From Maribellus maritimus (GTDB taxonomy: Bacteria > Bacteroidota > Bacteroidia > Bacteroidales > Prolixibacteraceae): a stretch of DNA of 64,000 nucleotides. Within the stretch, counting starts at the first letter, position 1. Every line of letters begins with the position of its first letter. Shown in pieces: positions 1 to 64,000 of this stretch. A program made the position numbers and the translations under genes. The notes beneath the pieces are model-generated. The model did no database searches and had not been told where the DNA came from. It worked only from the letters and a program-made list of their open reading frames with translations. The DNA is taken from assembly GCF_022267315.1 (NCBI RefSeq), contig NZ_JAIKLE010000009.1:62001-126000 (forward strand), written 5' to 3'.

Positions 1-706
1 TGGCTTCAAATGCTTCCTGATCTTCTTTTATAAACTCGATAAAGAAGCGGGCAATAAAAATCAGCACGAAAAATGCTCCAAGCAACAAACCCGGGCGATT
101 TTTTGCGCTTGTTTTTTTATAGAGAAGTATCAAAACTATAAAGGAAATAACATAGGCCAACGCCTCATAAATTTGGGTAGGATGTTTAGCCACCAATTCG
201 CCGTTACGTTCAAAAATAAATCCCCAGGGAAGCTCTGTCTGGACACCGTAGATTTCGGAATTCATCAAATTTCCTGTTCGGATAAATGCCCCTACAAGCG
301 CAGTTGGAACGGCAATTCTGTCCAGTGTCCAAAGTACAGTTCGTTTTGTTACTAACCTTGAATGAATCCAAAGGGCAATAATTATTCCAAGTGCTCCCCC
401 GTGACTGGCCAAACCACCATGCCATACCTTAATGATTTCTTCCGGATGTTGTGAATAGTAATCCCACCCGTAAAAGAATACATGACCCAAACGTGCACCA
501 ACAATGGTTGCGATTATAATGTAAAAGAACAGGCTCTCAATCCACTTTTGCGGTACTTTTTCCGATTTTAACATCCATTCTCCAATATAATACCCAATTA
601 AAAGGCCAGAGGCAAATAACAATCCGTACCATCTTACTGAAAGTCCCCCGATATGAAAAATCTCCGGATTAGCATTCCAATGGATAAAACTTAAAATTTG
701 AATCAT
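1..706 (-). CDS. lgt: Prolipoprotein diacylglyceryl transferase (partial, C-terminus outside window)
   Basis: Inner-membrane enzyme that moves diacylglycerol from phosphatidylglycerol onto the lipobox cysteine of prolipoproteins, the first step of lipoprotein maturation. I translated the strand from ATG at 704-706: 235 codons are visible, with several hydrophobic segments. The family signatures HGGLASHGG and RTGNLMNSEIYG are present, followed by HPTQIYEAL. The family is usually 260-290 residues, so the last few dozen residues lie beyond base 1. It starts 23 bp after the secA stop on the same strand, so secA-lgt is probably one transcript. The window encodes several lipoproteins that would be its substrates. 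Confidence 0.93.
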   Translation of the reverse strand, partial: MIQILSFIHWNANPEIFHIGGLSVRWYGLLFASGLLIGYYIGEWMLKSEKVPQKWIESLFFYIIIATIVGARLGHVFFYGWDYYSQHPEEIIKVWHGGLASHGGALGIIIALWIHSRLVTKRTVLWTLDRIAVPTALVGAFIRTGNLMNSEIYGVQTELPWGFIFERNGELVAKHPTQIYEALAYVISFIVLILLYKKTSAKNRPGLLLGAFFVLIFIARFFIEFIKEDQEAFEA

Positions 707-729
707 TTTCTATATTTTGATTTTAGATT

Positions 730-3700
730 TTATGCACCTGTCCGGCCGTGACATTGTTTATATTTTTTTCCACTTCCACATGGGCACGGATCATTTCTCC
801 CTACCCTCTTTTCGACTTTAACCGGCTGTGGTTTCGACTTTTCCTGAGTTTGAGTATTTGCTCCCTCCATCGGGTTATCCACATTCGGAAGGTCTGATTT
901 TTGTGTTTTGTACCGGCTCATATCCGTTCGTTTTCTGGCTTCCGCTTCCCTCACCTGATCCGGACTTTGAATCGGAATCTGCCCCTTCATTAATGTGGAA
1001 ACCACATCTTTATTGACCTTGTTAACCATTACTTTAAAAAGGTTAAACGATTCAAATTTGTATATTAAAAGTGGATCTTTTTGTTCATAGGTTGCGTTCT
1101 GAACCGACTGTTTTAAATCATCCATTTCTCGCAACTGTTCCTTCCAGGCCTCGTCGATGGTACTAAGCACAATCTGTTTCTGATATGATTTTACCAGTTC
1201 CTTCCCTTTGTTCTGATAGGCTTTTTCAAGGTTACAAATAATCTGGAATACCCGTTTCCCATCTGAAATTGGAACTACGATATTCTGATACTGTTGCGAT
1301 TTGGTTTCATATACATTTTTAATTACCGGATATGCCTGTTTCGAAATGGCTTCAACCTTCCGGTTGTAACCCGCAATCATTTTTTCATAAATTGCTTCGG
1401 TAATCTCTGTGGTATTCATCTTTTTGAACTCGTCTTCAGTAACCGGAGATTCAATGGAAAGTAGCCTCAAAAGTTCCATATTAAAATCCTCAAACATATC
1501 GGAGCCAAAATATTCATTTACGAGCTCTTCTACTGAATCGTACATCATGTTCAAAACATCCACTTCCAAACGCTCACCGAAAAGTGCATGTTTTCGTTTT
1601 TTGTAAATCACTTCACGCTGCGAGTTCATCACATCGTCATATTCCAGCAACCGTTTACGGATTCCAAAGTTATTTTCTTCCACCTTACGCTGCGCCCGTT
1701 CAATCGACTTTGAGATCATGGAATGCTGAATCACCTCACCTTCCTTCAAACCCAAACGATCCATCACACCGGAAATCCGATCGGAACCAAACAAACGCAT
1801 CAAATCATCTTCAAGTGAAACATAGAACTGCGAAGAGCCCGGGTCTCCCTGTCTTCCGGCGCGTCCTCGCAACTGCCTGTCAACCCTTCTGGAATCATGC
1901 CGCTCTGTGCCAATAATTGCCAGTCCACCGGCCTTTTTAACTTCCGGCGTTAGTTTGATATCGGTTCCACGACCTGCCATGTTTGTTGCAATTGTTACTG
2001 TACCTGAACGTCCGGCTTCAGCTACAATATCAGCTTCACGCGCATGCAATTTCGCGTTCAAAACGTTGTGCTTTATACCGCGTATTTTTAACATTCGGCT
2101 CAACAACTCCGAGATTTCAACTGATGTTGTACCAACCAAAGCAGGTCTTCCTTCTCCGTTCAGCTTTACAATCTCATCGATTACCGCATTGTATTTTTCA
2201 CGTTTTGTTTTGTATACCAAATCTTCCCTGTCATCTCTGATAATTGGCCGGTTTGTAGGAATAACAACTACCTCCAGTTTGTAAATATCCCACAATTCTC
2301 CTGCTTCTGTTTCTGCTGTACCGGTCATACCGGCCAGTTTGTGGTACATTCTGAAATAGTTCTGAAGTGTAATTGTTGCAAAAGTTTGAGTTGCTGCCTC
2401 AACTTTAACCCTTTCTTTTGCCTCAATTGCCTGATGTAAACCGTCGGAATACCGACGTCCCTCCATTATACGACCTGTTTGCTCGTCTACAATTTTTACT
2501 TTATTGTCGATTACAACATACTCCACATCCTTTTCAAACATGGTATATGCTTTCAATAACTGATTTATTGTATGAACACGCTCAGATTTTACAGAATAAT
2601 CCTGTAAAAGCTTGTCTTTTTTTTCCAGTAAATCATCTCTTTCCAACCCAGCATTTTCCAGTTCCGCCATTTTACCTCCCATATCGGGAAGAACAAAAAA
2701 CTCCGGGTCATCAAAACCGGCCGAGATCAGATCAATACCTTTATCTGTCAATTCAACCGAATTTTGCTTTTCTTCAATGATAAAATAAAGAGGATCGGTA
2801 ACAATATGCATATTTTTATTGTTCTCCTGCATATAGAAGTTTTCCGTTTTCTGGAGTATACCTTTTACACCCTCTTCGCTCAGAAATTTTATTATTGATT
2901 TGTTTTTAGGAAGACCTTTGTGTGCACGCAAAAGCAATAATCCCCCTTCTTTTTTCTCTTCGTCGCTGGCATTTTCTTTTGTGAGCAATTTTTTTGCATC
3001 AATAAAAATACGGCCTACTAAATCGCGCTGAGCTTTATAAAGTCTTTCTACGTAATCTTTTAATTCTTCAAACTGTTGATTTTCTCCTTTGGGAACAGGT
3101 CCGGAAATAATTAATGGTGTACGTGCATCATCAACCAAAACCGAGTCAACCTCGTCGACGATAGCATAATTGTGTTTTCGCTGAACCAGATCTTCAGGAT
3201 TTATTGCCATATTGTCGCGCAGATAATCAAAACCAAACTCATTGTTGGTTCCAAAGGTTACATCAGCGTTATATGCTTTTCTTCGCGCTTCTGAGTTCGG
3301 CTGGTGTTTGTCGATACAATCTACACTTAAACCGTGGAATTCGTAAATTGGCCCCATCCACTCCGCATCACGTTTTGAGAGATAGTCATTTACAGTTACT
3401 ACGTGAACTCCCCGACGTGCCAAAGCATTCAAAAAAACAGGCAAAGTTGCAACAAGTGTTTTACCTTCACCGGTTGCCATTTCAGCAATATTTCCCTGGT
3501 GAAGTACCACACCTCCGATTAACTGCACATCGTAGTGAACCATGTTCCAGGTAATCTCACTTCCTCCGGCAATCCATTTGTTATCCCAAATGGCTTTATC
3601 TCCTTTTATGTTTATACTGTTACGTGTAGCAGCCAGGTCTTTGTCAAAGTCGTTTGCTGTTACTTCAATTTGTTCATTATCGTTAAAACGGCTCGCTGTT

Positions 3701-4050
3701 TCTTTAATAACAGCAAAAGCAGTAGGAAGAATTTCATTTAAAACTTCCTCTATTTTTTCATCAATTTTTTCTTCGATCTTATCAATCTGCTCATATATCT
3801 TTTCACTTTCCTGAATATCAACCTCTTCAACTTTTTCTTTTAACGATGCGATTTCATTCTCTTCAGGTTTTATTCTCTCGTTAATTATTTGCTTCAGTTT
3901 GTCTGATTCTTTTCGTAAATCGTCGTTTGAAAGCTTTGTGATACGGTTGTATTCTTCTTTTATCTTTTCTACGATTGGCGAAACTTCCTTAATATCTCTT
4001 TCTGATTTATTTCCCAGTAATTTCCCCAAAACTTTGGTTACAAAAGCCAT
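730..4050 (-). CDS. secA: Preprotein translocase ATPase SecA
   Basis: Cytosolic motor that drives unfolded preproteins through SecYEG. The 1106-residue protein has Walker A GEGKT at about residues 194-198, the [19 protein letters not shown] segment, the helicase motif [19 protein letters not shown], and a C-terminal zinc ligand set [13 protein letters not shown] preceded by a proline/lysine-rich linker. It is longer than E. coli SecA (901 aa). The extra length includes a charged insertion near residues 55-110 and one after the DEVD box, as is usual in Bacteroidota. A -7 box TACATTTG lies 38 bp before the ATG. lgt follows 23 bp downstream. Confidence 0.98.
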
Positions 4051-4087
4051 TTCTAAAATCGTTTAATCATTATAATATATGCCAGTG

Positions 4088-4118
4088 CAAATGTAGTTAA
4101 TTGTAAAGGCTTAAAAAA
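4088..4118 (-). promoter_or_regulatory. Predicted secA promoter
   Basis: On the minus strand TACATTTG (4088-4095) matches the Bacteroidota -7 consensus TAnnTTTG exactly. TTTT sits 19 bp upstream (4115-4118), one base off the TTTG -33 box. The implied leader is about 30 nt. Confidence 0.6.
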
Positions 4119-4280
4119 CTAATAAATTCAAAATAATAATAATTGTGCCAAAAAGATAAATTCCTTAAAACCGGTCATATTTTCCGTTTTTAGATTAAGA
4201 TTGTGACAAAAAAGAGAGGTTCGGTGAATTGAGATTTATTCTCATACTCAAAATTTGTACTTTCGTAAAGCTTTAAAACC

Positions 4281-4472
4281 ATGAGTGAAATAAAAAATAT
4301 AAAAAATACCTGTTTTGTTTGTCATAGTGCAGTTACTTCTGAGAATTCAGAATTAAACAAAGAGGTTTTCCTTCCTGTATGTAATATGTGCAAAGGCAGC
4401 GATAAAGAAAAAAAGGCAGTGGAAGAACAACTCGACAGTTTGGCCGACGGCTTGGTATGCGGATGTATTTAA
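4281..4472 (+). CDS. Small cysteine-rich protein, probable metal-binding
   Basis: 63 residues with no signal peptide or membrane segment. Six cysteines are arranged as CFVC (11-14), CNMC (34-37) and a terminal CGCI (60-62), a layout that suggests a zinc or iron site. The middle is highly charged (KGSDKEKKAVEEQ). ATG start at 4281 follows a near-consensus -7 box TACTTTCG at 4258-4265. It is a monocistronic gene between secA and a convergent secreted-protein gene. I do not recognise a named family. The regular CxxC pairs, the start context and a hairpin just after the stop make it a likely real gene. Confidence 0.65.
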   Translation: MSEIKNIKNTCFVCHSAVTSENSELNKEVFLPVCNMCKGSDKEKKAVEEQLDSLADGLVCGCI

Positions 4473-4480
4473 ACAAAAAA

Positions 4481-4500
4481 AACCGCAGTTTCCTGCGGTT
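4481..4500 (-). terminator. Intrinsic terminator between convergent genes
   Basis: A perfect 8-bp stem AACCGCAG/CTGCGGTT with loop TTTC. The U-tract is good on the minus strand (TTTTTTGTTT), so it mainly ends the gene at 4524-4994. On the plus strand it lies 9 bp past the small Cys-rich gene but has only a short T run. Confidence 0.8.
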
Positions 4501-4523
4501 TCAAAAATGCTGTCTAATATTGC

Positions 4524-4994
4524 TTAATTTAAAAGATGAGTGTAGTCATCGTTTACCAACATAGGTAAGTAACTGGCAATTAGCCCTAATGCTGTTTCGT
4601 CAGTAACTTTGTTTGGTGTAATAATCTCCTGACGTTTCATTTCGTCGCTACTCAAAACTGCGTTGCTGATTTTTTTGGGAACATGCCTCCATGAATTTCT
4701 AATTTCTTTAGCTCCAAAACCATCTGAAGTACTGGCATAGCTTACATCAAAATATTTTGAATGAACCACATACTCAACCCCTTCCAACGTTTTGCGTTTC
4801 ATAACTGTTACAGGCAACTCATTTGAATCGTAACTAATTGTCCAAACCTGCTGAATTTTTTTACTCATAAAAATGTCATCAACTGTTGAGATTTCATAAT
4901 CACGGAACTCTTTTCTCATTCCTGTAGCATGTGCAGAAACTGATACAACAAATAGGCTAATAATTAGAAAGGATACTAAACTTAACTTTTTCAT
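4524..4994 (-). CDS. Secreted protein of unknown function
   Basis: 156 residues with a Sec signal peptide (hydrophobic core at residues 7-21, SAHATG cleavage region). The mature part is about 130 residues, mixed alpha/beta in composition, with no cysteine lipobox and no motif I recognise. Periplasmic or extracellular by inference. It ends at the 4481-4500 terminator and is monocistronic. The ATG at 4992-4994 is directly followed by MKKLSLVSFLI, a typical export start. About 260 bp of AT-rich sequence separates it from the divergent nitroreductase gene. Confidence 0.7.
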   Translation of the reverse strand: MKKLSLVSFLIISLFVVSVSAHATGMRKEFRDYEISTVDDIFMSKKIQQVWTISYDSNELPVTVMKRKTLEGVEYVVHSKYFDVSYASTSDGFGAKEIRNSWRHVPKKISNAVLSSDEMKRQEIITPNKVTDETALGLIASYLPMLVNDDYTHLLN

Positions 4995-5255
4995 GACTTT
5001 AAAATTTAATTAATTATTGTTTTCTGTTTTGTTTCGTATCCATAAGACGATTAAGTCTCAAAGTCGTTTCACTTAATTATACTGCTAAATAACATGTTTA
5101 CTTGTCGAAAAGATCTTGTATATTTTAATTCTTCATATTATTTAGATTTAATAAAAATAATTTAAACTCAAAAATGCCATTTAATAATAGATTGTAATTA
5201 TTTTTGGCTTTTTGCTTACACTATAAAATTTAATAAAATACAAAAAAGTCTTAAA

Positions 5256-5768
5256 ATGGAGTTTCAAAACCTGATAAAAAACCGTTTTTCTGTTCGAAGT
5301 TTAAAAAATACAGCCATTGAACCGGCAAAAATAAACATGATTTTAGAGGCTGGAAAATTGGCTCCTTCGGCTGTTAATTTTCAGCCCCGGCATTTTATAG
5401 TGGTTCAGCAAACCGAAAATTTAAAAAAGATAAAAGCTATTTATCCACGCGAGTGGATAACCTCCGCTCCGGTGCTTATAATTGCATGTTCTGACCACTC
5501 AAAATCATGGAAAAGAAGATTGGATGGAAAAGATTATGCTGATATTGATATTTCAATCGCTGTCGACCACATGACTTTGCAAGCTGTTGAAATTGGATTA
5601 GGAACCTGCTGGGTTTGTAATTTTGATGCAAAAAAATGCTCTGAGTTATTTAATATTCCTGAACATATTGAGCCTGTTGTGATATTACCGCTCGGATATC
5701 CCGATGTTTCAGCTCCCCAGAAAAAAAGAAAAACACTGGAAGAAATCACACACTGGGAAACTTTTTGA
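5256..5768 (+). CDS. Nitroreductase family protein (FMN-dependent)
   Basis: A 170-residue single-domain nitroreductase fold protein. The N-terminal NRFSVRSL matches the RRSxR FMN-phosphate signature, and residues 36-42 (LAPSAVNFQPRHFIVV) form the next conserved block. DISIAVDHMTLQAVEIGLGTCWV and the end PLGYPD are typical of the compact nitroreductases. They use NAD(P)H and FMN to reduce nitro compounds, quinones or other substrates. The physiological substrate cannot be read from sequence. A TATTTTTG box at 5199-5206 may be its -7 element. Its stop is 4 bp from that of the convergent aminotransferase gene. Confidence 0.88.
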   Translation: MEFQNLIKNRFSVRSLKNTAIEPAKINMILEAGKLAPSAVNFQPRHFIVVQQTENLKKIKAIYPREWITSAPVLIIACSDHSKSWKRRLDGKDYADIDISIAVDHMTLQAVEIGLGTCWVCNFDAKKCSELFNIPEHIEPVVILPLGYPDVSAPQKKRKTLEEITHWETF

Positions 5769-5772
5769 TTTT

Positions 5773-6915
5773 TTAGATTCTAATTTTTAAATATTTCTCA
5801 AGCCGGTTACACCCCTCTTCTATATTTTCAATAGAATTGGCGTAAGAAAACCGAAGGAAACCTTCTCCGTTTTCACCAAAATCGACACCGGGTGTAACTC
5901 CAACATGTGCATTTTCGAGAATGTGGAAAGCCAGGTTGTAACTGTTGTTTGACAAATGTTTCGCATTTACAAAAACGTAAAATGCCCCAGTTGGTGGTAC
6001 CAAAATATTAAATCCCATTTTCTGAAGCCTGTTAACAAGATATTTCCGACGCTTGTCATAGGTTTTTCTCATCTGCTCAACTTCTATCGCGGCATTTTTA
6101 AGGGCAGAAACTCCTGCTCGCTGAGCGGTTGAACTTGCACATATAAAAAGATTCTGTTGCAACTTTTGCATGGGGCGAATATATTCTTGTGGCGCAATTA
6201 CATACCCCAGTCGCAAACCAGTCATAGCATATAACTTTGAAAATCCATTTAAAACAAAAGCATCCTTTGAATATTCTAAAATGGAATGAGCACGATTTTC
6301 GTAAACCAGTCCGTGATAAATTTCATCGGAAATAACAGGAACATCAAACTTAAGCAAATCCTGCATAACTTCCGGAGATAACAGATTTCCCGTTGGATTC
6401 ATCGGACTGTTAATCAGAATAGCCTTTGTTTTTTCTGAAATTCTTTTACAAATTTCTTCCGGACGGTATTGAAAACCATCTTCTTCATAAACAGGAATCT
6501 TAACAGCTTTTGCCCCTATAAAACGAATAAAATTCTGATAACAAGCGTAGCCCGGATCGGAAAGTATCACTTCGTCATCAGCTTCACACAATACGCCCAG
6601 TGTTAATAAAATTGCAGGTGAACTTCCGGAAGTAACAATAATCTGTTCAGGAGAAACAGTAACATCATATTCCCGTTTGTATTTTTTTGCAATTTCTTCT
6701 CTTAATTCAGGATCTCCCAGACTGTGGGTGTAGTGGGTTCTTCCTTCAGTATAAGCCTGATTTACAGCTTCAGAAACACATTGAGGTACATTAAAATCGG
6801 GTTCTCCCACTTCGAGATGAATTACATTTATTCCTTTTCTCTCCATCTCTGCAGCTTTCTCCATCACCTCCATTACAATAAAAGGTTTTATCTCTTTTGC
6901 CTTTTGTGTTATCAT
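5773..6915 (-). CDS. Pyridoxal-phosphate aminotransferase, class I/II
   Basis: Cytosolic fold-type I aminotransferase of about 380 residues. It has HLEVGEPDFN near the N-terminus, the cofactor-binding SGSSPAILL, NSPMNPTG, and VLNGFSKLYAMTGLRLGY, which contains the Schiff-base lysine in SK. The C-terminal FLRFSYANSIENIEEG holds the substrate-carboxylate arginine. It resembles aspartate/aromatic-type enzymes, but specificity is undetermined. I chose ATG at 6913-6915 because MITQKAKEIKPF aligns with the family start. An in-frame ATG 60 bp upstream would add a 20-residue basic tail without homology. It lies about 80 bp after the fructosamine kinase-like gene on the same strand, possibly co-transcribed. 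Confidence 0.9.
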   Translation of the reverse strand: MITQKAKEIKPFIVMEVMEKAAEMERKGINVIHLEVGEPDFNVPQCVSEAVNQAYTEGRTHYTHSLGDPELREEIAKKYKREYDVTVSPEQIIVTSGSSPAILLTLGVLCEADDEVILSDPGYACYQNFIRFIGAKAVKIPVYEEDGFQYRPEEICKRISEKTKAILINSPMNPTGNLLSPEVMQDLLKFDVPVISDEIYHGLVYENRAHSILEYSKDAFVLNGFSKLYAMTGLRLGYVIAPQEYIRPMQKLQQNLFICASSTAQRAGVSALKNAAIEVEQMRKTYDKRRKYLVNRLQKMGFNILVPPTGAFYVFVNAKHLSNNSYNLAFHILENAHVGVTPGVDFGENGEGFLRFSYANSIENIEEGCNRLEKYLKIRI

Positions 6916-6996
6916 TGCTCGTTTTTTGGTTTTGGGAGCTAAATTATGCAGAAATTGATGGTTCAGCAATACCATTTCTCATATTTACCTGATTTA

Positions 6997-7899
6997 TTAT
7001 ATATAATAACGGGCAATCTGATATGCCTGGCTTTGGTATCCGCCTCCGAACAAATAATAATGATTCAACACATGGTACAACTGGTAAAGTTGATTTCTGT
7101 CTCGCCAGTCAGAAAACAACGGATTTACCGAATTGTAGGCATCGTAAAAACGCTGACTAAAACCACCAAACATTGTCATAATGGCAAACTCCATTTCCCG
7201 GTCGGCATAATATGCGGCCGGATCAATTAAGGCCGGACCTTTTTCTGTAATCATGTAATTGCCAGACCATAAATCGCCATGAATTAAAACCGGTGTTGAT
7301 TCTTCAGGTACCAGCGCGGGAATTCTGGTCAATAGCTTTTCATAAGCCTGCATTTCAGAAGCGGGTAAAGGTCTTTCATCCTGAATCAATTCGAGCAAAA
7401 AACCTAAACGATTATCGCGAAAAAACTCAGCCCAGTTTTTGTTCCAACGATTATTTTGCTGCGTGGCCCCACAATAATTATCGTTGTAAAAACCATTATT
7501 TTTGTTGGTATATTTATGAATGACAGCCAACCCCGCTCCCAGTTTCTCGTCGTCACCCGCTTTTGAATATCTTGGCGGTAAAAATTCCTGTACCAAAAAT
7601 CCAGGGGTATTATCCACCATTTTTGAGGCAAAAACTTCCGGAACAAGTATTTCCTCATTCGCCACTTTATTTAGCTCTTTTAGACTTTCAGCCTCGCGCA
7701 AAAAAATATCTGCAGCACAGTTTGCGTTCCACTTCAAAAAAAACTCACCCACATTTGTTTTTATTTTCGATGCATGATTGATACATCCTCCTCCCAAAGA
7801 GCCGGAAGATTGAATTTTAACATTCTTTTCAAATTTTTTACTTAGCGCTTTTTCTACTTCTTCCTCAATCCTCAAAGATTTGTTTTGAAACAAACTCAT
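6997..7899 (-). CDS. Fructosamine kinase family protein
   Basis: 300 residues of the fructosamine/ketosamine-3-kinase family (aminoglycoside phosphotransferase-like fold). These enzymes phosphorylate sugar adducts on proteins, leading to deglycation. Visible signatures are LGGGCINHASKI (glycine-rich N-lobe), FFLKWN (ATP lysine), the catalytic loop LIHGDLWSGNYM with the HGD core, and the metal-binding IDPAAYYADREMEFAIMTMFGG, where the usual DFG is IDP as in this family. Length fits (about 290). The aminotransferase gene follows on the same strand. A role in protein repair is inferred from the family. Confidence 0.9.
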   Translation of the reverse strand: MSLFQNKSLRIEEEVEKALSKKFEKNVKIQSSGSLGGGCINHASKIKTNVGEFFLKWNANCAADIFLREAESLKELNKVANEEILVPEVFASKMVDNTPGFLVQEFLPPRYSKAGDDEKLGAGLAVIHKYTNKNNGFYNDNYCGATQQNNRWNKNWAEFFRDNRLGFLLELIQDERPLPASEMQAYEKLLTRIPALVPEESTPVLIHGDLWSGNYMITEKGPALIDPAAYYADREMEFAIMTMFGGFSQRFYDAYNSVNPLFSDWRDRNQLYQLYHVLNHYYLFGGGYQSQAYQIARYYI

Positions 7900-8037
7900 A
7901 ACAACCTGTTAATATTATAAGGTTAAAAGATAAAATAAAAACAGGCAAAAACGGATCTTCTTATATCATTATTTCCTTATTATTTTCGGATAGCCGTTTG
8001 TTTTCTCTTTTTGTTGAGTAAACTATCTTATAATTTT

Positions 8038-8068
8038 TTTACAAACCCATAAAAGATAATTAGTTTTG
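8038..8068 (+). promoter_or_regulatory. Predicted promoter of the cyclase-family gene
   Basis: TAGTTTTG at 8061-8068 is a full TAnnTTTG match. TTTA lies 19 bp upstream at 8038-8041 (3 of 4 with TTTG). The ATG follows at 8084. Confidence 0.5.
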
Positions 8069-8083
8069 AACAAAAACCTGTGA

Positions 8084-8719
8084 ATGAAACTTTACGATTT
8101 AACACATCGATTGAATAATGAAAGTCCTGTCTATCCGGGAATCTCTTCACCTCAATTTACTGCCGCTGCAACTATTGAAAAAAATGGCTATCGTGAAACC
8201 CATTTCAGATTTCACTCGCATTTGGGAACGCATATTGATGCTCCTGCCCACATGTTAAAAGATGGCCTTTTTCTGAATGAAATGAATGTTGATTCTTTTT
8301 TAGGACAAGCATTGATTATTTCTGTTTCATCTGACGTTCAATTTATTGGGAAAGATATTCTGGTGAATTACAAAAAATCGATTTCCAAAACCGATTTTGT
8401 ACTTTTCAAAACGGGATGGAGCCGCTATTGGGGCAAAGAGGAATATTTTGGCAGATTCCCTGTTTTGAATTCAGAAGCGACGGAATATTTGCTTTCTTTT
8501 AAATTAAAAGGTATTGGTTTTGATGTCATTTCCGTTGACCCGATGGAAAGCAACGATTACAAAAATCACTATTCCATTTTTGAAAAAGGTTTGATTATTA
8601 TTGAAAACCTTGTTTTTCCTGAAAGCCTAAAAGAAGCTACAGGAGAATTTTCCTGCTTTCCTTTAAAATATGAAAAAGCAGATGGTTCTCCTGTTCGGGC
8701 AATATTCAGAGTTGATTAG
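8084..8719 (+). CDS. Cyclase family / kynurenine formamidase-like metal hydrolase
   Basis: 211 residues. The metal-site motif HSHLGTHIDAPAH (HxGTHxDxPxH) identifies the cyclase/KynB superfamily of Mn/Zn amide or lactone hydrolases. It begins with LYDLTHRLNNESPVYPG, also a family hallmark, and has DFVLFKTGWSRYWG mid-protein. There is no signal peptide, so it is cytosolic. Tryptophan-pathway genes are absent nearby, so a true N-formylkynurenine substrate is not supported by context. Its last 4 bases overlap the end of the convergent gene at 8716. Confidence 0.85.
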   Translation: MKLYDLTHRLNNESPVYPGISSPQFTAAATIEKNGYRETHFRFHSHLGTHIDAPAHMLKDGLFLNEMNVDSFLGQALIISVSSDVQFIGKDILVNYKKSISKTDFVLFKTGWSRYWGKEEYFGRFPVLNSEATEYLLSFKLKGIGFDVISVDPMESNDYKNHYSIFEKGLIIIENLVFPESLKEATGEFSCFPLKYEKADGSPVRAIFRVD

Positions 8720-10056
8720 ACAGATATTTCTGTAACTCCCTTTTCTAGATTAAAACACAAAAGAGACTCAGAATTATCGGAATAAAATGAGTTTGTTTTT
8801 ATTTCATTTTTTTTCGAAACCTGATTTAAAACGATCTGATTGTTGATTTTAACCTTACGAACCCGACCGTTTACTTTTATCGTAAAATCGTTGGCGGCAA
8901 AAGGTGCTTTTAAACGGATAGTCTTTTTGTCAGCCTCAATAGTTGTTAATTCTTTTGCTGCCCAATAACGCGAAATCTCCGCAAGTTTCATCCAAATTAA
9001 ATGGTCGTATTTTTGATTCAACCGATGCACCACCTGTTTTAAAATATTAAATCCAACTTTTTCGCCATTGTAATAAATTCCGGGCCAGTGACAAACCATA
9101 ACAGCGGGCTCTCCTGAATCAATAACCTCAACCATCCTTCCCTGTTGTAAATCGGGTGTAATAAATTTATTCACATCGCCGGGTACCAATCCATCCCAGC
9201 CGCCAAACCAGTCTCCGGTACACCCCAAAATTGAAACCACACATTTAGGATCGTCTGTATCTAAATCGGAAGGAAATCTTACTTGCGGGGCAACACTTTT
9301 ATCCTTTTCTGTATACAAATCCCTAAAATAATGTGGAATTTCAGCGCTATAAACATCGCGAACTGCTTGTAAAGTTCCCAATGCGAGATTATCCTGATTC
9401 CGTCCGGCATACCCACCTGGAGTTGTTATTCCCTCACAAGGCAATCCTGCTTCCTTTAAAATATTTAACGCATATGCGTGATATGCTCCCAACTCATCAG
9501 CACTTTTATTTTGGCTCCACTCCCAGTTTTCCATGTATTCAGGCGTTGCATGCGGAAAAGGTTTTCCGGTTTTAATATCAATCACCCGGGTATGGCTAAC
9601 CATTTCAGGGTGAATATCCCAATTGGGCATAATAATCTCGCGAACAAGATTAAGACTATTCTGCAGTTCTCTTTCGGTCCATCCTGGAATAAATCGACTC
9701 ACCCACCCTGTACACGCCGGATAGGGAACGATGCTGTATTTTCCTTTCACGCCATTCTCTATCGCCCATTCACCGAACTCGCGAACAAAACTATCCGGAA
9801 TTTCATGCGGCAGCTTTCTCCAGTTCTGTTTGTAATTTTCAGGGAAAACCTCAGCAAATTGCGGAATTCCGTAATAAGCCATGTTTACAAGTGTAGTAGA
9901 ATCATCTATAATCAGACTTACTGGTACGCGATTTCTAGGATTAACAACTTCGATATTGACAGATTTTTGCTGCGAAAAGCTAATTCCGGGAACAACTGCC
10001 ATCGCTGCCCCTGCTTTTACTGTAGTATTTAAAAAACTACGCCGACTGGTTTTCAT
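8716..10056 (-). CDS. Tat-exported protein, possibly polysaccharide deacetylase-like
   Basis: 446 residues. The N-terminus KTSRRSFLNTTVKAGAAMAVV is a twin-arginine signal, so the protein is exported folded and probably carries a metal or other cofactor. VSLIIDDST, HPEMVSHTRVID and TTPGGYAG are spaced like the metal-binding Asp, His and Pro-Gly segments of NodB-type deacetylases, but the family match is weak and the assignment tentative. The C-terminal 80 residues look like a small beta domain (FTIKVNGRVRKVKINNQIV), perhaps sugar-binding. It is monocistronic and convergent with the cyclase gene (4-bp overlap). The 293 bp upstream are AT-rich with no clear promoter on this strand. Confidence 0.75.
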   Translation of the reverse strand: MKTSRRSFLNTTVKAGAAMAVVPGISFSQQKSVNIEVVNPRNRVPVSLIIDDSTTLVNMAYYGIPQFAEVFPENYKQNWRKLPHEIPDSFVREFGEWAIENGVKGKYSIVPYPACTGWVSRFIPGWTERELQNSLNLVREIIMPNWDIHPEMVSHTRVIDIKTGKPFPHATPEYMENWEWSQNKSADELGAYHAYALNILKEAGLPCEGITTPGGYAGRNQDNLALGTLQAVRDVYSAEIPHYFRDLYTEKDKSVAPQVRFPSDLDTDDPKCVVSILGCTGDWFGGWDGLVPGDVNKFITPDLQQGRMVEVIDSGEPAVMVCHWPGIYYNGEKVGFNILKQVVHRLNQKYDHLIWMKLAEISRYWAAKELTTIEADKKTIRLKAPFAANDFTIKVNGRVRKVKINNQIVLNQVSKKNEIKTNSFYSDNSESLLCFNLEKGVTEISV

Positions 10057-10349
10057 AATTTCAAAAAGTTATGTTTTGTAAGTTAAATAAAAATGAGCTT
10101 GACTACAATCCTTGTTAAAAATATTTTTAAAAAAATATGCGCTGAAAACCTGAAAATATGGTTTAAAAGTTCAAAAAAAGAATACTGAAAGCAAATCACA
10201 AAAACCTTTCAAAAAACTTATTTTCAAACTTTTAGAATAAACATACAACAATATATCGTACCGGTAATTAAATCATGTCTAAATAATAATTGGTCAATTT
10301 CGCGCGATGATTACAATTATCTTTGCCAAATTCACATCAAAAACTAAAA

Positions 10350-11426
10350 ATGAAAGTTTTAAATATTGGAGATTTAAGCATTAAACTTCCGATTATACAG
10401 GGAGGTATGGGAATTGGCATATCAATGTCAAAGCTTGCTGCAGCAGTCGCAAATGAAGGAGGAGTTGGCGTAATAGCTGCCGTTGGAATAGGAATGTTTG
10501 AAAAGGACTACGCTCGCGATTTTATTGAAGCAAATATCCGGGCATTAAAAAGAGAAATTCAAACGGCGAAGGAAAAAACAAATGGAATTATAGGTGTAAA
10601 TATTATGGTAGCACTGACCAATTTTTCGGATATGGTAAAAACGGCTATTTCGGAAAAAGTGGATATTATTTTTTCCGGTGCAGGCTTGCCAATGAACTTA
10701 CCGGAATTTTTGACAAAGGGTTCAAAAACCAAATTGGTTCCTATTGTTTCTTCCGGAAGAGCAGCCGAAATTTTATGTAAAAAGTGGAAACAACTTTATG
10801 ATTATTTGCCTGATGCTTTTGTTGTTGAAGGTCCAAAAGCCGGCGGGCATTTAGGTTTCAAACGCGAACAACTGGATAATCCTGATTTTGCTCTTGAAAA
10901 ACTGGTTCCTGAAGTTGTTAGTCATGTAAAACCCTTTGAGGAGAAATACAATAAAAATATACCGGTAATAGCTGCCGGTGGAATATATACCGGCTCCGAC
11001 ATCAAAAAAATTATGGATTTAGGTGCATCGGGGGTGCAAATGGGAACACGGTTTGTAACAACCGATGAATGCGACGCTTCACAGGCGTTTAAACAAACCT
11101 ACATCGATTCAAAGGAAGAGGATATGGAAATCATTCAAAGTCCGGTTGGATTGCCGGGAAGAGCCATAAGGAATGAATTTATTGAAAAAATTAACCGCGG
11201 AGAAAAGAAACCGGTAAAATGCCCTTATAAATGTCTGAAAACCTGCAATTTTGAAAAAACACCCTATTGCATTTTCGCAGCTTTAATGAGTGCTATGAAA
11301 GGAAACTTTAACGGTGGATACGCTTTTGCAGGTTCGAATGCATTCAGATCATCCAAAATAATTTCCGTAAAAGAAACTTTTGATTCAATAATAAAAGAAT
11401 TTAAAGAGGCGATATCGGTTAAATAA
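10350..11426 (+). CDS. Nitronate monooxygenase / 2-nitropropane dioxygenase family
   Basis: 358-residue FMN-dependent TIM-barrel protein. It has PIIQGGMGIGIS at the N-terminus, VVEGPKAGGHLGF, IPVIAAGGIYTGSDI and ASGVQMGTRFVTTDEC, the standard blocks of the NMO/enoyl-ACP reductase II group. A C-terminal cysteine cluster (CPYKCLKTC and YCIF) is characteristic of one subgroup, so the true substrate may not be a nitronate. I chose ATG at 10350, not 10323, because the earlier codon lies inside a -7 box (TATCTTTG, 10318-10325). Transcription ends at the 11434-11457 hairpin. Confidence 0.88.
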   Translation: MKVLNIGDLSIKLPIIQGGMGIGISMSKLAAAVANEGGVGVIAAVGIGMFEKDYARDFIEANIRALKREIQTAKEKTNGIIGVNIMVALTNFSDMVKTAISEKVDIIFSGAGLPMNLPEFLTKGSKTKLVPIVSSGRAAEILCKKWKQLYDYLPDAFVVEGPKAGGHLGFKREQLDNPDFALEKLVPEVVSHVKPFEEKYNKNIPVIAAGGIYTGSDIKKIMDLGASGVQMGTRFVTTDECDASQAFKQTYIDSKEEDMEIIQSPVGLPGRAIRNEFIEKINRGEKKPVKCPYKCLKTCNFEKTPYCIFAALMSAMKGNFNGGYAFAGSNAFRSSKIISVKETFDSIIKEFKEAISVK

Positions 11427-11433
11427 GAATAGG

Positions 11434-11457
11434 AAGACGGTAAAAGCCGTCTTTTTT
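11434..11457 (+). terminator. Intrinsic terminator of the nitronate monooxygenase-like gene
   Basis: A 7-bp stem AAGACGG/CCGTCTT with loop TAAAAG followed by a T run. The T run overlaps the stop codon of the convergent UPF0316 gene. Confidence 0.85.
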
Positions 11458-12034
11458 ATTTTCCTTTTCGGATGCGGCGGCGAACCGGTTTAGGATGATA
11501 CACTCCGCGACTAACTGATTTTACATCCTCTATGGAATAAAAAGCATTTGGATTGGTTTCTTTTACAATCCGCTCTACCTTTTGAATTTCTGTTCGTTTA
11601 ATGATGCTGTAAATAATGCTTACACTTTCAGAGCCTCCCTGTGCACTGTGATGTGTAATTCCGTACCCGGCTCCTTTTAAATTGCTTATTAAGCTGGCAG
11701 CTTCTTTTCGTGTTATAATCTGAATTTTTACAATTCCAACGGCAAGTTTCTCTTCAATTATCAAACCGATATAATTCCCGGTGGCAAAACCTCCCGCATA
11801 AGCAAAATAACAAGCCCAGTTGTCTAAATCCTGAAATATTTTAGAAATAGCAACCAGCCAAATAAATACTTCAAAAAAACCTAAAAAAGGTGCCCATGAT
11901 TTCTGGCCTTTTGAAACCATAACAATACGAATGGTTCCAATTGTAACATCAAAAATTCGTGACAGGAAAATCAGAAAAGGAAGCACAAAATAAGTAAAAG
12001 TCGAACTGTCATAGAAAGTATCAAGAATGATCAT
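11456..12034 (-). CDS. UPF0316 (DUF2179/DUF5698) membrane protein
   Basis: 192 residues. The N-terminal half has about three membrane segments with the family motif RIFDVTIGTIRIVMVSKG. The C-terminal half is the soluble DUF2179 domain (KIQIITRKEAASLISNLKGAGYG), thought to bind a small ligand. The physiological role is unknown. I start at the ATG at 12032-12034. An in-frame TTG four codons earlier is possible but less likely. It lies 18 bp downstream of prfC on the same strand and is probably co-transcribed. The basic tail KPVRRRIRKGK is cytosolic by the positive-inside rule. Confidence 0.85.
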   Translation of the reverse strand: MIILDTFYDSSTFTYFVLPFLIFLSRIFDVTIGTIRIVMVSKGQKSWAPFLGFFEVFIWLVAISKIFQDLDNWACYFAYAGGFATGNYIGLIIEEKLAVGIVKIQIITRKEAASLISNLKGAGYGITHHSAQGGSESVSIIYSIIKRTEIQKVERIVKETNPNAFYSIEDVKSVSRGVYHPKPVRRRIRKGK

Positions 12035-12052
12035 TTTTTCTATCAAAGGTAT

Positions 12053-13627
12053 TTAAAATTCTGATGTAAAATGAAATCTTATACCCTTAAACTCGTCCTG
12101 CGCCATTTGCAAAATAAAAGATGAATCGGCCATAAAAACATCTCTTCCCAATTTGTCTTTAGCCATTTTTTGGTGCTTTCGTTTTTTAAATTCCGTAAGA
12201 ATTTTTGGGTCATCCGATTCAATCCAACAGGCTTTATACATTGATAGTGGTTCGAAACGGCATTTGGCATTGTATTCATGTTCCAAACGATATTGAATTA
12301 CCTCAAACTGTAACTGTCCTACAGTACCAATAATTTTGCGACCGTTAAACTGGCTTGTAAATAACTGGGCAACTCCTTCATCCATTAGTTGGTCAATTCC
12401 TTTTGCCAATTGTTTTGATTTCATCGGGTCTGCATTTTCAATATACCGGAATAACTCAGGTGAAAAACTGGGAAGTCCCTTAAAATGAATCTCTTCGTTA
12501 TTCGTAATTGTATCGCCGATTATAAAGTTGCCGTTATCGGGAACGCCGATTATATCGCCGGGAAAAGCCTCTTCAACTATTTCTTTCTGAGATGCCATAA
12601 AAGCTGTTGGGCTGGAAATACGCACTGTTTTCCCGGAACGGATGTGTTTATACATCTTATTTCGTTCAAATTTTCCGGAACAGATTTTTACAAAGGCAAT
12701 TCTGCTGCGGTGATTCGGGTCAATATTGGCGTGAATTTTAAAAACAAATCCTGAGAAACCATTTTCATCAGGTTTTACTTCACGTTCCTCCGCAAAACTG
12801 GGTTTTGGCGACGGTGCAATTTGTAAAAATGCATCCAGTAATTCCTGAACACCAAAATTATATAATGCCGAGCCAAAAAATACCGGAGCCAAATCGCCGG
12901 CCAGATATTCTTCACTATTAAATTCAGGATAAACCCCTTCTACCAATTCCAGCTCTTCGCGCAGTGTTTCTGCATCTTCACCAATATGATCTTCCAGGTC
13001 GGGACTGGTGATGTCCTCAAATTTTATCCGCTCTTCAATTTCCTGAATATTTGGATTAAAAAGCTTTAAACTACGATTAAAAATATTATAAACACCTTTA
13101 AAATCGGGTCCATTGTTTATTGGCCAGCTTAAGGGGCGAACCTGAATTTTCAGCTGTTCTTCAATCTCATCCATCAGAGTAAACGAGTCACCCGCCGGAC
13201 GGTCCATTTTATTTACAAAAACAATAACCGGCGTTTTACGCATCCGGCAAACATTCATTAGTTTTTCTGTCTGCGGTTCTACTCCTTTTGCCGCGTCAAT
13301 AACAATAATAACACTATCAACCGCGGTGAGGGTGCGAAACGTGTCTTCCTGAAAATCCTGGTGACCGGGCGTGTCAAGAATGTTTACTTTGTAGCCATCG
13401 TATTCAAAACCCATAACAGAAGTAGCAACAGAAATACCACGCTGGCGTTCGATTTCCATAAAATCCGATGTAGCACCTTTTTTTATTTTATTGCTTTTCA
13501 CCGCACCTGCAACACGAATAGCTCCGCCAAAAAGCAACAATTTTTCAGTAAGTGTTGTTTTCCCCGCATCCGGGTGGCTCACAATCCCAAAGGTTCTTCG
13601 TCGTTTTATTTCATCCAGAAATTTCAT
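12053..13627 (-). CDS. prfC: Peptide chain release factor 3
   Basis: 524-residue translational GTPase that recycles RF1/RF2 from the ribosome after peptide release. G1 is [10 protein letters not shown]2 region [12 protein letters not shown]3 DTPGHQDF and G4 NKMDRPAG. The C-terminal domains end with IRFHFTSEF, as in RF3. I start at ATG 13625-13627 because [25 protein letters not shown] is the family start. A TATTTTTG box at 13652-13659 supports this, since the upstream alternative lies within it. UPF0316 follows 18 bp downstream. Confidence 0.96.
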
Positions 13628-13759
13628 ATAACACCCTATTATTTGAGGCCGCAAAAATAGTAAAGATGTTTGAAGTTTAATACTATATGCAAAAAGATTG
13701 TATCTGCCTGGTATTGGAAAATTCTTCTTAAGACAAATCTCACTTACAACAGCTGATAC

Positions 13760-14947
13760 TTAGCCTTCGTTTTGTAAGGCTTTCACTTTGGCTACTAAAA
13801 GTGTAATCCCGATTCCAAAAATGCCAATAACCGCATAAGAATAACGCAATCCAAAAGCTTCTGCAACAAAACCGATAAGCGGCGGCCCCATCAGAAACCC
13901 CAGAAAACTTACACTTGAAACGGTTGCCAAAGCAATTCCTGGTGGAATTTTTTGTTGTTTGCCTGCTGTGCTGTAAACAGTAGGTACAATGCTGGAAACT
14001 CCCAGTCCTACTATCATAAATGCAATGGTAGAAGGAATAAGGTATGGAAAAATAACAGAGGTAAAAAGCCCGCCTGAAATCATAACTCCGCAAATTTGCA
14101 TTAACCGTTTTCTACCTATTTGGGAAATCAGGTAGTCAGCCAGAAAGCGGCCTGTTGCCATCATGATCATAAAAGATGTATACCCCAGAATAACCAAAGA
14201 ATCAGGTGCTTTTACTACGTCTTTAAAATAAACCCCACTCCAGTCAAACATAGCTCCCTCGCTGGCCATACTGAAAAAACCTATTATGCCGAGTTGCAGC
14301 AAAATCCCGTCGGGTTTCATAAAAAATTTCCGACGTGGTTCATTTTTCCCTTTGTGTGCCTCACTGCGCAACAAATAGGGATAATTAATTTTTACAATGC
14401 CCCAAACAATCAGAATTATTACGACAAAGTGCCACAATGGAGCCACTTTCAAATTTACCATTACCAAACCAATAAGCGCTCCTGTAAATCCGGCCAGACT
14501 CCAACCGCCATGAAATGAAGCCATAATTGGGCGGCCATAAAGGCGTTCAGCTGCAACTCCCTGAGTATTTACGGAGATATTACACATGTTTCCAAAAATA
14601 CCAAAAAGAAAAAGTACAACCGCCAATTGCCAGCCAGCCTGCACTAATCCAATACTACTTAAAGCAAAAGTGTAGGCAGGTAAAGCAAATTTTAAAACAT
14701 TATGACTACCAAAACGGGTAACAAGCTTTCCTGAAAAAGGCATCATCAAAAATTGCCCGACGGGAAGTGCAAACAGAATACTCCCAAAAACACCGTCGCT
14801 AAGTTGAAGCGTTGTTTTTATATCCGGTATACGACTTGCCCAGGAAGCAAAGGCAAGCCCCATACAAAAGTATACCAAAGAAACCGCCAGCCTCGCCCGC
14901 TTTTTATCAATCGTCAACTCCACGTTACCAAGTGCAATTCCCGTCAT
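13760..14947 (-). CDS. MFS transporter, YbjJ-like
   Basis: 395-residue major facilitator with about 12 hydrophobic segments. FASWASRIPDIKTTLQLSDGVFG at the end of helix 1 and PVGQFLMMPFSGKLVTRFGSH (the loop 2-3 region) resemble the YbjJ-type group. The substrate is unknown. I start at ATG 14945-14947; the longer frame would need TTG. A TAATTTTG -7 box at 14972-14979 gives a leader of about 20 nt. Monocistronic, with no obvious terminator before prfC. Confidence 0.85.
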   Translation of the reverse strand: MTGIALGNVELTIDKKRARLAVSLVYFCMGLAFASWASRIPDIKTTLQLSDGVFGSILFALPVGQFLMMPFSGKLVTRFGSHNVLKFALPAYTFALSSIGLVQAGWQLAVVLFLFGIFGNMCNISVNTQGVAAERLYGRPIMASFHGGWSLAGFTGALIGLVMVNLKVAPLWHFVVIILIVWGIVKINYPYLLRSEAHKGKNEPRRKFFMKPDGILLQLGIIGFFSMASEGAMFDWSGVYFKDVVKAPDSLVILGYTSFMIMMATGRFLADYLISQIGRKRLMQICGVMISGGLFTSVIFPYLIPSTIAFMIVGLGVSSIVPTVYSTAGKQQKIPPGIALATVSSVSFLGFLMGPPLIGFVAEAFGLRYSYAVIGIFGIGITLLVAKVKALQNEG

Positions 14948-15048
14948 TTTCCAATTTTTGTAATAAGAGGGCAAAATTATGAAAAGCGGGATATCTGGTT
15001 ATTACGGTGGATAAATATCGATGATACGTTAAGAAATTGAAAACGACT

Positions 15049-16161
15049 CTATCTTTTAGTCTTTGCTTTTCTGATGATTTTAGAGATGTGTTCCCAGTAA
15101 CGTTCGTGAAACTTAACACTTTGTTTTCCAATAATGTCGTTATAACTCATCGCTTCATCTTCGGGATGAAACTTCCTCATATACAAATCTTCGTACAGCC
15201 CCGGAACTTCAGGGTGAAACTGAACAGCAAAAACATTGGGATAAACGCTGTGAACAATTCCTTCAACAATTTTTCCATCAGGAGAAAGAGCTGTTACTTC
15301 CAATCCTTTTCCAAGCTTTTCAGCAGCCTGATGATGACTGCTGTAAATACGCGGCTCCCAGCGTTTCGAAACCTTTACAACATCACCAAAAAAAGGATTA
15401 TCAGTAAATCTTATCGTATGAAGATTTATTCCCATTAGTAACGTATCCTGAACAATCTCCTGCCAGTAGTTACGATGCAAATTTGCACGGCCTATTTTTA
15501 AAGCTGCTTCAGGATTTTCGGCACCAAAAATTTCAGCAGGGATATCCTGTATCAACGTCCCGCCAGTAGCTACATTCATTGTTTGCATTCCCAGACAAAA
15601 ACCTGTAACCAAATACTTTGGTTTTTTATTTAAAAAAGGCTCATATTGCTCATTTCGGTAACTCCCCAGAAGATGAAAAAGAAAAGTAGTTTCAAAGTAA
15701 TGACGGCCAGGGTCGGTTACAATCGACCGTGTATTTTCTTCCCCGTATACGCCGGGAGGAATATCAGGCCCGCCAAAAAAGAACACTCCCACTGAATTTT
15801 TAAAAATCAATTCCAAATCTGGTGTACACTCATTTTCCTTAAAAAGATTATCCTCAGTTAAATCTCCCTTTATTTCATGTAAATAAAAATTTTTCAGATT
15901 GTTTTCTTCAATATATGCTTTGGTTTGGTCGAAATCGTAGTTCTGTCCTTCAAAATAAACGCCTACAAACCGGGTTTTCCCTTTTTTTATATCAAGTAAA
16001 CCGGCATTTTCAAGATAGCGAACTGTTTGTAAATTCCTGACTGTTGGATTAGTAAGAAGGACATACTTTTTACGGTTATTAAATTCCTGATGAAAAAAAT
16101 CCTGGGCACTCGTTACAACAACAGTAAAAGCCAGAAATAACAGAAATATACTCTTTTTCAT
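15049..16161 (-). CDS. Exported class-I glutamine amidotransferase-like protein (C26 type)
   Basis: 370 residues with a Sec signal peptide (residues 1-19). The catalytic nucleophile elbow is VTGFCLGMQ and the His-Glu pair is in AVQFHPEVP, placing it in the class-I glutamine amidotransferase/gamma-glutamyl hydrolase superfamily. An exported form suggests hydrolysis of gamma-glutamyl peptides or cell-wall amides in the periplasm rather than ammonia transfer to a partner. It is divergent from the prohibitin gene. TATATTTG at 16181-16188 is a full -7 match with TTTG 16 bp upstream. Confidence 0.82.
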   Translation of the reverse strand: MKKSIFLLFLAFTVVVTSAQDFFHQEFNNRKKYVLLTNPTVRNLQTVRYLENAGLLDIKKGKTRFVGVYFEGQNYDFDQTKAYIEENNLKNFYLHEIKGDLTEDNLFKENECTPDLELIFKNSVGVFFFGGPDIPPGVYGEENTRSIVTDPGRHYFETTFLFHLLGSYRNEQYEPFLNKKPKYLVTGFCLGMQTMNVATGGTLIQDIPAEIFGAENPEAALKIGRANLHRNYWQEIVQDTLLMGINLHTIRFTDNPFFGDVVKVSKRWEPRIYSSHHQAAEKLGKGLEVTALSPDGKIVEGIVHSVYPNVFAVQFHPEVPGLYEDLYMRKFHPEDEAMSYNDIIGKQSVKFHERYWEHISKIIRKAKTKR

Positions 16162-16247
16162 ATTGTCGGGTATTTGAATTCAAATATAATAATCATAATC
16201 GTTACAAAACAGTTTTTACTTATTCAATGAATAAAGTGGTTTTATAA

Positions 16248-16277
16248 TTTGCAGACTCCCCAAACTTTGTAAATTTG
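16248..16277 (+). promoter_or_regulatory. Predicted promoter of the prohibitin-family gene
   Basis: TTTG (16248-16251), an 18-bp spacer, and TAAATTTG (16270-16277) match the Bacteroidota consensus. The ATG lies 25 bp on. Confidence 0.65.
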
Positions 16278-16301
16278 TGATTAAACAAAAAACTACTTAT
16301 T

Positions 16302-17120
16302 ATGAAATTCAATTTTAAGACTTCTTACATCGTTATTGCAGTTGTGGTTTTAATTGTGCTATTGCTGTTTAGCGGGCGTATGTTTTTGATAATAGAAGCC
16401 GGAGAACGAGGTGTAGTTTTCAGACCTTATACAACTGGTTTAGATAAAGAACATGTTTATGGTGAAGGTTTTCACATTATTGCACCATGGAATGACATGT
16501 ACATTTACAATGTTCGTGAGCAGCAGCGTGAAGAAACCATGGATGTACTGGATAAAAACGGTTTATCAATTAATACAGATATTACCGTAAGGTTTAATCC
16601 TATTTATGATAAAATAGGATATTTACACGAACAATTTGGAGTCAATTATATCAACGTGTTGGTTGTTCCCGAAGTTCGTTCCGCTGTGCGTCAGGTTGCC
16701 GGACGTTATACCGCTGAAGAAATCTACTCAACCAAAAGAGCCGAAGTAGAACAAACGATAAAAGATGAAACACGCAAAGTTTTGGAAGAAAACCATATAA
16801 ACATGCGCGCGTTACTTATTCGTTCTATTAATTTGCCCGAGCAAATAAAAGGAGCCATTGAAAGTAAACTGAAACAGGAACAAGAGGCATTGGCTTATGA
16901 ATTCAGGTTACAACGTGAAGAATCGGAAGCAGAACGCCGCAGGATTGAAGCAGAAGGGATTGCCAACTATAACCGGATTATTAATGCCAGTTTAACAGAC
17001 AAAATCCTGCAACAACGAGGCATTGAAGCAACCATTCAACTGTCCGAATCGCCAAATTCCAAAGTGGTCGTAATTGGAAGTGGCGAAGACGGTCTCCCGC
17101 TAATTTTGGGAAACAATTAA
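16302..17120 (+). CDS. Prohibitin / SPFH domain membrane protein
   Basis: 272 residues with one N-terminal membrane helix (residues 9-30) and then the SPFH/Band-7 domain (AGERGVVFRPYTTGLDKEHVYGEGFHIIAPWN). A long charged coiled coil follows (about 170-235, QEALAYEFRLQREESEAERRRIEAEG). The short C-terminus is apolar. Prohibitin-like proteins form large rings that organise membrane proteases or microdomains. The partner is unknown. Monocistronic, between its own promoter and the 17135-17166 terminator. Confidence 0.92.
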   Translation: MKFNFKTSYIVIAVVVLIVLLLFSGRMFLIIEAGERGVVFRPYTTGLDKEHVYGEGFHIIAPWNDMYIYNVREQQREETMDVLDKNGLSINTDITVRFNPIYDKIGYLHEQFGVNYINVLVVPEVRSAVRQVAGRYTAEEIYSTKRAEVEQTIKDETRKVLEENHINMRALLIRSINLPEQIKGAIESKLKQEQEALAYEFRLQREESEAERRRIEAEGIANYNRIINASLTDKILQQRGIEATIQLSESPNSKVVVIGSGEDGLPLILGNN

Positions 17121-17134
17121 AAATGCAATAATTC

Positions 17135-17166
17135 AACAGGCTGGTTTCTCCAGCCTGTTTTTTTTA
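17135..17166 (+). terminator. Intrinsic terminator after the prohibitin gene
   Basis: A perfect 10-bp stem AACAGGCTGG/CCAGCCTGTT with loop TTTCT and a T6 tract. Confidence 0.92.
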
Positions 17167-17176
17167 AATCAATTTT

Positions 17177-17662
17177 ATGAAAAAAATCAAAAATCCTTTT
17201 ACTGAAAAAGATTCGTCAAGAAAAGAATACAATTGTTTTGGCTGTTCGCCTTTTAATGAGATGGGATTAAAACTGGAATTTTGGGAAAACGGCGATGAAA
17301 TAGTTGCCAAATGGACGCCGAGCAAATCGATGGAAGGATGGCTGGGGGTTTTACATGGTGGAATTCAGGCTACACTGGTTGACGAACTTGCCGGATGGAT
17401 TGTTTTGCTTAAAAAAAATACTTCGGGAGTAACTTCTTCTTTAAATATTGATTATTTAAAACCAGTTTATATCTCTAAAGGTGAAGTAACTATAAAAGGT
17501 AAATTGACTTCTACTGAAGGAAGAATTGCCAAAATAGAATGCACTCTGCTCGACGGTGAAGGCAAAGAATGCCTGCATGCAAAGGCCGATTATTTTTGTT
17601 TTCCTGAAAAAATTGCAAAAGCAAAATACCACTATCCCGGCATCGAGGCATTTTACGAATAA
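17177..17662 (+). CDS. PaaI-family thioesterase (hotdog fold)
   Basis: 161 residues. The block GWLGVLHGGIQATLVDELAGW is the PaaI/YbgC-like active-site region (HGG followed by an acidic residue on the central helix). SGVTSSLNIDYLKPVY and GEVTIKGKL form the central sheet. The N-terminal NCFGCSPFNEMGLKLEF is seen in a subgroup of 4HBT proteins. It hydrolyses acyl-CoA thioesters, substrate unknown. It follows the prohibitin terminator by 11 bp and so needs its own promoter, which I could not place. Confidence 0.87.
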   Translation: MKKIKNPFTEKDSSRKEYNCFGCSPFNEMGLKLEFWENGDEIVAKWTPSKSMEGWLGVLHGGIQATLVDELAGWIVLLKKNTSGVTSSLNIDYLKPVYISKGEVTIKGKLTSTEGRIAKIECTLLDGEGKECLHAKADYFCFPEKIAKAKYHYPGIEAFYE

Positions 17663-17769
17663 AACAAACAGGAATAATCCTTTGTCGGAAGTCTGGGGTA
17701 AAAACTATATGTTGAAATTTTATCTCATTTTAATCTTGCGAAAAAAGTTGGAGACTGGAAAAGATTCGT

Positions 17770-17955
17770 CTATTTACGTTTCTTTTTGAATTTTTCGTAG
17801 TTCTGAAAATCATCATCTTCATCTTCGAAATCTTCATAAATTGACAATCTTTTTTTGGAGCTTTTGCTTTTGGAGCTACCTGCTTTTCTGTTTGAATTAA
17901 AATCGGAGTCATCTGCAAAACGATGATTACCTTTTTTAATAATCTTTTTCTTCAT
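17770..17955 (-). CDS. Small highly charged hypothetical protein
   Basis: 61 residues. A basic N-terminal half (KKKIIKKGNHRFADD, then KSKSSKKRLS) is followed by an acidic EDFEDEDDDFQNYEKF and a basic tail. No signal peptide, membrane segment or cysteine. The composition suggests a disordered nucleic-acid- or ribosome-associated protein, but there is no family match and no clear promoter. It is divergent from the OmpA gene. It could be a chance ORF, although the alternating charge blocks in AT-rich DNA argue mildly against that. Confidence 0.5.
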   Translation of the reverse strand: MKKKIIKKGNHRFADDSDFNSNRKAGSSKSKSSKKRLSIYEDFEDEDDDFQNYEKFKKKRK

Positions 17956-18204
17956 TTCTTTTGAAAGTTGCTTAAAATAAAAATAAAGTGTTTAAATAAT
18001 TTAATTTCATACAGCCGAAAAATAAATATTTTTTACTTATCTGCACATTCTGTTCGAAAAAATTTTTACTTTTCTTTCTCATTGAAAACTAAACGTTTAA
18101 TTTTTATAACGTTTGATTTGAATTTCTGGTTTATTCCCTTGATCGCTTTTTATGGGGAAATAGAACATTCTTTTAATCGTTTATCGAATAACAAGTTAAT
18201 AAAA

Positions 18205-20130
18205 ATGAAGCAAAATATGCTACTGAAAAAATTCCTGTTTCTCATTTTTATATTCTTTTTTATAACTCCCTTTTTTTCAGAAGGACAATCAAATCAAAGA
18301 ATTCAAAAACAGTTTGATAATGCTTTGCTATATTATAAAAATCAGGATTTTTCGTCAGCTATTGGAGAGTTGAATAAAATCATAGAAAAAGATTCCGGCT
18401 TTCAGGATGCTTATCTTCTATTGTCAGATGTTTACAAGGAAATGAAAAACGCTGAACTGGAAATCAAAAATCTTATATTGGCTCAGAATATTGCAGAAAA
18501 ACCACTCATAAACTTTTATCTGGCTGAAGCTTATTTTTCGTTGGCTAATTATAAAAACGCACTTCTTCATTATAAGATCTATTTTGAAAGCGGAAATATT
18601 TCAGAAGAAAGAAAATCTGAAATTGCAAGACAGATAGAAAACTGCAAGTTTGCAATAAATGCAAAAAAGAATCCTGTCGATTTTAATCCTCAAAGATTAA
18701 GCGACAATATAAACTCGAATAACGACGAATACTGGCCAGTCATTTCATTAGACCAAAAAAAGCTTGTTTTCACCCGCCTGATAAGAATCCCGGGACGGAT
18801 TCCACAGGAAGATTTTTATTTTTCTGAGTTAAATTCTGCAGGCTGGAATAAGGCCCAACCAATAAGCGAAATAAACACCCATCAAAATGAAGGTGCTGAA
18901 ATACTTTCTGCCGATGAGAAATTACTGTTTTTTACTGCCTGCAACCGATACGACGGTAAAGGAAGTTGTGATATTTATTATTCGCGTTTTACGAACCAGA
19001 AATGGACGCAGGCAAAAAATGCAGGAGTGCAGGTAAATACCGTAAATTGGGAGTCGCAGCCTGCTTTTTCCTCCGACAACCGCTTTTTATATTTTTCGAG
19101 CAACCGAAACGGTGGAATGGGAAATAAAGACATCTGGAAAATTGAGTTTAAAGGATTTGATCCGATTGGAAATATTATTTGGGGAGAACCTGAAAATTTA
19201 GGGAAGAATATAAATACAGAGGGAAATGAAATTTCGCCTTTTATTCATCCAAACAACAGGAATTTCTTTTTTGTTTCCGACTTCCATACCGGAATGGGCG
19301 GTTATGATATATTTACATCTAAATTATCTGCCGATTCTGTTTTTTCAAAGCCGGTGAACCTTGGATACCCCGTCAATACACAAAACGACGAACAGGGCTT
19401 GAATATCAGCGCCGATGGAAGAAACGCCTATTTTGCTTCTGCACGCAATGAAAATTCAGGACTGGATATTTACAGATTTGAACTCGACGAAAGCATCAGG
19501 CCAACTCCTGTTACATATGCCAAAACAAGTGTGATTGATGCTAAAACAAAGCAGGCAATCCGTGCAAGCATTAATTTAGTTGATCTTTCAGAAAGCAATA
19601 ATGTGCGGGTAGAAAAAACCGATGATTCAGGAGAACTGCTGGTTTGTATTCCTTTAGGAACAAATTATGCCTTCAATGTTTCAAAAGAAGGATATTTGTT
19701 TTATTCGCAGGCTTTCCGCCTTGAAGATGTAAAAACACTTCGTGAACCATATATTTTTACTATTGAACTTCACCCCGTTGAATTGGGAGCCGAAATGAAT
19801 TTGTATAATATCTATTTTGAAACCGATTCATTTTCTATTTTATCAAAATCAGAACCTGAGCTAAATAAGCTAATCGGCTTTTTGGAGAATAATCCTTCAT
19901 TGTTGATAGAAATCCAGGGACATACAGACGATACAGGAAACCAGGATAAGAATGAGGAGCTTTCAGAAATGCGTGCAAAATCGGTGGCAGAATACCTGGT
20001 AGAAAACGGCATCAACAAATCTCGTCTTAGTTCAAAAGGATTTGGACAAAACCAGCCTGTTGCAAGCAACGAAACAGAGGAAGGGCGCCAGCTGAACCGG
20101 CGCACAACAATTAAAATCCTTGGAAAATAA
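18205..20130 (+). CDS. OmpA-family outer-membrane protein with TPR and PD40 repeats
   Basis: 641 residues. A signal peptide (residues 1-28) is followed by TPR-like helices (30-140) and WD40-like PD40 beta-propeller repeats (YWPVISLDQKKLVFTR, QPAFSSDNRFLYFSSN, SPFIHPNNRNFFFVSD). Next comes a carboxypeptidase-regulatory-like beta domain (about 430-515). The C-terminal OmpA domain carries EIQGHTDDTGNQ and LSEMRAKSVAEYL and anchors to peptidoglycan. This architecture is common in Bacteroidota. ATG at 18205 is chosen because it opens the signal peptide; the frame extends 79 codons upstream without export features. The stop is 4 bp from the convergent cytochrome gene. Confidence 0.92.
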   Translation: MKQNMLLKKFLFLIFIFFFITPFFSEGQSNQRIQKQFDNALLYYKNQDFSSAIGELNKIIEKDSGFQDAYLLLSDVYKEMKNAELEIKNLILAQNIAEKPLINFYLAEAYFSLANYKNALLHYKIYFESGNISEERKSEIARQIENCKFAINAKKNPVDFNPQRLSDNINSNNDEYWPVISLDQKKLVFTRLIRIPGRIPQEDFYFSELNSAGWNKAQPISEINTHQNEGAEILSADEKLLFFTACNRYDGKGSCDIYYSRFTNQKWTQAKNAGVQVNTVNWESQPAFSSDNRFLYFSSNRNGGMGNKDIWKIEFKGFDPIGNIIWGEPENLGKNINTEGNEISPFIHPNNRNFFFVSDFHTGMGGYDIFTSKLSADSVFSKPVNLGYPVNTQNDEQGLNISADGRNAYFASARNENSGLDIYRFELDESIRPTPVTYAKTSVIDAKTKQAIRASINLVDLSESNNVRVEKTDDSGELLVCIPLGTNYAFNVSKEGYLFYSQAFRLEDVKTLREPYIFTIELHPVELGAEMNLYNIYFETDSFSILSKSEPELNKLIGFLENNPSLLIEIQGHTDDTGNQDKNEELSEMRAKSVAEYLVENGINKSRLSSKGFGQNQPVASNETEEGRQLNRRTTIKILGK

Positions 20131-20134
20131 TGTT

Positions 20135-20593
20135 CTACTTTCTTAATTTTTGTACATCTTCCGGTAAAATCGGACCGGAATTATTTCCAAAGCTGCTTCT
20201 CACATAGCTTAAAACATCAGCAATTTGTTGATTGGAAAGATGCGCCTGGGGAGGCATAATACTATTGTATATTTCTCCCTTAACTTCTACTTTTCCTGAC
20301 ATACCTTCCAGGATAATTTTTATTAGCTGTTCGGGATCACTGTTTACAAAATCTGATTCATAAATCGGAGGATGCATTCCCGGCACTCCTGAGCCATCAG
20401 CCATGTGACAAACCAAACAAACAGAATCATACACTTTTTTTCCAGGATGTTCTTTTTGTGTGGCCGCTTTTTCAGTTACCTGAGCTGACTGGTCGGGTTG
20501 CGAAATAACTGATTTTTTATTTTTTTGATTATTCCCTCCGCAGGCAGCAAAAAGAACTGCAAACATCACTAAAACCGCAAACTTATATTTCAT
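20135..20593 (-). CDS. Lipoprotein c-type cytochrome
   Basis: 152 residues from ATG 20591-20593. A lipoprotein signal (VLFAACGG lipobox) and a disordered linker precede one cytochrome c domain with the haem site CLVCH followed by MADGSGVPGMHPP. The distal methionine ligand is probably in SIMPPQAHLSNQQIADVLSYV. It would be tethered in the periplasm, and accepts electrons, most likely from the sugar dehydrogenase encoded 49 bp upstream on the same strand. An ATG three codons earlier is also possible. Confidence 0.9.
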   Translation of the reverse strand: MKYKFAVLVMFAVLFAACGGNNQKNKKSVISQPDQSAQVTEKAATQKEHPGKKVYDSVCLVCHMADGSGVPGMHPPIYESDFVNSDPEQLIKIILEGMSGKVEVKGEIYNSIMPPQAHLSNQQIADVLSYVRSSFGNNSGPILPEDVQKLRK

Positions 20594-20642
20594 TGGTACC
20601 ATTAATTAAATAAAATATTTTTGGTTAATTTTTTTGATCAAT

Positions 20643-21914
20643 TTATGATGAATACATGATTTTCCATACTTTTCCATCAATGCTATCAACTACATACAAA
20701 GCGCCATCGGGGCCCTGTGCCAATCCACAAGGCCGGTGTTCCGCATCACGTGTACTCAATATGTTTTCTGTTCCTGCAAATCCGTCTGCAAAAATTTCCC
20801 AGTCTCCCGATGGTAAGGAGCCATCAAAAGGAATAAAAACTACAAAATACCCCTTTTGTGGTTCGGGCGCGCGATTCCATGAGCCGTGAAAAGCAATAAA
20901 AGCACCATTCTTGTATCTTTCCGGGAACATATCGCCGGTGTAGAACAGCAAATCGTTTGGAGCTAAATGCCCGGGAAAAGCCATTATCGGATCCGACTTT
21001 GTTTCACATCTGCCCTGTATTTCACCATCGCCGCCATATTCCGGTCCCAAAACCTTCTTTTTCTTGAGTTGATCATAATAACAATAAGGCCAACCAAAAT
21101 CAGAACCTTCAGTAGCCAGGAATAATTCTTCGGCTGGTAATTCGGCATTATCTTCAGCGTCATACAACTCGGGAAAAAACTGGTCGAGCTGATCGCGGCC
21201 ATGTTGAACCACGTATAGTTCGTCAACGGCGGTATTCCAAAAATTGGCCATTCCGTTTCTGATTCCGGTTACATAACGAACTCCATCAATCATTTGCTCC
21301 TGGTTCAAAACATCATCCTTAAATTTCCATGTGCCACCTGAGTTTTCAAGCAACGGACACGGATCCATTCCAGGCGAACCCTTTGTTCTTGATTGTTCCA
21401 TGCAGGCATTCGACGGCGCTCCCACATTTACATACATATTTCCTTTTCCATCAAAAGCCATAGGTTTTGCTTCATGTTGACGTTCATTTGGAAAACCACG
21501 GGCAATCATCTGCCATTCATTTCCCGGAACAAGTTCTCCTGGTGTTATCGGGTAGCGGACAATAGCTGTATCAGCGCCAAAGTATAAATATCCTTTGTGC
21601 AGTTTTATTCCTGTACCTGTGTGCTCTCCGGTGTATTCAACAATATCTGCTTTTCCATCTCCGGCGGTATCTCTTAAACAAACAATACCTTTATTATCCG
21701 CTTGCTGTCTGAGAGAAACATAAATGTCACCATTGTCGTTTACTGTTATGTGCCTTCCATTTCCGATTTCGTCAGCAACTACCAGGGCTGAAAATCCCTC
21801 GGGTAAAGTTAAACCTCCATTGTCAGGATCGGGTACTTGAGTTGCTTTGTGTTCCTGTTGACCACAGGAAAAAATTAAAAACGAGATAAGAATTGCGGGA
21901 AATAAATTTTTCAT
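20643..21914 (-). CDS. Lipoprotein PQQ-dependent sugar (sorbosone-type) dehydrogenase
   Basis: 423 residues from ATG 21912-21914. A lipobox ISFLIFSCGQ is followed by a six-bladed propeller of the soluble glucose/L-sorbosone dehydrogenase family (FSALVVADEIGNGRHITVNDNGDIYV, GTGIKLHKGYLYFG, GSDFGWPYCYYDQ, FIAFHGSWNRAPEPQKGY, PCGLAQGPDGALYVVDS). These oxidise sugars or aldehydes in the periplasm and pass electrons to a cytochrome, here probably the co-oriented cytochrome c. The frame is open for 60 more codons upstream, but that stretch lacks export features and overlaps the divergent GntR gene. The GntR gene starts 138 bp away and is a candidate regulator. Confidence 0.88.
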   Translation of the reverse strand: MKNLFPAILISFLIFSCGQQEHKATQVPDPDNGGLTLPEGFSALVVADEIGNGRHITVNDNGDIYVSLRQQADNKGIVCLRDTAGDGKADIVEYTGEHTGTGIKLHKGYLYFGADTAIVRYPITPGELVPGNEWQMIARGFPNERQHEAKPMAFDGKGNMYVNVGAPSNACMEQSRTKGSPGMDPCPLLENSGGTWKFKDDVLNQEQMIDGVRYVTGIRNGMANFWNTAVDELYVVQHGRDQLDQFFPELYDAEDNAELPAEELFLATEGSDFGWPYCYYDQLKKKKVLGPEYGGDGEIQGRCETKSDPIMAFPGHLAPNDLLFYTGDMFPERYKNGAFIAFHGSWNRAPEPQKGYFVVFIPFDGSLPSGDWEIFADGFAGTENILSTRDAEHRPCGLAQGPDGALYVVDSIDGKVWKIMYSS

Positions 21915-22051
21915 GATTCGTTTTTTTAATTCTGTTTGTTTAACGCGATAATCACACAAAAGTTCAGAAATATTTAAGTTAAAAAATTTAATACCTGTTT
22001 TATAGTTTATCTCACAAACACTTTTATAATTTTGTCCTGAACTACTGAGAA

Positions 22052-23065
22052 ATGAACAGGTATTTACGTATAAATCACGATTCCGAAATTCCAAAATATA
22101 AACAGGTTGTAAATATTATTATTTCCGATATCGAATCGGGGATTTTCAAAAAAGGACAACGTGTTCCGTCGATTAATGAGACAAGTGAAGATTTATTACT
22201 TTCGAGAGATACGGTTGAAAAAGCGTATGTTTTTTTAAAAAAGAAAGGTATTCTTTCATCCGTTCGTGGAAAAGGTTACTATGTTAATCAGGTCAGCGTA
22301 TTCAAAAAATTGAAAGTGGCTCTTATTTTGAATAAGCTAAGTAACTATAAACGAAGTATTTATTATTCGTTGATTGAAACTTTAGGCACCAAGGCAAGTG
22401 TTGATGTTTTTATATACAATTACGATTTATCGCAATTTGAAGATATTATAAACGACCAGATTTCAAGCTACGACTATTTTATAATACTCCCACATTTTAA
22501 AAGTGATAATCAACAGGCTGTGAACATTATAAAAAAAATTCAAAAAGAGAAAGTTCTTTTAATCGACCGGAATATAGAATCTTTAAAAGAATATCCGGTT
22601 GTTTACCAGGAATATGAAAAAGACATTCAGTCTGCACTTGGAAATGGTATTGACCTGATTCGGAAATACAAAAAAATAAATCTTGTTTTTCCTTCAAATC
22701 AATATTATTCCCGATACATTGTTCGTGGGTTTCAAATATTTTGCCAGGTAAACGATTTGCCTTTTTCTATTATTGAAGAGTTTAGCGATAATAACGTGAA
22801 AAAGGATGAAGCGTTTGTTTTGGTTTCTGATGAAGATTTATACCAATTTATCAAAGTCTGCAAAAGCAATGATTGGAAGCTAGGGCGCGACGTGGGTGTT
22901 GTAGCATACAACGACAACTCAGTAAAAGAAATCTTGGAGGATGGAATTACCACCATCTCAACCAATCACGATGAAATGGGACGTATTGCGGCTGAAATGA
23001 TAGTAAACAAGAATTTTTACCGGATTAAGAGCCCATTTACATTTATCAAGCGTAATTCACTCTAA
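22052..23065 (+). CDS. GntR-family transcriptional regulator with LacI-like ligand domain
   Basis: 337 residues. The N-terminal GntR winged helix (residues 8-76: IPKYKQVVNIIISDIESGIFKKGQRVPS, SRDTVEKAYVFLKKKGIL, RGKGYYV) is joined to a periplasmic-binding-protein-like domain (about 80-330, VGVVAYNDNSVKEILEDGITTIS), as in sugar-responsive regulators. A TAATTTTG box at 22027-22034 is its likely -7 element. It is divergent from the sugar dehydrogenase and 200 bp upstream of the PhoD-like gene, either of which may be a target. The ligand is probably a sugar, by family inference. Confidence 0.9.
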   Translation: MNRYLRINHDSEIPKYKQVVNIIISDIESGIFKKGQRVPSINETSEDLLLSRDTVEKAYVFLKKKGILSSVRGKGYYVNQVSVFKKLKVALILNKLSNYKRSIYYSLIETLGTKASVDVFIYNYDLSQFEDIINDQISSYDYFIILPHFKSDNQQAVNIIKKIQKEKVLLIDRNIESLKEYPVVYQEYEKDIQSALGNGIDLIRKYKKINLVFPSNQYYSRYIVRGFQIFCQVNDLPFSIIEEFSDNNVKKDEAFVLVSDEDLYQFIKVCKSNDWKLGRDVGVVAYNDNSVKEILEDGITTISTNHDEMGRIAAEMIVNKNFYRIKSPFTFIKRNSL

Positions 23066-23265
23066 AAATTATTCTCATTCATTCTTTTAGAAATATAGTG
23101 TGAGAATAGAAAAATAATCTGATTGTATTGTAGTAAATTTAATTTTCAAATATTTTAAGTTTGTTTTATTCTCAAAAAGTATATGTGTTTACGCATAAAA
23201 ATTCGTCAGTAAAATAGACGAAAACCTAATATTTTTAGTTGTATAAATTATCTAAACCAATTAAA

Positions 23266-25749
23266 ATGAAATTTTCAGGAATTGCTTTAATTGTTTTTTT
23301 ACTTTTCACGGTTTCTTGCAAACAAAAACTTGAGTTTAAAACTGATTTCGATCAGATTAACGACAGAATCTGGGTTGGAAAAGATTTCTGGTCTGTTCCG
23401 TTGGAAGATTGGAAAGTGGAAGACGGGAAACTATATTGCGTGGGCGAGGTTCAAAATTCAAGGGTAAATCTGCTCACCCATGTAATTTCTGAGGAAATGG
23501 GCGATTTTAAATTGTCAGCAAAAGTAATGCTCGAAGACAAAGGAAGTGCGCCGGGTTCAGCAGGTTTTCTGGTTGGAATGAAAGACGATGAGGATCCTGA
23601 CGTTCGGGCTGCCTGTTATTTTGGCGGCGGAATAAAAGCAGGTGTTAATTTGAACGGCTATGCTTTTTTGAAAGACAAAAAAGTAGATTTACCCGAAGGT
23701 TTTGATTTTGATGAATTTACAATTACTGTTACGGGGAGCACAACAAAGTTAAAACTCGATGTAGTTGATAAAAACGGAATAAAAACCGAAGAGCTCGTTG
23801 TGGATGGTGAAGGAATCCAGGGACTGGTGGCCATTGCCAATAACTTGCCGATGGGCGAAACAGAAAAATCGGGAAAATCAAAATTCTCTTTTGATGATTT
23901 TGAATTTTCAGGATCAAAAGTAATTGAAAAACAGGAAAATGCGTATGGTCCAATTCTTTGGACGATGTATACTCTGAGTAATAAAACGGTTAAACTGATG
24001 GCTTTACTCCCGCCTATAGGAAACAACGACAACCAGGAAGTGAGCCTTCAATTAAAAAAAGAAGAAAACTGGGAAACCATTGCAAGTAAAAGCATTGAAC
24101 CAAATTCCAGAACTGCAGTTTTTAAACTCGAAAACTGGGATGACACAAAAGATACAGAGTACAGAATTGAATATATTGAAACCGATAAGACAGGCAAAAA
24201 AACTCCTGATTATTATGCCGGTACCATTCGTAAAGACCCGGTTGATAAACCTCTAAAATTTGGTGGTTTAACCTGTCAGTTTCATTTTGGGTTTCCATAT
24301 ACACCATTGGTAGAAAATCTCAAAAAATTAAATCCTGACATTCTTTATTTCTCCGGTGATCAGATTTATGAGGGAAATGGCGGGTATGGAATAAAAAGGG
24401 CGCCTGAAGATGTTGCGATAGTCAATTACCTTGGAAAATATTATATGTTTGGCTGGGCATTCAGAGATTTATTACGTGACATACCAGCCATATGCACCCC
24501 CGACGATCATGATGTTTTTCATGGAAATTTATGGGGCGAAAGTGGAGTTGCCAAACCGGGTGGTGCAGGAAGTTCTGACACGCGAGGTTTTATGCAGTCG
24601 GTGAAAATGGTAAATGTTGTTAATCGTACGCAATGCGGGCAGTTACCGGATCCGGTTGATCCTACGCCAATTGAGCAGGGAATGAGCGTTTGGTACACTG
24701 ATTTAAACTACGGAAGAATTAGTTTTGCCATTGTAAGTGACCGCATTTTTAAAACCGGTCCGGAGGCCGTTTCCGATTGGGAAGGAAGACATGATCATAT
24801 GGTTGAACCGCGCGAAGACCTTTCATTTCTGGATAAACCAGGCGTCAAACTATTAGGCGACAGGCAAATGAAATTTCTTAACAATTGGATTACCGACTGG
24901 AAGGATGTGGATATGAAAGTTTTGCTTTCTCAAACTGTTTTTGCTAATGCCGCTACACATCACGGCGGATTGGAAGGGTATTTATACGGTGATTTAGATT
25001 CAGGAGGCTGGCCAAAGTCGGGCCGGGATAAAATAATAAAACTAATGCGTAAAGGAGCTGTTTTTCATATTAACGGTGATCAACATTTGCCAACGCTGGT
25101 GCAATACGGGTTGGAAGATTATCGTGATGCCGGGTGGAGTTTCTGTACTCCCGCAATTGCTGTAATGTATTTACGCTGGTTTTTACCCGATGAAATCGGC
25201 TATCCGGTGCTCGATCGCCCGGAACATGGTTATCCGAACACAGGAAAATATACCGATGCATTTGGAAATAAAAATTATGTATATGCCGTTGGAAACCCCG
25301 GGAAAATTACAATCGATAGTGAAAGCCGGTATAACCACGCTCAGATTCGTTCTTCCGGTTTTGGCTTTGTGACCTTTGATAAAGATGAACGGTCAATAAA
25401 AATAGATGCATGGCGCTTTAAAGCAGACGTTGATAACCCTAATCCTGTACGTGACGAATTTCCCGGCTGGCCAATAAAATTGTCACAATTCGACAATTTC
25501 GGAATGGGTGCTGAAAATGTACTTCCTGAAATTGTGGTTGATAAACCCAACCAGATGATAGAAGTGAGAAAATCAAGTAGCAATGATTTGATTCGTATAT
25601 TCAGAATGAAAGGAAATTCAGTACAGGTAAAACTGTTTCATCCAGGCACCTTTGATATTAAAATTGGTGAGGGCGATAATATAAAAGAGTTCAAAAATCT
25701 AAAAACAGAAGCAAAGAACAATAGTCAAAAAATAGCAGTAGAATTTTAA
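23266..25749 (+). CDS. PhoD-like alkaline phosphatase lipoprotein with N-terminal beta-sandwich
   Basis: 827 residues. Lipoprotein signal (LFTVSCKQ). Residues about 25-225 resemble a LamG/concanavalin-like sandwich (WSVPLEDWKVEDGKLYCVGE). A fibronectin-like segment follows, then the PhoD metallophosphatase domain with LYFSGDQIYEG, TPDDHDVFHGNLWGE, SQTVFANAATHH and INGDQHLPTLVQYG supplying metal ligands. It is likely a surface or periplasmic phosphoesterase. I start at ATG 23266, which opens the lipoprotein signal. The previous gene is the GntR regulator, and a strong terminator follows. Confidence 0.85.
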   Translation: MKFSGIALIVFLLFTVSCKQKLEFKTDFDQINDRIWVGKDFWSVPLEDWKVEDGKLYCVGEVQNSRVNLLTHVISEEMGDFKLSAKVMLEDKGSAPGSAGFLVGMKDDEDPDVRAACYFGGGIKAGVNLNGYAFLKDKKVDLPEGFDFDEFTITVTGSTTKLKLDVVDKNGIKTEELVVDGEGIQGLVAIANNLPMGETEKSGKSKFSFDDFEFSGSKVIEKQENAYGPILWTMYTLSNKTVKLMALLPPIGNNDNQEVSLQLKKEENWETIASKSIEPNSRTAVFKLENWDDTKDTEYRIEYIETDKTGKKTPDYYAGTIRKDPVDKPLKFGGLTCQFHFGFPYTPLVENLKKLNPDILYFSGDQIYEGNGGYGIKRAPEDVAIVNYLGKYYMFGWAFRDLLRDIPAICTPDDHDVFHGNLWGESGVAKPGGAGSSDTRGFMQSVKMVNVVNRTQCGQLPDPVDPTPIEQGMSVWYTDLNYGRISFAIVSDRIFKTGPEAVSDWEGRHDHMVEPREDLSFLDKPGVKLLGDRQMKFLNNWITDWKDVDMKVLLSQTVFANAATHHGGLEGYLYGDLDSGGWPKSGRDKIIKLMRKGAVFHINGDQHLPTLVQYGLEDYRDAGWSFCTPAIAVMYLRWFLPDEIGYPVLDRPEHGYPNTGKYTDAFGNKNYVYAVGNPGKITIDSESRYNHAQIRSSGFGFVTFDKDERSIKIDAWRFKADVDNPNPVRDEFPGWPIKLSQFDNFGMGAENVLPEIVVDKPNQMIEVRKSSSNDLIRIFRMKGNSVQVKLFHPGTFDIKIGEGDNIKEFKNLKTEAKNNSQKIAVEF

Positions 25750-25778
25750 GTTTAGTTAGAAAAGAAAGCACACAAAAG

Positions 25779-25808
25779 TCCACCCAATTTTACCGGGTGG
25801 ATTTTTTT
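25779..25808 (+). terminator. Intrinsic terminator after the PhoD-like gene
   Basis: Stem TCCACCC/GGGTGGA with a 9-nt loop and a T7 tract. Confidence 0.9.
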
Positions 25809-25848
25809 ATGCAATTTTAGCAGAATCAAAAATCAACTTTCACTATTT

Positions 25849-27195
25849 ATGAAAATAATTGCTTTTACTTTTCTGTCTGTTTTTTCTATACAAACTCTGT
25901 TCTCTCAAAATAACTATTTAAACCAATGGCCCGGTTTCAGGGGCCCCTTTGCAAAAGGATTTATCGAAAATTCTGCAACGGTTGAAAACTGGAATCTTGG
26001 AACAGGGGAAAATATTTTGTGGCAAACTCCCATACCGGGTTTAGGACATTCATCTCCCGTTGTCTGGGACAACAAAATTTTTGTAACAACTGCTATCAGT
26101 GGCTCCGGGGAAAATTATCTAAAAGTCGGATTATATGGTGACGGAGATGCTGTAGATGATGATTCGGAACATGAATTCAAAATTTACTGTCTGGATAAGA
26201 ATACTGGAAAAATTATCTGGGAGCGGTTGGCTTTTAAAGGCACTCCAGCTGTAAAACGACATACCAAGGCCTCCCACGCAGATTGTACTCCGGCCACCGA
26301 CGGCAAACATGTTCTTGCTTTTTTTGGCTCGCAGGGATTGTATTGTTACGATTTTGAAGGAAATTTAGTCTGGGAAAAACAACTTGGAAAAATGAATTCC
26401 GGTCCATACAACGCTCCTGAATTGGAGTGGGGATTTTCAAGTTCACCAATCATATACAAGGGAAAGGTAATCGTTCAGTGCGATTTTCTTGGCGATGGTT
26501 TTCTGGCTTCATTTGATGTTGAAACCGGCAAACAAATATGGCGTACCTCTCGCGATGAAGTTTCGACTTGGAGTTCGCCAACTGTTTTTGAAAAAGGCGG
26601 AAAATCACAAATTGTTGTCAACGGATGGAAACATATGGGAGGCTACGATTTTGAAACCGGTCGGGAAATTTGGAGGATGAGCGGAGGTGGTGATATACCT
26701 GCTCCTACTCCAGTTTTTGAGAACGACCTCATTTTTATCAATAACGCGCACGGCAGATTTGCTCCTATTTACGCAATTACCCCTTCTGCAAAAGGCGACA
26801 TCACACTTGCCGAAGATGAACTGTCAAACGATTATATTGTTTGGAGTGTCAAAAGAGGAGGTGCCTACATGCAAACGCCGCTGGTTTACCGCGGATATTT
26901 GTACAACCTGCAGGGAAATGGCTCGTTAACTGTTTACAAGGCAACAACGGGAGAAGAAATGTACAAACAAAGCCTGGGGGCAGTCGGAGGATTCTCCGCA
27001 TCGGGAGTTGCATCAGGTGACAATTTATATTTTTGTGCAGAAAAGGGAGATGTTTTTGTCGTAAAAGCTGGCGAGGAGTTTAAAGAAATTCTACATACTA
27101 CAATGAATGATGTTTTAATGGCGAGCCCTGCCATATCCGAGAATGTCATTTATTTTCGTGCTCAGAAATCGCTTATTGCTGTCGGCACAAAATAG
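25849..27195 (+). CDS. Secreted PQQ-like (BamB-type) beta-propeller protein
   Basis: 448 residues. A signal peptide (1-19) is followed by repeats of the PQQ/quinoprotein propeller type: NILWQTPIPGLGHSSPVVWDNKIFVTT, IYCLDKNTGKIIWER, ASFDVETGKQIWRTS, YDFETGREIWRMSGG, LTVYKATTGEEMYKQS. No catalytic or quinone ligand set is evident, so it may be structural or a binding protein rather than a dehydrogenase. WPGFRGPFAKG after the signal is typical of Bacteroidota and Planctomycetes homologues. It stands alone between two terminators. Confidence 0.87.
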   Translation: MKIIAFTFLSVFSIQTLFSQNNYLNQWPGFRGPFAKGFIENSATVENWNLGTGENILWQTPIPGLGHSSPVVWDNKIFVTTAISGSGENYLKVGLYGDGDAVDDDSEHEFKIYCLDKNTGKIIWERLAFKGTPAVKRHTKASHADCTPATDGKHVLAFFGSQGLYCYDFEGNLVWEKQLGKMNSGPYNAPELEWGFSSSPIIYKGKVIVQCDFLGDGFLASFDVETGKQIWRTSRDEVSTWSSPTVFEKGGKSQIVVNGWKHMGGYDFETGREIWRMSGGGDIPAPTPVFENDLIFINNAHGRFAPIYAITPSAKGDITLAEDELSNDYIVWSVKRGGAYMQTPLVYRGYLYNLQGNGSLTVYKATTGEEMYKQSLGAVGGFSASGVASGDNLYFCAEKGDVFVVKAGEEFKEILHTTMNDVLMASPAISENVIYFRAQKSLIAVGTK

Positions 27196-27215
27196 AACCA
27201 GACTAAAAAGCAAAA

Positions 27216-27247
27216 AGGCTGTTGTTTTAGATCTCAACAGCCTCTTT
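27216..27247 (+). terminator. Intrinsic terminator after the propeller gene
   Basis: A perfect 9-bp stem AGGCTGTTG/CAACAGCCT with a 10-nt loop. The T run is short (CTTTA). It may also act on the convergent lipoprotein gene, since A5 precedes it. Confidence 0.7.
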
Positions 27248-27261
27248 ATGCCTTTGGGGCT

Positions 27262-27693
27262 CTATTGTTGTCCACCAAAACCACCTGGTCTGCCCTGCCC
27301 TCTTCTGGCTCTCATTTCTTCCTGAAAAATTTCATATTTTCCCCATTGGTCGTCAGTTAAAATAGTTTTCATTTTTTTATTTTGTTCCTCACGTGCTTTT
27401 TGCATCTGTTCACGCATGGCCTCAAAATCACCGCCACCCTGCCCACGCATCTTACTCATATTTTCAAAATTTTCGATGGTAAGGTCGTAAACCTGTTTTT
27501 GCTGATCTTTACTAAGATCTAACTGCTCAGTTAACCTTTCAACCTGACGTTCAGCTATTTCTTCCGGATCAAAATTTCCCCGATCTCCAAAACCTCCGGG
27601 GCCAAACTGCTGCGAATTATTATTCCCCTGATTGCCGCAGCCAAAGGCAATTCCGATAAATAAAATCGTAACAAAAAATAATGTCTTGTTCAT
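27262..27693 (-). CDS. Small Spy/CpxP-like lipoprotein
   Basis: 143 residues. Lipobox GIAFGCGN. The glycine/glutamine-rich N-terminus (QQFGPGGFGDRGNF) precedes a helical core (EEIAERQVERLTEQLDLSKDQQKQVYDL, then ILTDDQWGKYEIFQEEMRARR). The LxLxxxQ and LTxxQ pattern resembles the Spy/LTXXQ periplasmic chaperone group, but this is fold-level similarity only. A glycine-rich tail GQGRPGGFGGQQ closes it. It is convergent with the propeller gene and lies downstream of yidC on the other side of a terminator. Confidence 0.75.
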   Translation of the reverse strand: MNKTLFFVTILFIGIAFGCGNQGNNNSQQFGPGGFGDRGNFDPEEIAERQVERLTEQLDLSKDQQKQVYDLTIENFENMSKMRGQGGGDFEAMREQMQKAREEQNKKMKTILTDDQWGKYEIFQEEMRARRGQGRPGGFGGQQ

Positions 27694-27840
27694 TTAGTTA
27701 AATTTTTTGAGTTAAGAATTCTGTTAATCACTTTTTGAATCCAACTTTGTGTTTTACTTTTTAAACGTTTTGATTCAATTTAAATACAAAAGTTTAATAT
27801 GAGATTTTCTATTTTTTTGAATTAAAGCCAGAGGAATAAA

Positions 27841-27872
27841 AAAACCCTGCGAAAAATCTTCCGCAGGGTTTT
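27841..27872. terminator. Intrinsic terminator after pyrG-yidC
   Basis: An 11-bp stem AAAACCCTGCG/CGCAGGGTTTT with a 10-nt loop, flanked by A and T runs so that it can act on both strands. It lies 24 bp past the yidC stop. Confidence 0.92.
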
Positions 27873-27895
27873 TTTTACATATTGTAATTCTTCTT

Positions 27896-31439
<3,544 letters not shown>

Positions 31440-31467
31440 TCAAGAATTTTTGGTTATTAAAAGGTGA

Positions 31468-31475
31468 CAAAATTA
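31468..31475 (-). promoter_or_regulatory. Predicted -7 box of pyrG-yidC
   Basis: TAATTTTG on the minus strand is a full TAnnTTTG match 31 bp before the TTG start. No clear -33 box is at the usual distance. Confidence 0.45.
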
Positions 31476-31803
31476 ATCAATAAATACGATTTGAAAACAT
31501 AACTCCATGCAAATTGAAAATTTATAGGAATAAAATAATAACCTTTTATTGTTGATTACTTGTCTACTTAACAATAATAGACTTGATTTAAATACAATAA
31601 TTAAGTTACCTGGCACCGTTGCACAAAATATTCAAACGTACTATTTAATACGCAAACAAAATCGCACCGTAATCCAATCATGACAGAATGACACTCCCTT
31701 GATTTACTTTTGTAAACAACACAAGAATAGCTAAATACATTTGTATAATTATTTTATTTTTAGGTAATTGTGGTTAAAAAAATCAGGTAATAACAAGAAA
31801 TTT
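31476..31803. other. Intergenic region upstream of pyrG
   Basis: AT-rich, with no ORF I can support. It holds three full matches to TAnnTTTG (TACTTTTG 31705-31712 and TACATTTG 31736-31743 on plus, TACGTTTG 31633-31640 on minus), none with a -33 TTTG at 19 bp, so these may be chance in such DNA. Confidence 0.4.
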
Positions 31804-32226
31804 CTATTTCTTAATTTGAATTGAGTAAGAATAATTCTTTGTTTTGGATTTATTTTCAACGTTGTCATCTGTTTTTTTACCGGTAATCTTATAATGAATA
31901 TTGTTCTCAGGCGGCAGTTTAAAATTTATTTTGAACCTTTTTTTTGTTTTTAGCCGTATTCCCTGATTTTTAACACCTCCAAAACGAATATTTTTAATTA
32001 ACCGCGTGGCTTCTTCATCACACCCGTAACCCAACCCTTTTTGAATTTGTATTCCTTCAACATCGCCATTATCATTTATTTCAGCTACTAAATAAACAAT
32101 ACCTTCAACACGATGTGCAACCGCCTCTTCCGGGTAGGCTAAATTTTTTTCAATATACTTTTTTAACGCTTCTTTTCCTCCCGGGTATTCCGGGAGTTTA
32201 ATAAATTTCTTTTCTGTCTTTTTCAC
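31804..32226 (-). CDS. Stand-alone TonB C-terminal domain protein, no membrane anchor
   Basis: 140 residues. LPEYPGGKEALKKYIEKNLAYPEEA, GIVYLVAEINDNGDVEGIQIQKG and CDEEATRLIKNI form a TonB_C domain like those of the tandem TonB proteins at 49-50.5 kb. There is no N-terminal helix, proline-rich spacer or signal peptide. The first codon is GTG (32224-32226) and the protein opens KKTEKKFIKLPE, so it appears cytosolic or non-classically exported. TACATTTG at 32243-32250 gives a 10-nt leader. A disordered basic tail follows the domain. It may be a decayed TonB that lost its anchor or a regulator using the fold. Confidence 0.75.
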   Translation of the reverse strand: MKKTEKKFIKLPEYPGGKEALKKYIEKNLAYPEEAVAHRVEGIVYLVAEINDNGDVEGIQIQKGLGYGCDEEATRLIKNIRFGGVKNQGIRLKTKKRFKINFKLPPENNIHYKITGKKTDDNVENKSKTKNYSYSIQIKK

Positions 32227-32242
32227 AAATAATGTGTTTAAC

Positions 32243-32273
32243 CAAATGTAGCAAAATACGAGACAATAAAAAA
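32243..32273 (-). promoter_or_regulatory. Predicted promoter of the TonB_C orphan
   Basis: TACATTTG (32243-32250), a 19-bp spacer and TTTT (32270-32273, 3 of 4). It overlaps the tail of the preceding flavodoxin terminator. Confidence 0.5.
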
Positions 32274-32295
32274 GGCTGCCTTTTCTCAGGCAACC
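32263..32295 (-). terminator. Intrinsic terminator of the E2-E1-flavodoxin operon
   Basis: Stem AGGTTGCC/GGCTGCCT-like on the minus strand with a single wobble or mismatch, loop of 4-6 nt, then TTTTTTATTG. It lies 32 bp after the flavodoxin stop. Confidence 0.8.
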
Positions 32296-32327
32296 TCTCT
32301 CAAATCTATCTAAAAGTCTTTATTCTA

Positions 32328-32834
32328 TTACTTCATTTCCTCTTTTAATTGTTCTATCCAGGTCTGAATTCTTTTCTGCGTTAGACGTGCCTGGTTTTCC
32401 TGATCTAGAGGTAATCCGACAAAGATATCACCTCTTTGTGCTCTCGACGATTCAAAAGTGTAACCTTCTGCAGGAATTTTTCCAATCACCTTCGCCCCAC
32501 ACTCCTCCAGTATTTCAACTAGTATTCCTACTGCATCGCAAAAATTCTCCGGATATCCTTTTTGATCACCCAACCCAAAAACAGCAAAAGTTTTATTTTT
32601 TAAATCCATATCCTCCAACTCAGGCACGAATTCATCCCAGTAGTTTGGAAGTTCGCCATCAAACCATGTTGGTGCACTGAGTATAAAATTATCATAACTT
32701 TCCATAGTCTCTGTTGTAATTTCCTCAGCATTTATGGCATCAATCTCATCTTTGCCAAAAACATCAATAATCTTTTCAGCAACTTTTTTCGACTTTTGAG
32801 TATGAAAACTATATATTATTGCAGTTTTGCTCAT
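32328..32834 (-). CDS. Flavodoxin, long-chain type with atypical FMN-phosphate loop
   Basis: 168 residues. The flavodoxin fold is clear from AIIYSF (strand 1), NFILSAPTWFDGELPNYWDEF (50s loop) and FAVFGLGDQKGYPENFCDAVGIL (90s loop). The length and the insertion near residue 120-140 indicate the long-chain class. The phosphate loop reads SFHTQKSKK, where most flavodoxins have (S/T)xTGxT. The glycine is missing, though T and S remain. It carries single electrons between redox partners. It begins 10 bp after the E1 stop, so it is co-transcribed with the 2-oxoacid dehydrogenase genes and precedes their terminator. Confidence 0.9.
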   Translation of the reverse strand: MSKTAIIYSFHTQKSKKVAEKIIDVFGKDEIDAINAEEITTETMESYDNFILSAPTWFDGELPNYWDEFVPELEDMDLKNKTFAVFGLGDQKGYPENFCDAVGILVEILEECGAKVIGKIPAEGYTFESSRAQRGDIFVGLPLDQENQARLTQKRIQTWIEQLKEEMK

Positions 32835-32844
32835 GATTTCAAAT

Positions 32845-34893
32845 TTAATACTTAACTAATTCTTTTACGGCATTATATATTTTTTCCGTATTGGGAAGTA
32901 TAGCCTTTTCCAGAATACGGTTAAAACCAACCGGTGTAAATGTTGAACCAACTCTTCGTACCGGTGCATCCAAATATTCAAACGCATTTTCCATGATAAA
33001 AGAAGCTACTTCGCCACCAAAGCCCCCATGGACTTTATCTTCATGAACAATCAACACTTTATTCGTTTTTTTCACGGTTTCCAAAACCGCTGCTTCATCC
33101 ATCGGAACCAGCGAACGCAAGTCAAGGACTTCAACACTTACTCCTTCTTCCTGCAATTTTTCTGCTGCCTGTAAACTCAAATGAGTTGTATTCCCGTAGG
33201 TAATAATTGAAATATCAGCACCTTCCCTTCGGATTCTCGCTTTCCCAAACGGTACTTCAAAATCATCGGGAACAATAGTTGCCGCCTGTGGTGCCTGGTA
33301 TAAGGCCTTGGGCTCCATAAACATCGTCATTCCTTTTGAACGAATCGAAGTTCTCAACAAACCAGCAGCATCATCTGCAAACGATGGATAAACTATCCGC
33401 ACACCAGGTATTGCTGCCAGGGAACCTTCAATATTTTGAGAGTGATACATTCCTCCACCGATATACCCACCCGAAGCCAGGCGAATGGTTACATTCGGAC
33501 TAAATTTTCCATTCGATCGCCAGTAATCATGACTGGTATCGACATACTGTTCCATTGCCGGCCAGAAATAATCAGCGAACTCAGCTCCTTCAACTACCAC
33601 TCTGATTTTTTCATTGTAACGCGACATTCCATTTGCGGTACCAACAATAAAGTCTTCAGCAATTGGAGCGTTAAACACCCTTTTCGCGCCAAATTCATGC
33701 TGCATTCCTTTTGAAACATTAAATATGCCTCCTTTATCTTTGTTGGCCATATCCTGCCCCCAGATAAATGTGTCAGGATTCTCTCTGAATTCAGTTTTTA
33801 ATGTTTCATTCAAAGCAGTAATCATTTTCTTTTTTTCTCCCTCTGCATTGTGTAATCCATCAGGATACTTTTGAGAAACATACGGTTCAGGCACAACAAA
33901 ATCCAAAATGGAATCGGGATCTGGATCGGGTGCTGACATCGCAGCTTTATGCGCCGCTTTTATTACTTTTTTGGTATCTTCTTCAAGTGTTTGAATTTCT
34001 TCTTCAGTGAAACGTTTATACCGGATTAACAAGCGTTTAAATTTTGCAAGCGGATCGTATTCTTCCACATAATTCCGTTCTGATTGGCTGCGATATAACA
34101 GGTGGTCATCGGAATTGGAATGTGAATGCATACGCACACAGTTGGCTTGAACAATTACCGGTTTTGATTCTTCTATCGCATATTTTTTAGCCTCTTCCAT
34201 TGCATTCATCGAGTCAAAAACATCTTTCCCGTTGCAATGGATGATTCTTAAATTTTTGAATCCTGTGAAGTTATTGGCAACCTTTCGTTGTGCCGTTTGG
34301 TCTTTTTTAGGGACTGAAATTCCATATCCATTATCCTGGATAACAAAAATTACAGGTAATTCTTCCTTATCTGCTCCGTTTATGGCTTCATAAACATAAC
34401 CTTCACTAACCGAAGATTCTCCCTGACCACTTATTGAAACCGCTTTTTCCCCATAGTATTTAATGGCTCTTGCTGTTCCAACAGCATGTAATGTGTGGTT
34501 CCCGGTTGACGAAGAGACACTGTGAATATTCCACTCCGGTTTTGCCAGGTGGTTCGACATGTGTCTTCCACCACTTGACGGATCTGTTGCTTTTGAAATA
34601 CCATTTAAAATAATTTCCTCTGCTGTCATTCCAGCAGACAGTGCTGTCAGCATTTCACGGTAATATAAAAACAAGTGATCTTTATTTTTTTCAAAAACCT
34701 GTCCAACTGCAAGCTGAATCCCATCGTGACCCGCGTAAGGTGCATGATATGACCATCCGATAGCTTGTTTCAGATAGTTTGGGGCTTTATCGTCAATTGC
34801 ACGCCCAACCGAAAGCAAACGAAACCATTTTTCGAGTGTTTCCTTCGGCGTCTTTTTTATTGAATAAATTTTTGGGATGTCTTTATCTGTCAT
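32845..34893 (-). CDS. 2-oxoacid dehydrogenase E1, fused alpha and beta subunits (branched-chain type)
   Basis: 682 residues from ATG 34891-34893. The alpha half (about 1-330) has the TPP region ISGQGESSVSEGYVYEAINGA with IQDNGYGIS. The beta half (about 345-682) has FNAPIAEDFIVGTANGMS, HSQNIEGSLAAIPGVRIVYPS and VLIVHEDKVHGGFGGEVASF. Fused E1 of this kind is common in Bacteroidota for branched-chain or pyruvate-like oxoacids. It forms the TPP-dependent decarboxylase of the complex whose E2 lies 10 bp upstream. No E3 gene is near, so a general lipoamide dehydrogenase is presumably shared. The upstream extension to 34947 overlaps E2 and is not needed. Confidence 0.93.
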   Translation of the reverse strand: MTDKDIPKIYSIKKTPKETLEKWFRLLSVGRAIDDKAPNYLKQAIGWSYHAPYAGHDGIQLAVGQVFEKNKDHLFLYYREMLTALSAGMTAEEIILNGISKATDPSSGGRHMSNHLAKPEWNIHSVSSSTGNHTLHAVGTARAIKYYGEKAVSISGQGESSVSEGYVYEAINGADKEELPVIFVIQDNGYGISVPKKDQTAQRKVANNFTGFKNLRIIHCNGKDVFDSMNAMEEAKKYAIEESKPVIVQANCVRMHSHSNSDDHLLYRSQSERNYVEEYDPLAKFKRLLIRYKRFTEEEIQTLEEDTKKVIKAAHKAAMSAPDPDPDSILDFVVPEPYVSQKYPDGLHNAEGEKKKMITALNETLKTEFRENPDTFIWGQDMANKDKGGIFNVSKGMQHEFGAKRVFNAPIAEDFIVGTANGMSRYNEKIRVVVEGAEFADYFWPAMEQYVDTSHDYWRSNGKFSPNVTIRLASGGYIGGGMYHSQNIEGSLAAIPGVRIVYPSFADDAAGLLRTSIRSKGMTMFMEPKALYQAPQAATIVPDDFEVPFGKARIRREGADISIITYGNTTHLSLQAAEKLQEEGVSVEVLDLRSLVPMDEAAVLETVKKTNKVLIVHEDKVHGGFGGEVASFIMENAFEYLDAPVRRVGSTFTPVGFNRILEKAILPNTEKIYNAVKELVKY

Positions 34894-34903
34894 TTTCCTT
34901 GTT

Positions 34904-36211
34904 TTAAATTGAACGATTAATATCAAACTGCTCCAGATTATCAGCAATCTTTCTCAGGAATGCACCTCCAAGCGCCCCATCAATAATTCGATGGTCGTAC
35001 GACAATGAAAGAAACATTTTATGTCGAATCACAATGGCATCGCCTGTAGGAGTTTCCATTACAGCCGGCTTTTTTTCTATGCTACCGGTAGCAAGAATGG
35101 CAACCTGAGGCTGATTTATAATTGGTGTTCCTATTATGTTTCTAAAAGTTCCAAAATTCGTAATGGTAAATGTACCTCCCTGTATTTCTTCCAAAGAAAG
35201 TTTATTGCTCCTGGCTGCATCTGCCAAACGATTCAATTCCTTTGTTATCCCAAGCAAATTCTTTTGTTCCGAATTCTTAATTACCGGGACAATCAAATTT
35301 CCATCAGGCTTGGCAACTGCGATACCAATATTAATATCCTTCTTCATAATGATTTTATCACCATCAACCGACGAATTTACCAACGGAAATTCAGCCAAAG
35401 CAGCCGCTACTGCTTCAGTAAAAACCGGCATATAAGTAATTTTTTCGCCATATTTTTTCTGGAATTCATCTTTGTACTTATTTCTCCAGAAAACCAACTC
35501 GGTAACATCTGCTTCAACAACAGAAGTGACATGCGGAGAAACTTTTTTGGACATTACCATGTGGTCAGCAATCATTTTCCGTACACGATCCATTTCTATA
35601 ATCTGATCGTTTGCACCAATCGAGACCGGCATTGGAGCATGTTCTTTTGTTTCAGATACCTTAGCTGCTGATACTTTCTTTTCTGTTTGTGCGGCTGTTT
35701 CAACTTTTGCTTCTCCTCTGTTTTCAAGGTAGTCCAAAATATCTTTTTTCTGAACTCTTCCATTTGCGCCGGAACCTTCAATGGTTTCAAGCTCCTCCAA
35801 TGAAATATTTTCTTCTTTGGCAATTGTTCGAACCAAAGGAGAGTAAAAACGGTTTGAAAGTTCTCTTACATTTTTCTGTTCATCAGTGCTTAAAGCGGCT
35901 TCTTTTTCTAACTCTTGTTCTGATTCTTTACTTTCTTCAATGCCAGCGTCTTCATCTACACTTATTTCTCCGCTCAGATTCACAACAGCCAAAACTTCGC
36001 CTACCGGAACCAAACTATCCTCCGGAAACAAAATCTTTTCAATAATACCGTCAACCGGCGAAGGAATCTCAGAATCAACTTTGTCTGTAGCTACCTCAAA
36101 CAGCATATCATCTTCTTCTACTGTATCTCCTTCTTTTACAAACCATTTTGTTATCGTGCCTTCCTGGATACTTTCGCCCAGTTTTGGCATTATAATATTA
36201 AATTTTGACAT
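34904..36211 (-). CDS. 2-oxoacid dehydrogenase E2 (dihydrolipoamide acyltransferase)
   Basis: 435 residues. An N-terminal lipoyl domain carries the lipoylated lysine at about 44 in EVATDKVDSEIPSP. A flexible acidic linker follows, then the peripheral E3-binding domain (SPLVRTIAKEENISLEELETIEGSGANGRVQKKDI, about 120-155) and a second linker. The C-terminal catalytic core has LSYDHRIIDGALGGAFL (the HxxxDG motif). It transfers the acyl group from E1 to CoA. It is first in an E2-E1-flavodoxin operon. Specificity (branched-chain, pyruvate or both) cannot be settled from sequence. Confidence 0.95.
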   Translation of the reverse strand: MSKFNIIMPKLGESIQEGTITKWFVKEGDTVEEDDMLFEVATDKVDSEIPSPVDGIIEKILFPEDSLVPVGEVLAVVNLSGEISVDEDAGIEESKESEQELEKEAALSTDEQKNVRELSNRFYSPLVRTIAKEENISLEELETIEGSGANGRVQKKDILDYLENRGEAKVETAAQTEKKVSAAKVSETKEHAPMPVSIGANDQIIEMDRVRKMIADHMVMSKKVSPHVTSVVEADVTELVFWRNKYKDEFQKKYGEKITYMPVFTEAVAAALAEFPLVNSSVDGDKIIMKKDINIGIAVAKPDGNLIVPVIKNSEQKNLLGITKELNRLADAARSNKLSLEEIQGGTFTITNFGTFRNIIGTPIINQPQVAILATGSIEKKPAVMETPTGDAIVIRHKMFLSLSYDHRIIDGALGGAFLRKIADNLEQFDINRSI

Positions 36212-36437
36212 AACTTTTTAGGTTTTTTTTCATACTATTTGTAATTTACACATACAATAACATTAGGTAAATTGAAATGTTCACATTACAATTTCAGTAT
36301 TTAAGATTTTTTTATATCAAATTTTTCTATTGAAAATTTAAACCATCTATAAGTTACAAAAATGTCGTAATTTTTGAAAAAAAAACAGGGGAAAGAAAAC
36401 TTTTGAAGATGCACCAAAACAGAGCAAAAGTTTTTTT

Positions 36438-37349
36438 TTACATTTGTAAACAACCAGTTAATTCACTGGCTGATTGAATTTTATGTCTCTCTAGATATTC
36501 TTTAATTCCTTCAATTATCTGAAGAGGAATAAATGGATTTTTAAAAATAGCCGTACCAACTTGTACTGCAGTAGCACCGGCCAGCATAAATTCAATTGCA
36601 TCTGCCGCATTCATAATTCCTCCCATTCCGATAACAGGAATTTTTACAGCATTGTACACCTGCCAGACCATTCTTAAAGCAATAGGCTTTATTGCAGGAC
36701 CGGAAAGTCCACCAGTGACAGTTGAAAGGAGCGGAATCCTTTTTTCAGAATCAATGCTCATTCCCAAAAATGTATTTACAAGGGAAACGCTATCGGCGCC
36801 CTGCCCTTCCACCGCTTTAGCTATCTCAGTAATATCTGTTACATTGGGCGAAAGCTTAACAATAAGCGTTTTATCATAAACCCGCCGTACTTCTCTTGTA
36901 ACTGCCTCAGCACTTGGGCAACTAATACCAAAAGACATCCCCCCTTCTTTTACATTTGGACATGAAATATTTAATTCTATTGCCGGAATTTTGTCCAATT
37001 CGTTGACTTTTTCGGTTACCGCGATATATTCTTCTACCGTGGAACCATTTACGTTTACAATTAATGGCGTATTATAGTCCTTGATCCTTGGGTATATATT
37101 TTCAATAAAATAATCAACCCCTTTATTTTGCAGGCCCACTGCATTTAACATTCCGGAAGCTGTTTCAGCCATCCTTGGATAAGCGTTCCCGTCTCTGTTT
37201 TTCAGAGTAGTACCTTTTAATAGTAATCCCCCCAATTGACCAACATCGTAAAAATCGGTTAATTCTTCGGCAAAACCCGACGTTCCCGATGCTGTCATTA
37301 CAGGATTTTTCAAATCCAGATCATGTATTTTTACATTTAAATCTACCAT
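36438..37349 (-). CDS. pyrD: Dihydroorotate dehydrogenase 1B, catalytic subunit
   Basis: 303 residues, FMN TIM barrel. Signatures: [76 protein letters not shown]. The active-site base in this class is a cysteine in the loop after NISCPNV ([10 protein letters not shown] is the candidate). It oxidises dihydroorotate in pyrimidine synthesis and works with PyrK to reduce NAD+. Its start overlaps the pyrK stop by 7 bp, so the two are made together. Confidence 0.95.
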
Positions 37350-38116
37350 TTCAATTCCTTTATATTAAATACCGGTCCTTCTGTACATATGCAAAGATTT
37401 CCTTTTTGTGTTGGCTCGATACAACACAGGCAAACACCAAATCCGCATGCCATAAGGTTTTCCAGAGATACTTCACAAAAGATACCTTCCGTTTGAGCTA
37501 TTTTGGCAACAGCTTTCATCATTGCATCAGGGCCACAGGCATAAATTTTACTGTAATTGTTTATTTGCTCAAATATGGAGTGATGTGTAACAAATCCTTT
37601 TTCACCTAAAGAGCCGTCCTCTGTGGTGTAATGTAAATTTCCGTATTTAGCATAGTCAGAAACATCAATATGCTCCTCTTTACTTCGGGCACCAAGTATA
37701 ATATCGACGTTTTCTTTAACTAATCCTGTTTCTTTTGCCAGAAACAACATGGGTGCCACCCCACTTCCACCTCCTATTAACAACACCTTATCTTCCTTTT
37801 CAGGATAAGAAAAACTCTTTCCCAGGGGATATACTATATTAATGGTGTCTCCCTCTTCTATCTCTGTCAATTTTTTTGAACCACGGCCTAATATTTTAAC
37901 AATCAGAGACATGGTATTTTGAGTGTAGTCTACTTCAAAAACAGAAAAAGGCCGACGAAGAAAAATTTCCTTTGAATTTTCCACCTCTACGTTTACAAAT
38001 TGTCCGGGTGCTATCTGCGGTAACGCTTTTTTTGAAAGCAATTTAATCAGGAAATTAGATGAATTTAAAGCTATATTTTTAACTACTTTAAACTCTTCAA
38101 CAAACTTTCTACTCAT
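37343..38116 (-). CDS. pyrK: Dihydroorotate dehydrogenase electron transfer subunit
   Basis: 257 residues from ATG 38114-38116. FAD domain ([38 protein letters not shown]), NAD domain ([19 protein letters not shown]), and a C-terminal [2Fe-2S] site with four cysteines in [27 protein letters not shown]. It passes electrons from PyrD's FMN to NAD+. The 7-codon longer frame is not needed: a -7 box TATCTTTG (38135-38142) sits just upstream and would put transcription start near 38128. First gene of pyrKD. Confidence 0.95.
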
Positions 38117-38134
38117 CTTAAAAAAATTTGTGCA

Positions 38135-38163
38135 CAAAGATAGCCAATAATTTTAGTAACAAA
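38135..38163 (-). promoter_or_regulatory. Predicted pyrKD promoter
   Basis: TATCTTTG (38135-38142), a 17-bp spacer and TTTG (38160-38163) on the minus strand. The leader would be about 12 nt. It is downstream of the 38188-38219 terminator, so pyrKD does not depend on read-through from the small RNA unit. Confidence 0.6.
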
Positions 38164-38186
38164 TAAACCGGACAGCAATGTATGAA

Positions 38187-38322
38187 CAAAAAAAGCCGTT
38201 ATACTATTTTATAACGGCTAGCAACTTCTGTACTCTACGATCTACTAAAATTAACTAAACAAAATTGGGTTTGTAATCACGTTGTATATTTATTATTTAA
38301 CACCTTGTCTTTTGTAAACATA
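38187..38322 (-). ncRNA. Predicted small RNA gene, about 135 nt
   Basis: A full promoter (TTTG 38354-38357, 19-bp spacer, TACATTTG 38327-38334) predicts a start near 38320. A strong intrinsic terminator ends at about 38187. Between them the only reading frame is a 14-codon ATG frame whose start would coincide with the transcript's first bases, so it is an unlikely gene. The unit is bounded upstream by the XRE terminator (38505-38537) and downstream by the pyrK promoter. I recognise no known RNA family. A leader or attenuator for pyrKD is less likely, because pyrK has its own promoter after the hairpin. Ends are predictions. Confidence 0.6.
38188..38219 (-). terminator. Intrinsic terminator of the predicted small RNA
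   Basis: A perfect 9-bp stem AGCCGTTAT/ATAACGGCT with an 8-nt loop, followed on the minus strand by a T6-T7 tract. Confidence 0.9.
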
Positions 38323-38326
38323 GATA

Positions 38327-38357
38327 CAAATGTAAATAAAAATATTTAATGCACAAA
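38327..38357 (-). promoter_or_regulatory. Predicted small RNA promoter
   Basis: TTTG-N19-TACATTTG on the minus strand, both boxes exact. The 12-mer containing the -7 box (ATACAAATGTAA on plus, 38324-38335) recurs at the XRE promoter (39036-39047), and with one change at 38357-38368. Confidence 0.75.
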
Positions 38358-38504
38358 TACAAATGTGAATAATGATTATATTTCTGTTGTTTATTTTTGT
38401 GAAATACTTCATTGGAACGGATATATTTATGTAAAAAATATTTAAACATGACAATATAATGCAAAAGATTATCTATGAGTGGTTTATGATTTAGCTTAGT
38501 CATT

Positions 38505-38537
38505 AAACCAAAATAGCCACTTCTAATAAGTAGCTAT
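38505..38537 (-). terminator. Intrinsic terminator after the XRE regulator
   Basis: On the minus strand the RNA can pair ATAGCTACTT with AAGTGGCTAT (10 bp with one U-G wobble, 5-nt loop), followed by TTTTGGTTT. It is 73 bp past the stop. Confidence 0.65.
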
Positions 38538-38609
38538 CTGTATTACCTTTTGTATACTTTCTTTGATTTTTATTTCAAATAGTACGTCTGGAATACCTGA
38601 ATTTTTGAT

Positions 38610-38981
38610 CTATTTATTATAGGAAACAAATGTACCGTCGTTATATAACAATACTATTTTGTCTATTTGCTTGTTATTATTATTATTAATTAAATAATTT
38701 GAGTGCTGGGTACTTTTATTTTGAGTTCTCTCTTCTAAACCTGCTTCACTTTTCACGAGCTGTTCTTCTGCTTTTTCTATCATACTTCCTTCTCCTGTTA
38801 ATAGCCACCTGGCATTCAACTCAGGAAATACAACAAGCATCTTTTCAATCAAAGAAGCTCCTGGCTTATTTCTGCCATTCAGGATATGAGAGATATTTGA
38901 ACGCTGCACTTCAAGAACAGAAGCCAGCTCTCCTGCTGCTATTCCTTTATAATCAATAAATTTTTGAATTCGCTCTTTCAT
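38610..38981 (-). CDS. XRE-family helix-turn-helix regulator
   Basis: 123 residues. The N-terminal HTH (residues 1-67) reads IQKFIDYKGIAAGELASVLEVQRSNISHILNGRNKPGASLIEKML, followed by FPELNARWLLTGEGSM, a hallmark of short Bacteroidota XRE repressors. The C-terminal half is polar and low in complexity (NNNNKQIDK). It probably binds as a dimer, targets unknown. It has a consensus promoter and its own terminator, so it is an isolated unit in a gene-poor stretch. The predicted small RNA lies just downstream on the same strand. Confidence 0.88.
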   Translation of the reverse strand: MKERIQKFIDYKGIAAGELASVLEVQRSNISHILNGRNKPGASLIEKMLVVFPELNARWLLTGEGSMIEKAEEQLVKSEAGLEERTQNKSTQHSNYLINNNNNKQIDKIVLLYNDGTFVSYNK

Positions 38982-39837
38982 CTCTGTTTGATTTTATGTG
39001 TCAGAAGCTGTATTCTATCTTTAATAGAGATAGATATACAAATGTAACTATTTTATTTAAAATTACAAATAAATTCACATTACCACTTTACAAATTTGGT
39101 TTATAAAAAACGTTAAAACTATTCATTTTATATTATAATTTAGATAAGTTAAATTTCATAATTTGCTTAATATTAATATATTATATCTAAAATCAATATG
39201 GAAAATCAGTCATTTTCCGACATGTGAGAAATAATTATTATAAAAAGCTTAAAATAAATATATTTAAATAACTGATTTAGTGAATTATATAATTATTTAT
39301 TATTAATTAGTAGTGGCTAGAGTGACACCAATTTAATTTCTAAAAACTATTGTATAATTACTACTAGTTTGGTTTACTTTTATAAAGTTTACTACTTTTT
39401 CAGATGAACAAAATTGAAATATTAGTTCTACCTCATGAATAAAACCTATATACTTTTATGTACAAGGACACGAAACATATGTAAACTCATATTGCTGTTC
39501 GTTAGGATTATACATTATTGTTTCAAAAGTAACATCCATAAACATTGTTAAAGAGGATAGGAAATAGCTAATTTTCACCGTCAACTGTCCTAATTAATGA
39601 ATGCAGACCGAGATGCAATATTCATATTAAATACGTTTTTTTATTCAAAAATTAGCATTAACATAGCAGGAACAAAAAATTGATGTATATCCAGTCACAA
39701 AAAGAAAAATATTGGATTCTCATGGACTTAAAATATAGAAATATTTAAGACAAGTTATTATTGATGTGATACTTAGTTAATAAATTAAGTAATTAAAAAT
39801 AGTTGAGAAAAAATAGAAATAGATAAAATTAAAAAAA
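38982..39837. other. 856-bp AT-rich region without genes
   Basis: Contains the XRE promoter at its left end and nothing I can call as a gene on either strand. One inverted repeat stands out: GGAAAAT/ATTTTCC, 7-bp arms with a 5-nt loop at 39200-39218, about 220 bp before the XRE start codon. No tRNA-like or terminator-like structure was seen, and no clear promoter for the metallophosphoesterase gene that follows. Confidence 0.5.
39039..39069 (-). promoter_or_regulatory. Predicted XRE regulator promoter
   Basis: TACATTTG (39039-39046), exactly 19 bp, TTTG (39066-39069) on the minus strand. The ATG is about 50 nt after the predicted start. Confidence 0.72.
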
Positions 39838-41028
39838 ATGCGATCGTTTCAACTGCTATACATACTCCTTTTTGCAGGATTTTACATCCTTGTATGTTTG
39901 GGAGCTTATTTTAACCTCGGAAATCTTCTTCGAAACAAAAGTTTTAAGATTGGCTATTGGGTGTATGTTATTATGTTTATTTTCTTTTTTGTTTTTTTAT
40001 ATATCTATCCCAACCAGCCGGGAGAAGCAGATAATTATTTTACTTATTTTTACTTTAATGCGTTTCTGTTTATTGACCTGACATTGAAGATTGTTTTAAG
40101 TTTATTTTATGTGTTAAGTAAATTGTTCAGAAGTGGAAAAGTCGTTCCTTTTGCAGGCCTTATCATTTCAATTGGCCTGGGCCTAACAATGCTTTGGGGT
40201 TTATCTGCTGGAAAAAATAAGATAAAAACTAAAAATGAAGAACTTTATTTTGCCACGCTTCCTGAAGGGTTTGAAAATTTCAAAGTGGTCCATATCTCAG
40301 ATATACATTTAGGTAGTATAAGAAAGTCAAGCAGGTTATTAACTGAAGTAGAAAAAGAAATCAGAGATGTTAACCCGGATTTGATTCTGTTTACCGGCGA
40401 TTTGGTCAATAATTTTTCATATGAAACCGAGGGCTGGAATGGTATTTTTAATAAGTTAAACTCCGGAGGAACAAGCTTTTCTATTCTTGGAAACCACGAT
40501 TATGGTGATTATATGAATTGGAAAACCGAATCGTTAAAGAAAGATAATTTTGAAGAAATTGTGTTGTCAAATTCAAATCTTGGATTTCAGCTACTGCGAA
40601 ATGAAAACAAAGTTATTTATCGAGGTACCGACTCCATTTTTGTGGTAGGTGTCGAAAACTGGGGGCATCCGCCTTTTCCACAATATGCTAATCTGGAACG
40701 GGCAGGAAAAGGAATTCCTAATGATGCTTTTAAAATTCTAATGACACATGATCCTGCTCACTGGGAAACTGTTGTAAAAGAAAATGGACACTACCAGTTA
40801 ACCCTTTCAGGACATACACATGGTTTACAATGGGGAATCAAGTTAGGCGGAATTCCTTTTAGCCTTGCTTACTTAACCCGGAAGAACTGGGGCGGGGTAT
40901 ATCAGGATGGAGACAATTTCCTTTATGTAAATACGGGACTCGGAACTGTGGGAATTCCCTGGAGAATTGATATGCCGGCAGAAATAACCGTATTTACACT
41001 AAAGCGAGCTAAAATTGACCGAGAATAA
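39838..41028 (+). CDS. Membrane-anchored metallophosphoesterase
   Basis: 396 residues. Four hydrophobic segments fill residues 5-120. The C-terminal calcineurin-like domain has HISDIHLG (D155, H157), FTGDLVNN, LGNHDYGDY, MTHDPAHWE and LSGHTHGLQWG, the full dinuclear-metal ligand set. This YkuE/YaeI-like layout is often linked to UDP-sugar or lipid phosphoester hydrolysis, but the substrate is unknown. The last 30 bases overlap the end of the convergent 961-residue gene, so both proteins' C-termini share DNA. Confidence 0.9.
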   Translation: MRSFQLLYILLFAGFYILVCLGAYFNLGNLLRNKSFKIGYWVYVIMFIFFFVFLYIYPNQPGEADNYFTYFYFNAFLFIDLTLKIVLSLFYVLSKLFRSGKVVPFAGLIISIGLGLTMLWGLSAGKNKIKTKNEELYFATLPEGFENFKVVHISDIHLGSIRKSSRLLTEVEKEIRDVNPDLILFTGDLVNNFSYETEGWNGIFNKLNSGGTSFSILGNHDYGDYMNWKTESLKKDNFEEIVLSNSNLGFQLLRNENKVIYRGTDSIFVVGVENWGHPPFPQYANLERAGKGIPNDAFKILMTHDPAHWETVVKENGHYQLTLSGHTHGLQWGIKLGGIPFSLAYLTRKNWGGVYQDGDNFLYVNTGLGTVGIPWRIDMPAEITVFTLKRAKIDRE

Positions 41029-43884
41029 TAAATCGAAGTACATATTGTTTAATTCAGGCAGATACGATCCACGCAGACCGATACTTGCAGGAGCATAAAA
41101 CCTCAGAAAGTTAACATCGCCTGTTATTTCAATTCCTACAGAAGAAATATCTTTAGAATATCTTCCAACTATTTCCCCATCATCGTAAACATTTCCTTTC
41201 AAGCGGGCAAAATCACCAAAAAAGGAACCTTTAACTCGCTGCAGATACAAGATACCAGCCAAACTCCATTCGGGGTAAAATACCGGAAACTTGTAATCAG
41301 TGCCCACTGTGTACATTTCGGTTGTGCTAATTCTACCCCAGCCCCTTGGGTATCTTATAACATCGGAAAAGCTAAAAGACTCACTGATATTCTTATCCTG
41401 AATTCCCCCATAGATTCGAATCCCGTGATTCTTCATCAAACCCGGCAAGTATAAAATTGATTGTAAAACACTTTGGTTCCCCAGATCTGTCTCTCCCGAC
41501 GGCGAATGCTGATAATAGCCGTCAAGCACAATTCCAAAATCAGGATAAACGTCCATTGATGCCTGTTTTAAAAGCTGATGATAATATAACCTGTATGTAA
41601 CAGACTGAAAATTTCCTTTAAAGAAATTGTCGGGGGTCGATGGATTGTGTTTGTAACTGGTATATTCGTATTGGACCTCTGGCTGAACGAGTCTGTTAAA
41701 CGGTCCTCTTGTCAAAGTAAAAGGTACGCTAATATTTGCTTCGGCACTTGTAATTTTCCATGTAAAGTCCTGCAAAGTTGTATCCTGATGTATAATTTCA
41801 CCTTGCTCATTTTTTGTTTGTCGAATCTGATAATATTGTGAAGCCCTGTTTCCCTTACTAATTTCAAAACTCAAAACAGGATACCAACCTTTGTATGTAT
41901 ACCTGGCATAAAACTGCCCCGTTTCTTCTGTAACATCCCATTTGTAACCAAAAATAGTTTCAGCGGTTCCCAGCTTATTTTGTGACATAATACTTGCTCC
42001 CGGCGTAATTTCATATGAATTGACGTCGACAAATGCCGGCGCCCAACTATGAAAGTTAAGTAAATGTGCCTTTTTATTGTATTTTTTTGAGCCGTACCTC
42101 AAAGTGTCGGGTACATCGAAATCGGGAATACCAGGTTCTTGTTTAGCAAGCTTTTCAGCAAGAAGGTATCGGCCTCTTTGTACATTTGTTATTATAACCG
42201 GGCGTGTTTCATTCAGTTTTATTAAACTAAAACCATCAGAAGTGTAATTGCTTAAAAGAATTTTTCGGTTCTCTGAAATGGCCGGGTATTCAGCTCCAAA
42301 TCTTGGTTCGTATAAATAACGTATATTCTTGTCATTTAAATTATATGAATACAAACCATTCTTACCGGAGTAGCTGCTTATAAAATATAACGTGTTTCCT
42401 TCAAATATTAATTGTTTTATTTCACCCAAATCACTGTCTACCAATATTTCCATATCATTTTCCAGGAGGTCTATTTTGGCCAGTTTTTTCCCGTTTTTTG
42501 TTAAAACAACAACCGCCATCTCATTCTCATTCAACCATTCGGGTGAAAAAAAATAGTTGTTATTCTCTGATTGAAAACGATGGAGCAATTCTCCCGATGG
42601 AACAGAATAAACAGAAACAAAATAGTTATTTGAGAAATCTGTTTCGACCACTGCAACACTCGATTTGTCGGGAGATATGGAAGGACTAAAACCTTTAAAC
42701 TCCGGATAAAACTCAGCCTTTTTCTTATTGTCAAGATTTAAAATTCTTATTAATGATTTTCCACTATGCGACCAGCGGGGATCAGGTACCTGTTCGGACC
42801 AGACAAGTATATTTTCCCTGTAATCAACTGATTCGTTAAAAATAGTTCCGGGGAAAAAGAGATCTTTCTCATTCCCGTATTTGTCAATAGATACAAATCG
42901 GCCTATTTTATCGAGAGATGTTTTGTACGAAATTATCAATGAATCGTTTAACCAATGATTATATTTATAACTGGTAAACCTTGTATTCTCTCCTGATATT
43001 TTTTGAAATGAGGCTGATGAGTATTTTTTATCTTGTTCTGTCCAAACTGTTTTCAAACTGTCAAAAACAGCTTGGTAGAACTGAACTTTGTTTTTTCCTG
43101 TAATTTTTTTCAATGTTGAATTAAACGGAGAAAATGCAAGAAAGCGTTGTCGTCCGACATTTGTCAGCACAGAATCCCAGATTTCAGTACCGTATCTTAA
43201 ACGACCATTTCCTACCAGGTAGTAACCTAACTTATAGTGATTGGGAACAAAATCCTTGTAGGAGCCATTATAGGCTTTGTCGTAGGAATAAATTCCTTTT
43301 TCAACTACCTGCGCCTTATGTTCCATTAAAAAAGAAGGGAAACGTCCCCGCCCATATTTGCTAAGTGCCGTTTCAGTAGCAACTGCATCTCCTTCAATAA
43401 ACCACCATGGCAAATAACCACCAAAAATAAGTGCCGTTCCCTGTTCACCCAGAATTGCTTTTATGAGCCCGGGGATTTCGCTGTTAATCTTATCAACTTG
43501 AACGACATGCCTGAATTCGTGTAAAGCCAATTGCTCCAGCCAATCCTGCGGATAAATATCCTGATGAGGAGTAGTATAAAATTCAGCTCTTTTAGGTGCC
43601 CAGGCCACCAGTCCATTTGACTTTACGGTTTGCGTATGAAGAATAACAGAGATTTTTTTTGGTTTGTGTTTTAAAGAGTGGCCTCCGTAGTTATAAACTT
43701 TTTCCAAAACCCACGTCAATTTTTGTGCCTGAGTTTCATAATAGTCCGGATAAATAATCTGAAAATTAGTTGTATTGATCTGTCTCCATTTAATAGAAGC
43801 AGGGTCTTCGCCTGTTTGAAAATACTGGGCTTTAGATACCACAAAACAAAACAATAAAACAACAGGGAAAAACAATTTCTTCAT
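40999..43884 (-). CDS. Large envelope protein: gluzincin-like peptidase, PD40 propeller and C-terminal beta-barrel
   Basis: 961 residues. Signal peptide (1-19). A peptidase-MA-like domain (about 30-270) has the zinc motif HEFRH (122-126) within LALHEFRHVVQVDK, and YLPWWFIEGDAVATET, which supplies a downstream glutamate. TolB/WD40-like repeats span about 300-600 (FVSIDKYGNEKDLFFPG, GFSPSISPDKSSVAVVETD). The C-terminal 330 residues are rich in alternating aromatic strands (GNFQSVTYRLYYHQLL) and end YFDLLFSVNFSSL, typical of an outer-membrane barrel. Such proteins are known only as hypotheticals in Bacteroidota. A surface protease with an attached barrel is inferred. Its end overlaps the convergent metallophosphoesterase gene by 30 bp. 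Confidence 0.85.
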   Translation of the reverse strand: MKKLFFPVVLLFCFVVSKAQYFQTGEDPASIKWRQINTTNFQIIYPDYYETQAQKLTWVLEKVYNYGGHSLKHKPKKISVILHTQTVKSNGLVAWAPKRAEFYTTPHQDIYPQDWLEQLALHEFRHVVQVDKINSEIPGLIKAILGEQGTALIFGGYLPWWFIEGDAVATETALSKYGRGRFPSFLMEHKAQVVEKGIYSYDKAYNGSYKDFVPNHYKLGYYLVGNGRLRYGTEIWDSVLTNVGRQRFLAFSPFNSTLKKITGKNKVQFYQAVFDSLKTVWTEQDKKYSSASFQKISGENTRFTSYKYNHWLNDSLIISYKTSLDKIGRFVSIDKYGNEKDLFFPGTIFNESVDYRENILVWSEQVPDPRWSHSGKSLIRILNLDNKKKAEFYPEFKGFSPSISPDKSSVAVVETDFSNNYFVSVYSVPSGELLHRFQSENNNYFFSPEWLNENEMAVVVLTKNGKKLAKIDLLENDMEILVDSDLGEIKQLIFEGNTLYFISSYSGKNGLYSYNLNDKNIRYLYEPRFGAEYPAISENRKILLSNYTSDGFSLIKLNETRPVIITNVQRGRYLLAEKLAKQEPGIPDFDVPDTLRYGSKKYNKKAHLLNFHSWAPAFVDVNSYEITPGASIMSQNKLGTAETIFGYKWDVTEETGQFYARYTYKGWYPVLSFEISKGNRASQYYQIRQTKNEQGEIIHQDTTLQDFTWKITSAEANISVPFTLTRGPFNRLVQPEVQYEYTSYKHNPSTPDNFFKGNFQSVTYRLYYHQLLKQASMDVYPDFGIVLDGYYQHSPSGETDLGNQSVLQSILYLPGLMKNHGIRIYGGIQDKNISESFSFSDVIRYPRGWGRISTTEMYTVGTDYKFPVFYPEWSLAGILYLQRVKGSFFGDFARLKGNVYDDGEIVGRYSKDISSVGIEITGDVNFLRFYAPASIGLRGSYLPELNNMYFDLLFSVNFSSL

Positions 43885-43933
43885 TCAAGTAGTTTTAGTT
43901 TTCCAAAATACGCAAAGAAGTTTAATAAAAACA

Positions 43934-43961
43934 AAAAGCCCGGAAAAATTCCCAGGCTTTT
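43934..43961 (-). terminator. Intrinsic terminator after the membrane protein gene
   Basis: Stem AAAAGCC/GGCTTTT with inner partial pairing, flanked by T-rich tracts on both strands. It lies 20 bp after the stop of the 43981-44682 gene. Confidence 0.75.
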
Positions 43962-43980
43962 GTTTTGCTTGAACTTGCTT

Positions 43981-44682
43981 TTATACTTCGTTAACACCTA
44001 GAATGGGTATTGGATTTTCATCATCATCCTGATTTAAAATGGATTGATATAAAGTTGCAAACGCTGAATGTATCCACATAAATGAGAGGAGAACACCCAC
44101 AAAAAATGCAATTAATCCGCCAATAAAAATAAATATTGAAATTACTCCCATCCAAAATACTTTCCAACCGTGTCCTTTTGTCATTTGCCAGCTTCGTTCA
44201 ACCGCTTTCATTGGTTCAAGATTTTTATCCATTACCAGCAAAGGCACAAAAACCAATCGGCAGGCAATTATTATTCCGGGAATGATGAGCATTACAAATC
44301 CAATCATAACCAGGGCAAATACAATAAGATTAGCCAACACAATGTTTAAGTAGTTGGTTCTGAATCCTTCAAACAACAGTTTGAGGTCAGCTTCTTCATT
44401 TCTCATGGCTTTGAGAAACAGGTATTTTTCACCAAAATTTATTACCGGCATAAACATAAACGAATAAGCCAGGCCAAAAATCATTAGCGGTAATAATACT
44501 AAGGCTCCCCAGCCCAAATTGCCATCTGCTTTCCATCCAGCTCCAACCGGACCATTGAGAATTCCTGCAATTATTACTGCTACGAGCAGATAGAGAAATG
44601 CATTATCAAACATCTTTCGCCAGCCGTAGCTAAAACTCCCACCTATACTTGGTGTCAAACTTAAATATTCCTGATTGTTCAT
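43981..44682 (-). CDS. Integral membrane protein of unknown function
   Basis: 233 residues with about five to six hydrophobic segments (FLYLLVAVIIAGILNGP, GALVLLPLMIFGLAYSFM, ANLIVFALVMIGFVMLIIPGIIIACRLVFVPLLV, ISIFIFIGGLIAFFVGVLL). VMDKNLEPMKAVERSWQMTKGHGWKVF resembles the amphipathic stretch of the DUF975/glycerophosphodiesterase-membrane-domain type proteins, a weak similarity. It is divergent from the LuxR-type regulator across a 172-bp region with repeated motifs, and that regulator is the natural candidate controller. Confidence 0.8.
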   Translation of the reverse strand: MNNQEYLSLTPSIGGSFSYGWRKMFDNAFLYLLVAVIIAGILNGPVGAGWKADGNLGWGALVLLPLMIFGLAYSFMFMPVINFGEKYLFLKAMRNEEADLKLLFEGFRTNYLNIVLANLIVFALVMIGFVMLIIPGIIIACRLVFVPLLVMDKNLEPMKAVERSWQMTKGHGWKVFWMGVISIFIFIGGLIAFFVGVLLSFMWIHSAFATLYQSILNQDDDENPIPILGVNEV

Positions 44683-44758
44683 TTTGTTGTTTTTTAAAGT
44701 TTCTGTTTTCTGTTAATTCTGAATCGAAATTACGGTTAATTGTAAAAATAACCTTCCA

Positions 44759-44822
44759 ACTTTGGTAGGATTTTGTATATTCACTACTTTGGTAGTTAAC
44801 TGTATAACAGGCGACTTTGTAT
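44759..44822. repeat. Spaced repeats ACTTTGGTAG in a divergent promoter region
   Basis: ACTTTGGTAG occurs at 44759-44768 and 44786-44795 (27 bp apart), and a degenerate ACTTTGTA at 44814-44821 (28 bp on). The 27-bp step equals the TTTG-to-TTTG distance of a Bacteroidota promoter, so these may be tandem promoter boxes for the LuxR gene. They could equally be operator half-sites. Confidence 0.55.
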
Positions 44823-44854
44823 TATTGCAGCATACTACTTAAGTTGAAAGAGAA

Positions 44855-45805
44855 ATGCAAATTGAGATTCTAGCTTATATTGTTACTTTTATTATAACCG
44901 CAGGATTGGCTGTGATCGGAATCTCAATCTCATACCAACTTTACCAGGGCAACAAAAAAGTAATCTTTCAAATACTGCTTTATCAGCAAATTTTTCTTTT
45001 TTCTTTTTTCATATATGGAATTTGGGGAAATATGGTCATTCGCCAATTAATTGCTGATTTTAATCTTAATGCAGAACTAAATGGCAAGCTCGCTTTGTTT
45101 ATTCCTATGATTGGTATTCCTTTTTTGGTTGTTAGCTGGTTTATGTTGGTAAAATTTGGATTTAATCTGAAGGGATTTCGCATTCCAAAAGGATTTATTT
45201 ACAGTTTTTTCCCCTTGTTAATATTTGTTCCCTTTATTGTTACCTTTTTGATACATAAAGGTAAAATAAGTACGCCGGCAGATCCTGATCTCTTTATCAT
45301 ACAAATTTTGCTATTGCTAAACCTAATTGTACAAGCTTTGTTTTTTGCCCCTTTGCTGAAGTCAGATAAAAAAGGAAACGAAAGAGATTTCTATATTCAT
45401 AAAAAATATCTTGCTTTGTATTTGCTAGGTATTGTTATTTATTCTGCTTCCTTGAATTTTTTCCACATTTTCGGATATATTTCAACCTGCATATCAATCC
45501 TCTTACTTTTTGGAGTAAATATTCTGGTTCCTCTTTTTTTTCAGATTGAAATGAAATCAAATCCTACAATGGAAGAAGAAAAGAATATCGATTTTTCTAC
45601 TTTTTGTAACTTGTATGAAATTTCAAAACGGGAGGCAGAAATCATTCTTGAAATTTGTACGGGAAAAACAAACAAAGCGATCTCCGAAAAACTTTTTATT
45701 ACTTTGCAAACTGTAAAAGACCACACCCACCGAATTTATACTAAAACAGGCGTAAAAAGCAGGGTTCAACTAGCTAATCTGGTACGGGAAAAAACAGGAG
45801 GGTAA
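44855..45805 (+). CDS. Membrane-anchored LuxR-type transcriptional regulator
   Basis: 316 residues. The N-terminal 230 residues hold about seven hydrophobic segments (7TM-like), ending with a short linker. The C-terminal LuxR/FixJ HTH (about 250-316) reads EISKREAEIILEICTGKTNKAISEKLFITLQTVKDHTHRIYTKTGVKSRVQL. Such proteins would sense in the membrane and bind DNA from there or after release. No kinase partner is adjacent. It stops 9 bp from the convergent TPR gene. Confidence 0.88.
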   Translation: MQIEILAYIVTFIITAGLAVIGISISYQLYQGNKKVIFQILLYQQIFLFSFFIYGIWGNMVIRQLIADFNLNAELNGKLALFIPMIGIPFLVVSWFMLVKFGFNLKGFRIPKGFIYSFFPLLIFVPFIVTFLIHKGKISTPADPDLFIIQILLLLNLIVQALFFAPLLKSDKKGNERDFYIHKKYLALYLLGIVIYSASLNFFHIFGYISTCISILLLFGVNILVPLFFQIEMKSNPTMEEEKNIDFSTFCNLYEISKREAEIILEICTGKTNKAISEKLFITLQTVKDHTHRIYTKTGVKSRVQLANLVREKTGG

Positions 45806-45814
45806 CACTAAATT

Positions 45815-47068
45815 TTATTCGTCAAAAAACATGTCTTCTTTTATTTTTTCGATGCGGTCTTGCGCGTAATTAAAATTTCGTGCTTTTGCTCCACCTTCTT
45901 TTAAATATATTTGATAATAGTTTAAAGCCAGCGTTTTATTGGCATTAAATTCTTCATAGGTAGTGGCAATCTCAAAAAGCACTTCAGGATTTTCGGGATC
46001 CATTTCATTCGCTTTTTTTAATGCAACTATCGATTCTTCGAACTTTCGCTGTTGACCAAAAATCTGCCCAAGATGATGATACATTTCAGGAAGGTAAGCT
46101 GGAGTTGCCGATTCGATTGCTGCTTTCATGTATGCCTCCGAATCCTCGTATTCAGCTAAACGTTTATAGTTGAGGCTCAAATAAAATAACACATAAGGAT
46201 CGTTGGCAACTTGCTCTGCACAGATATCCAGAATTGATATCGATTTTCTTTCATCTCGGTCAAAATAAAGACTAATTCCGTAATTCATTAAAACCTTATA
46301 TAACGAGTCGCCGCCAAACATAAAAGAATTTTCATAGGCACTTCTTGCCTCGGTGTATTGTTTTGACGAAAAATAATAATCGGCCTGTTCTTCAAAAAAC
46401 TGGGCATCTTCCGGAAAATTTTCCATTCCCCGCTCGATTGTTTCCTGTATTTTACCTGATGGCGGCAATAATTTATACAACCTTATTAAATTAAAATAAG
46501 ATGAATAATCACGCGGATTGGCTGCGATAACCTTCTCGTACAATGCTACTGCGGTAAAAACCTGCTTCCGCTGATATGCACAAAATGCGAACTGTTTATT
46601 CCAATATACGTTTGTAGTATCAACACTATAGATTTGCTCGAATATTGAATATGCTTTATTGTAATTTTTTAGGTTAATATAGTTTCGTCCCAATTTTGCT
46701 GCCAATGCCAAGTTATCAGGATCAACTTTTAGAGCTCTTTCATAATATGGAATAGCGTCGATATAATTTCCTAAAATAGAATGTGTTTCAGCAATTTCAT
46801 CTAAAATATCAAAATTACCTCCATCCAATTCATTTGCGCTTTCCAATGCAGAAATTGCTTCAGAATACATCTGGAGTTTGTTATAAATCAATCCTTTCTT
46901 TAAATATAAGTCTGTTTTTTTATCTTCTTTTAATTCCTGCTCAATGAGTTGCAAAGCTTTATTGTAGTCTTTATTTAGAATTAGCAAATCTATTTCTTCC
47001 TGAGAAAAAGCAAAACCAGACAGAATTACAAAAAAAAGGAGAATTAATTGTTTATTAAAATTATCCAT
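45815..47068 (-). CDS. Secreted tetratricopeptide repeat protein
   Basis: 417 residues. Signal peptide (1-22, LILLFFVILSGFAFSQ) followed by about ten TPR units throughout (AISALESANELDGGNFDILDEIAETHSILGNYIDAIPYYERALKVDPDN is one pair). No other domain. Periplasmic scaffold by inference. It lies 39 bp after the M56 gene on the same strand, making blaI-M56-TPR the likely operon. It may bind the M56 sensor's periplasmic part or the TonB proteins, but nothing in the sequence proves this. Confidence 0.88.
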   Translation of the reverse strand: MDNFNKQLILLFFVILSGFAFSQEEIDLLILNKDYNKALQLIEQELKEDKKTDLYLKKGLIYNKLQMYSEAISALESANELDGGNFDILDEIAETHSILGNYIDAIPYYERALKVDPDNLALAAKLGRNYINLKNYNKAYSIFEQIYSVDTTNVYWNKQFAFCAYQRKQVFTAVALYEKVIAANPRDYSSYFNLIRLYKLLPPSGKIQETIERGMENFPEDAQFFEEQADYYFSSKQYTEARSAYENSFMFGGDSLYKVLMNYGISLYFDRDERKSISILDICAEQVANDPYVLFYLSLNYKRLAEYEDSEAYMKAAIESATPAYLPEMYHHLGQIFGQQRKFEESIVALKKANEMDPENPEVLFEIATTYEEFNANKTLALNYYQIYLKEGGAKARNFNYAQDRIEKIKEDMFFDE

Positions 47069-47107
47069 ATCAGCTTTATAAAGAAGTAGTTTAACTAAAA
47101 GTTTTCA

Positions 47108-48535
47108 TCAACTGTCTTCATCCATCGAAAAATTAATCGGCACCGTATAATTAACATTTACTACCTGCCCCTTTTGTTTTCCGGGTTTCCACTTGGGAAG
47201 ACTGTTTACAACACGAAGTGCTTCTTTGTCTAACGCAGGGTCTACACCGTGGTCAATTTTTGCATTTGCGATTGTTCCGTTTTTGGTTACTACAAAAGAA
47301 ACAAATACTTTACCCTGAATTCCTTTTTCAACAGCGACTTCGGGATAAATAATTGCATTGGCAATATATTTACTTAGTGAATTTTCACCTCCCGGAAATT
47401 CGGGCATATCCTCAACAATTAGAAAAACTTGCTCATCAGAATCTAACTGAGAATTCTCAAGCTGGCTTTTTTGAGGAGATAAAACAATATTGTTTCCAAC
47501 ACTATCGTACATGAATTCAATGTTGGAGCTTTCGGAAAGTAAATTTTTTATTTTTTCAATGCCGTCGACAGCTCCTTCAATCTTTAATTTTTGATCTAAA
47601 ATAGTTACTGTCATTGAGTCATTTTGCTTTACAGGAGTCATTTCATATGATTCTTTTTCTTCGCAGGCAAAAACGATAACCAATCCAACCGCAGCCAAAA
47701 CACCAAAAATCATTTTCCCGTTGGCAAATTTTGAAGATCTGATTCTTGACATCATTTTAATGCGCCTTTTTATCAGCGAATAATTGAAGTTATTGGCAAT
47801 TTCAAAATCATATCCAACAAATTGGTTTAAAAGCAGTTTCTTATAAAATCCACGCTTAACCCCCGACTTTAATACCGCCTGATCGGCCAGATATTCATGG
47901 TTTTCACGAATTGATCTTCGTAACATCCACATAAATGGATTAAACCATTGAAATGCAGAAAGTATTTCAAGAAAGATAATATCAAATGTATGTCCTTGTT
48001 TAATATGTTCCAACTCGTGCGCCAGCATTTTATGGTAACTAATATCTTTTTCCTGCGCCCGATGGACAAAAACATAACTCAGAAAAGAAAAAGGGCTAGT
48101 CTCTCTGTCAAGCAGAACAAGTTTAAAACCCTCGTATTTTTGAATTGGATTTTTAAAAATCATATACGTTAGGTCTCCAACCCGAAATAAAAACCGGTAG
48201 AGAAAAAAAGTTACTCCAAGCAGATACACTAGAATCAGAAAATTAGCTGAAAGAATTGCTTCTTCAATCGTCCCTGATAAATCTTTTCCATAAACCGTAA
48301 CTGCTTCTATGAGGTTTTTATACGGTGTTACGGTAATTTCCTCCAACAAAACCGGATTTGCGCTAAAAATCTGAAACTTTAAAAACGGCAGAACAAGTGA
48401 AAAGACAATCGCCCCCAACAAAAAGAAACGGTTGAGTTTAAAAAAAGTCTCTCTTCTCAAAAATAAAATATAAATGAGAGCAAGTACGGAGAGACTAATG
48501 CCGGATTCAAGAATAAAATTAATCGCGTGATTCAT
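47108..48535 (-). CDS. BlaR1-like M56 metallopeptidase with periplasmic TonB C-terminal domain
   Basis: 475 residues. Membrane helices near 10-25, 36-55, 95-118 and 280-297 surround the cytosolic gluzincin domain with HELEH (173-177) and the third ligand in ENHEYLADQ (211-219). After the last helix comes a periplasmic region ending in a TonB_C domain (about 375-475: EFPGGENSLSKYIANAIIYPE, GIQGKVFVSFVVTKNG, LDKEALRVVNSLPKWKPGKQKGQ) very like those of the two nearby TonB proteins. In BlaR1/MecR1 systems the peptidase cleaves the BlaI-type repressor when the periplasmic sensor fires. It overlaps blaI by 17 bp, so the pair is coupled. Confidence 0.92.
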   Translation of the reverse strand: MNHAINFILESGISLSVLALIYILFLRRETFFKLNRFFLLGAIVFSLVLPFLKFQIFSANPVLLEEITVTPYKNLIEAVTVYGKDLSGTIEEAILSANFLILVYLLGVTFFLYRFLFRVGDLTYMIFKNPIQKYEGFKLVLLDRETSPFSFLSYVFVHRAQEKDISYHKMLAHELEHIKQGHTFDIIFLEILSAFQWFNPFMWMLRRSIRENHEYLADQAVLKSGVKRGFYKKLLLNQFVGYDFEIANNFNYSLIKRRIKMMSRIRSSKFANGKMIFGVLAAVGLVIVFACEEKESYEMTPVKQNDSMTVTILDQKLKIEGAVDGIEKIKNLLSESSNIEFMYDSVGNNIVLSPQKSQLENSQLDSDEQVFLIVEDMPEFPGGENSLSKYIANAIIYPEVAVEKGIQGKVFVSFVVTKNGTIANAKIDHGVDPALDKEALRVVNSLPKWKPGKQKGQVVNVNYTVPINFSMDEDS

Positions 48536-48914
48536 TTTCAGCAGAATTTTCGTTTTCCAAATCGCGTTTTACATCCTCTGCCAATTCATCAAAATCAGCA
48601 AGACTCATGTTATCTTCTTTGGCAAAAAACGACACCATCTCCTGGAAAGATCCACTAAAATAGTTCCTCATAAAATTCTTCATAAAAGACCTGGTATATT
48701 CCTTTCTTGATATTAAAGGAAAATATTCGTGGGTTTTTCCATAGGCATTATGATCGACAAATCCTTTTTTCTCCAGAATTCTGATAATTGTGGAAACCGT
48801 GTTATACGCAGGTTTTGGTTCAGGTATTTTATCGATAATATCTTTTACGAACGCTTTCTCCTGTTTCCAGAGAAGCTGCATTATTTGTTCTTCCGCTTTT
48901 GTAAGTTCCTTCAT
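48519..48914 (-). CDS. BlaI/MecI-family transcriptional repressor
   Basis: 131 residues from ATG 48912-48914. A winged helix (ELTKAEEQIMQLLWKQEKAFVKDIIDKI, YNTVSTIIRILEKKGFVDHNAYGKTHEYFPLISRKEYT) and a C-terminal dimerisation helix. Such repressors bind inverted repeats over their own promoter and are inactivated by proteolysis. It precedes and overlaps the M56 gene. Two 16-bp inverted repeats sit 56-91 bp before its start codon, and the same sequence occurs in the tonB promoter. The 14-codon longer frame lacks domain support. Confidence 0.93.
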   Translation of the reverse strand: MKELTKAEEQIMQLLWKQEKAFVKDIIDKIPEPKPAYNTVSTIIRILEKKGFVDHNAYGKTHEYFPLISRKEYTRSFMKNFMRNYFSGSFQEMVSFFAKEDNMSLADFDELAEDVKRDLENENSAENESRD

Positions 48915-48969
48915 ACTGATTAAAAATTTGATAAAGTACAGCTGTTCCTGTAACAAAAACTATACCTAA

Positions 48970-49005
48970 AACTAATAGATTAGTTTTTAAACTAGCAGTT
49001 TAGTT
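48970..49005. promoter_or_regulatory. Paired inverted repeats upstream of blaI (predicted BlaI operators)
   Basis: AACTAA-TAGA-TTAGTT at 48970-48985 is perfect. AACTAG-CAGT-TTAGTT at 48990-49005 has one mismatch. Their starts are 20 bp apart, the same as in the tonB promoter. No exact -7 box is visible here, but they fall 56-91 bp before the blaI start. Confidence 0.75.
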
Positions 49006-49032
49006 ATTTTAGTTGAAATTTTATAAAAACCA

Positions 49033-49058
49033 AAACCTTCGGTCAACACCGAAGGTTT
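49033..49058 (-). terminator. Intrinsic terminator of the tandem tonB operon
   Basis: A perfect 11-bp stem AAACCTTCGGT/ACCGAAGGTTT with loop CAAC (minus-strand loop GTTG), followed on minus by TGGTTTTTATAAAATT. It separates the tonB operon from blaI. Confidence 0.85.
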
Positions 49059-49125
49059 AATTAAACAGGTATACATTTCCTGCTTGTATAAAAATAAGTA
49101 TATGGATTTTTTAACCGTTATTTTT

Positions 49126-49812
49126 TTACTGAAGTTGAAAATTAATTTTTGCATGGTAGTAAACTTTTACTGGCCTTCCTCTTTGTTTTCCCGGCTTAAA
49201 CCTCGGGAGACTGTTGATCACCCTGAGCGCTTCCGAATCCAATGATGCATCTACTCCGCGGAGAACCTCCGCGCTGCTTGCATTACCTTGTTCGTCAACT
49301 ACAAACTTTACAAAAACGGTTCCTTCTATACCATTCTCTTGTGCAATAACAGGATACTTAACTGACTTGGATATAAAATTATATAACGCTTTAATTCCGC
49401 CCGGAAACTCTGCCGGCTCTTCAACAATAGTAAATATTTCCGGTGCTTCCTCCTCTTCTTCCTCCATTGTTTCAATTACAGGAGCAACGTCGATAATAGT
49501 TTCATCGTCTGCTTCCGAATCTTCAATTTCCAGTTCGTCTTCGATTTCAACATCATCATCAACAATGTTCAAAACTTCAACAACTTGTGGTGGTGGCGGA
49601 GGTGGTGGTTTTACTTCAGGCTCACGTGTTACCGGAATAAATTCTTCTTCTACAACCATAGATTGAATTTCTCCCAGAGAACTAACTTTGGTTGGTTTTG
49701 TAGTCCATTCAAAAGCCAGAAGCGTGACGCCCAAGGCCACAACCAAACCAAATAAAAAAAACATGTTTCTTTTATTTTCAAGGTCGGCCTTTGCTGATTT
49801 TTTTTGTTCCAT
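49126..49812 (-). CDS. Energy transducer TonB, second copy of a tandem pair
   Basis: 228 residues. One N-terminal membrane helix (about 16-32, MFFLFGLVVALGVTLLAFEWT). The acidic linker contains EVKPPPPPPPQVVEVL. The C-terminal TonB_C domain (about 130-228) has EFPGGIKALYNFISKSVKYPVIAQENGIEG and LDSEALRVINSLPRFKPGKQRGRP. TonB transmits energy from ExbB/ExbD to outer-membrane receptors. It is about 85% identical to its upstream neighbour across the N-terminus, indicating recent duplication. The linker between helix and domain is short, as in many Bacteroidota TonBs. No exbBD is nearby. Confidence 0.9.
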   Translation of the reverse strand: MEQKKSAKADLENKRNMFFLFGLVVALGVTLLAFEWTTKPTKVSSLGEIQSMVVEEEFIPVTREPEVKPPPPPPPQVVEVLNIVDDDVEIEDELEIEDSEADDETIIDVAPVIETMEEEEEEAPEIFTIVEEPAEFPGGIKALYNFISKSVKYPVIAQENGIEGTVFVKFVVDEQGNASSAEVLRGVDASLDSEALRVINSLPRFKPGKQRGRPVKVYYHAKINFQLQ

Positions 49813-49843
49813 TGCTTTAGCTTTTTAAAGTGTGACAGTTTTA

Positions 49844-50536
49844 TTATTGCAACTGAAAATTAATTACTGCATTGTAATACACTTTTACCGGTTTTCCACG
49901 CTGTTTTCCGGGTTTAAATTTTGGAAGACTGTTTATCACACGTAGTGCTTCGGAATCCAATGAAGAATCTACGCCACGAAGAACTTCTGCCCTGCTTGTA
50001 TTTCCTTGTTCATCGATTACAAATTTTACATACACTTTTCCCTGAATACCGTTTTCCTGAGCAATCACCGGATAATTTACATGGTCACTCAAATATTTAT
50101 ATAAAGCCCGGTCGCCTCCGGGAAACTCAGCAGGTTCCTCAATGATATTAAATAAAATCTGCTCCTCCTCTTCTTCCTCTTCTGCCATAGTAGTAATTAC
50201 CGGATTAATATCAATTGCTGTTTCGTCATCGATTTCACTATCTTCAATTTCCAGTTCATCCTTAATTTCAACATCATCATCCACAATGTTTAAAACTTCA
50301 ACAACTTTTGGTGGCGGTGGCGGTGGCGGTGGTTTCACTTCAGGCTCACGTGTTACCGGAATAAATTCTTCTTCTACAACCATTGACTGCATTTCTCCCA
50401 GTGACGCAGCTTTATTTGGCTTGCTGGTCCACTCAAATGCGAGAAGTGTGACACCTAAAGCTGCAACTAACCCGAATAAAAAGAACATATTCCTTTTATT
50501 CTCAAGATCGGCTTTTTGCGATTTTTTCTGTTCCAT
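49844..50536 (-). CDS. Energy transducer TonB, first copy of a tandem pair
   Basis: 230 residues from ATG 50534-50536. Same layout as the following gene: MEQKKSQKADLENKRNMFFLFG helix, KPPPPPPPPKVVEVL, acidic linker, TonB_C domain ending NFQLQ. The two genes are 31 bp apart and share a promoter 50630-50660, which carries two predicted BlaI operators. The linkers differ most (MAEEEEEEEQILF here against MEEEEEEAPEIF), while the membrane helix and C-terminal domain are nearly identical. Confidence 0.9.
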   Translation of the reverse strand: MEQKKSQKADLENKRNMFFLFGLVAALGVTLLAFEWTSKPNKAASLGEMQSMVVEEEFIPVTREPEVKPPPPPPPPKVVEVLNIVDDDVEIKDELEIEDSEIDDETAIDINPVITTMAEEEEEEEQILFNIIEEPAEFPGGDRALYKYLSDHVNYPVIAQENGIQGKVYVKFVIDEQGNTSRAEVLRGVDSSLDSEALRVINSLPKFKPGKQRGKPVKVYYNAVINFQLQ

Positions 50537-50629
50537 AACTTTTAAATTAATGTTTAACAATTCTCTTTCCTCGTTCGAATTCTATATTCAGCCTTTGTCC
50601 GCAGCCATTTTTTTTCATTTCTATGTAAA

Positions 50630-50660
50630 CAAACATAAAACTAAATATTTAGTTTTCAAA
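50630..50660 (-). promoter_or_regulatory. Predicted promoter of the tandem tonB operon
   Basis: TTTG (50657-50660), exactly 19 bp, TATGTTTG (50630-50637) on the minus strand. Both boxes are exact. The leader to the first ATG is about 87 nt. Confidence 0.78.
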
Positions 50661-50674
50661 CTAAAATATTAGTT
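50639..50674. promoter_or_regulatory. Paired BlaI-type operators over the tonB promoter
   Basis: AACTAA-ATAT-TTAGTT at 50639-50654, part of a 20-bp perfect palindrome (50637-50656), fills the promoter spacer. AACTAA-AATA-TTAGTT at 50659-50674 overlaps the -33 box. The starts are 20 bp apart. Bound repressor would block RNA polymerase. Confidence 0.8.
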
Positions 50675-50720
50675 ATTTTTCAAATCCCAGCACAAACTAC
50701 TCACATACAGTAAAATATAA

Positions 50721-50736
50721 AACTAAAAGATTAGTT
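50721..50736. promoter_or_regulatory. Third BlaI-type inverted repeat
   Basis: AACTAA-AAGA-TTAGTT, perfect arms, 62 bp from the second tonB operator. It may be an auxiliary operator for tonB, or belong to the short plus-strand ORF that starts 6 bp later. Confidence 0.65.
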
Positions 50737-50741
50737 CACTT

Positions 50742-50852
50742 ATGAAAAATCCAAAAGGAAGGCTTGAGGAGAAAATAACATTGAGAAAATTATTGGTACA
50801 CGCAGGAATTAAAACCGATATTGATTTTGTATATAAAACTATTCAAGAATAG
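50742..50852 (+). CDS. Possible 36-residue small protein
   Basis: A short frame, ATG at 50742 to TAG at 50852, reading MKNPKGRLEEKITLRKLL and on to DFVYKTIQE. It is charged and could form one amphipathic helix; no signal or membrane segment. It lies directly after a BlaI-type repeat and overlaps the end of the convergent amidase gene by 14 bp. There is no recognisable promoter or family, so it may be chance. Confidence 0.25.
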   Translation: MKNPKGRLEEKITLRKLLVHAGIKTDIDFVYKTIQE

Positions 50853-51609
50853 AGAATTTATCCATGTCATCCAGTAGTGAAAAATTCTCTCGAAATTGAT
50901 GTAATTCAGAATATGATATCGAAAAAGTCCGGCTGGTTTCAGTTTCACCTAAAAAATCGCCAAAGCCTTTAGGTGAAATTAAAGTCGAATCTCCCAAGTA
51001 ATTTATTCCTCCTCCATCGGTACCGATACGGTTTACACCAACACAATACGATTGGTTTTCTATAGCTCGTGTTGTGAGTAAATTTTTCCATACATGGTGC
51101 CGGGGCGACGGCCAGTTCGCCATAAAAATTAACACATCATATTTTTCTGTATTCCTGCTCCAAACCGGAAAACGTAGATCGTAGCATATCAAAGGACAAA
51201 ATCTCCAGCCTCTGAATTCAAGAATCAATTTTTTGTTTCCCCGGGAATAATGGTTATGTTCACCTCCCATAGAAAAAAGATGCCTTTTATCGTAGGTTCG
51301 AATGGTTTGGTCAGGATAAACCCAGACCGCACGGTTATAAATCTTCCCTTCTTCTTCGATTATTAGACTTCCGACAATTGCAGCATCTGTTTGCGCGGCC
51401 ATCTCTTTCATCCACCCGACAGAATTCCCATTCGTGGTTTCTTTAAGTTTTTCAGGTGCCATAGAAAATCCAGTGGTAAACATTTCGGGAAGAACAATTA
51501 CATCGGTTGGCTCCAGATTGGAAATCATATCCAAATATTTTTCCAGATTTCCCTGAATATCTTCCCAGATAATGTTGGGTTGAATAAGTGTTATCTTTAA
51601 ATTTTCCAT
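50839..51609 (-). CDS. Nitrilase-superfamily amidohydrolase (omega-amidase-like)
   Basis: 256 residues. The catalytic Glu-Lys-Cys triad is visible: VLPEMFTTGFSM (E42), TYDKRHLFSMGGE and PLICYDLRFPVW. Length and the GLFSMGGE-like block match the YafV/Nit2 omega-amidases that hydrolyse alpha-ketoglutaramate or alpha-ketosuccinamate. These are metabolite-repair enzymes that follow glutamine transaminases. It is cytosolic. No transaminase gene adjoins it. The alcohol dehydrogenase gene lies about 100 bp upstream on the same strand. Confidence 0.9.
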   Translation of the reverse strand: MENLKITLIQPNIIWEDIQGNLEKYLDMISNLEPTDVIVLPEMFTTGFSMAPEKLKETTNGNSVGWMKEMAAQTDAAIVGSLIIEEEGKIYNRAVWVYPDQTIRTYDKRHLFSMGGEHNHYSRGNKKLILEFRGWRFCPLICYDLRFPVWSRNTEKYDVLIFMANWPSPRHHVWKNLLTTRAIENQSYCVGVNRIGTDGGGINYLGDSTLISPKGFGDFLGETETSRTFSISYSELHQFRENFSLLDDMDKFSILE

Positions 51610-51711
51610 TCTGTTTTACAAAAAAAACAAATAATTTCAGAATTGTCTGTTTTTGTTTTTGCAATAGTATACAAATTGGAATTTGGTTCTACTTTGATGC
51701 TTAATCTTCTC

Positions 51712-52752
51712 CTAAAATTTATCAATTACAGTAACTCCCAAATTTTCAAACTCATCCATATTTACCAGGGCATCAGCAGTTTCTTCCAGCGAAATGGTTT
51801 TACCGACCAACAACTCAGGTTTTAATTTGCCGACTTTTATCATTTCAAACATTTCAGTGTATCTGAATGCCTGCATGCCATGACTTCCCAAAATCTCCAA
51901 CTCATGAGCCACCACCATGTCCATCGGAATTTTAGGATGTTTGTGATCACCGGTCATTAAACCGATCTGGATGTGTTTCCCACGTTTTCGCAAACAGCTT
52001 ACCGAATTAAAACAAGTTTCCTGACTTCCCAATGCGTCAATAGAAACATGGGCTCCACGGGTAGTCAGTTTCTTAATTTCTTCGGGCACATTTTTAACTT
52101 TTCTTGAATTGACTAAAGCAATGGCTCCTACTTTTTTTGCCAGTTGAAGCTTTGTGTCGTCAATATCAACAGCAACCACATTAGCGCCGGCAGCTGTAGC
52201 AATCATAATCGCAGAAAGTCCGACACCTCCACAACCATGAACAGCTACCCACTGCCCTGTCGAAACTTTTCCTTGGTCGATAACGGCACGAAACGACGTT
52301 ATAAAACGGCATCCCAGGCTGGCAGCAGTCACAAAATCAATTTCATCGGGTAATTTTACCAAATTAACATCTGCATATTTAATTTCAACAAATTCGGCAA
52401 AGGACCCCCAGGCTGTAAAACCCGGCTGAAACTGGTTATCACAAACCTGATGATTTCCGGATACACATTCAGGACAATGTCCGCATCCACTTACAAACGG
52501 CACAGTCACCCGATCTCCCGGCTTCCAATTTCTAATTTCAGTCCCGGTTTGCATAATAACTCCAGCCAATTCATGACCGGGAACATGTGGCAAAATAATA
52601 TCAGGATCATGCCCCATCCAGCCGTGCCAGTCGCTGCGGCAAAGCCCTGTTGCTTCAACTTTTACAATTACACTGTCAGCCAAAACTTTTGGGTTGCGAA
52701 CCTGGTGAATCTCAACCGGCCCCCGAAACTTTTCATAAAGAATTGCTTTCAT
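51712..52752 (-). CDS. Zinc-dependent alcohol dehydrogenase (MDR family)
   Basis: 346 residues. Catalytic zinc region [15 protein letters not shown] and GHELAGVI, structural zinc site [15 protein letters not shown], and the NAD-binding [18 protein letters not shown]. The closest layout is the YjgB/AdhA-type alcohol dehydrogenases. Substrate unknown. TACATTTG at 52834-52841 on the minus strand is a likely -7 box, giving a leader of about 75 nt. Confidence 0.92.
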
Positions 52753-53191
52753 TTTTCAAATTAGAATAAATATAAAACCGAGAATCTTTTATCTGTTTAT
52801 TTTAAATTTCTTTTGTTATACAACGAGTGAGTTCAAATGTAACAAGAAGAATAAATTATTCTGAATTCATACAAACCTTAAATTTGGTTATCATTTTTTT
52901 AATATAAAAGTATCAATCATTTTTTAATATTTTATCACTAAATTTATCCGTCTGAATCCGGAACACTTGACGGAAAAGATCTCCGTTATTTTGTAATAAA
53001 GAATAAATCATAAATTGAATAAATACTGAAACAAAGCCAGATTGTTGTCCTTGTTCACAAAAAGCCAGAATCAATTATTATTATGTATCTTAAAAAATCA
53101 ACGGAAGCTGTTTGGACAAAATGTTTAAACTCTTATTTTTATAATAAATGGTCGACAAATTAATTTAAAAGGAAATTAAGCAATAATCCCG
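52753..53191. other. Intergenic region between divergent adh and histidine kinase genes
   Basis: 439 bp, AT-rich. It holds the TACATTTG -7 box for the alcohol dehydrogenase (52834-52841), a near-duplicate T-rich 15-16-mer beginning ATCATTTTTT at 52890 and 52916, and a promoter for the kinase. I see no gene or terminator. Confidence 0.45.
53111..53141 (+). promoter_or_regulatory. Predicted histidine kinase promoter
   Basis: TTTG (53111-53114), 19 bp, TATTTTTA (53134-53141; 7 of 8 with TAnnTTTG minus the final G). The ATG is 50 bp on. Confidence 0.45.
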
Positions 53192-54901
53192 ATGATAGAT
53201 TCATGGCAAATAACTCCATTTTTCTTTTTTTATCTTATTGTGGCAATTTTGTCGTTTGTATTGGCTGCTACCGGACTAAAACTTCGCGAAGTAAAAGGGG
53301 CCAAATATTTTAGCATGATGGCTGTTGGAACCGGTTTTTGGTCGCTGGGATACCTCTTAGGTTTTTTCAATACGGATTTGACATGGAAACTTATAATGTT
53401 GCGCGTAGAGTATTTTGGAGATATTTGTTCAGCTTTCTTTTGGCTCTTATTTGCAATATCATATACACAGTACGAACAAAAACTATCAAAATTACAAACG
53501 CTTTTGCTTGCTATTGTTCCTGTATTTACTTTTATACTGGTTTTGACCGTGTCACAACATCATTTTTTTTATAAATCTTATGATGTTGTTTTGAAAGACA
53601 ACCTGTTCCTTTTCGTCAAAGAATACAATATTGGCTTTTATATATGGCTTGTTTACGCCTATATTCTTATTTTAAGCGGTGCATTGATCTTTATTTGGGG
53701 AATTTTGCACAAACCAACTTTGTATCTCAAACAAATCATCCCCATTGCAGCATCGGTTATATTAATAATAGTTCCAAATATATTGTATGTCACAAAGAAC
53801 AACCCAATAGCCCCGTATGATCCGACACCACTTTCTTTTTTTGGGATTGGAATAATTTTCATTTTTATTTTAAAACACTATCAATTGTTTGATCTGGTTC
53901 CTGTTGCACACCATTTGGTCTTTAAGAATGTAAAGAGTGGAGTGATACTTATAGATAAAAACAAGCGTATTTTGGAAATGAATCCGGCGGCAGAAGAAAT
54001 AGTGGGAAAAACACAAAATGAGGTCTTGGGAAAAACCCTTTCAAAAGTTTTCACAAAATATAAAAAGCTTATCGATGCGGTTGACGATGTCGCCAAAAAA
54101 CCAATTGAAATTGAGATGGGCCATAAACGGACATTTGAACTTCAAACAACACCTTTAATTGACTATACCAGGAATGTAGCAGGCAATATTATCATGTTAT
54201 ATGACATCACCGAAAGAAAATATGCATTAGACGAACTTGATGCTTTTGCACGTACCGTTGCCCACGACTTAAAAAATCCATTGGCTGTACAGTTAAATTT
54301 TATGGAATTATTGATGTCCGACTATTTGTCGAACGAAGAAAAAAAAGATGCACTTAACTATGTCAATAAAAGTGCAAAGGAGATGGTAGATATTGTTGAT
54401 TCACTGTTGTTACTGGCTAATGTGCGCGACCAAAATACGCTCAAAATTCAGCCTCTAAATATGAATAAAATTATCGACAAAGTTTTATCGCGTTTAAATA
54501 TCGATTCTTTTAAAACTGCTCCCCGTATTATCCGGGCAAAAGATTTCCCGGTTGTTTTGGGATATGCTCCCTGGGTAGAGGAAATATGGGGCAATTATGT
54601 ATTAAACGCGTTAAAATATGGAGGCGACCCCCCAGTAGTAAAAATTGGCTCAGAAAAGCATCAGTCTTCCGTTCGTTTTTGGGTAAAAGATAATGGAGAA
54701 GGCTTAACGATAGAAGAACAAAACCTTTTGTTTAAAGAATTTACCCGGCTAAAAAGACATATATCAAAAACCTCAGGCCATGGTCTGGGACTTTCCATCG
54801 TCAGGAGAATTGCAGAAAGATTAGGAGGTGAGGTTGGGGTTGAAAGCGATGGGAAAACGGGTTGTACTTTTTATTTCACTTTACAGGAATATTCAAAGTA
54901 A
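53192..54901 (+). CDS. Sensor histidine kinase with 7TM N-terminus and PAS domain
   Basis: 569 residues. Residues 1-230 hold seven hydrophobic segments of the histidine-kinase 7TM type (ATGLKLREVKGAKYFSMM, LMLRVEYFGDICSAFFWL). A PAS domain (about 245-340) has VILIDKNKRILEMNPAAEEIVGKT. HisKA carries the phosphoacceptor at about His358 (FARTVAHDLKNPLAVQ). The HATPase domain shows NYVLNALKYGG, VKDNGEGL and GHGLGLSIV. No response regulator is adjacent, so it is an orphan kinase. A bidirectional terminator follows. Confidence 0.93.
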   Translation: MIDSWQITPFFFFYLIVAILSFVLAATGLKLREVKGAKYFSMMAVGTGFWSLGYLLGFFNTDLTWKLIMLRVEYFGDICSAFFWLLFAISYTQYEQKLSKLQTLLLAIVPVFTFILVLTVSQHHFFYKSYDVVLKDNLFLFVKEYNIGFYIWLVYAYILILSGALIFIWGILHKPTLYLKQIIPIAASVILIIVPNILYVTKNNPIAPYDPTPLSFFGIGIIFIFILKHYQLFDLVPVAHHLVFKNVKSGVILIDKNKRILEMNPAAEEIVGKTQNEVLGKTLSKVFTKYKKLIDAVDDVAKKPIEIEMGHKRTFELQTTPLIDYTRNVAGNIIMLYDITERKYALDELDAFARTVAHDLKNPLAVQLNFMELLMSDYLSNEEKKDALNYVNKSAKEMVDIVDSLLLLANVRDQNTLKIQPLNMNKIIDKVLSRLNIDSFKTAPRIIRAKDFPVVLGYAPWVEEIWGNYVLNALKYGGDPPVVKIGSEKHQSSVRFWVKDNGEGLTIEEQNLLFKEFTRLKRHISKTSGHGLGLSIVRRIAERLGGEVGVESDGKTGCTFYFTLQEYSK

Positions 54902-54902
54902 C

Positions 54903-54934
54903 AATAAATCCGGCACACAGGCACCGGATTTATT
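54903..54934. terminator. Bidirectional intrinsic terminator between kinase and fumarase
   Basis: An 11-bp stem AATAAATCCGG/CCGGATTTATT with a 10-nt loop. A/T flanks serve both convergent genes. Confidence 0.82.
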
Positions 54935-54951
54935 ATTTCAAGTATTTAAGA

Positions 54952-56556
54952 TTACAATTCGCTAAAGAAATCATTCCCTTTATCATCAACAATAATAAAC
55001 GCGGGGAAATCTTCTACTTTTATTTTTCGAACTGCTTCCATTCCCAAATCGGGGAAATCAACTACTTCAACCGATTTGATGCTGTCTTTTGCTAAAATCG
55101 CTGCCGGCCCCCCGATAGAACCGAGGTAAAAACCTCCGTATTTTTTACAGGCGTCGGTAACCTGCTGCGAACGGTTTCCTTTGGCCAGCATTACCATTGA
55201 GCCACCTAAACTCTGGAACAAATCCACATATGGATCCATACGCCCGGCTGTTGTTGGCCCAAAACTTCCGGAAGCCATTCCCTTTGGAGTTTTTGCCGGG
55301 CCGGCATAGTAAACCGGATGATTTTTAAAGTATTCAGGCATTGGTTTGCCCTCGTCAATCATTTTTTTAATTTGTGCATGAGCAATATCACGGGCAACAA
55401 TCAATGTACCTTTTAGTTTCAAACGTGTTTTTATTGGATATTTGGAAAGCTCTTCCCTGATTTTTTCCATTGGCTGATCCAAATCAATATCAACAGCCGG
55501 TTGCATGTGAGGCGCTTCCTTAGGCAGGAAACGGGCAGGATTCTTTTCCAACTCTTCCAGAAAAATGCCATCTTCAGTAATTTTGGCCTTAATATTTCTG
55601 TCGGCGCTGCAACTCACTCCCAGTCCAACCGGACATGAAGCTGCGTGACGAGGCAGGCGGATAACACGTACATCGTGAACAAAATATTTACCTCCAAATT
55701 GAGCTCCTACTCCACTATCCTGACAGATTTTCTCCACTTTGGCTTCCCATTCCAAGTCACGGAATGCCTGTCCCCCTTCGTTTCCTTCGGTTGGCAGATG
55801 ATCAAAATAACCGGCAGATGCTTTTTTTACTGCTGCCAATGTCGCTTCTGCCGAAGTACCGCCAATTACCAAAGCTAAATGGTACGGAGGACATGCCGAT
55901 GTTCCCAAATCTTTAATTTTTTCCTTTACAAATTTGGACAGATTTTCTTCTGTCAGCAACGATTTTGTTTGCTGGTACAGATATGTCTTATTACCGGAAC
56001 CACCGCCTTTAGTCACAAATAAAAATTCATATTTGTTTCCTTCTTCAGCATAAATATCGATTTGAGCTGGCAGATTTGTCCCTGTATTTTTTTCTTCCAA
56101 CATCGAGAAAGGAACCACCTGTGAGTAGCGTAAGTTTCTTTCGCTATAGGTATCATAAATTCCTTTTGACAATTTTTCTGCATCGTTCACGCCTGTATAC
56201 ACATTCTCCCCCTTTTTGCCAACTACAATTGCGGTTCCTGTGTCCTGACATGTGGGAAGTTCTCCTTCTGCAGCAACAACCTGGTTGACCAGCATCGTGT
56301 GCGCTACAAAACGATCGTTGTCAGTAGCTTCAGGATCTTTAAGAATTTTGGCCAGTTTTTCAAGGTGTTTGGGACGTAAATAAAAAGACACATCTGAAAA
56401 TGCCTGTTTGGAAAGAAATTCCAATCCTTCAGGGTCTACTTTTAAAATTTTCCGTCCGTCAACCTCAATTGTTGAAACATAATCCGTAGTTAATAACTTG
56501 TATGGTGTTTCATCTTTTAAAATTGGAAATGGTTTTTGATATTTAAATTCAGTCAT
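54952..56556 (-). CDS. Fumarate hydratase, class I (iron-sulphur)
   Basis: 534 residues. Single-chain class I fumarase: [16 protein letters not shown], the substrate-binding [49 protein letters not shown], and [15 protein letters not shown], whose cysteines with those of CQDTG and ACPP are candidate [4Fe-4S] ligands. The C-terminal domain has [20 protein letters not shown]. It interconverts fumarate and malate in the TCA cycle and is oxygen-sensitive as a family. A TATCTTTG -7 box at 56589-56596 gives a leader of about 26 nt. Confidence 0.96.
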
Positions 56557-56738
56557 GGTAAATATTTAATAAAATCAATTTCTTTTGACAAAGATATTAC
56601 TATTCATTTTTTTTACTTTTGATTTTCACAAAATCTGTTTAAAGTTTAACTTTTCTAAATTAATTCATAAAAACAGGTTAAACTTTCAGGTTTGATTTTT
56701 ATCTTAAAAACGGAAATATTCATAAATCAACTTTACAG

Positions 56739-58259
56739 ATGAAAAAAGCAATCATAATTTTTCTCTCTTTGTTTATCATTCTCCCGGAAATTGTTGCACA
56801 GACAAGTTCGTTAAAAGTAAACACTACCGTGTCAAAACAAGTTCGGGATAATTTTATCAACTCCGGGCGGATATTCCTTTTTATAAATCCCAATACAAGA
56901 GGTGAACCACGACTAAATACTTTCCCAAGCCAAACCAACTATATTTTTGCTACCAATATCGAAAATTGGGAGGCAACATCTGCGTTTACTTTTGACGGTA
57001 AAACTGATGTTATAAAATCTGTTGATATCTCTCTAAACTCTCTTCCTGTTGGAAAATATAGAATTCAGGTTTTATGGGATCAGGATATACAGGAATCAAG
57101 AATAAATGCACCAGGAAATTTATATAGTGATGTGGTGGATATTGACCTTCAACAAAATAAAAGCATTGAGATTCCATTAACAAAAATTATTTTACCACGA
57201 AAATTGGTTGAAAATAAATATTTAAAGGAGGTGAACCTGAAAAGCGAACTCCTCTCTAACTGGTGGGGAAAAGATATGTTTGTAAAAGCGGCGGTTTTGT
57301 TGCCCAAAAGCTTTTATAACAAACCCGACAAAAAATACCCGGTGAGGTATAACATTGCCGGTTACGGAGGAAGATACACGCGTGCAAACAGACATGTGGA
57401 AAACAACTCGTTTATGGAGTGGTATCTTTCAGAAGAAGGACCTGAAATGATTACTGTTTTTTTAGATGGCGAAGGTCCCTTTGGTGACAGCTACCAGCTC
57501 GACTCAGACAACAGCGGCCCCTACGGAACTTCTCTTACAGAGGAGGTTATACCCTATATTGAAGAGAATTATCGTGGAGTAGCGATTCCTGAATCACGTT
57601 ACCTGGACGGTTGCAGCACAGGAGGATGGGTATCACTGGCCTTGCAACTTTTCTATCCTGATTTTTTTAACGGTTGTTTTTCTTACAGCCCCGATCAGGT
57701 TGATTTCGAAAATTGCCAGTTAATAAATATCTACAAAGACGACAATGCTTTTTATAACGAATTTGGGTACCTGCGCCCTCTCGTGCGAGATGTAAACGGC
57801 GAGCCAATGGTTTCTCAAAAAGATTACATTCAATTTGAAAATGTCCAGGGAAGTTCTGACACATATCTTAATTCGGGTGGACAATTTAGTGCCTTCTCTG
57901 CCCTTTTTAGTCCCAAAGGAGAGAATGACTTACCCAAACCCCTCTTTGATCCTGCTACCGGCAAAATAGACAGGCAAGTTGCCGAGTATTGGAGAAAACA
58001 TGATTTAAAAGACATGGTGGAAAACAACTGGGAAACACTGGGTCCGAAAATTCAAGGCAAAATCTGGATTTGGGTTGCGGATATGGATCACTTCTATTTA
58101 AATCCTGCCATGCGCGCATTTGATGCGATGTTATACCGAACAGATGACCCGAAATCTGATGCGACGATACATTTTTCGCCCATGAAAGGTCATTGTGAAG
58201 AATATGATTTTATTAAAGTCTACCAGCAAATCCAGGAGAAGATAAATCCAGATAAATAA
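56739..58259 (+). CDS. Secreted esterase of the alpha/beta-hydrolase (enterochelin-esterase-like) group
   Basis: 506 residues. Signal peptide (1-20). An N-terminal beta-sandwich (about 30-150) precedes the alpha/beta hydrolase. The nucleophile elbow is DGCSTGGW (S293). The histidine is probably in SPMKGHCEEYDF near the C-terminus. NIAGYGGRYTRANRHVENN and MITVFLDGEGPFGDSYQ begin the fold. Likely extracellular cleavage of an ester (for example a feruloyl or acetyl ester). It precedes the carbohydrate genes of the 58.4-63.9 kb block. Confidence 0.82.
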   Translation: MKKAIIIFLSLFIILPEIVAQTSSLKVNTTVSKQVRDNFINSGRIFLFINPNTRGEPRLNTFPSQTNYIFATNIENWEATSAFTFDGKTDVIKSVDISLNSLPVGKYRIQVLWDQDIQESRINAPGNLYSDVVDIDLQQNKSIEIPLTKIILPRKLVENKYLKEVNLKSELLSNWWGKDMFVKAAVLLPKSFYNKPDKKYPVRYNIAGYGGRYTRANRHVENNSFMEWYLSEEGPEMITVFLDGEGPFGDSYQLDSDNSGPYGTSLTEEVIPYIEENYRGVAIPESRYLDGCSTGGWVSLALQLFYPDFFNGCFSYSPDQVDFENCQLINIYKDDNAFYNEFGYLRPLVRDVNGEPMVSQKDYIQFENVQGSSDTYLNSGGQFSAFSALFSPKGENDLPKPLFDPATGKIDRQVAEYWRKHDLKDMVENNWETLGPKIQGKIWIWVADMDHFYLNPAMRAFDAMLYRTDDPKSDATIHFSPMKGHCEEYDFIKVYQQIQEKINPDK

Positions 58260-58385
58260 TAAAAGACAGTTATAAATCTCTGAAGCATTTATACAAAGTG
58301 CTTCGTGGGAAAATCTTTGTTTTTTACCAAGGCGTATCTGCCTGACATTTTTGCTTTTGCAAACATTTTTTTGTTCGAAAATTTG

Positions 58386-58418
58386 GTTTGTATTACAAAC
58401 TAGTTTAATTTAGTAAAC
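58386..58418. promoter_or_regulatory. Inverted repeats, possible operator of the membrane protein/winged-helix pair
   Basis: GTTTGTA-T-TACAAAC (58386-58400) is a perfect 7-1-7 palindrome, and GTTTA-N6-TAAAC follows at 58403-58418. They sit 14-46 bp before the start of a gene co-transcribed with a winged-helix regulator, a likely autoregulatory site. Confidence 0.6.
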
Positions 58419-58431
58419 AAAACCAATTATC

Positions 58432-59058
58432 ATGGAAAAAGCAATAGACCAAAAAGAAACTTTAGACGCAAAAAAATCTCTGCAAATTATAAATGCAACT
58501 ATCGAGACATCAAAAAAATTGCTTACTGATGATGGATTATTACTTATCTGCTGGGGATTTGTATTTTCTTTTGGCAACTTATGGAGATATTACAAACAGG
58601 CCGTTTTAACTGCATGGTGGATAAGAAATATTCTTGACACATTACAAATCTTGTTTGGAATCGCGGTAATCGCTCTAACCGCCTATTTTATCTTTTTCAG
58701 AAAAAAGAAAGCAATAACTTACACAGCCATTTCCACGCGTTTTGTTTGGATTGGTGTTATTATCGCTCATAACATGATGGTACTTATTACAAAATATATT
58801 TTAACGGATATAAATTTTGCTCTTCTACAACCGCTCCAGTTGGTACTAATTGGATTTGCTTTTTTTGTCTCAGGAGGAATTTACAGGTATTATCTTCTTT
58901 CTGTTAGCGGAGTTATAATGTGGATAGCGGCAGTAACTGCAGCAAGATTTTCTTTAAACGATCAATTTTTGATTCGCGGTATTGCAGAAGTTATTTGTTT
59001 TATCATTCCCGGAATTTTGATGTATACTTCGCAAAAAAAACAAACCGCCCATGTTTAA
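58432..59058 (+). CDS. Small integral membrane protein of unknown function
   Basis: 208 residues. A soluble N-terminus (MEKAIDQKETLDAKKSLQIINATIETSKKLL), then about five hydrophobic segments (LLLICWGFVFSFGNLW, ILFGIAVIALTAYFIFF, FVWIGVIIAHNMMVLIT, LVLIGFAFFVSGGIYRY, VICFIIPGILMY). No known family recognised. Its stop overlaps the start of the winged-helix gene by 8 bp, the usual arrangement for a regulator with a membrane partner it controls or that modulates it. Confidence 0.82.
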   Translation: MEKAIDQKETLDAKKSLQIINATIETSKKLLTDDGLLLICWGFVFSFGNLWRYYKQAVLTAWWIRNILDTLQILFGIAVIALTAYFIFFRKKKAITYTAISTRFVWIGVIIAHNMMVLITKYILTDINFALLQPLQLVLIGFAFFVSGGIYRYYLLSVSGVIMWIAAVTAARFSLNDQFLIRGIAEVICFIIPGILMYTSQKKQTAHV

Positions 59059-59356
59059 AGATCTCGATCCGCTTTTGCATTCACAGGTGCGCCTTTCGAT
59101 AATGTCAATCTTGCTGCCCTTAAAATCGGCTGAATTTTCATTTTTGCTGGAAAACATTGAAACAACAAAAGGGAACCTGAGCTTTCAACTATCAAAATTA
59201 AATGAGGCAGGATATATAAAAATCAAAAAGTCTTTTCGGAACAACTACCCCTTAACCACAATAAAAATCACCGAAAAAGGAATTACAGCCTACGAAAGCT
59301 ATGTTGCGGCAATTTCTGAATATTTTAAAAAAGCTTCGGGTCCCGGAAACGACTAA
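59051..59356 (+). CDS. Winged-helix transcriptional regulator (MarR/ArsR-like)
   Basis: 101 residues, almost only DNA-binding domain: DPLLHSQVRLSIMSILLPLKSAEFSFLLENIETTKGNLSFQLSKLNEAGYIKIKKSF and NYPLTTIKITEKGITAYESYV. This is the short HTH_34-type group found with membrane partners. It overlaps the upstream membrane gene by 8 bp. The palindrome at 58386-58400 before the pair is its probable site. Confidence 0.88.
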   Translation: MFKDLDPLLHSQVRLSIMSILLPLKSAEFSFLLENIETTKGNLSFQLSKLNEAGYIKIKKSFRNNYPLTTIKITEKGITAYESYVAAISEYFKKASGPGND

Positions 59357-59405
59357 AATCATTTCCTTAATTTTTCATAGATTTGGTAAAAATAAAACTT
59401 ATCTG

Positions 59406-61364
59406 ATGAAAACATTATTACATATCACATTCACTTCTCTCCTTCTTGTTTTTTTATCTCATATCGTAAAAGCAGACGTAAAACTTCCCCGTATTTTTAG
59501 TTCAAACATGGTTCTTCAGCAAGGAATTGAAATCCCGGTTTGGGGGTGGGCAGACAAAGGCGAACAGATAATGGTAATATTTAACAAGAAAACCATTCGT
59601 ACAAAAGCAAATACTGAGGGTAAATGGAAAGTAAATTTACCGGTACAGGAATACGGCGGGCCACATACATTGACTGTAAAAGGTAAAAATACGATTGTTT
59701 TTGACAATGTGCTAATTGGTGATGTTTGGGTATGTTCAGGGCAGTCGAATATGGAGTGGAGTGTCGACCGAAGCAAAAATGCTGAAGAAGAAATTGCCTT
59801 GGCAAATTATCCGAAAATCAGGCTGTTTACTGTTCCTAAAACAGTGGCGCAATTTCCAAAAGATGATATTTCGTCGGGAGAATGGGTAGAATGTTCTCCA
59901 GAAACTATCGGAGGTTTTTCGGCCGTCGGCTACTTTTTTGGAAAAAAACTACAAACCGAACTCGAAGTCCCTATTGGTCTGTTACATACATCATGGGGCG
60001 GCACCGTGGCTGAAACATGGACAAGCGCTGAGACAATTTCAGACGACCCCGATTTTAAAGAAATGTTGGTTAAGCTGCAACAGATGAACCTCGAAAACTA
60101 CAAAGAACAAAAATTGGAAGAAGTAAAAAAGATTCTTGGCGGTGAGTTTCCTACTGAAGACAAAGGAATGGAAAATGGGAAACCGGTGTGGTCGGCTCTT
60201 GATTTTAACGACAGCAACTGGAAAACCATCAAAACTCCAACTTACTGGGAAGCACAGGGATATATGGACATTGACGGAATTGGCTGGTACCGCAAAGAAA
60301 TTCAGTTAACGGAAGAGCAGTCGCAAAGTAACCTCACACTACATTTAGGAAAGGTAGATGATTCTGATATTACTTTTTTAAATGGGATAGAAATTGGTAA
60401 AACAGAGAATAAATACAATGAAGAGCGCATTTATACCGTTGACAAAAAGTACATACAACCGGGAAAAAATATGATTGTTGTGCGTGTTGACGATACCGGT
60501 GGGAATGGAGGAATTTGGGGAGACCCCAAAGACCAGTTTATAGCGATAGGAAATGAAAAAATGGATATTTCAGGTGACTGGAAATTCAAAATCTCAAAAG
60601 CTTCGGTGTCTGCTGTAAATATAGGGCCAAACTCCTATCCAACGCTTCTGTTCAATGGAATGATAAATCCGCTTCTTCCTTATGCAATAAAAGGAGCAAT
60701 TTGGTACCAGGGAGAATCAAATGCAAGCCGGGCAAAACAATACCAGCGTATTTTCCCAGATCTGATTGAGGACTGGCGTGCGCAGTGGAATCAGGGAGAT
60801 TTCCCTTTTCTTTTTGTTTCCTTAGCCAACTATATGAAGCCGGTTGAAACACCCGCTGCAAGTGAATGGGCAGAATTACGCGAAGCGCAAACCAAAACCT
60901 TATCTTTACCCAATACAGGAATGGCAGTTACAATCGACATTGGCGAAGCAAATGACATTCACCCTAAAAACAAGCAGGATGTTGGGAAACGGCTGGCTTT
61001 AAATGCCTTAAAAGTTGCATACGGTAAAGAAATAGTCTTTTCAGGCCCGATGTTTGAATCGGTTGAATTTAGCAAGGGAAAAGCAACTATTGTCTTTTCA
61101 GAAACCGGTTCGGGTCTGAAAGTAAAAGATAAATATGGATATTTAAAGGGATTTGAGATTGCCGGGTCCGACAAAAAATTCCACTGGGCAAAAGCAGAGT
61201 TGGCAACTAACAATTCTGTCGTGGTTTCTGCAGAAGAAGTAGAAAATCCTGTAGCAGTTCGCTATGGATGGGCTAATAATCCGGACGACCTGAATCTGTA
61301 TAATAAAGAAGGGCTGCCGGCAAACCCCTTTAGAACCGATGACTGGCCCGGAATTACAAAATAA
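59406..61364 (+). CDS. Sialate O-acetylesterase (SGNH hydrolase)
   Basis: 652 residues from ATG 59406. Signal peptide (1-20). A beta domain (about 20-110, FSSNMVLQQGIEIPVWGWADKGEQI) precedes the SGNH core with VCSGQSNMEWS (catalytic serine). An inserted jelly-roll domain (about 270-385, LGKVDDSDITFLNGIEIG) splits the core. IWYQGESNASRAKQYQRIF and DIHPKNKQDVGKRL complete the active site. It removes acetyl groups from sialic acids or other acetylated glycans outside the cell. The frame extends 35 codons upstream without export features. It lies 90 bp upstream of the GH94 gene. Confidence 0.9.
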   Translation: MKTLLHITFTSLLLVFLSHIVKADVKLPRIFSSNMVLQQGIEIPVWGWADKGEQIMVIFNKKTIRTKANTEGKWKVNLPVQEYGGPHTLTVKGKNTIVFDNVLIGDVWVCSGQSNMEWSVDRSKNAEEEIALANYPKIRLFTVPKTVAQFPKDDISSGEWVECSPETIGGFSAVGYFFGKKLQTELEVPIGLLHTSWGGTVAETWTSAETISDDPDFKEMLVKLQQMNLENYKEQKLEEVKKILGGEFPTEDKGMENGKPVWSALDFNDSNWKTIKTPTYWEAQGYMDIDGIGWYRKEIQLTEEQSQSNLTLHLGKVDDSDITFLNGIEIGKTENKYNEERIYTVDKKYIQPGKNMIVVRVDDTGGNGGIWGDPKDQFIAIGNEKMDISGDWKFKISKASVSAVNIGPNSYPTLLFNGMINPLLPYAIKGAIWYQGESNASRAKQYQRIFPDLIEDWRAQWNQGDFPFLFVSLANYMKPVETPAASEWAELREAQTKTLSLPNTGMAVTIDIGEANDIHPKNKQDVGKRLALNALKVAYGKEIVFSGPMFESVEFSKGKATIVFSETGSGLKVKDKYGYLKGFEIAGSDKKFHWAKAELATNNSVVVSAEEVENPVAVRYGWANNPDDLNLYNKEGLPANPFRTDDWPGITK

Positions 61365-61397
61365 AATCGTTAATGTTGGTTAAATTTCATTTTTCTT

Positions 61398-61428
61398 TTT
61401 GTCTAATTTACAATAAGGGTTACATTTG
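61398..61428 (+). promoter_or_regulatory. Predicted GH94 gene promoter
   Basis: TTTG (61398-61401), exactly 19 bp, TACATTTG (61421-61428). The start codon is 26 bp past the -7 box. Confidence 0.78.
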
Positions 61429-61454
61429 CGTAAAATTTGACTAAAGAAAATAAA

Positions 61455-63887
61455 ATGAGATTTGGATTTTTTGACGACCTCAACAGAGAATATGTAATAA
61501 CCAGCCCAAAAACCCCCTGGCCATGGATCAACTATTTAGGCAATGATGATTTTTTCAGCCTAATATCAAACACAGGTGGAGGATATAGCTTCCACAAAGA
61601 TCCACGATTCAGGAGAATTACCCGTTTCAGATACAACAATGTACCCATTGACGACAATGGAAAGTACTTTTATATAAAAGAAGGTGAAACAATATGGTCG
61701 CCGGGATGGAAACCGGTTAAAACAGAATTGGATAATTATGAATGTCGCCATGGGTTGGGCTATACAAAAATTTCAGGAGCAAAGAATCTACTTTCCGCAT
61801 TGGTAACCTATTTTGTTCCACTGGGTAAATCTGCCGAGATTCAGCGTGTTCAGTTAAAGAATAATGGTACTGTTCAAAAAAGACTCAAATTGTTTTCATT
61901 TGTTGAATGGAATCTTTGGAATGCATTAGATGACATGACAAATTTCCAGAGAAACTATTCCATTGGCGAAGTTGAACTCGACGGCTCTGCGATATATCAT
62001 AAAAGCGAATATCGCGAACGCAGAAATCACTATGCATTTTATACTGTAAACAAAAAGATCGACGGGTTTGATACCGATCGGGAATCATTTGTAGGATTAT
62101 ATAATTCTTATGCCGATCCGGATGTAGTTCGTGAAGGCAGATCAAAAAATACAGTGGCCCACGGATGGTCGCCCGTTGCTTCTCATATGCTTGAAATTGA
62201 ATTGAATCCGGGAGAAGAAAAAGACCTCATTTTTATTTTGGGGTACATAGAAAACAAAGATGAAGAGAAATGGGAATCAAAAAAAATAATCAACAAAACA
62301 AAAGCGAAACAACTTATTTCTGAATTAAATACTCCTGAACAAATTGAAAAAGAGCTATATAAACTAAGCGAATATTGGACCAAATTACTTTCCAATTTCC
62401 AGGTAAAGAGCCATGATAAAAAAATGGATCGTATGGTTAATCTCTGGAACCAGTATCAGAATATGGTAACCTTTAACATGTCTCGTTCCGCGTCGTATTT
62501 TGAATCGGGAATTGGCCGTGGAATGGGATTCCGCGATTCGAACCAGGATTTAATCGGCTTTGTGCATCTAATACCTGAAAAAGCTCGCGAACGAATTTTA
62601 GATTTAGCTGCCACGCAGTTGGAAGATGGTGGCGCTTATCACCAGTACCAGCCACTTACAAAAAAAGGAAATTCCGATATTGGCGGGAATTTTAATGACG
62701 ATCCACTTTGGCTGATTCTTTCAACTACTTTATACATCAAGGAAACCGGCGATTTTTCCATTCTAAAAGAAATGGTCGCTTACAATAACGATGAAAGTAA
62801 AGCACAACCGCTGCTCGACCATTTAAATCGCTCTTTTTTTCATGTAACAAATAACCTGGGACCGCATGGTTTGCCGTTAATTGGTCGTGCAGACTGGAAC
62901 GACTGTCTAAACCTGAACTGTTTTTCAAACAACCCCGATGAATCGTTTCAAACTACAGAAAATAAAACAAACGGTGTCGCCGAGTCGGTGATGATTGCCG
63001 GAATGTTTGTACTTTACGGTAAAGATTATGCTCAATTATTAAAACAACTGGATAAAACTGTTGAGGCAGAGTTTGTGTTCCGGGAGGTAGAAAAAATGAA
63101 TCAGGCCATCGCCCTGCGCGGATGGGATGGTGAATGGTTTTTAAGAGCTTATGATTTTTATGGTAAAAAAATAGGAAGCACCGAAAATAGAGAAGGAAAG
63201 ATTTTTATAGAATCAAACGGATTCTGCACTATGGCGGCAGTAGGAAAAGAAAAAGGCTGGCCGGAAAAAGCACTTGATTCCGTAAAAAAATATCTTGATT
63301 GCGAATACGGAATTGTATTGAATAATCCTCCCTATTCAGAATATGATCTGAGCAAAGGAGAAATTACCAGTTACCCGGAAGGATATAAAGAAAATGCCGG
63401 AATTTTCTGTCACAATAATCCGTGGATTATAATTGGCGAAACCGAAGCCGGCAATGGAGACCAGGCTTTTGAATATTACCGGAAAATTTGCCCGTCCTAT
63501 TTGGAGGAGATTAGTGATTTACATCGTACAGAACCTTATGTTTATTCGCAAATGATTGCAGGTAAAGATGCGTGGAAACCCGGCGAAGCAAAAAATTCGT
63601 GGCTCACCGGAACTGCAGCCTGGAACTTTTTTGCCATCTCACAACATATCCTCGGAATTCAACCTGATTATGACGGACTCGTGATAAACCCGTGTATTCC
63701 CAGAAAATGGGATAGTTTTTCGATACAGCGAAAATTCAGAGGAACCACGTACAATATAAAAGTCTCAAATCCTTTACATCTTTCAAAAGGCGTAGCGGAA
63801 ATTTTCGTTGACGGGAAACCAATCGAAGGAAACAAAATTCCGTTACAATCGGAAAGTAGTTGCGAAGTGCTAGTAGCATTAGGATAA
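61455..63887 (+). CDS. GH94 glycoside phosphorylase (cellobiose/chitobiose type)
   Basis: 810 residues. [29 protein letters not shown] is the family N-terminus. The catalytic region is [14 protein letters not shown] with candidate acid D483 (D480 also conserved), and [16 protein letters not shown]-like GWDGEWF follows. GH94 enzymes split beta-linked disaccharides with phosphate, giving an alpha-sugar-1-phosphate without using ATP. There is no signal peptide, so it acts on imported disaccharide. The substrate (cellobiose, N,N'-diacetylchitobiose, laminaribiose) cannot be decided. I start at ATG 61455 rather than an upstream TTG (61437), on family alignment and promoter position. Confidence 0.93.
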
Positions 63888-64000
63888 ATCTGGTATTATT
63901 TTTTCCGCTGCTCATAACACTTTGTACGGCGGGAATTAAAAAATCCGCTCCTTCAAACAATTTATTTATCAATAAAAAGTTGATAATAAAATCGGATTAT

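Follow-up and report, generated by a model that had tools for sequence, protein, structure and literature searches.

What does a BlaI/M56 pair, i.e. the combination of repressor and membrane protease that is famous for its answer to antibiotics, sense and control when its predicted operators precede not only blaI itself but also a tandem pair of tonB genes? The question is raised by a locus of Maribellus maritimus (Bacteroidota, Prolixibacteraceae), where we analysed a stretch of 64,000 nucleotides (the window; positions 62,001 to 126,000 of contig NZ_JAIKLE010000009.1, to which all coordinates below are relative). We favor, at a probability of roughly 55%, the reading that the locus encodes an autoregulated relay of repressor and protease, which responds to TonB-related events and, within the genus, derepresses an extra TonB set. 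The relevant features, in which 'box' denotes the repeat AACTAA-N4-TTAGTT, are the following.

45815..47068, minus strand: TPR-repeat protein, 417 aa, probably secreted, directly after the M56 gene (Pfam TPR families)
47108..48535, minus strand: M56 membrane metalloprotease with C-terminal TonB_C domain, 475 aa (Pfam Peptidase_M56, TonB_C)
48519..48914, minus strand: blaI, BlaI/MecI-type repressor, 131 aa, ATG at 48914 (PF03965, E 3.4e-34)
48970..48985, no strand: predicted operator box nearer blaI, exact
48990..49005, no strand: predicted operator box farther from blaI, one mismatch
49126..49812, minus strand: tonB2, tandem copy, 228 aa (TonB_C, E 8e-20)
49844..50536, minus strand: tonB1, 230 aa, ATG at 50536, with N-terminal membrane segment, Pro-rich linker and TonB_C (E 7e-19)
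50630..50660, minus strand: tonB promoter TTTG-N19-TATGTTTG, read from the sequence
50639..50654, no strand: predicted operator box within the 19-bp spacer of the tonB promoter, exact
50659..50674, no strand: predicted operator box over the -33 element of the tonB promoter, exact
50721..50736, no strand: auxiliary box, exact, 62 bp upstream of the tonB box pair

Paired predicted operator boxes and the tonB promoter

A preliminary description had placed five boxes at this locus. Those at 48970, 50639, 50659 and 50721 are exact as described there, while the one at 48990 reads AACTAG, a mismatch that had gone unmentioned; the start-to-start spacing of 20 bp is present in both pairs, i.e. before blaI and before tonB. 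Could such repeats be chance palindromes in AT-rich DNA? With at most one mismatch, the genome has 34 such boxes and 118 copies of a reversed control pattern, and at two mismatches or less the window holds 14 boxes against 8.4 expected, so that a box is remarkable only where it is paired and exact or nearly so. For these the contrast is clear: the exact box is found four times in the window, against a mean of 0.00 and a maximum of 0 in 100 dinucleotide shuffles, and the double box with 20-bp spacing (at most two mismatches) occurs at two sites in the organism's own genome, both at the locus, against none for the control. As the paired arrangement also recurs in relatives (see below), the conservation of these predicted operators already contradicts an origin by chance, which is hardly credible. 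In the complete genome (7,334,083 bases) the exact box has five sites, four of them at the locus, and the reversed pattern has nine exact matches, which implies that a single box elsewhere carries no meaning.

On the minus strand the tonB promoter consists of a -33 element TTTG (50660-50657), a 19-bp spacer (50656-50638) and a -7 element TATGTTTG (50637-50630). As had been claimed, the box at 50639-50654 lies wholly within the spacer and the next one, at 50659-50674, reaches into the -33 element; the overlap is two bases. TAnnTTTG is found at the same place in 32 of 42 distal box pairs and both promoter elements in 23 of the 42. Because one box lies inside the promoter and another overlaps it, direct repression of tonB by BlaI, the mechanism proposed at the outset, is very likely. 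Predicted palindromic operators overlap the regulated promoters, blaI's own included, and repression by BlaI, including its autoregulation, is strongly supported, with the boxes as the presumed binding sites of the protein.

The auxiliary box probably does not serve a divergent gene as operator. It lies upstream of the tonB box pair at a distance of 62 bp, which relatives retain (among the 11 loci, the window counted, with a third box 30-100 bp upstream of the pair, 9 have it at 61-64 bp). No Pfam family matches the 36-aa frame at 50742-50852, and the nearest named relative (L146) has the corresponding box 34 bp past the upstream Nit frame, where no room is left, so that a divergent gene under its control is unlikely.

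A sensor protease with a TonB-like tip

The 131-aa repressor carries the Penicillinase_R winged-helix and dimerisation domain over its full length, and its positions 3-114 align by profile to MecI (1okr, E 6.1e-16); its scores fall below the curated NCBIfam BlaI/MecI cut-offs (49.9 bits versus 180 and 48.1 versus 250). In the profile alignment the BlaI stretch VSFFAKEDN matches VLNFVEKED of MecI, with F96-F97 opposite the N-F that we take to be the site where MecI is cut by its partner protease. The protease that cuts BlaI may be the M56 protein, whose gene shares 17 bp with the end of blaI. The BlaI translation holds no cysteine and hence lacks the C-terminal CxC metal motif of CopY, and we reject copper sensing on this ground.

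The partner has an M56 protease domain with an intact HExxH motif, as expected of a BlaR1 protein, and H173, E174 and H177 are invariant across the 39 sequences of our alignment A1. Its profile match to BlaR1 (8exp) is weak (E 0.0013). What the preliminary description had missed is its C-terminus: since the sensor protease ends in a TonB domain, its signal is likely to be a different one. By Pfam, the fusion to TonB_C is present in 39 of the 39 scanned members of A1, a count that excludes L069 and L085, which are truncated at contig ends. Among the 77 M56-bearing loci of named relatives it is found in 71; three of the remainder (L154, L174 and L178) run into a contig end, two (L187 and L219) are without TonB_C, and in L204 a separate frame encodes it.

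BlaI and M56 belong to the families of the classical pair, and the locus might accordingly provide a classical response to beta-lactams or cell-wall damage; the TonB_C tail would then touch peptidoglycan or wall fragments, with the TonB genes as passengers. Against this, none of the 39 scanned M56 proteins has a penicillin-binding sensor domain according to Pfam, TonB_C being in its place; the NCBIfam model blaR1_generic yields 32.7 bits, below its cut-off of 400, and neither a beta-lactamase nor a penicillin-binding protein was found by Pfam among eight neighbouring proteins. We regard this response as improbable. The antibiotic-famous pair thus appears to have another type of sensor in Bacteroidota.

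Within the genus, the sensor tail resembles the box-free TonB-a domain at a mean identity of 77% (67-84, 35 pairs), compared to 57% for the box-controlled TonBs and 59% for TonB-b. The identity to TonB-a is practically the same whether the two domains come from one genome (77.4%) or from different ones (77.0%), which gives no hint that sensor and TonB-a have co-evolved pairwise.

Conservation in the genus and the family

The repeat was looked for beside blaI-M56 in relatives, as the preliminary description had suggested. A box with at most one mismatch is present upstream of blaI in all 40 fetched loci of the family, and the pair (at most two mismatches) has the 20-bp spacing in 39 of them and a spacing of 21 bp in one; in L054, L060 and L066 the boxes are located only before a TonB_C gene ahead of blaI. 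Among 80 named relatives, 77 have such a box within 1.5 kb upstream of blaI, 62 have the pair and 76 have an M56 gene after blaI. The double box is absent from 19 of 60 family genomes. A similar TPR gene follows M56 in most fetched relatives, and the conserved core is, judged from these comparisons of sequence, blaI, M56-TonB_C and usually the TPR gene.

The idea of a BlaI-controlled TonB supply holds in part. In the genus a second TonB set is under the operator: in 14 of 21 genomes (own included) a strong match to the N-terminus of the anchored TonB is located at a distance of 92-132 bp from an exact box, and each of the 14 has another anchored TonB elsewhere. As a general rule the idea fails, for in the 40 family loci the region between operator and blaI encodes an anchored TonB in 8, only a secreted TonB_C protein in 6 and neither in 26. 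The TonB supply is therefore a lineage-specific output, and feedback on it cannot be the general role.

Such findings could also be explained if the relay sensed envelope stress in general: TonB_C would then be a protein-binding module of generic kind, TonB one lineage-specific output, and the secreted TonB_C and TPR proteins tuning adaptors. The recurrence of the core just described would fit, as would the secreted TonB_C-only genes behind the operator in 11 of the 40 loci (6 of these without anchored TonB) and a paralogous M56 protein (C99) in which TonB_C is combined with CarboxypepD_reg and receptor Plug domains. Against it, the tail of the sensor has a particular likeness to one TonB tip, unlike a diverged generic module; we consider this explanation rather unlikely.

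Proposed circuit and relation to known systems

In the favored relay, each 16-bp box would hold one BlaI dimer, and two boxes 20 bp apart would present the same face of the DNA and cover the promoter of the tonB pair; with a second box pair before blaI-M56-TPR, both units would be off at rest. The extracytoplasmic tail of M56, a TonB C-terminal domain, would gain (or lose) a partner, most likely the TonB boxes of outer-membrane transporters that are unoccupied by the box-free TonB, and thereby switch on the protease, which would cut BlaI and yield more sensor and, in the genus, the second TonB set. Both this signal and the feedback on the TonB supply are what we infer from the arrangement.

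Many Bacteroidota rely on large numbers of TonB-dependent transporters that share TonB. The system might even be a sensor of TonB sufficiency that is widespread in the phylum, the TonB-like tip sampling free transporter TonB boxes, an excess of which leads to cleavage of BlaI and to more TonB; this is possible but doubtful. If true, it would match the supply of energy transducers to the number of transporters, a matching for which we found no description for Bacteroidota in the PMC literature (most subscription journals are outside its coverage).

The locus shares with BlaI-BlaR1 and MecI-MecR1 of Staphylococcus, which mediate induction by beta-lactams, the repressor family, the M56 membrane protease, two operators and autoregulation, but differs in that TonB_C replaces the penicillin-binding sensor domain, in that TonB genes are among the targets, and in the box, which in the parts of PMC7253601 consulted is TACA/TGTA for BlaI/MecI. 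According to the same parts, the CopY/CopR copper repressors have two operators before the regulated operon, as here (PMC7253601). CopY and CopR are of the same repressor superfamily; the operator core of CopY, TACANNTGTA, is unlike our box, its CxC metal site is lacking here, and here an M56 gene follows. As in the TonB-ExbB-ExbD system, the two regulated proteins, which are 81% identical to each other, are predicted transducers with TonB_C (by Pfam) and a membrane anchor and Pro-rich linker (read from the sequence), whereas tonB is here doubled and under a BlaI-type operator, with a box-free TonB pair elsewhere in the genome; no box with up to three mismatches occurs in the examined stretch upstream of the latter.

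Small, autoregulated, operon-sized BlaI regulons with BlaI and BlaR1 genes are also described for Clostridium thermocellum, although the consulted parts of that report name neither TonB genes nor a TonB_C sensor (PMC8457756). In cell-surface signalling (transporter, anti-sigma and sigma factor), as far as the excerpts consulted go, outer-membrane transport reaches transcription via regulated proteolysis (PMC7593790); here a repressor instead of an anti-sigma factor would be cut, and the link to a transporter is our own inference. A BlaI/M56 system with a TonB_C sensor was not found in the PMC literature within the same coverage and in the parts accessed: the BlaI and M56 genes of P. gingivalis appear in tables only (PMC10470040), the BlaI family is merely named in a list (PMC5613140), and term searches of PMC12204202, PMC12578637, PMC12611786 and PMC13185528 gave nothing, the apparent M56 and BlaI matches in PMC12578637 being a catalogue number and an author name. 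The locus offers a concrete, testable circuit with candidates for operator, repressor and sensor alike.

Other candidate targets and paralogous systems

In front of an RND-type adaptor gene (L001), a single exact box lies 8 bp from the start codon. Membership of this gene in the regulon is unsupported, given the nine control matches in the genome and since no exact box is found near the adaptor in any of the 5 genomes (G053, G061, G067, G073 and G075), out of the 20 other genus genomes searched, that have a match at E 1e-60 or better.

A BlaI paralog of this genome comes with a tandem box of a different sequence, AACTGA-N4-TCAGTT, and with a separate M56-TonB_C protein; we take this as a hint that each of the repressors recognises a box of its own. 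An automatic test for tandem 16-bp palindromes supported paralog operators for C99 only: C55 has a poor pair, equalled by 33 of 500 shuffles, and the test gave nothing for C130 and C11. For C11, two 17-bp AACTAT-N5-ATAGTT repeats, of a length invisible to the 16-bp test, can be seen by eye.

Operator pairs, promoters and gene order

The locus around the predicted BlaI operator (the box AACTAA-N4-TTAGTT) comprises the following features in the window sequence:

starts 48970, 50639, 50659 and 50721: exact boxes
start 48990: box with one mismatch
49844-50536, minus strand: tonB1
49126-49812, minus strand: tonB2
ATG at 48914, minus strand: blaI, after tonB1-tonB2
minus strand, after blaI and overlapping its end by 17 bp: M56 protease gene
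minus strand, after the M56 gene: TPR protein gene, product with an apparent signal peptide

The preliminary description had placed these boxes correctly and had recognized the pairs with starts 20 bp apart, but did not mention the mismatch in the copy at 48990. BlaI dimers bind palindromes of this kind. No exact box arose in 100 dinucleotide shuffles of the window, and four of the five exact boxes in the 7.33-Mb genome lie within it. With at most one mismatch, boxes occur at 34 places in the genome versus 118 for the reversed control pattern; the double box (20 bp, at most two mismatches) occurs at two places, both in the window, and the control at none. Within 60 genomes of the family the double box is present in 41 and absent from 19, and its reversed control was found on the forward strand in four. 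From these shuffle, whole-genome and control counts we conclude that the pairs are real and locus-specific, and that a single box elsewhere is uninformative.

The tonB promoter reads TTTG-N19-TATGTTTG, with one box entirely within the spacer and another overlapping the -33 element, so that the promoter overlap proposed initially is borne out. Among distal pairs (i.e. those farther upstream) of the window and the fetched relatives, 32 of 42 have TAnnTTTG in the corresponding position and 23 of 42 have both elements, the sorting being by distance only and a few blaI-proximal pairs (e.g. those of fetched loci L062, L081 and L089) being counted as distal. Both elements are found in none of the 27 blaI-adjoining pairs, and the blaI promoter is therefore of another or weaker type. 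Eleven loci (window included) have a third box in the region 30-100 bp upstream of the pair: at 61-64 bp in nine, at 68 bp in L056 and at 84 bp in L063. Such a spacing, close to six turns of the helix, points to an auxiliary operator facing the same side of the DNA.

A lone exact box also precedes an RND-type adaptor gene by 8 bp on another contig of the genome (L001:1501-1516, contig C115). It is probably there by chance, as none is found near the matches of that gene in five genus genomes.

Conservation of the operator

A BlaI protein search yielded matches in 55 of the 60 family genomes. All 40 fetched loci (identity of at least 57%, outside the own genome; two partial pieces from genome G045 left out) carry a box with at most one mismatch upstream of blaI, and 39 a 20-bp pair (at most two mismatches), the pair of L090 being 21 bp; in L054, L060 and L066 the boxes stand solely before a TonB_C gene ahead of blaI. 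In the best 80 of 582 named relatives, partly the same genomes as the family set, a box with at most one mismatch lies within 1.5 kb in 77, the pair is present in 62, and an M56 gene comes next in 76. These 80 include Draconibacterium, Maribellus, Sunxiuqinia, Mangrovibacterium, Prolixibacter, Marinifilum, Labilibaculum, Pontibacter, Rufibacter, Adhaeribacter, Roseivirga and two Candidatus Aminicenantes records; in six Marinifilum and Labilibaculum records (L181, L182, L183, L184, L190, L208) two TonB-like genes directly follow the M56 gene. The box beside blaI-M56 that had been expected in relatives was thus found, and its recurrence, counted over related loci that are not independent samples and some incomplete assemblies, indicates that the operator is widespread in Bacteroidota.

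An M56 protease with a TonB_C tail

The M56 protein is a domain fusion with a C-terminal TonB_C tail, present on all 39 proteins of alignment A1 (the window and 38 of 40 relatives, the two truncated at contig ends being excluded) and on 71 of the 77 M56-bearing loci from the best 80 of 582 named relatives; of the remaining six, L154, L174 and L178 reach a contig end, L187 and L219 are without it, and in L204 it is in a separate frame. No penicillin-binding domain was matched by Pfam in the M56 proteins of A1. The protease motif is intact: H173, E174 and H177 are invariant across the 39 sequences, as is a second cluster of E211, N212, H213, E214 and D218. A simple hydropathy scan predicts membrane segments in the relatives' proteins near residues 8, 31-41, 90-111 and about 273, the last of which precedes the tail.

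The window tail and the TonB-a domain of the same genome, from a second tonB pair on contig C66, share 71% identity. Five genus sensors share on average 77% identity with seven TonB-a domains, versus 59% with TonB-b and 57% with the box-controlled TonBs. Sensor/TonB-a identity is 77.4 within and 77.0 between genomes, which speaks against tight pairwise co-evolution.

M56 partners bring about BlaI cleavage upon a signal at their extracytoplasmic domain (PMC7593790). Here, the tail would read TonB-related contacts, and derepression would raise a second TonB set in the Maribellus genus. The window BlaI has the domain and the promoter-overlapping palindromes of BlaI/MecI repressors, whereas the BlaR1 sensor domain was sought in the window M56 protein and not found; we regard the system as a variant within the BlaI-M56 kind. 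The literature covered by our search, with most subscription papers outside its scope, yielded no description of BlaI-M56 with a TonB_C sensor, although one may exist elsewhere.

Paralogous systems

The own genome encodes five BlaI proteins, the window one included. One paralogous locus was noted:

L226:6028-9656 (own-genome contig C99): paralogous BlaI/M56 locus

This BlaI comes with a separate tandem box (AACTGA-N4-TCAGTT, at a 20-bp spacing), equalled by none of 500 shuffles, and with an M56 partner that carries TonB_C, CarboxypepD_reg and TonB-dependent receptor Plug domains. The M56 protein of contig C130 also carries TonB_C, and those of C11 and C55 are without it; of these three, only C55 yielded a pair in the same tandem-box test, and a poor one. 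Some own-genome M56 sensors thus unite domains found on either side of the contact between TonB and transporter, and this is the best clue to what they may sense.

Genes under the operator

Twelve TonB_C domains in the own genome exceed the Pfam cut-off, M56-borne ones included. The products of tonB1 and tonB2 are 81% identical; one copy of the C66 pair is 70% identical to both, the other about 45%, and no box with at most three mismatches occurs in the DNA examined ahead of the C66 pair. That boxes adjoin tonB in relatives held within the genus, where 14 of 21 genomes have a strong match to the anchored-TonB N-terminus 92-132 bp from an exact box (all 14 with another such match elsewhere), but much less in the family: classed with a simple rule plus visual inspection among relatives found with phmmer (E 1e-5), an anchored TonB lies between operator and blaI in only 8 of 40 loci (L051, L053, L054, L055, L056, L057, L059, L061), only a secreted TonB_C protein (with neither anchor nor Pro-rich linker) in six (L052, L058, L060, L062, L066, L073; 11 secreted TonB_C loci in total), and neither in 26. 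None of the genus relatives that were read completely (L052, L053, L055, L057) has the tandem layout of two anchored TonBs.

Two TonB_C domains away from this locus were also noted, one in the window (31915-32145, minus strand, inside a 171-codon open frame) and another in a MORN-repeat protein with an apparent signal peptide (L235:4813-6246, own-genome contig C127), the latter being another use of the domain.

Short elements behind the distal promoter

In intervals between box pairs that lack tonB, the distal BlaI promoter leads into a very short ORF ending Pro-stop, often Pro-Pro-stop, of 11-17 residues from the last ATG (L063, L065, L067, L068, L070, L071, L074, L076, L078, L079, L080, L084, L085, L087) or 10 in L154. 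Such ORFs occur in 14 of 22 intervals (related loci, several per genus; L089 left out) versus a mean of 0.41 and a maximum of 4 in 500 dinucleotide shuffles. Thirteen of the 14 have at least six consecutive T no more than a few bases downstream, some with a GC hairpin. The element looks like a Pro-stop leader peptide or attenuator before blaI.

A palindrome absent from the window, GGATATCC, lies exactly 4 bases past the -7 TTTG of the distal promoter in L052, L058, L060, L062, L066, L072, L077, L082, L147 and L154, and is replaced by GGAATTCC in L071, L075 and L088; TTTG-N4-GGATATCC has 0 to 6 matches per genome in 41 genomes.
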